Shown here in pieces: positions 1 to 21,784 of a stretch of DNA of 21,784 nt (position 1 is its first letter; each line of letters starts with the position of its first letter). A program made the position numbers and the translations under genes. The notes beneath the pieces were generated by a model, which saw nothing but the letters and a program-made list of their open reading frames with translations, ran no database searches and was not told the DNA's origin. The stretch comes from Elusimicrobiota bacterium. Lineage in GTDB: Bacteria; CG03; SLGR01; PWQF01. The stretch lies in the NCBI GenBank assembly GCA_003557485.1, contig PWOI01000055.1, positions 1 to 21,784 on the forward strand. The letters run 5' to 3'.

Positions 1-149
1 ATATTTCGATCTTTATTTACTACTCGAAGTGAAGTTACTTCCATGCGGTTGTTCAAACCAAGTATGAAGATTAAAAATAAAATACTACAAACCCCTATAA
101 TTGAGCCTATAATTGCTCCTACAATTGAACTTTTAAAATCCATTTTCAT
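1..149 (-). CDS. Partial membrane protein of unknown function (N-terminus only)
   Basis: A reading frame opens with ATG at 149 and runs off the left edge (49 codons seen). A strong Shine-Dalgarno, GGAGG, lies 8 nt before the ATG, which decides the start; a second Met is two codons later. The visible protein has a short polar start (MKMDFKSS) and then one hydrophobic Gly/Ile-rich helix (about residues 9-33) followed by a charged stretch with Arg, Glu and Lys, so it is a membrane-anchored or signal-anchored protein. I do not recognise the family. It lies downstream of a minus-strand terminator at 241-267, so it probably has its own promoter between 150 and 240, which I could not pick out. Confidence 0.6.
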   Translation of the reverse strand, partial: MKMDFKSSIVGAIIGSIIGVCSILFLIFILGLNNRMEVTSLRVVNKDRN

Positions 150-240
150 AATTAATTCCTCCCCACTGCTCAGCATCCGGAAATTCTTCATCACTTTTAT
201 ATCTTAATATCAATGACATTCTTTAAAAATAGAATCAAAT

Positions 241-267
241 AAAAAAACACTGGCTCCGGAACCAGTG
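241..267 (-). terminator. Rho-independent terminator
   Basis: Read on the minus strand, a perfect 6-bp stem CACTGG/CCAGTG with an 8-nt loop (248-267) is followed at once by seven T residues (241-247) and more T/A. The plus strand has no T run after the hairpin, so it works for minus-strand transcripts only. It would end a transcript from the tRNA promoter at 540-568 or from the candidate promoter at 318-346. Confidence 0.8.
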
Positions 268-311
268 CTTCTGATAATTCTTTATATTTGATTAAAGTAA
301 ATAATCATTAT
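241..311 (-). ncRNA. Candidate small RNA, about 70 nt
   Basis: A minus-strand promoter-like sequence, TTGACA (341-346), 17 nt, TAAATT (318-323), predicts a start near 311, and the strong terminator at 241-267 ends the transcript about 70 nt later. The RNA would have an AU-rich 5' part and a stable 3' terminator hairpin. The only frame in it is about eight codons, starting ATGATTATT. The -10 box matches only 4 of 6 consensus bases, so the promoter could be chance and the hairpin may simply end read-through from the tRNA promoter. Confidence 0.25.
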
Positions 312-317
312 GTAGTT

Positions 318-346
318 AATTTAGGAAATTAGCAGGGCTATGTCAA
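318..346 (-). promoter_or_regulatory. Candidate sigma70-type promoter
   Basis: TTGACA at 341-346 is a perfect -35 box; a 17-nt spacer leads to TAAATT at 318-323, a weak -10 (4 of 6). It points into the short AT-rich stretch that ends at the terminator. Confidence 0.3.
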
Positions 347-377
347 CTGTAAGCAACCAATAATAGTTTTGCCCATA

Positions 378-454
378 TTTTGCCCATGTTGGGCATATAT
401 CAATCAAGTTCAATCAAGCTAAATCAAGTATGTTTTAGACGATGTGAGTATGTG
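378..454. repeat. Direct repeat DR1, possible recombination-site remnant
   Basis: This stretch aligns in the same orientation with 2724-2790. The best block, AATCAAGTATGTTTT then GACGATGTG (422-446), matches 2758-2781 with a single inserted base. The similarity continues outwards through GCCCATG..GGG.ATAT.TCAAT on one side and more weakly through GTGC..GAG..GGGG on the other. DR1 also contains a perfect hairpin, TGCCCA-TGT-TGGGCA (381-395), and three helically phased repeats at 401-430. It abuts the broken tRNA at 453-514. The arrangement resembles attachment or element-end sequence, but no integrase is in the window. Confidence 0.6.
401..430. repeat. Three tandem 10-bp repeats, consensus MAATCAAGNN
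   Basis: CAATCAAGTT, CAATCAAGCT and AAATCAAGTA follow each other with no gap, so the shared AATCAAG recurs every 10 bp, close to one helical turn. This would put the same bases on one face of the DNA, as expected for a protein-binding array. The second direct repeat (2724-2790) keeps only one copy. Confidence 0.6.
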
Positions 455-514
455 CTCGAGGAGGGTGGAATCTTATCCGTAGTCAGCCGCTCTGTCCAGT
501 TGAGCTACGGGCGC
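453..514 (-). pseudogene. Broken tRNA-Arg(ACG): 5' half only
   Basis: Read on the minus strand from 514 the sequence begins GCGCCCGTAGCTCA, a normal tRNA acceptor 5' strand, U8-A9 and D-stem, then a D-loop with GG, then an anticodon loop CTACGGA (ACG, Arg). The anticodon stem is imperfect, with G-A mismatches. From about 474 onward the tRNA cannot be completed: there is no TTCGA T-loop and no 3' CGGGCGC to pair with the acceptor. Instead the sequence continues CCCTCCTCGAGCA, which itself looks like the 3' end of a different tRNA (T-stem, acceptor, discriminator A), and then enters repeat DR1. The likely explanation is a scar of integration or excision at a tRNA gene. The promoter at 540-568 is intact, so a defective transcript may still be made. 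Confidence 0.65.
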
Positions 515-539
515 CCTTGGAATGAATTATTCCGGTGTT

Positions 540-568
540 ATTATAGTTAAAAGTTCAGACAAGGTCAA
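540..568 (-). promoter_or_regulatory. Strong sigma70-type promoter of the tRNA-Arg remnant
   Basis: TTGACC (563-568), a 17-nt spacer and a perfect TATAAT (540-545) on the minus strand. The start would be near 533, giving a leader of about 18 nt before the tRNA 5' end at 514, normal for a tRNA gene. Confidence 0.7.
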
Positions 569-636
569 AAACAGTCAACACCAAACCGGGGTTTAGATAA
601 TTTAACCTAATTTTGAAAAGAATATTTTTCCATCAC

Positions 637-665
637 TTTACAAACTTTATACTGTAATATATTAT
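637..665 (+). promoter_or_regulatory. Candidate promoter of the LysE-type gene
   Basis: TTTACA (637-642), a 17-nt spacer and TATTAT (660-665), each 5 of 6 to consensus. The -10 ends 6 nt before the ATG at 672, so transcription would start at or next to the start codon. No Shine-Dalgarno is present, which fits a leaderless message. Confidence 0.4.
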
Positions 666-671
666 GAATTT

Positions 672-1310
672 ATGGAACTGTTTTTAATTTTTTCCGGTGC
701 TTTTATAGTAGCTCTTTCCGGGGCTCTTATGCCTGGCCCTCTCTTAACAGTCACTGTGGCCCATTCCCTCCGGCGGGGTTTTTCTGCCGGGCCTCTGGTT
801 GTACTCGGTCATATGTTTTTAGAATTAACCTTGATTCTGCTTATCCTGCTGGGACTTAAAAATTTTTTGACTCTACCGCATATAGTGATAACTATATTTC
901 TGGCAGGGGGACTTATTCTCATTTATATGGGTATTGCCATGTTAGGCTCATCTAAAAAACTTACCCTGGAAACCCGGACCAGTGACCTTTCTTTCATGAC
1001 GCATAATCCTGTTATGAGCGGTATTGCTGTCAGTCTGGCTAACCCGTACTGGATTATATGGTGGATTACCATCGGGTTGGGTTATTTAATCAAAGCTATG
1101 GAATACAATTACCTGGGCATCAGCTTGTTTTTCAGCGGCCATATTCTGGCAGATTTGGGATGGTATTCTTTTATTGCCTATACTTTCAGTAAAACTAAAA
1201 AGATTATAACTGACAATATTTACCGGAAGATAATTTATGCCTGCGGGATATTTTTAATTCTTTTCGGTTTATGGTTTATCTACGGAGGTATAGAAAAAAT
1301 TATCCCTTAA
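672..1310 (+). CDS. LysE/RhtB-family exporter
   Basis: This is a 212-residue membrane protein, the usual length for the LysE/RhtB family, which exports amino acids and related small solutes across the cytoplasmic membrane. Six hydrophobic segments can be seen (about residues 4-26, 38-61, 68-90, 112-135, 142-168 and 186-207). The family hallmark near the first helix (ALMPGPLLT, 18-26) and the ANPYWIIWW motif (about 122-130) are both present. The substrate cannot be told from sequence. The ATG at 672 has no ribosome-binding site; a promoter just upstream suggests a leaderless mRNA. It is convergent with the next gene and lies between direct repeats DR1 and DR2, so it may be cargo of a small decayed island. 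The only other genes nearby on its side are the tRNA remnant and the ATPase. Confidence 0.85.
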   Translation: MELFLIFSGAFIVALSGALMPGPLLTVTVAHSLRRGFSAGPLVVLGHMFLELTLILLILLGLKNFLTLPHIVITIFLAGGLILIYMGIAMLGSSKKLTLETRTSDLSFMTHNPVMSGIAVSLANPYWIIWWITIGLGYLIKAMEYNYLGISLFFSGHILADLGWYSFIAYTFSKTKKIITDNIYRKIIYACGIFLILFGLWFIYGGIEKIIP

Positions 1311-1389
1311 TGAACCCTGCCATTTTAATTTTTTACGGAGCTTACCTTTATTTTTAATCGGTAATTATAGTAAAGCTACCGGAATAAAA

Positions 1390-2577
1390 CTATATCAATT
1401 GCGATAAAAAAGTTCTGGCAGGAACAGCTACCGGATAATTAATTGAAAAACAGTCTTTAGCTGCAAACTCTTTATTAAATACTACCTGAAAAGCATGTTT
1501 TGCCTTTGTTTTATCCTGAAAATATGATAGATTTTGATTTAATTCTTTATCTTTTGTCTTGACTTCTACCAGGAACCACGGCTTTTTATTTTTAGTTACC
1601 AGGAAATCTACTTCTCTTTTTTCATAAGTTCTTAAATAAAAAAGATCATAATCCCCAAAACCGTTATCACTCCACCAATGTACAGATTTTAACAGATGTG
1701 ATGCAACAAGATTTTCATTTCTTTCTCCCTCGGTAACAACTGATGACCAATCCCAAAGATATACTTTGGGTTCTTTAGTAAGTGATTTTGATATATTTTT
1801 TGACCAGGGTTTTATTCGAAAACAATAATATAAAGACTCTAACGCAGAAATCCAGTTTCTTACAGAATTTTCAGAAGCTCTGATTTTTTTTGCAAATGAT
1901 GCATAATTGCATTGCTGTGTCGCATTCAATTGAATTAACTCCGCTAATATTTCTACCTGGCCTACTTCATTTATTCTTGTTAAATCTCTCAATTCCTCTT
2001 TAAAAAGCAACTGTTTTCTTAAACTCTTCCACTTGTTAAAAAATTTCATATCTTTTTTTAAAAATGGTTCCGGAAACCCCCCGTACTTTAAAAGAGCCTG
2101 ATAGTCTTTATTCGGAATATTTTTAGGTTTTCTTATTTCATCTTCCGAATATTTTTTATATGCAATTTCACCAATTGTTACCGGATGCATTCTATAAAGA
2201 AAATACCGCCCCATTAAACTGTCAGCGCTTTTCCTGTATATATTGCAATTGGCGCTGCCCGTAATTATTACTTGAAATCTGTCTTTTGCATAAACATCGT
2301 AAAACCCCTTGATGAAATTTTTCCATTCGGGATATTTGTGCAATTCATCAAAAACAACAACTGAATTCTCTGTAAGACCTATTTCCTGAGCCAGCGCATC
2401 CTGACCTTTAAGTATTAAATGACGTGTTTTTTCGTTATCCCAGTTAAAATAACTATGCTTCGTTCTATATGCTCTGCATGTCGTGGTCTTGCCAACCTGT
2501 CTTGGACCTAAAATAAATACGATTTGTTTATCTTCCCGGAAATGATTCTCTATTAAACTTTCATATATTCTTTTCAT
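1390..2577 (-). CDS. AAA ATPase with DUF4143-type C-terminal domain
   Basis: This is a 395-residue protein (numbered from ATG 2577). The N-terminal half is an AAA_14-type P-loop ATPase: Walker A GPRQVGKTT (24-32), Walker B VVVFDE (73-78) and a sensor-like ITGSA. The C-terminal half is of the DUF4143 type and ends in a nuclease-like pattern, REVDFLV with D324, then EVK with E338 and K340, reminiscent of the PD-(D/E)xK fold. The cellular role of this common solitary family is not established; links to mobile DNA or toxin-antitoxin-like functions are only suggested. A longer frame from TTG at 2613 exists, but that TTG is part of a near-perfect -35 box (TTGACA, 17 nt, TAGAAT), so I prefer ATG 2577, which also matches the usual start just before the P-loop. 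Convergent with the exporter gene. Confidence 0.85.
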   Translation of the reverse strand: MKRIYESLIENHFREDKQIVFILGPRQVGKTTTCRAYRTKHSYFNWDNEKTRHLILKGQDALAQEIGLTENSVVVFDELHKYPEWKNFIKGFYDVYAKDRFQVIITGSANCNIYRKSADSLMGRYFLYRMHPVTIGEIAYKKYSEDEIRKPKNIPNKDYQALLKYGGFPEPFLKKDMKFFNKWKSLRKQLLFKEELRDLTRINEVGQVEILAELIQLNATQQCNYASFAKKIRASENSVRNWISALESLYYCFRIKPWSKNISKSLTKEPKVYLWDWSSVVTEGERNENLVASHLLKSVHWWSDNGFGDYDLFYLRTYEKREVDFLVTKNKKPWFLVEVKTKDKELNQNLSYFQDKTKAKHAFQVVFNKEFAAKDCFSINYPVAVPARTFLSQLI

Positions 2578-2584
2578 ATAATTA

Positions 2585-2613
2585 ATTCTAATCGTTAAAA
2601 CCTTATCTGTCAA
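2585..2613 (-). promoter_or_regulatory. Promoter of the AAA/DUF4143 gene
   Basis: A perfect TTGACA (2608-2613), 17-nt spacer and TAGAAT (2585-2590) on the minus strand. Only 7 nt separate the -10 from ATG 2577, so the start site should fall on or next to the A of the start codon: a leaderless mRNA. There is no Shine-Dalgarno. Confidence 0.65.
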
Positions 2614-2657
2614 GAGAATTCCGCAATGAATTGCGTATTTCTACGGAGAATTCCGCA
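2614..2657 (-). promoter_or_regulatory. Paired 12-bp repeats abutting the -35 box, candidate operator
   Basis: The minus-strand word TGCGGAATTCTC occurs twice as a direct repeat, at 2614-2625 and 2646-2657, start to start 32 bp (about three helical turns). The proximal copy touches the -35 hexamer. A perfect inverted repeat, CGCAAT-GA-ATTGCG (2622-2635), overlaps the proximal copy. This is the layout of an activator or repressor site for the ATPase gene. Confidence 0.45.
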
Positions 2658-2723
2658 TTCCTCTGCATATTACTCCATTCAGGGGAGAGGCCCCCTACAA
2701 TGTCAATTTAATTAATAAGAAAA

Positions 2724-2790
2724 TTTGGCCCATGCCGGGTATATGTCAATAAAGCAGAATCAAGTATGTTTTGACGATGTGTTTAAGTGC
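2724..2790. repeat. Direct repeat DR2, partner of DR1
   Basis: Same-orientation, diverged copy of 378-454. The core AATCAAGTATGTTTTGACG and following ATGTG lie at 2758-2781. It lies just beyond the 3' end of the LicD gene and before the ATPase promoter, so DR1 and DR2 bracket the exporter and ATPase genes (about 2.3 kb apart). Confidence 0.6.
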
Positions 2791-2811
2791 AGAGTAGGGG
2801 CTGAAGATATT

Positions 2812-3408
2812 TCAGGCTCTATTAATTTCAAAGAGTTTCTTCTTGTCGAAATCCCGGTCGGGAATTTCCCAATCCCTGCCGTACCTGTTTTTTAAATAAC
2901 CTTTATAGTCCTCAGGCAAAGAGTAGCTATCATTAAGAACTTTTTTCTCAATTGTATTTTGACAAAATTTTTCGGGTATTTTTACAATAAAATAATCCCT
3001 TTTTTGCCTTATACCGTAGCAGTAAAAATCTTCAAGTTTTTTTACCGCAAATATCTCTATTTTTGTTATTCCTTTCTTTAATAACGTATCTACTTTTATT
3101 TTCCTTATATCACCTTTTATGAAGCATTCCGCATCTCTGTCATATTTAACGAGTTTGTATTTTAGCTGAGTCTTTTCAAAATCAGATACAATTTTATCTA
3201 ATTCTTCTTTTTCAGAGCAACAGATAACAAGGTCCACATCCTTATCACACGGCAAAAGCCTGTTCTCTCTTACTGCGCCCAGAAGCGTTCCTGCCTCCAG
3301 CCAGTATGTTATATTGTTTTTTTTAAGAATTTCTTTAACAGTTTTTAAAATATTCAGAACTTTTTTTGTCCGGGCTTTTATTTGACGCTCTTTTAATATT
3401 TTAAACAC
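2812..3408 (-). CDS. LicD-family phosphotransferase-like protein
   Basis: A 198-residue protein with the LicD/fukutin signature: YWLEAGTLLGAVR (35-47) then an acidic triad, D55, D57 and D59 in PCDKDVDL, where family members usually have PWDDDIDI. The C-terminal part (about 163-186) keeps the typical pattern of Pro, Tyr, YL, YG, DW and P. LicD proteins belong to the nucleotidyltransferase fold and transfer phosphocholine or similar phospho-groups to surface glycans in the cytoplasm; the acceptor here is unknown. The start is GTG, 5 nt after the double-receiver gene; an in-frame stop lies just upstream and there is no clear ribosome-binding site, so translation may be coupled. It is the last gene of the long minus-strand run. 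I see no good intrinsic terminator after it. Confidence 0.75.
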   Translation of the reverse strand: MFKILKERQIKARTKKVLNILKTVKEILKKNNITYWLEAGTLLGAVRENRLLPCDKDVDLVICCSEKEELDKIVSDFEKTQLKYKLVKYDRDAECFIKGDIRKIKVDTLLKKGITKIEIFAVKKLEDFYCYGIRQKRDYFIVKIPEKFCQNTIEKKVLNDSYSLPEDYKGYLKNRYGRDWEIPDRDFDKKKLFEINRA

Positions 3409-3413
3409 GGGGA

Positions 3414-4205
3414 TTATGTCATTTCTGATATTTTTGCAAGAAGTTCTTTGTTGTTGAATGGTTTTAGAAAAAAAAAGGACGGGCCATCGGGTTTAAGTGT
3501 TTCATAAAGGTCCTTATCTTTAACCAGCCCTGAGTTGAATATTACGGGAGCCGTTACTCCTTCTTCTCTCAATTTTTTGATGCTTTTCCATCCGCTTAAT
3601 TCCGGCATAATTACATCCGAAATTATCAGGTCATGTTCCCCGGAAATGCCTTTTTCAACAAGTTCCCGGCCAGTACGGGCGATCTCTACTTCATAATTTC
3701 CTGCAAGAATAAGCTGAAGCAGTTTTATTACATCAGGATCGTCGTCCGCTACAAGTATTTTTTTCTTCAGGTTCTTATTTTTCTGTGCAGCCTTCGCCTT
3801 ACGGGGGTACGATTCTTTTTCCTGCAGCTGAAACATTCTATCTCCCAGTACAGCACTCACTGTATCTATAAGCTGCTTGCTTGAAAATGGATAGACAAGA
3901 AAATCATCTACGCCGGGATGTTCTCCCGCAAGATCGAAACCCTCAGGTATCATCATTATAACCGGGATGTTTTTTAATTTTATTTCTTTATTTATCCGAT
4001 CGGCAAGTTCGTATCCGGTAGTTTTATCCATTATATAGTTCATTATGATAAGGCAGGGGGTGGTGCTTAGGGATTTTTCTATGCATTCAGGACCCGTTGA
4101 AACCTCCAGAATCTCAACCCGGTAGCCCCGAAGAGACATTCTCACAAGAAAACGGGTATCTTTATCGCTTCCTGCTACGAGAAGTTTTTCTGCCGGAGAG
4201 GCCAT
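3414..4205 (-). CDS. Response regulator with two receiver domains, the first degenerate
   Basis: A 263-residue protein (from ATG 4205) made of two receiver domains and no output domain. REC1 (about 5-122) is a pseudo-receiver: the phospho-acceptor Asp is Asn56 (IIMN), the acidic pocket is reduced to S13-D14, and the conserved Lys is Tyr105 (LVYPF). REC2 (about 148-260) is canonical: D154/D155, acceptor D197 in LIISDVIMPELSG, S225 and K248-P. A charged Lys-rich linker (134-148) joins them. It probably takes phosphate on REC2 only, and the likeliest donor is the kinase two genes upstream, a guess from proximity. The ATG overlaps the stop of the LysM-FecR gene (TGATG); a GTG one codon earlier is possible. 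Confidence 0.85.
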   Translation of the reverse strand: MASPAEKLLVAGSDKDTRFLVRMSLRGYRVEILEVSTGPECIEKSLSTTPCLIIMNYIMDKTTGYELADRINKEIKLKNIPVIMMIPEGFDLAGEHPGVDDFLVYPFSSKQLIDTVSAVLGDRMFQLQEKESYPRKAKAAQKNKNLKKKILVADDDPDVIKLLQLILAGNYEVEIARTGRELVEKGISGEHDLIISDVIMPELSGWKSIKKLREEGVTAPVIFNSGLVKDKDLYETLKPDGPSFFFLKPFNNKELLAKISEMT

Positions 4206-5623
4206 CACATTATTGCAAGTGCTATAGCGATAATGCTCAGAGCCGAGGAAACTATTCCAAGAGTAACAAATACATTTCTCGGTTTTGTTTCTTCTTTTTT
4301 GTCTTCTATAAGTATGCTGTTTACGGTGATCTTTTTTTCGGAAACCCTGTTCAGGCTGTCAGTTGCCTTTATGTTTATTTCATTCTCCCCATATCTGAGA
4401 TTAAGCCCCGCTACAAAACTGCCGTCATCGTCGGCACGGACCGGATTGCCGTTTATATGTATCCTGGAGCGGGGAACGGCACGGCCGCGTATTGTTACTA
4501 TCCTGCTGGTTAACTCGGCTTTATCTTCAGGCGAAAAAATAATTATTTCGGGAGGCGCCGTGCTTACAGTGAATTGAACGGGCCGGGAAAAACGGCTTGT
4601 CATGCCATAGCTGTCTATAAAAGCAGCACGCCAGAAATAGTCTCCGTCAGGAAGATTATGAGCAAACTCATCCGGAGAAGCGCGGTCTACCTCCTCTTCT
4701 ACAAGGAGTTGGGAAAAATCCTCATCAGCTGAAATATGCATAATTACTTTTTCTATTTCTCCACGGCGCACTCTTTCGGCAGGCATATTAATTCTCTCAG
4801 AAAAAAAAGTAAAGTCTATGTCGGAAGAAGCAAGAAATTCTGCCGGAGCATCATCACTGTCTATACCTCTTCCCTCAAACTCCGGAGCATCGGGCAGTTC
4901 TATAGGCCTTATTGGAGGGGCATCAAACTCTGCCCTGGACATGTATCCCTCCCGAACAGTAACCCTCTCTCCAGCTGATATAAAATCAACAGAACCCCGG
5001 AATACGCTGAGAGTAGTGGTTTTCTGTTCGTCAACTTTTGCTGTGTATTCCGAGACGCGCATAGGTTCGATAACTGCAGAATCGGTTAAAACCTTTACAT
5101 CACGCGCCCTCAGCTGGCCGATATTAAGAGAAACCACATCTTCCCGGGCCGGCTCGGGCGTAAGAAAAACAAGGGAGTTTTCACCTATTCTCGCATAACT
5201 TTCGCTGGCAAGATACTGTATACTCGCAGAAGAATTAGCCGATGTTCTTATTCCATCCTCCGGATAAAGGCGCTCTCCAAGCGCTGCCGGACTCCAGGCA
5301 GCCTGTCCGCTTTTACGCATTCTTACCTGGTTGCGGAGTTCTATAAAATCTGCTATTTCACCCCTGACCATCTCAACAGGAACAAAAATTTTGTCCCCGG
5401 GATAAATCAAATTAGGGTCTCCTGTAGGTATTTCGTTGTACTGAAGAAGTTCCGGCCATCTGTGAGGCTCATCAAGGTATCGCTGAGCAAATCTTGAAAG
5501 GGTATCACCCGGAGATACTTCAATTTCGATAAGCTGAACCTCGGCCTGCTGGGCAGGCAAACCCGACGGCAGGCTTATAAAAACAATAAAAACAAAAGAT
5601 ATTATAATACTTATGCACTTCAT
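4205..5623 (-). CDS. LysM-FecR envelope protein, C-terminally anchored
   Basis: A 472-residue exported protein. A signal peptide (1-24, ending LPA before QQ) is followed by a LysM domain (about 31-83, with SPGDTLSRFAQRYL and YPGDKIFVP) that should bind peptidoglycan, and a FecR-type beta domain (about 95-235). Next comes a segment with WRAAFIDSYG resembling Ig/Fn3-like repeats, and then a second beta domain of the type found in surface proteins (about 355-440: IFSPEDKAELTS, GRAVPRSRIHINGN, GENEINIKATD). It ends in a transmembrane helix (about 450-472) with almost no cytoplasmic tail. LysM-FecR proteins are common in environmental Gram-negative-type bacteria, but their role is unclear. It lies 34 nt after the histidine kinase gene and overlaps the receiver gene, so it may be a periplasmic partner of the kinase. 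Its own promoter-like sequence lies just upstream. Confidence 0.8.
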   Translation of the reverse strand: MKCISIIISFVFIVFISLPSGLPAQQAEVQLIEIEVSPGDTLSRFAQRYLDEPHRWPELLQYNEIPTGDPNLIYPGDKIFVPVEMVRGEIADFIELRNQVRMRKSGQAAWSPAALGERLYPEDGIRTSANSSASIQYLASESYARIGENSLVFLTPEPAREDVVSLNIGQLRARDVKVLTDSAVIEPMRVSEYTAKVDEQKTTTLSVFRGSVDFISAGERVTVREGYMSRAEFDAPPIRPIELPDAPEFEGRGIDSDDAPAEFLASSDIDFTFFSERINMPAERVRRGEIEKVIMHISADEDFSQLLVEEEVDRASPDEFAHNLPDGDYFWRAAFIDSYGMTSRFSRPVQFTVSTAPPEIIIFSPEDKAELTSRIVTIRGRAVPRSRIHINGNPVRADDDGSFVAGLNLRYGENEINIKATDSLNRVSEKKITVNSILIEDKKEETKPRNVFVTLGIVSSALSIIAIALAIM

Positions 5624-5632
5624 TACAGTATA

Positions 5633-5661
5633 TTTATAATACAGAAACGATTACTCTTCAA
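5633..5661 (-). promoter_or_regulatory. Candidate internal promoter before the LysM-FecR gene
   Basis: TTGAAG (5656-5661), 17-nt spacer and TATAAA (5633-5638) on the minus strand, partly over the stop codon of the kinase gene. A start near 5626 would leave a leader of only about 3 nt before ATG 5623. It would let the last three genes be expressed apart from the rest of the run. Confidence 0.4.
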
Positions 5662-7823
5662 GATGTTGCCTTTTTGTCATCATCATCAGTTCCGGATTCA
5701 GAGCGCGGTATCCAGAATTCAAACCTGGAACCCTTGCCGGGTTTTGATTCAGCCCGTATTTTTCCGCCATGAGCCTCAATTATATATTTAGTTATTGTCA
5801 GCCCGAGGCCGGTGCCTTTTCTTTTTCCTTTGCTGCCATGAACCTGTTCAAATTTATCAAATATTTTTTTGCACATTTCTTCAGGCATTCCTGAACCGGT
5901 ATCCTCTACAGCAGCCTGTATTTTATCTCCTTTATCCTCAAGTTCCATTCTTATTTCTCCACCTTCAGGAGTAAACTTCAGAGCATTGCTCACCAGGTTT
6001 ACAAATACACGCTCCAGAAGATTTTTATCAGCTTTTACCGTTTTTAAATCATTTTTCTGTATAACCTTTATCTCCACCTTATCCTTCCTTGCTTGAGAAG
6101 ACATCGTTTCAAGAACAGAATCCACTACTTCAGACCTTATATCAACTTCTTCCATTTCCATAGGCATGCTTCCTGATTCCATTTTGGCAACATCAAGTAT
6201 GTCGCTTATCATTACAAGCAGCCTTTGTGAAGACCTGTCTATTATTTCCAGAAATTCTTTCTGCTGCTCATTTATTTCGCCGGCTGATCCGTCCATGAGG
6301 AATTCAAGAAATCCCCTTATGGAAGTCATAGGGCTTCTGAGATCATGGGTTATGGAATGAATAAAATCGTCTTTCATCTGCTCTAACTCTTTTTCAAGTG
6401 TTATATCTCTTATCACAGTAACCGTTCCCAGATCCTGATGCGATTCCGCCTGTGACACAATGGAAGTCTCCGCCATCAGATGCTTTGTAATATTTTCACT
6501 TGAAAGATTAAGTTCCTTTACAATGTGATCCTTTTTTTCTCTCGCTTCACGGAGGCTTTCGTATATTTCTTCTCTTTTTATGATATCCTGTATTTTTTTA
6601 CCCTCAAGGGACTTATTTATTCCCAGCAGCTGTCCGGCTCGCTTATTTGAAAGCATTATGTTGCCTGAATAATCCGTCATTATTATACCGTCCGCTATGG
6701 AAAAAAGAATAGCGTTCATTTTATCCGCCTGCATTTCGGTATAGCGTCTGAGCTGCTGGGTCATTACCGTAAAGGTACTTGCCAGTTCAACTACTTCATC
6801 CTTAATCTTTACCTTGCCAAGCCATTGCCTTATTGGTTCAGCGTTAAAATTGCCGGCAGCTATCTCTCTGGCAACACCTGTAAGCCTTAAAACCGGAGAA
6901 GTCAGGCTCTGGGCAAGAAAATAACCTATAATGCAGGCCGCTGCCACTACGGCGATGAGAAGCAAAAGGGCCTGCCTCTGCATAACCCTTGCGGAATAAT
7001 AGGCTTCAGCCTGATTCTGCTCAACAATCGCCCCCCAGCCAAGTCCCGCAAAAGTAGAAATGGGCGCATAGGCGCCAACTATTTTTTCTTCGGTTTCCAT
7101 ATCCTCAAATTCTATGCTGCCGATCATTCTACCGGAAAGAACTGCCTCTACAATGGGCCTGTATATTACGGAAATTTTTTCCATTCCTTTTTCTTCATCG
7201 GGATGAATTATAATTCTCCCCTGTGAATCAACAACATACGCAAACCCCGTTTGCCCGATTCTTGTTTTTTCTACCAGCTGCAGCAGTCCGGAGAGATCCG
7301 TTTCTATGAAAATAAACATGTTTTCAGCGAAAGGGTATACAACATCAAGACGCGGGATGCCATACTTGTAATAGAGATCGCTTACTGCAAATTCTCCGGT
7401 ACGGCGGGCCCGTATAAAACCTTCGTCTTCCGATCTGTCTTCCAGGGCAACTTTACCTTCCAATTCAGGGGCAAATACCTTTGTGATCTCCCTTCCATCC
7501 TCAGTCACAAGGCTAACAGTAAGAAGTTCTTCGGTGGATGCAAGCATAGATCTGAGAAGACGCTCAATAAGAGTCCAGTCAAGGGGAGGACGGCCGTGCG
7601 TATCGATGACAAAGACAATCATATCCCTTAGCTTATCCATATGCGATTCTACCGCATCGGAAATTCTTGTCGCCTGATTTGTCTGAAGCTCAAGGGTGAG
7701 GTCCTGCAGGCTGACACGATTAATGTCTATGAGGCGCATCCCTACTATAAGTAGAGGTATGGCGGAAATAGCAAGCAGAACAACAAGAAACTTGTAGAAG
7801 ATTTTTATTTTTTTAAATATCAT
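5658..7823 (-). CDS. Sensor histidine kinase, Cache-HAMP-PAS-HisKA-HATPase
   Basis: A 721-residue membrane kinase. TM1 (about 10-30) and TM2 (about 284-305) flank a periplasmic sensor of the double-Cache type (about 35-275; VSLVTEDGREI, FAYVVDSQGRIIIHPDE), a fold that usually binds small metabolites. HAMP (306-358) and a PAS domain (about 366-475) follow. The HisKA helix carries phospho-acceptor H493 in ITHDLRSP. The ATPase domain has the N box (N609, N613), G1 box DTGSGMP (641-647) and G2 box KGTGLGL (669-675). All catalytic residues are present, so it should be active. The ATG overlaps the stop of the ABC gene upstream (ATGA). The likely partner in the run is the double-receiver protein; the lone receiver at 20288-20659 is another candidate. 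Its ligand is unknown. Confidence 0.92.
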   Translation of the reverse strand: MIFKKIKIFYKFLVVLLAISAIPLLIVGMRLIDINRVSLQDLTLELQTNQATRISDAVESHMDKLRDMIVFVIDTHGRPPLDWTLIERLLRSMLASTEELLTVSLVTEDGREITKVFAPELEGKVALEDRSEDEGFIRARRTGEFAVSDLYYKYGIPRLDVVYPFAENMFIFIETDLSGLLQLVEKTRIGQTGFAYVVDSQGRIIIHPDEEKGMEKISVIYRPIVEAVLSGRMIGSIEFEDMETEEKIVGAYAPISTFAGLGWGAIVEQNQAEAYYSARVMQRQALLLLIAVVAAACIIGYFLAQSLTSPVLRLTGVAREIAAGNFNAEPIRQWLGKVKIKDEVVELASTFTVMTQQLRRYTEMQADKMNAILFSIADGIIMTDYSGNIMLSNKRAGQLLGINKSLEGKKIQDIIKREEIYESLREAREKKDHIVKELNLSSENITKHLMAETSIVSQAESHQDLGTVTVIRDITLEKELEQMKDDFIHSITHDLRSPMTSIRGFLEFLMDGSAGEINEQQKEFLEIIDRSSQRLLVMISDILDVAKMESGSMPMEMEEVDIRSEVVDSVLETMSSQARKDKVEIKVIQKNDLKTVKADKNLLERVFVNLVSNALKFTPEGGEIRMELEDKGDKIQAAVEDTGSGMPEEMCKKIFDKFEQVHGSKGKRKGTGLGLTITKYIIEAHGGKIRAESKPGKGSRFEFWIPRSESGTDDDDKKATS

Positions 7824-8410
7824 AATTCCATCAGTTTATATTTTAAACCACTCTCCTCAAGAAAATCAAGGTCTTCCTGACGGTTTGTAGACATAATGAC
7901 AACATTAGCGCTGCATTTTTTCAGCATCCGGACTGCCTGATCGCGGCCCGTGTTATCAAGATCGCAAAAAGGGTCGTCAAGAATTACAATTTTCTCGCAG
8001 GAATTGTACTCCCTGATTGCCCTAAGAAGGGCAATCCTTTTTTTCTCTCCTCTTGAAAGGCTCCAGGGAGACCGTTTCATTACAGATTTATCCAGTCCGA
8101 TTTCCTTGAGCTCGTTTTCAATATTTTCAAAGTCTTCCGGCCTTTCAACTCCCAACTCACAGGCACAACTGCTGTGAATAAATTCTCTTTCCGGAACCTG
8201 CGAAACAAAGCTAAGGCAGTTATTTCTCTTTATTTCTCCACTCACAGGACGGTTTAGGCCTGCAAGAGTCTGAAGAAGAGTCGTTTTACCGCTGGCAGGC
8301 GGACCGAATATAACATTGATGCCATTATTAAAATCAGCGCTGAAATTATTTATTATCTGCCGGGACCCGGTAAAACTCGTTATTTCTATTGTAAGTCCGC
8401 TTACATTCAT
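7820..8410 (-). CDS. Short ABC ATPase, EcfA/CbiO-like, second of a pair
   Basis: A 196-residue ATP-binding subunit, shorter than typical energy-coupling-factor ATPases (about 270). Walker A GPPASGKTT (36-44), Q-loop Q71 in FVSQVPEREFIHSS, signature LSRGEKKR (118-125) and Walker B VILDD (142-146) are visible. The segment after the Q-loop resembles the EcfA/CbiO pattern. The catalytic Glu is Asp146 and the H-loop His is replaced (STN, Asn176), so hydrolysis may be weak. It starts 3 nt after its partner ABC gene and overlaps the kinase gene. No permease (EcfT or other) is in the window, so the pair is an orphan. It may energise a transporter encoded elsewhere, or work in a non-transport role. 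Confidence 0.8.
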   Translation of the reverse strand: MNVSGLTIEITSFTGSRQIINNFSADFNNGINVIFGPPASGKTTLLQTLAGLNRPVSGEIKRNNCLSFVSQVPEREFIHSSCACELGVERPEDFENIENELKEIGLDKSVMKRSPWSLSRGEKKRIALLRAIREYNSCEKIVILDDPFCDLDNTGRDQAVRMLKKCSANVVIMSTNRQEDLDFLEESGLKYKLMEL

Positions 8411-8413
8411 TTT

Positions 8414-8998
8414 TCAATTAATCCTCTCTATACGCCCCCCCCATATACGCATTTTTTCCCAATTTTTACCGGGAATGTTCCTGTCCGCATCAGGGAGAAA
8501 CAGAAGATGCGTGGGGGAACTCTGACTTAAAAAATAGCCAAGAGCCCTGTCTATATTTTCATCGCGGGGCGGTGAATCTATAACTATAAAGGGGCGCCCG
8601 GCAATATATGCACAGGCAAGCGCAACCCTTGCTTTCTGCGAATATGAAAGCTCAAGTATACTGCTTGTAAGAATATCTTTTAATTGAAAGAGATCTACGC
8701 ATTTTTCAGTTAAAGGCCCGCTGCCGGACGATTTCAGTTCTTCCTCCACCCTGGTAAAAAGAAGCTGACTTTCAATATCCTCAAAAAAAACCGACGCCGT
8801 CTGTGTCCCTCCGCAAACCAGTCCGGTTGAGGGCGTAATAAGTTTCAGAAGAATTTTTGCAAGGGTAGTTTTTCCGCTTCCGTTGTCTCCGAAAACAACA
8901 GTATTTCTGCCTTCTTTAACTTCAAAACATATATTGTTGAATATAGTTTTATCTGAAGGCAGAGGGGTGGAATACGAAACATTTTTCAGCGCAAGCAT
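8414..8998 (-). CDS. Short degenerate ABC ATPase, EcfA/CbiO-like, first of a pair
   Basis: A 194-residue ABC subunit. Walker A GDNGSGKTT (38-46) is intact. The region FFEDIESQLLFTRVEEEL (71-88) resembles the EcfA/CbiO stretch after the Q-loop, but the Q-loop Gln itself is replaced by Glu or Asp. The signature is LSYSQ (117-121) instead of LSGGQ. Walker B is FIVIDS (137-142), with Ser where the catalytic Glu belongs, and no H-loop His is visible. It can probably bind ATP but hydrolyse it poorly, like the non-catalytic half of asymmetric ABC dimers; its neighbour would supply the better site. The start overlaps the end of rsmI by 13 nt. Confidence 0.75.
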   Translation of the reverse strand: MLALKNVSYSTPLPSDKTIFNNICFEVKEGRNTVVFGDNGSGKTTLAKILLKLITPSTGLVCGGTQTASVFFEDIESQLLFTRVEEELKSSGSGPLTEKCVDLFQLKDILTSSILELSYSQKARVALACAYIAGRPFIVIDSPPRDENIDRALGYFLSQSSPTHLLFLPDADRNIPGKNWEKMRIWGGRIERIN

Positions 8999-9669
8999 AG
9001 AACCGTAAACTCTCCTTTGATTACCTGCCGGGAAGCAATCGCATCTCTGACCTCTGATGGTTTTCCCCTGACATACTCTTCATAGACCTTGGTCATTTCC
9101 CTTATAACAAATATTTCTGTTTGTCCGTCAATATCACCAATCATTTCAAGTGTATCCAATATGCGTCTTTTAGATTCATAAAATATAAAAATTTCATCCC
9201 TGCGCATATTCTCTTCAAGAAACTTTTTTCTCTGCTGTTTTCCGGAAGGAATAAAACCTGCAAAAAGAAACTTATCACACTTAAATCCAGCCACACTCAC
9301 CGCTGCCGTAACAGCGCTGGGTCCGGGCACCGGGACAACCTTTATCCCTCTTTCGTGAGCCCTATTTACAATTTCAGCCCCGGGATCAGATACTGAAGGA
9401 GTTCCGCACTCTGAAATAAGAGCAAGGGTTTTTCCGCTCTCAGCCATATCAAGATATCTTGATGCCTTTTCCGCCTCCTTAGGAGCATAGTAGGAGCGAG
9501 GAACCGATTTTATACCGTACCGGCCAAGCAGCTTGCGGGCTGTCCGTGTGTCTTCGCTTATTATCAGGTCAGCTGATTTCAGGACCTCTACCGCTCTTAG
9601 AGTCATATCGGCAAGATTTCCTATGGGCGTTGCAACTATGTAAAGCCTTCCGGCACTTTCGTTTTTCAA
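8986..9669 (-). CDS. rsmI: 16S rRNA 2'-O-methyltransferase RsmI
   Basis: A 227-residue tetrapyrrole-methylase-fold protein. Family motifs are all there: YIVATPIGNL (10-19), SADLIISEDTRT (32-43), SECGTPSVSDPG (85-96) and PVPGPSAV (112-119). RsmI uses S-adenosylmethionine to methylate the ribose of C1402 in 16S rRNA, near the P-site. The protein ends at FTVLCLR, right after the methylase core, and so lacks the C-terminal extension of about 50 residues seen in the E. coli enzyme (286 aa). The start is TTG at 9669, overlapping the nadE stop (TTGA); no ATG is closer to the conserved beginning. Confidence 0.92.
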   Translation of the reverse strand: MKNESAGRLYIVATPIGNLADMTLRAVEVLKSADLIISEDTRTARKLLGRYGIKSVPRSYYAPKEAEKASRYLDMAESGKTLALISECGTPSVSDPGAEIVNRAHERGIKVVPVPGPSAVTAAVSVAGFKCDKFLFAGFIPSGKQQRKKFLEENMRRDEIFIFYESKRRILDTLEMIGDIDGQTEIFVIREMTKVYEEYVRGKPSEVRDAIASRQVIKGEFTVLCLR

Positions 9670-10415
9670 TATATGCGGGCGGCTTTAACGGGGGAATTTC
9701 TTTTATGTCCGCTTTTTTTTATCATCTTCTCTACCTTTTCAATCTCAGAAGAAGCAATTCCCGCATCCTCAGAACCGCCGATCACTTTTAGTATCCGGTC
9801 AAGCTTTTCATAAGAAATTCCCAGTTCTTCCTCGTCGGTCTGGCCGCTGTAGAATCCGGCAGAAGGCTCTGAATCAAGTATTTGGTCTGGGATTCCCAGA
9901 TAGCAGGCAAGCTCTTTAACCTCACTCTTATAGTAGTTGCCCAGCGGGCTTATATCCCCTGCTTCATCACCCCATTTGGTAAAATATCCTGTCATAGTTT
10001 CAGTTCTGTTGGATGTATTCATTACAAGCAAGTCAAAGGCTGCGGCTTCATTATAAAGAAAAGCCATACGCATTCTAGCCCCGAAATTGCCTCTTCGCAA
10101 AGGGTCTGATTCCCCGGTCATTTTTGAGAATATCTCGGTAAGGGGCGTTAAATTATAAACTTTTGGTTTAATGCCAATCGCCGAACAGAGCATCTCTACT
10201 GAAGGTTCCGGTTCTTCACTAAAGGAATGGGGCATATATAGAGCGCGGCAGTTTTCTCTACCAAGAGCTTCTGCCGCAACAGCCAGACATACAGCAGAAT
10301 CCAGCCCGCCCGATATTCCGAGTACAACACCCTGTTTTCCGGCCTCTGAAACTTTTTCCTTTATAAAATTTTTAAGATGCTGCGCCAGCGCTATCTGTTT
10401 TTTCCCCGTTTCCAT
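9666..10415 (-). CDS. nadE: NH3-dependent NAD+ synthetase
   Basis: A 249-residue protein from ATG 10415. It makes NAD+ from deamido-NAD+, ATP and ammonia, the last step of NAD synthesis, in the cytoplasm. The ATP-pyrophosphatase P-loop SGGLDSA is at 35-41; NTSNRTE and the TKWGDEAGDISPLG segment, characteristic of NadE, follow. There is no glutaminase domain, so ammonia must come free or from another protein. An extended frame from TTG 10451 exists, but ATG 10415 has a purine-rich AGAAAGAG upstream and gives the usual family length. Even so, it overlaps the end of the HD-GYP gene by 44 nt, which suggests coupling. Confidence 0.9.
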   Translation of the reverse strand: METGKKQIALAQHLKNFIKEKVSEAGKQGVVLGISGGLDSAVCLAVAAEALGRENCRALYMPHSFSEEPEPSVEMLCSAIGIKPKVYNLTPLTEIFSKMTGESDPLRRGNFGARMRMAFLYNEAAAFDLLVMNTSNRTETMTGYFTKWGDEAGDISPLGNYYKSEVKELACYLGIPDQILDSEPSAGFYSGQTDEEELGISYEKLDRILKVIGGSEDAGIASSEIEKVEKMIKKSGHKRNSPVKAARIY

Positions 10416-11649
10416 TTGTTTCTCTTTCTTCAAGCATTCCGTTCCTTGCAAGTATCTTCAAAAAAGCTTTCACAATCTTAGGGTCAAACTGGCGGCCGGA
10501 ATGGGTTTTAAGTTCAGTAATCGCTTTTTCTTTTGAAATGCCGCTGCTGTAGGGCCTGCTTGACGTCATAGCCTCAAAAGCATCGGCAACATGTATTATC
10601 CTGGCTCCTATGGGTATTTCTTCGGCTTTTAAACCTTCAAGATATCCGTTACCGTCATATCGTTCATGGTGGTAAAGAACAAGCGGCGCCACATTGGTAA
10701 GAAATTCTATGGGTGCTATTATCTGTTCTCCAATTCTTGGATGTTTTTTTATTTTTTCGTATTCCGAATCGGAAAGGTGGCCGGGCTTCAACAGTACATT
10801 GTCTTTGATCCCTATTTTTCCTATGTCATGTATAAGCGCAGCTATTTCAATGTTACGCACAAGTTTATATGGAAGCTTCATTTCTTTTGCTATTTCAACC
10901 GCATATTTTGTCACACGCGCAGTATGGCCCTTTGTGTAGGGATCACGGGCATCTATTGCTTTTGCCAACGTCTGTATAGTACCAAGGTACATATGTTTCA
11001 TATCCTCATAAAGCTGTATATTCTCTATTGCTATTGCTGCCTGGTCCGCCAGAATGCTTAGAAGCCTTTGTTCTCTTTCTCTGAAATTCTGCCCTGCAAT
11101 TTTTTTATTTATATTAAGAACCCCTATCACTTTATTTTTAACTTTAAGCGGAAGCGACATAAAAGATTTAGATCCGTACTTTGCATTTGAATCCCTCATA
11201 AAACGAACATCTTTTTCAATATTTTCACAGTATATGGGTTTGCCTTCCTGGGCAACCCGGCCGGCAATTCCCTCCCCTATTTCCATACTTGTCTTTAGAA
11301 TAACTTCTTCTGACAACCCTTTAGCTGCTTTTATGCTGAGCCTGTTTGTTTTTTTATCAATAAGCATAAGCGAACCTATGTCCGTATCGGCAAGTTCCGT
11401 TGCGTACTCCACAATAAGGTCGCACAGGTGTGTGAGATCTTCAGCTTTGCGGTAGGCCATTCCCATTTCCTGAAACTGGGTAAGCATAAAAAGCAACCCG
11501 TCAAGGTCTTCTATATATCTGGCGCTTTTTTCTCTTTCGTCCTTGAGGCTCTGTATGAGGCCGCGGTGAAGCTTTTTTTCCTTTGAGTACATTACCCATA
11601 TAAGGATCAATATAGCTGTAAGATAAGCATATATGATAACAGCGTTCAT
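10372..11649 (-). CDS. GAF-HD-GYP cyclic-di-GMP phosphodiesterase
   Basis: A 425-residue protein with one N-terminal membrane helix (3-21), a short coiled coil, a GAF domain (about 65-212) and an HD-GYP domain (about 220-402). Metal and substrate residues are present: H242, the H274-D275 pair with K278 in HDIGKIGIKD, H327-H328, the variant GYP motif (DGNGYLEG, 332-339) and D356. HD-GYP enzymes break c-di-GMP to GMP and so tune motility, biofilm and other outputs. It sits directly after the ATPase D subunit (ATGA overlap), which suggests co-expression with the ion pump. The Ser/Gly/Glu-rich tail after 405 is not conserved. Confidence 0.9.
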   Translation of the reverse strand: MNAVIIYAYLTAILILIWVMYSKEKKLHRGLIQSLKDEREKSARYIEDLDGLLFMLTQFQEMGMAYRKAEDLTHLCDLIVEYATELADTDIGSLMLIDKKTNRLSIKAAKGLSEEVILKTSMEIGEGIAGRVAQEGKPIYCENIEKDVRFMRDSNAKYGSKSFMSLPLKVKNKVIGVLNINKKIAGQNFREREQRLLSILADQAAIAIENIQLYEDMKHMYLGTIQTLAKAIDARDPYTKGHTARVTKYAVEIAKEMKLPYKLVRNIEIAALIHDIGKIGIKDNVLLKPGHLSDSEYEKIKKHPRIGEQIIAPIEFLTNVAPLVLYHHERYDGNGYLEGLKAEEIPIGARIIHVADAFEAMTSSRPYSSGISKEKAITELKTHSGRQFDPKIVKAFLKILARNGMLEERETNGNGEKTDSAGAAS

Positions 11650-12272
11650 TGTTTTCTTACGATATCCTTAATCTTCATAAGTCTTGTTATGTTTTCCCTT
11701 TCCATCTCTTCAAGCTGCATCGATATATATACTATGGTTTCTGAGAGCCTGGGAATGAATATGTATTCCAGGGCATTTACCCTGCGCCTGACTCTTTCAA
11801 GTTCAGCAGCTATCATATACATACTCTCTTCCGCATTTGAAAGCTCTATTATTTTTTTGACAAGGTTCAGAAACTCTTCCATAAACTCAAAAAAAGAAGA
11901 CGAAAGCCGCAAATTTCCAAGTTCAGCGGTATTGTTTTCAAACTCAGCTTCAAGAGAAGGTATGCGCAAATTCATAATATATCTTCTGCTTCCGCTGATT
12001 TTTGCTTTCACGGGAGGATTTTTAATGTAATCTTCCAATGCGCCGGGATCGCTAAGCGACCGCGTATGCAGATAAGGAATCCTCAGTTGCTGGTATTTTT
12101 CCTCTATATCTTTTCTTAATTCCCTCACCTGTTTGATAGACTCGGTAAACCTGTCAACAAGTTCGTCCTGCTTGTCTTTAAGAAGGCGATGGCCCCTCCG
12201 GGCAAGCGTAAGGCGCTTGCCGAGCTTCATCAGTTCCATCCTGTTGGGGCTTGCGTTTAGAATATTTGCCAT
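11646..12272 (-). CDS. atpD: V/A-type ATPase subunit D (central shaft)
   Basis: A 208-residue protein that forms the coiled-coil central rotor of V1/A1, turning inside the A3B3 ring. The start NASPNRMELMKLGKRLTLA and the following GHRLLKDKQDEL are typical. The predicted structure is long antiparallel helices, with the family segment ALEYIFIPRLSETIVYI (about 170-186) near the C-terminus. The gene follows B after 1 nt and is the last ATPase subunit of the cluster. The symbol follows V/A-type naming, not the F-type beta subunit. Confidence 0.93.
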   Translation of the reverse strand: MANILNASPNRMELMKLGKRLTLARRGHRLLKDKQDELVDRFTESIKQVRELRKDIEEKYQQLRIPYLHTRSLSDPGALEDYIKNPPVKAKISGSRRYIMNLRIPSLEAEFENNTAELGNLRLSSSFFEFMEEFLNLVKKIIELSNAEESMYMIAAELERVRRRVNALEYIFIPRLSETIVYISMQLEEMERENITRLMKIKDIVRKQ

Positions 12273-12273
12273 T

Positions 12274-13641
12274 TTATTTCATATATTTATCGATCTGTTC
12301 GTCTTTTACTCTTTTAAGCTCTTCGCGCGGAAGCATTTTTAAAAGTTCCCACCCAAGGTCAAGGCTTTCTTCTATTGTCCTGGACTCGTATTCACCCTGG
12401 GCTACATAGCTGTTTTCATATTCATCAGCGAACTTGCTGAATTTTTTGTCTTCGTCCGAAAGCGCTTCTTCACCCAGTATAACTGCCAGTTCCTTTGCCT
12501 GTTTTCCCCTGGCGTAGGCAGCAAAAAGCTGAGAGGTAACCGCGCTGTGATCATCCCGGGTTTTTCCCTCCCCTATACCTTTTTCCTTCAGCCTGGAAAG
12601 AGACGGCAGGACATCTATCGGAGGATAGACGCCGCCGTGTTCCAGTTCCCTGGAAAGGATAATCTGACCTTCAGTTATATATCCTGTAAGATCCGGTATA
12701 GGATGCGTTTTGTCATCGTTGGGCATTGTAAGAACGGGGATCTGGGTAATGGACCCTTTTTTGTCTTTTATGCGGCCGGCTCTTTCATAAATGGAGGCAA
12801 GGTCCGTATACATATAACCCGGATAACCCCTTCTGCCGGGAATTTCCTTCCGTGCGGCCGAAACTTCCCTGAGAGCTTCCGCATAGTTAGTCATATTTGT
12901 CATTATGACAAGCACGTGATAATCTTTTTCAAAAGCAAGAAACTCTGCTGCGGTAAGAGCCATCTTAGGAGTCGCGAGGCGTTCTATTGCAGGGTCGTCA
13001 GCCAGGTTCAGAAACATTACAGATCTTTCTATGGCACCGGTTTTTTCAAAATCTTTCCTGAAAAAATCGGCTTCCTCAAAGGTAATGCCCATTGCTGCGA
13101 AAACAACGCAGAAGTCTTCCTTTTTTCCCCTGACCGCCGCCTGTCTTGCTATCTGTGCGGTTATCTGGTTGTGGGGAAGGCCGGATCCCGAAAAAACAGG
13201 CAGCTTCTGGCCCCTGACCAGTGTATTCATAGCGTCTATTGCGGAAATTCCGGTCTGAATAAATTCATCAGGATAACTTCTTGCATACGGATTGATGGCA
13301 AGTCCGCTTACATCTTTTCTGTCTTCAGCTATGACTTCACCGCCGCCGTCTATGGGGTTTCCCAGGCCGTCAAAAACCCTTCCAAGCATTTCAGACGAAA
13401 CGGCAAGTTCAAGCCCTTTTCCAAGAAATTTGACTGCAGAGTTGTCCAGGTTAGCGCCGGCCGTGCCGGCAAAAAGCTGCAGCAAAACTACATCGTCGCT
13501 TACTTCAAGTACCTGTCCCAGCCGGTCTTCACCCGACGGAAGCCTGACCCTCGCTATTTCTCCGTAAGCCACATCCTGAACTTTTTCTACATAAAAAAGA
13601 GGGCCGGCTATACTTCTTACTGTTTTATATTCTTTTTTCAT
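12274..13641 (-). CDS. atpB: V/A-type ATPase subunit B (non-catalytic)
   Basis: A 455-residue B subunit of usual length. The P-loop position reads [10 protein letters not shown] (149-158) instead of GxxxxGKT, the hallmark of the non-catalytic subunit, and the expected B-type segments GLGNPIDGG (92-100), [32 protein letters not shown] and [14 protein letters not shown] follow. It alternates with A in the hexameric head and shapes the nucleotide site at the interface. The ATG shares one base with the A stop (TAATG), so translation is probably coupled. The symbol follows V/A-type naming. Confidence 0.95.
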
Positions 13642-15638
13642 TATTGACTATCCTTTTTTCTTTCGGCCTGCTTTTTGTCTGCACTCTTTTTTCCCAACTG
13701 TTCTATTATTTTCTGCGCTGTTTTTTCACCTATTCCATCTATTTCGGCAAGAGTTTCAACTCCGGCTTTTTTAATTTTTTCCGGACTGTCATACCCTTTT
13801 TCAATAAGCAGCCGTTCGGTTTTCTCACCTATTCCTTCTATTGCCGGCAGCTTTTCGTCCTCAGCGTCAGTTATATCATCTTCGGAGGAAGAAGATGCAA
13901 AAAGCTTTTCTATTTCCTTATCCAGCTTGTCAAAATCCTCTGTTTTTTCATCCTCATAAAATTTCATCCTGGCAATCTTTTCTTTTACTTTTCCCGGTTT
14001 AAGGTCTGCCAGGGTATTGCCCGCCTCAATATATTCCAGCGCCCTGGAATGATATTTCATAATCGCGGATATCATCCGGTACTGATTCTTTATATGTGTG
14101 AATGTTTCATCGGGATCAAAAGCATGCTGCTGCAAAAAGTCCTCGCGGATCATCTTTGCGGTATCAAGAACCTGCCTGTCCTTATCGGAAAGGGATTCTT
14201 CACCGACCAGCCTAACTATTTCCTCCAGTGATTCCTCTTTCTGGAGTATTCCCATCGCCTGTTTTCTTAAATCGGAAAAACCTTCTCCCACTTCCTTTTC
14301 ATAGTAATCCCTGAGAGCGTCCCCGTAAAGAGAATAGGAGCGCAGCCAGTGTATTGCGGGAAAATGGCGCTGGGATGAAAGGTCATCATCAAGACCCCAG
14401 AAAACTTTTACTACCCTCAAAGTATTCTTTACCATCGGGTCGGAAAGGTCGCCGCCGGGAGGTGAAACCGCCCCTATTATGGAAAGAGACCCTTCCCTGT
14501 CGGCACCCAGGCATTTAACCCGGCCTCCCCTCTCATAAAATTCTGCCACCCTGGAGGCGAGATAGGCCGGATATCCCTCTTCCCCGGGCATCTCTTCCAG
14601 GCGGCCGGACATCTCCCTGAGAGCCTCCGCCCAGCGGGAAGTTGAATCAGCCATAAGGGCTACCTTGTATCCCATATCGCGGAGATATTCGGCTATTGTC
14701 GTACCGGTATAGATAGAGGCTTCGCGGGCTGCAACCGGCATATTTGAAGTATTTGCGATAAGAACTGTTCTTTTTATTAGGGGTTCTCCTGAGTACGGAT
14801 CTTCAAGCTCGGGAAACTCCTGCAGAACATCTGTCATTTCGTTTCCGCGCTCGCCGCACCCTATATAAACAACAATTTCCGCATCGGTCCATTTTGCAAG
14901 CTGCTGCTGAACTATAGTTTTCCCACTTCCGAAGGGGCCCGGTATACATGCAACGCCTCCCTTGGCTATCGGAAAGAAGGTGTCTATCACTCTCTGCCCG
15001 GATATTAGAGGCTCTTCCGGAGGAACTTTTTCAAGGTATGGCCTTTTTTTTCTGACCGGCCACTCCTGCAGCATCTGTATTTTATGAGTTTTCCCGGAGC
15101 TGTCCTTTATTTCCGCCACATCGTCAATAACTGTAAATTTACCCGACTCTATTACGGTTATTTCACCTTCAAGTCCCGGAGGGACCATTACCCTGTGCTG
15201 GACAGTCGGCGTCTCCTCAACTGTACCTATCACAGTTCCGGCAGAAACTTTATCTCCTTTTTTCACCGAAGCCTTAAAGTCCCATTTCTTCTTTCTGTCC
15301 AGTCCCTGGGCTTTTGCACCGCGGGCTATAAAATCTCCGGTTTCGTTGCGGACTACGTCAAGTGGCCGCTGAATACCGTCAAAAATGCTCCCGATAAGCC
15401 CGGGACCGAGCTGGACCGAAAGCGAAGAACCCGTGGTTACTACTTCTTCCCCGGGTTTTATTCCTCCTGTCTCCTCATAGACCTGTATGGAGGCTTTCTC
15501 TCCGTGAAGTTCTACGATTTCTCCTATAAGGCTGTCTTTTCCAACCCGGACAACCTCGTTCATCTTTACGCCTTTCAGGCCCACCGCGCCTACAAGAGGC
15601 CCTGATATCTTTATAATTTTCCCTTTTGTTTCACTCAT
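13641..15638 (-). CDS. atpA: V/A-type ATPase catalytic subunit A with extra C-terminal HhH domain
   Basis: A 665-residue catalytic subunit. The P-loop GPFGSGKT (234-241), catalytic Glu in CGERGNEM (E263), the A-type bulge domain (about 115-195) and [12 protein letters not shown] (331-342) mark it as the ATP-hydrolysing or ATP-making subunit. Normal A subunits end near 580-590. Here an acidic Ser/Glu/Asp linker (581-597) leads to two helix-hairpin-helix units, [12 protein letters not shown] (600-611) and [13 protein letters not shown] (633-645), and a Lys-rich tail (650-665). Such HHH_5-like modules usually bind DNA or RNA, or mediate protein contacts. The reading frame is continuous, so this is a fusion and not an overlap. 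The start overlaps the F stop by 4 nt (ATGA). Confidence 0.95.
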
Positions 15639-15958
15639 TGCTCCGCTCCATCCGGTTCCTTAAGCATATCTACGCCCATCGCCTTTATAGAGGCTTTTTT
15701 TATCTTATTGTCAGCCATCTCTGATTTACCCCACGGCTTCAGCACGGTTATATTTGCGCCTCTGTTTTCCAGTTCCTGCAAAACTTTTATATCTTCTATT
15801 ATATTCTCATCAACTATGTAAACTGTACTGTCAAACTCTTTTTCATTGAAAATATCCGAATTCCCTATCTTATCCGCTTCAGCAGTTTCAAGTCCCGCCA
15901 GAGAAAACGGGATAATAAATTCCTTCCCGCCGACAGCTATTATTCTATATTCAGGCAT
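15635..15958 (-). CDS. atpF: V/A-type ATPase subunit F
   Basis: A 107-residue small rotor subunit that sits on D in the central stalk. It opens with EYRIIAVGGKEFIIPFSLAGLE, the expected beta-strand and Gly-rich turn of subunit F, and has STVYIVDENI near the middle. Its position between C and A is the canonical order. It overlaps the end of C by 8 nt and the A start by 4 nt. The symbol follows V/A-type naming. Confidence 0.85.
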   Translation of the reverse strand: MPEYRIIAVGGKEFIIPFSLAGLETAEADKIGNSDIFNEKEFDSTVYIVDENIIEDIKVLQELENRGANITVLKPWGKSEMADNKIKKASIKAMGVDMLKEPDGAEQ

Positions 15959-16826
15959 AGGAATAAAAAAGATTGTCCATTATTTCCCTTGAATTAAGGC
16001 CTATCTTCAATCCCGCGTATACAGCTGTCAGGTTTTTTGCTTCTCTGAGCAAAGTGAGAAAAAAAGCGCATACCGGTTCCGGTCCGAACGTTATCTTACG
16101 CAGCTCCTTCAGGCGGGCGCCTGTCCATTCTTCTATCTTTCTTTCATAGTTTTCCGCAGGCTCATCCCTTGATACTGCTTTCATAAAAGGACGCGCGCCA
16201 AGTTTAGCAGGTATCTCGCGGCGGCAGTCAGTATTATCCCAAAAAGAAACCGGTATCTTGCCGCCTTCAAAATAGGGACCCGGTTTTATGTGCCTGATGT
16301 TATTTAAAAAATTTTTAATATCTATATGGCTGCGCCACAGCTCCTTTATTGCAGGTGAAGAAAACTTATCCAGATAAAGATGTGAAACCGAATCTATGAA
16401 GGCTTTCTCTATCTGCCTGTCGGAAAGATCACCGGAAATTTCAAGCTGCCTTACTGCTCTTTTTACCGCTTCGCCTTCCCCGGATGATACAGGGATGACT
16501 CTCCTTTCACCTGTTTCGGCTTCCAGGTTTTTTACAGACTCCATATATTCTGCCGCTCTTACAGGGACCATAAAAGCGTCAAGCATAACAGCGTCCCGCC
16601 CCATATCCTTTCTGAAATCACGGTATATGCTGTCTATATATCTGAAAGAAGCTGCTTCAAGGCCGTCTTCCTCCATATATTTTCCATACCCGGTGTCCTT
16701 AAGTTCCCTTATAAAACCTGCGGGGTTTTTATGTTCCGTAAAGCGGGTAAAGGCGCCCCTGCCGAAAAGATGCGTCTCATATACCCTTATTTTCCCTGTC
16801 AGATATAACTGTCTGTTAAGAGCCAT
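15951..16826 (-). CDS. atpC: V/A-type ATPase subunit C (d/AC39-type)
   Basis: A 291-residue protein (from ATG 16826) of the AC39/subunit C family, the helical socket joining the central shaft to the membrane c-ring. It is poorly conserved, and the call rests mainly on length, helical character and place between E and F. The family-like end of the first helical block (LYLTGKIRVYETHLFGRG) and the final ILDNLFY-like MDNLFYSYA fit. A longer frame starts at TTG 16859, but ATG 16826 (MALNRQ) is far more plausible and overlaps the E stop by only 11 nt. Confidence 0.78.
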   Translation of the reverse strand: MALNRQLYLTGKIRVYETHLFGRGAFTRFTEHKNPAGFIRELKDTGYGKYMEEDGLEAASFRYIDSIYRDFRKDMGRDAVMLDAFMVPVRAAEYMESVKNLEAETGERRVIPVSSGEGEAVKRAVRQLEISGDLSDRQIEKAFIDSVSHLYLDKFSSPAIKELWRSHIDIKNFLNNIRHIKPGPYFEGGKIPVSFWDNTDCRREIPAKLGARPFMKAVSRDEPAENYERKIEEWTGARLKELRKITFGPEPVCAFFLTLLREAKNLTAVYAGLKIGLNSREIMDNLFYSYA

Positions 16827-17430
16827 CTTTAAAGTGTTTCTTACCAAAAAGCTTTTCAACTACCCGGTTTTCCAAGCGTTCCCTGAGATAATCCCGGACA
16901 GCTGCAGAATCGGCCGTGACTGTATAGTTTTCGCCTTCAAGTATAAACCATCCGTCAAGTTTTTTGTCGGGTTCTGCAAGCTCCAGTTTCCAGCCGCGGC
17001 GGCGATTTAATTCAGCTACATAGCCTTTGTCAAAGATATCGCTTTTACCGGACGGCCTTATTTTCTCTTCTCCGGTGGAGACCATTTTCTCAAGCAGTAT
17101 TTCAGCAGCCGCCCTGGCATCCTTTTCGGGAAGTTTTTCCAGGGATTTTGCGGCTTCATCAAAAACTTGTTCAATGACCTGCCGCATTCCTGAAAGAACA
17201 TCCCGTCGGGTTTTCAGCCGGGCCGAAGATATCATTTTAGTCTTTTCAAGCTCACCCTGGATTTCGTATTTTTTCTTCTCTTCTTCTACGAAACTCTTTT
17301 TCTTTTTTTCAAATTCTTCCAGGCGCTGCTTTTTTTTATCTTCAAGAATTTTTTCTATCTTCTGAATTTCCTCTGCAGCTTCTTCCTCGATCTTTGAAAG
17401 CAGGCTGCCGAGTTTTTTGTTTTCCGCCAT
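16816..17430 (-). CDS. atpE: V/A-type ATPase subunit E (peripheral stalk)
   Basis: A 204-residue protein. The first half (about 5-75) is a highly charged Lys/Glu coiled coil that pairs with the G/H subunit to make the peripheral stalk. The second half is the globular head that holds the top of the A3B3 ring, with the family-like features FILEGENYTVTADSAAVRDYLRERLE (about 166-191). It starts 2 nt after the K stop. The symbol follows V/A-type naming. Confidence 0.85.
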   Translation of the reverse strand: MAENKKLGSLLSKIEEEAAEEIQKIEKILEDKKKQRLEEFEKKKKSFVEEEKKKYEIQGELEKTKMISSARLKTRRDVLSGMRQVIEQVFDEAAKSLEKLPEKDARAAAEILLEKMVSTGEEKIRPSGKSDIFDKGYVAELNRRRGWKLELAEPDKKLDGWFILEGENYTVTADSAAVRDYLRERLENRVVEKLFGKKHFKDGS

Positions 17431-17432
17431 TG

Positions 17433-17930
17433 TTAAATCTGTATTCCGTTAAGAAGGAATATTGTTATGACAAGGCCCAGCACCGCGTATGTTTCAACGA
17501 ATGCTCCGTATATTACGGCTTTCATAGCATGTTCCGGTTTTTTTTCAGCGACGCCTATTCCGGCAGCGCAAACTCTTCCCTGATGTATACCGCTCAGCAG
17601 CCCTGTAAAAGCAATAGGCAGTGCGGCGCCCAGTATCTGCAGGCCCTGCGCTGTAGTTACCGCGGCAACATCTCCAAGAAGTCCAACTTTAAGAATTATG
17701 AGAAACGCTGCCACAAACCCGTAAAACCCCTGTGTCCCGGGCAGGGAGACAAGGATAAGCATAACACCGAATTTGTCAGGATCCTCCGAAAGGACTCCGC
17801 TGGCCGCCTGGCCTGTATACCCTATACCCATAGCCGACCCTATGCCGGCGAATATCATTGCGGCGGCAGCCGCCATAACCGAGAGCGTCAGGCCGTCCAG
17901 TCCTTCAATAGCGAGAACTATACTTTCCAT
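17433..17930 (-). CDS. atpK: V/A-type ATPase subunit K (membrane ring), predicted Na+-binding
   Basis: A 165-residue proteolipid with four membrane helices arising from a doubled hairpin (GIGSAMGIGYTGQAA in the first half, GIHQGRVCAAGI in the second). The ion-carrying Glu is E146 in VETYAVLG. All residues that bind Na+ in Enterococcus hirae NtpK (L61, T64, Q65, Q110, E139) have counterparts: L63, T66, Q67 in LPGTQGFYGF, Q117 and E146. A sodium-coupled rotor is therefore likely. The first hairpin has no carboxylate, so each subunit carries one ion, as in NtpK. It has a strong Shine-Dalgarno (GGAGG, 4 nt before ATG), in contrast to most genes here, fitting the many copies needed for the ring. 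Confidence 0.93.
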   Translation of the reverse strand: MESIVLAIEGLDGLTLSVMAAAAAMIFAGIGSAMGIGYTGQAASGVLSEDPDKFGVMLILVSLPGTQGFYGFVAAFLIILKVGLLGDVAAVTTAQGLQILGAALPIAFTGLLSGIHQGRVCAAGIGVAEKKPEHAMKAVIYGAFVETYAVLGLVITIFLLNGIQI

Positions 17931-17946
17931 ATTTTACCTCCGTTTA

Positions 17947-19866
17947 TCATTTGTCGGCAAAATTAACTCTTTTTGCGACATTCCTGAAGGGCGTAAACCT
18001 CTTACCCCCTCCCTCAAAAAATCTTGTGAAAAATTCAACATACTGAAGCCTTGATGTATGAACATAGCCGCTCAGGCAGCTCATAAGAAGGTTTATTACA
18101 AGATGTCCTATTATAAGAACAAACGGTATAGCTATATACCCTATAAATCCGGCCATTGCTGGAAGCTGTTTGGAAATTTCATTTATTGCCATTCCGAGTA
18201 TGGCAGTAGCCATCCCGAGAGCGAAAATGCGCGAGTATGAAACCATGTCTTTAAAATAATCAGTCATTCCGTAAAGGTTCCCGAGGCCCTTGAGGGGACG
18301 GAGAAAAATATTTTTTGCGCTGTGGCCGCTCAAAAAAAGTATCCCAAATAATCCCAGACCGGATAAATAGGCTGAAGCTTTACCAAGGAAAGCGCTCTCA
18401 AGAGCTATTGAGTTGACCATAAAAACTGATACCCCTATAACAAAAAGAATCCTTGAAAAATCCTCATATAAACTTTCTTTTATAAAACCTCTTTTTATTT
18501 TTTCCAGAGCTGAAATCAGCTGGCCGTAAAGCACCTGTACAAAGCCCAGGCCTATTGAAAAGTAAAGAAAATACTCGGGACTTTCCATAAGGTTGATTAT
18601 CCGCAGCCTTTCTATTACTGCCACCCCGTCCAGGGCGTCCCCGAACCAGCCGCCGGTCAGAACTCCCGCAACGACAGATGCTGACCCGCTGAAAAGAATG
18701 AGTTTCATAAATTTTATTGCCGAGGCGGATATTTTAAAAGATTTCAGAGCCCACACCGCAAGGCCGACCAGTATCAGTCCGTAACCCGCATCTCCCAGGC
18801 AAAGCCCGAAGAAAAAAGCAAAAAAGAAACTCAGGTGAGGAGTAGGGTCCACCCACCTGTAGCTGGGAGTCCCGTATAGATCGGTGACAACTTCAAATGA
18901 TTCCGAAAAAGTTCCGTTTTTAAGAATAACCGGCGGGTCGTCTTCTTCGGAAGGCTCTTCAAACTCAATATGGCACCCGGCCTTAAGGCCGTCTACAAGC
19001 CGTATCAGGTCCTCCTTAAGAAAATCAGGGCACCATGCTGAAATTACCCTCGTATACCTGGTTGCAAGGGCCTTTTTGTACTCTGTTTCCCGCATAAAAA
19101 AGTTTTCATAGTAGTCCAGAAGCACCATATAATCAAATGATTTTTTCAGGTATTTATCTTTAATTTTTTTATGGATTTCTTTAATTTCATTTTCCGAAGA
19201 TTTAATGATTTTTTCGAGGCTTTGTATCTCTTCGGAAGGCGTTTTATCCGCAGGTATATCAAATATATGAATATTGAGATTTTCTATCTCACCGGATACT
19301 TTTTTCTCGTCTTTTTTAAAAAAAGTGACAGCAAGTATTGCCGGAGGGCCCGAAGAGACCTCGACAGCCATCATAAGGCCGGACTGGTTTATAGACTCAG
19401 CGGCCTGTTGCGAAGCCCTTACTATCAGCGTCTTAGTTTTTTTTGTAGTAAGGTTTTTGCCGCTAAGCTTTATATTCTTTATTTCCCGTAGCTGATCCAA
19501 CCGGTGTTTTGCATCTTCCACACGGTCGTGAATCAGACGGAGATATTTCTGCGACTGCCTTATATCCTCGTAATCTTTTCTTACATCCGTGGTTTTTTTT
19601 ATTTTCTGCAGCTGACTGCTGCTAACTGCGGGAAGCCCTTCGTTAAGCTTCTTCCAGACGGAATCTTTCTGTTTGTAGTTTTTAAGATATCCGCTAATAA
19701 ACTCAAGCTCAAGAATAGTATGTTTTATTTTTCCGGAATCGTCCGGAGCAACTTCTTTTTTGCTGAAAATCTCCAACTTCCCCCATTCCTGGAGCTCTTC
19801 AAAAACTTTGCCGTTGACTCCGGAGGGGCAGGCAATATGAACCTTAAGTACCCTGCTTATTGCCAA
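17947..19866 (-). CDS. atpI: V/A-type ATPase subunit I (membrane stator, a-subunit)
   Basis: A 639-residue protein. The N-terminal half (about 1-330) is cytoplasmic, with long coiled-coil arms (about 75-130 and 208-245) that hold the peripheral stalk. The C-terminal half has seven or eight membrane helices (about 350-615) forming the ion half-channels beside the K ring. The stretches FFFAFFFGLCLGDAGYGLIL (about 348-367), SYSRIFALGMATAILGMAIN and the final GHLVINLLMSCLSGYVHTSRLQYVEFF are typical of the family, including the conserved Arg in SYSRIFALG. The start is TTG at 19866, 1 nt after the G/H stop; no ATG is nearby. Confidence 0.92.
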   Translation of the reverse strand: MAISRVLKVHIACPSGVNGKVFEELQEWGKLEIFSKKEVAPDDSGKIKHTILELEFISGYLKNYKQKDSVWKKLNEGLPAVSSSQLQKIKKTTDVRKDYEDIRQSQKYLRLIHDRVEDAKHRLDQLREIKNIKLSGKNLTTKKTKTLIVRASQQAAESINQSGLMMAVEVSSGPPAILAVTFFKKDEKKVSGEIENLNIHIFDIPADKTPSEEIQSLEKIIKSSENEIKEIHKKIKDKYLKKSFDYMVLLDYYENFFMRETEYKKALATRYTRVISAWCPDFLKEDLIRLVDGLKAGCHIEFEEPSEEDDPPVILKNGTFSESFEVVTDLYGTPSYRWVDPTPHLSFFFAFFFGLCLGDAGYGLILVGLAVWALKSFKISASAIKFMKLILFSGSASVVAGVLTGGWFGDALDGVAVIERLRIINLMESPEYFLYFSIGLGFVQVLYGQLISALEKIKRGFIKESLYEDFSRILFVIGVSVFMVNSIALESAFLGKASAYLSGLGLFGILFLSGHSAKNIFLRPLKGLGNLYGMTDYFKDMVSYSRIFALGMATAILGMAINEISKQLPAMAGFIGYIAIPFVLIIGHLVINLLMSCLSGYVHTSRLQYVEFFTRFFEGGGKRFTPFRNVAKRVNFADK

Positions 19867-19867
19867 A

Positions 19868-20185
19868 TCAGATTTCGCCTTTCAGGAAAATCTCAACAAT
19901 CTCGCCCGCAATTTCAAGGCTTTTTTCAGATGAGCCTTCTATTGAAGAAAGTTTTTTCTCGGCGGAAGCCTTTATTTTTTCGACCTCTTTTTCCGCTTCA
20001 ATGCGGTATTTTTTTATTATGGAGTCTTTTTCTCCGGTGAGGTCTTTTTTGAGTTCTTCCCACTTTTTATCAAACGAGCTAATAAACTCATTAAGCTCTC
20101 CCCGTGCCCGATCCCGGGTTTTCTCAATTTCCGAGAGTGCCTTGTGTTCAGTTTGAATAATTTTTTCTATAGTTTTTTCTATCAT
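19868..20185 (-). CDS. V/A-type ATPase subunit G/H (peripheral stalk)
   Basis: A 105-residue, almost wholly helical protein rich in Lys and Glu with a heptad-like pattern (about 5-85), the expected partner of subunit E in the peripheral stalk. The sequence itself is low in information, so the call leans on its place as first gene of the ATPase cluster, where Thermus has G and archaea have H. The ATG has no Shine-Dalgarno and the predicted leader is under 10 nt. Confidence 0.75.
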   Translation of the reverse strand: MIEKTIEKIIQTEHKALSEIEKTRDRARGELNEFISSFDKKWEELKKDLTGEKDSIIKKYRIEAEKEVEKIKASAEKKLSSIEGSSEKSLEIAGEIVEIFLKGEI

Positions 20186-20198
20186 TTTTCAGTTTTAA

Positions 20199-20227
20199 AT
20201 GTTATAACATATTGACTATAAAGTCAA
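20199..20227 (-). promoter_or_regulatory. Promoter of the ATPase operon, covered by two palindromes
   Basis: On the minus strand TTGACT (20222-20227) and TATAAC (20201-20206) are 15 nt apart, a little short for sigma70; TAACAT at 17 nt is a weaker alternative. The -35 lies inside a perfect inverted repeat, TTGACT-ATAA-AGTCAA (20212-20227), and the -10 lies inside a perfect 12-bp palindrome, ATGTTATAACAT (20199-20210). A third short palindrome, TTTAC-C-GTAAA, is at 20241-20251. A regulator binding either large palindrome would block or remodel the promoter. The leader to ATG 20185 is about 9 nt. Confidence 0.5.
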
Positions 20228-20287
20228 GAAACCAGGCGGATTTACCGTAAAAGCAGAATTAAATTGTTTTATGGAGAGTATTTTTTG

Positions 20288-20659
20288 TCAGAAAGATTTT
20301 AAGTATTTTGCAACAGTATCCCGAAGTGTTTTGATATCAACGGGTTTTTCCATGAAATCCAGGACTCCCTTTTCCATTATTCCCTCTCTGCAAATTACTG
20401 AACCTGAAATAACCAGTATTTTTATTGCAGAATTGATTTTTTTAAGCTTTTCTATTAGCTCCATTCCATCCATTGCCGGCAGTTCTATATCTGTAATGAC
20501 CAGATCATGGTTTACAGCTCTGAAAAGGCCCAGGCCATCCTCGGCTGAAGAGGCCAGATCTATTTCATAGTCGGAATTCTTTTTCAGTATCCTGAAATAG
20601 GCTTCTCGCAAATGTTTCTCATCTTCAACTATAAGTATTTTTTTCTTTTTAATATTCAT
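20288..20659 (-). CDS. Stand-alone receiver protein (CheY-like response regulator)
   Basis: A 123-residue single receiver domain. The acidic pocket VEDE (11-14), acceptor Asp in LVITDIELPAMDG (D57), the Ser in VISGS and the Lys in FMEKPVD are all present, so it should accept phosphate. No output domain is attached. It follows the membrane-anchored winged-helix gene after a 168-nt gap that contains a PhoB-type operator, so it may be a target of that regulator, its missing receiver half, or both. The ATPase promoter begins about 60 nt downstream; no clear terminator separates them, so read-through into the ATPase genes is possible. Confidence 0.9.
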   Translation of the reverse strand: MNIKKKKILIVEDEKHLREAYFRILKKNSDYEIDLASSAEDGLGLFRAVNHDLVITDIELPAMDGMELIEKLKKINSAIKILVISGSVICREGIMEKGVLDFMEKPVDIKTLRDTVAKYLKSF

Positions 20660-20744
20660 CTTTCAAATATTTCCTGCCGCCTGTCTTTTCCGGATGCCTC
20701 TCACCTATGCCCTTACATCACATATATACACGCCTTTCACCTAT

Positions 20745-20799
20745 AGTATAAGGTATGCGTTTAACAGATAGGCAACTTTACTGTAACATTGGTGTAACA
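20745..20799 (-). promoter_or_regulatory. Four 11-bp-phased elements plus -10 box, PhoB/OmpR-type operator-promoter
   Basis: On the plus strand the elements are TTTAACA (20760-20766), GGCAACT (20771-20777), TGTAACA (20782-20788) and TGTAACA (20793-20799): starts exactly 11 bp apart, sharing AAC at positions 4-6. On the minus strand the last element ends 9 nt before a -10 box TATACT (20745-20750), with no good -35. In PhoB-type promoters the 11-bp direct repeats take the place of the -35 and end about 10 nt before the -10. The start would be near 20738, with a leader of about 80 nt to the receiver gene. The neighbouring gene encodes a winged-helix protein of just this class. Confidence 0.6.
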
Positions 20800-20827
20800 G
20801 AGGTGTTTTTTAGAGGAAAGGCTTTAT

Positions 20828-21502
20828 TTATCCGGTGAATTTATAACCAAAACCGGGTACTGTTTTAATATATGCCCCGCAGGTCCCCAGTTTTTTTCTG
20901 AGCCTGGCTATTGACATATCCACCGATCTTGTAGAGCCGTAATAATCATAGCCCCATACCCGGCTAAGAAGAAACTCTCTTGATAGAACCCGTTCTTTTT
21001 TGTTCATAAATACCCATAAAAGTTCAAACTCATGGGGAGTAAGTTCCAGTTCTTTTTCGCCTGCCCAGACTACCCGGGCAGGATGGTCAATAACAAGTTC
21101 TTTAAATCTGACCGATGAAATTTCTTCAATTTCGTTTATAAGTTTTGAAAGTTTCCCGCTTGCATTTATTAAATCTTTTTTTCCTTCAGGCGGAAAGTTC
21201 AGCCTCTCTATAGCGGAAACTATTGTTTTAGCCTCTGCAGCTATTTCGTTTACAACCAAATCGGATATATTTTTATATTTATTTTCTTCCTGTACCGCAC
21301 TTCTCTCAAGCTCTTTTATACCCTCGGCTATTCTTTCAAGGTTTACAAGGGCTATTACAAGAAACAGGAAAAGGCTTATGATAATAATAGTCGCAGACAA
21401 CATCGATGTAGCTCCCTGGAAAAGCATAATATTTATCACGGGTACGGCAAAAAGTAGCAGAAAAAAAACCTTAAGTTCATTTTTTAAATTTAATTTAATC
21501 AT
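20828..21502 (-). CDS. Membrane-anchored OmpR/PhoB-type winged-helix regulator without receiver
   Basis: A 224-residue protein. Two membrane helices (about 11-29 and 34-54) with a very short loop place the rest in the cytoplasm. Residues about 60-135 form charged helices that resemble a histidine-kinase dimerisation domain (NISDLVVNEIAAEAKTIVSAIERL, then INASGKLSKLINEIEEISS), but the phospho-acceptor His is absent. Residues about 137-222 are a good OmpR/PhoB-type winged helix (ELTPHEFELLWVF, VLSREFLLSRVWG, recognition helix TRSVDMSIARLRKKL, wing KTVPGFGYKF). There is no receiver domain. This is a one-component, membrane-tethered transcription factor with the opposite topology to ToxR. A weak site, GGGAG, lies 9 nt before ATG 21502. 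The signal it senses is unknown. Confidence 0.8.
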   Translation of the reverse strand: MIKLNLKNELKVFFLLLFAVPVINIMLFQGATSMLSATIIIISLFLFLVIALVNLERIAEGIKELERSAVQEENKYKNISDLVVNEIAAEAKTIVSAIERLNFPPEGKKDLINASGKLSKLINEIEEISSVRFKELVIDHPARVVWAGEKELELTPHEFELLWVFMNKKERVLSREFLLSRVWGYDYYGSTRSVDMSIARLRKKLGTCGAYIKTVPGFGYKFTG

Positions 21503-21558
21503 CTTTTATATCTCCCGTAAATCTCACCGCCTGTGCCGGAAAAATTGTTTAAACAGCA

Positions 21559-21669
21559 TCATATAACCCATCCATCTGACCTCTGTCCTTCAATTATTTC
21601 CCGTATAAGCCTTTTTTCCTTTATAGTAGTATTTTTGTCATCCAGAAATCCGCGGAGTGTCCTGATGGC
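21559..21669 (-). pseudogene. C-terminal remnant of a truncated gene
   Basis: A minus-strand frame of 36 codons ending TGA (21559-21561) has clear protein character (GFLDDKNTTIKEK, RLIREIIEGQRSDGW) but no start codon and an in-frame TAA at 21670-21672. I do not recognise it. Its upstream edge coincides with the beginning of the plus-strand transposase fragment, so the likeliest reading is an older gene whose 5' part was lost when mobile DNA arrived. It would have preceded the winged-helix gene, with 56 nt between them. Confidence 0.35.
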
Positions 21670-21784
21670 TTATTGCGGGTTTGAGAAAAACAGGGGAACA
21701 TTAAAGTACAGGTGTCCGTCAGCTCGAAAGGGCAGGAAATGCAAGGCACAAGACAGATGCGGCAAGGGCTCCTACGGCAAATAC
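21665..21784 (+). mobile_element. Transposase fragment, 5'-truncated, runs off the right edge
   Basis: From ATG 21665 the plus strand reads 40 open codons to the window end. Cys4-Gly, RCP (Cys17), Cys26 and Cys32 followed by GSYG form the Cys-rich block found in the C-terminal half of DDE transposases of the IS1182/IS4-like type, between the DDE catalytic residues, as I recall the family. The catalytic N-terminal half should lie to the left but is not there: only 162 nt separate this frame from the winged-helix gene, and they read better on the other strand. It is therefore most likely a truncated copy, although GGAG 7-10 nt before the ATG could allow translation. The IS family is uncertain. 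Confidence 0.5.

Follow-up and report, generated by a model that had tools for sequence, protein, structure and literature searches.

In nearly all regulators of the OmpR/PhoB class, the winged helix is under the control of a receiver domain in the same polypeptide or, in ToxR-like proteins, of a C-terminal periplasmic sensor. The 21,784-nucleotide stretch of DNA analysed here (the window), which is the whole contig C134 of a 2.07-Mb MAG that is 86.6% complete, encodes a winged helix of this class attached to a pair of membrane helices, with a free receiver encoded by the next gene. This raises the question of how such a regulator receives its signal, and what the neighbouring receiver has to do with it. 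A preliminary description of the locus had read the pair as a two-component system whose parts were swapped, in which a dead histidine-kinase scaffold was fused to the DNA-binding output and the receiver was left free.

A membrane-anchored regulator with a PhoB-type winged helix

The features of the locus are collected in Table 1. In the regulator gene, an in-frame TAA was found two codons 5' of the ATG, and the stretch GGGAG resembled a ribosome-binding site. By hydropathy analysis, two transmembrane (TM) segments were located within residues 8–62, with no later TM segment, in 3/3 orthologs, which confirmed the two N-terminal membrane helices that had been described. The C-terminal part (residues 131–223) could be aligned end to end with PhoB, and its closest solved relative was the DNA-binding domain of E. 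coli PhoB (1gxp, E = 1.9e-17). Searches against Pfam found neither a receiver domain nor a HATPase_c catalytic domain in the 224-aa protein, so the earlier view that an OmpR/PhoB winged helix is present and the usual receiver is replaced was upheld. The AlphaFold model of the full-length regulator was weak (pLDDT 57), and its linker hairpin had the same topology as in the model of the linker alone. When the full-length model was used for a fold search, the winged helix was the sole part recognised.

Table 1. Coordinates of the regulator, its domains, the neighbouring genes and the candidate control elements in the window
Feature	Position	Strand	Basis
Membrane-anchored winged-helix regulator, complete ORF, 224 aa	20828..21502	(-)	ORF call; orthologs L003/L032 (83%), L004 (53%)
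TM hairpin, residues 12–54, loop of ~7 residues (FQGATSM)	21341..21469	(-)	Hydropathy and ortholog comparison
Helical linker, residues 77–130, predicted antiparallel two-helix hairpin	21113..21274	(-)	AlphaFold and alignments
PhoB-class winged helix, residues 150–222	20837..21055	(-)	PF00486 Trans_reg_C, E 1e-26
3' end of the gene upstream (in L032 a TPR/HEAT membrane protein of 402 aa), remainder past contig end	21559..21640, upper limit approximate	(-)	
Single-domain response regulator (receiver), 123 aa	20288..20659	(-)	PF00072, 8.8e-22; next gene, conserved neighbour
Candidate operator upstream of receiver gene, four direct repeats, 11-bp period (TGTTACA-N4 x4)	20756..20799	(-)	Conserved in three genomes
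Candidate -10 box TATACT (TATAAT in L003), 5 bp past last 11-bp unit	20745..20750	(-)	

Full-length orthologs of the regulator were found in a congener (L003/L032, of which L032 is labelled Elusimicrobia) and in a member of a second family within the order (L004). The comparisons therefore rest on n = 3 regulators, all from draft MAGs of 82–88% completeness. Within the genus the regulator was under purifying selection (dN of 0.09 versus dS of 0.63 overall). This selection and the three full-length orthologs ruled out a truncated gene, a frameshift or a misassembly.

The constraint was distributed unevenly along the protein. Compared with the distant ortholog L004, the TM hairpin and the winged helix were each 70% identical, whereas identity was 55% directly behind the hairpin, 21% in the linker and 47% in the stretch before the winged helix. 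Within the genus, the dN values of the TM part, the winged helix and the linker were 0.029 (with dS of 0.50), 0.030 and 0.171, corresponding to dN/dS of ~0.06, ~0.04 and ~0.22, respectively. Because the TM hairpin and the winged helix are equally conserved, the membrane part is functional. Constraint on the membrane hairpin thus equals that on the DNA-binding domain, and the linker evolves in the manner of a spacer.

With a profile built on the first 134 residues, three true members were retrieved from 386 genomes, and the regulator was present in 3 of the 16 genomes examined of the phylum. A fourth match of this profile (E = 9e-4) was rejected, as it was a Cache/HD-GYP-like membrane protein aligned over a TM plus helix only. 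No match was found in viral contigs. When 121 distinct winged-helix ORFs from ~90 genomes were classified, 115 carried a receiver and three were of the TM type, namely the three orthologs. Of the other three, one had no receiver that could be recognised, one was truncated by the end of its contig and one was partial. The ratio of 3/121 agrees with the rarity that had been supposed for this layout, although the ORFs sampled were the best-scoring loci of a search among relatives and the layout may occur elsewhere. No described family with a TM-TM-helical-winged helix layout was found in the part of the literature covered. The regulator is real, conserved and rare, and it combines familiar parts in a new and unusual way.

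Comparison with known systems placed the regulator between several classes. It shares with the ToxR-like regulators (ToxR, CadC, TcpP, PsaE) a PhoB-type winged helix held on the inner membrane and the absence of a phospho-acceptor domain from the same protein. However, ToxR-like regulators have an N-terminal winged helix, one TM and a C-terminal periplasmic sensor (PMC5936718), whereas the present protein has two N-terminal TMs, hardly any periplasmic part and a C-terminal winged helix. With the OmpR/PhoB response regulators, such as E. coli PhoB and M. tuberculosis PhoP, it has in common the winged helix and a candidate operator in which 7-bp direct repeats are set 4 bp apart, but the TM hairpin and the helical linker take the place of the receiver. 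An intramembrane-sensing module consists of two TM helices and an extracytoplasmic loop under about 25 residues, and the TM pair of the regulator, with its loop of ~7 residues, has this form. The regulator may be likened to the intramembrane-sensing kinases BceS, LiaS and SaeS in its two-TM input, its very short extracytoplasmic loop and the cytoplasmic helices that would follow; it differs from them in having no DHp signal and no ATPase domain, and its output is DNA binding. So short a loop leaves no space for a sensor on the periplasmic side, which suggests that the input is intramembrane or comes via a membrane partner.

The helical linker and the neighbouring receiver

The preliminary description had seen in the helical segment a DHp domain without its His. 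The segment was indeed predicted to be helical, and no conserved His was found in residues 77–130 of the three orthologs, but the likeness to DHp domains did not hold. Pfam HisKA gave no match to the regulator even at E ≤ 10, and a PDB profile search revealed no signal of HisKA ancestry in the linker. By hhalign, the linker was compared with 26 DHp domains of the same genomes, with column shuffles, the reversed sequence, helical slices and leave-one-out tests as controls. The score obtained was 14.2. Of 300 column shuffles, 21 reached this value, and the reversed sequence scored higher (17.4), whereas left-out true DHp domains scored 83–121. The alignment was colinear with the DHp domains and placed AAEAKT opposite SHELRT, but it was not significant. 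HisKA/DHp ancestry of the linker was therefore rejected for want of signal in Pfam, the PDB profile search and hhalign.

Modelled alone by AlphaFold, the linker formed a two-helix hairpin with a pLDDT of 78. Its fold matches (VIA-align) included the DHp domains of CpxA (Z 8.6) and ERS1 (Z 8.2), which were tied with EsxA/B (8.7), gp41 (8.4) and designed bundles. A comparison of residues 55–135 with HisKA folds, which had been suggested as a check, thus returned the predicted hairpin with DHp structures among the matches, but did not set these apart from unrelated hairpins, and it spoke neither for nor against the plain coiled coil that had been named as the refuting outcome. The dead histidine-kinase scaffold is not supported beyond its general shape, and the case warns against taking two helices that follow paired TM segments as a sign of a dead kinase.

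The lone receiver next door was found as described, and proved to be a conserved partner. Its gene follows that of the regulator in 3/3 genomes, with one small gene between the two in L004. The latter gene (629–961 of L004, minus strand) encodes a 110-aa membrane-type protein with no Pfam match, and its start overlaps the stop codon of the regulator ortholog. The three receivers were mutual best matches, the other two being 63% and 48% identical to the window's, and the next best-scoring receivers of these genomes showed 33–35% identity to it. Because E12/D13, D57 and K105 are all present, the window's receiver is probably phosphorylatable.

The receiver was closest to FixJ (NCBIfam), Spo0F (PDB) and the receivers of hybrid kinases, nearer than to PhoB receivers, and it shared only 29% identity with the PhoB-type receiver that its own genome encodes. 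Spo0F and TrrA were among its nearest solved relatives. This affinity makes the regulator and the receiver unlike the halves of one OmpR-type protein, so an exchange of parts within a single OmpR-type system, as had been proposed, is unlikely. A single OmpR-type response regulator split into two genes was ruled out by the reversed gene order and by the FixJ/Spo0F/hybrid-kinase-like character of the receiver.

A candidate operator before the receiver gene

An array of direct repeats was found upstream of the receiver gene in 3/3 genomes. In the window, the block at 20799–20745 (minus strand, toward the receiver) reads TGTTACACCAA TGTTACAGTAA AGTTGCCTATC TGTTAAACGCA TACCT TATACT, and the corresponding block of L003 reads TGTTACAAAAG CGTTACAGTAA TGTTTCCTTTC TGTTAAACCCA TACAT TATAAT. 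In L004 two units, TGTTACAGACC GGTTACTTTTG, were found together with conserved TTAAAC and TATA. Agreement with the motif was 24/28 in the window, 24/28 in L003 and 12/14 in the two units of L004. Of 2000 dinucleotide shuffles each, 0 reached this agreement for L003 and 11 for L004, and these two tests are independent; 0/2000 was also obtained for the window, but this result is not independent, since the window is where the motif was initially recognised. Among periods of 8–15, a period of 11 was the best in 3/3 genomes. Between the window and L003, 8–9/10 bases agreed through the block versus 1–4/10 downstream of it, and the positions conserved between families included both repeats, TTAAAC and the -10 box.

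In the window's genome, a search allowing one mismatch gave two further motif hits, both inside ORFs, versus six for a control pattern. A profile of the site recovered the three source loci and one weak match inside an ORF. As far as these searches of the sequence go, there is no other convincing copy of the operator in the three genomes.

All known sites of the OmpR/PhoB family are direct repeats, and M. tuberculosis PhoP requires 7-bp repeats with a 4-bp spacer, four in a row being bound better than two (PMC4832192). The TGTTACA-N4 repeats have the geometry of OmpR/PhoB-family operators and constitute a candidate operator placed over the -35 region, in which the last unit would lie where a class II activator sits.

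Proposed mechanism and its alternatives

The reading that we favour, and to which we give somewhat better than an even chance, is that the protein is a membrane-anchored one-component activator with an inverted ToxR topology, and that it acts mainly on the receiver gene beside it. In the N-in topology proposed, the TM hairpin would be followed by the cytoplasmic helical linker and the C-terminal PhoB-type winged helix. The input would arise inside the membrane or be passed on by a membrane partner. The linker, as a helical hairpin, may dimerise the regulator and relay a change to the winged helices, which would bind the four computed 11-bp TGTTACA repeats head-to-tail over the -35 region. The bound regulator would then recruit RNA polymerase as PhoB does, acting by activation rather than repression. 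The receiver would chiefly be the regulated product, and its phosphorylation would fall to one of the cell's many kinases. In this scheme the regulator probably switches on the neighbouring receiver gene, and a feedback contact of the receiver onto the regulator is no more than possible. A conserved family that takes its input through a hairpin in the membrane, and whose likely target is a free receiver, would represent a third wiring of a very common output domain, for which the candidate operator comes ready-made for testing.

The receiver would have a different part if the linker were a degenerate DHp domain. The free receiver, phosphorylated by another kinase, would dock on the linker and alter DNA binding, in the way that DivK~P acts on the pseudo-kinase DivL. 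This is unlikely in our estimation. It would agree with the conservation of the receiver as neighbour in 3/3 genomes, with the predicted two-helix hairpin and the DHp structures among its fold matches, with the colinear, though not significant, hhalign alignment, and with the proximity of the receiver to Spo0F and TrrA, both of which dock on DHp helices. There are also precedents, as DivL uses repurposed kinase domains to sense DivK~P (PMC4211667) and the single-domain receiver Osp binds the transmitter domain of CckA in a feedback loop (PMC9430884). The logic possibly shared with these systems is that a lone receiver serves as a modulator, and that the receiver gene may be under the control of its partner, like osp under CtrA; but unlike DivL and CckA, the regulator has no detectable DHp or CA domain. 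Moreover, the lack of a HisKA profile signal and of a conserved His, and an hhalign score within those of the shuffles, speak against docking on a DHp-derived linker. The linker is also the part that varies most (it keeps 21% identity to L004, against 48% for the receiver), unlike a docking surface, and many unrelated hairpins match its fold equally well. Equally doubtful is a closed loop of exchanged parts, in which the kinase-phosphorylated receiver docks on the hairpin and gates the regulator at the membrane, and the regulator activates the receiver gene, so that intramembrane and kinase inputs would be joined.

Another point to be weighed is the ownership of the repeats. They could belong to another OmpR-family regulator, either L002, an additional PhoB-type regulator of ordinary build that the window's genome encodes, or the product of a gene missing from the MAGs, and the membrane protein would then act on other promoters and be no more than a neighbour of the receiver gene. 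G000 and G003 do each encode a second winged-helix protein that bears a receiver. In G001, however, the operator is present and the membrane regulator is the sole winged-helix gene found in the 82% of the genome recovered; the membrane protein is favoured as the binder on this account, although G001 may seem to lack other winged-helix genes because its MAG is incomplete. In addition, the site profile found no site in G002 and G005, which have ordinary PhoB-type genes but not the membrane protein, and the site adjoins the regulator gene in 3/3 genomes. We therefore regard a different owner as quite unlikely. Least probable is an ordinary membrane one-component regulator that reads its signal by touching another membrane protein, for example the upstream TPR/HEAT protein, and has no mechanistic link to the receiver. 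The strong conservation of the TM hairpin would fit such a contact, as would the position of the upstream membrane-protein gene, whose stop lies 56 bp before the regulator ATG in the window and 56–60 bp before it within the genus. In L004, by contrast, a different gene lies upstream of the regulator ortholog, whereas the receiver and the operator are kept.

Further observations in the window and in related loci

A direct action of the candidate operator on the V-ATPase operon was considered unlikely, since this operon has a promoter-like sequence of its own (TTGACT-17-TAACAT), one being present also in L032, where TTGACT-17-TAATAT occurs at the same place before the operon. A perfect inverted repeat, TTGACT-TTAT-AGTCAA (20212–20227), overlaps the -35 element of the promoter-like site in the window and is a possible operator.

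The catalytic A subunit of the V-ATPase (13641–15638, minus strand) ends in a helix-hairpin-helix (residues 597–649; HHH_5, 1.3e-14), and a tail of DNA-binding type is odd on a V-ATPase subunit. G006 matched the subunit over its full length including the tail, and most other relatives' matches stopped at residues 567–595. In G010:C77, G011:C36 and G013:C15, the match was broken near residues 236–245, in the P-loop region, within open frames of 1113–1124 aa, which is intein-like. The same may apply to G001:C12, in which the match went no further than residue 245 and the frame was 423 aa long. No such break occurs in the window's copy.

In L032, the region 1–4940 upstream of the regulator encodes a protein whose sorting tail resembles those of type IX secretion (Por_Secre_tail, 5e-5), a further lone receiver, a TPR protein of outer-membrane-like character and the TPR/HEAT membrane protein. 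A further receiver protein of the window (3414–4208, minus strand) contains two receivers, and in the first both the Asp that accepts the phosphate (IIMNYIM) and the conserved Lys (FLVYPF) have been lost. The second looks intact, and the protein is a pseudo-receiver fused to a receiver.
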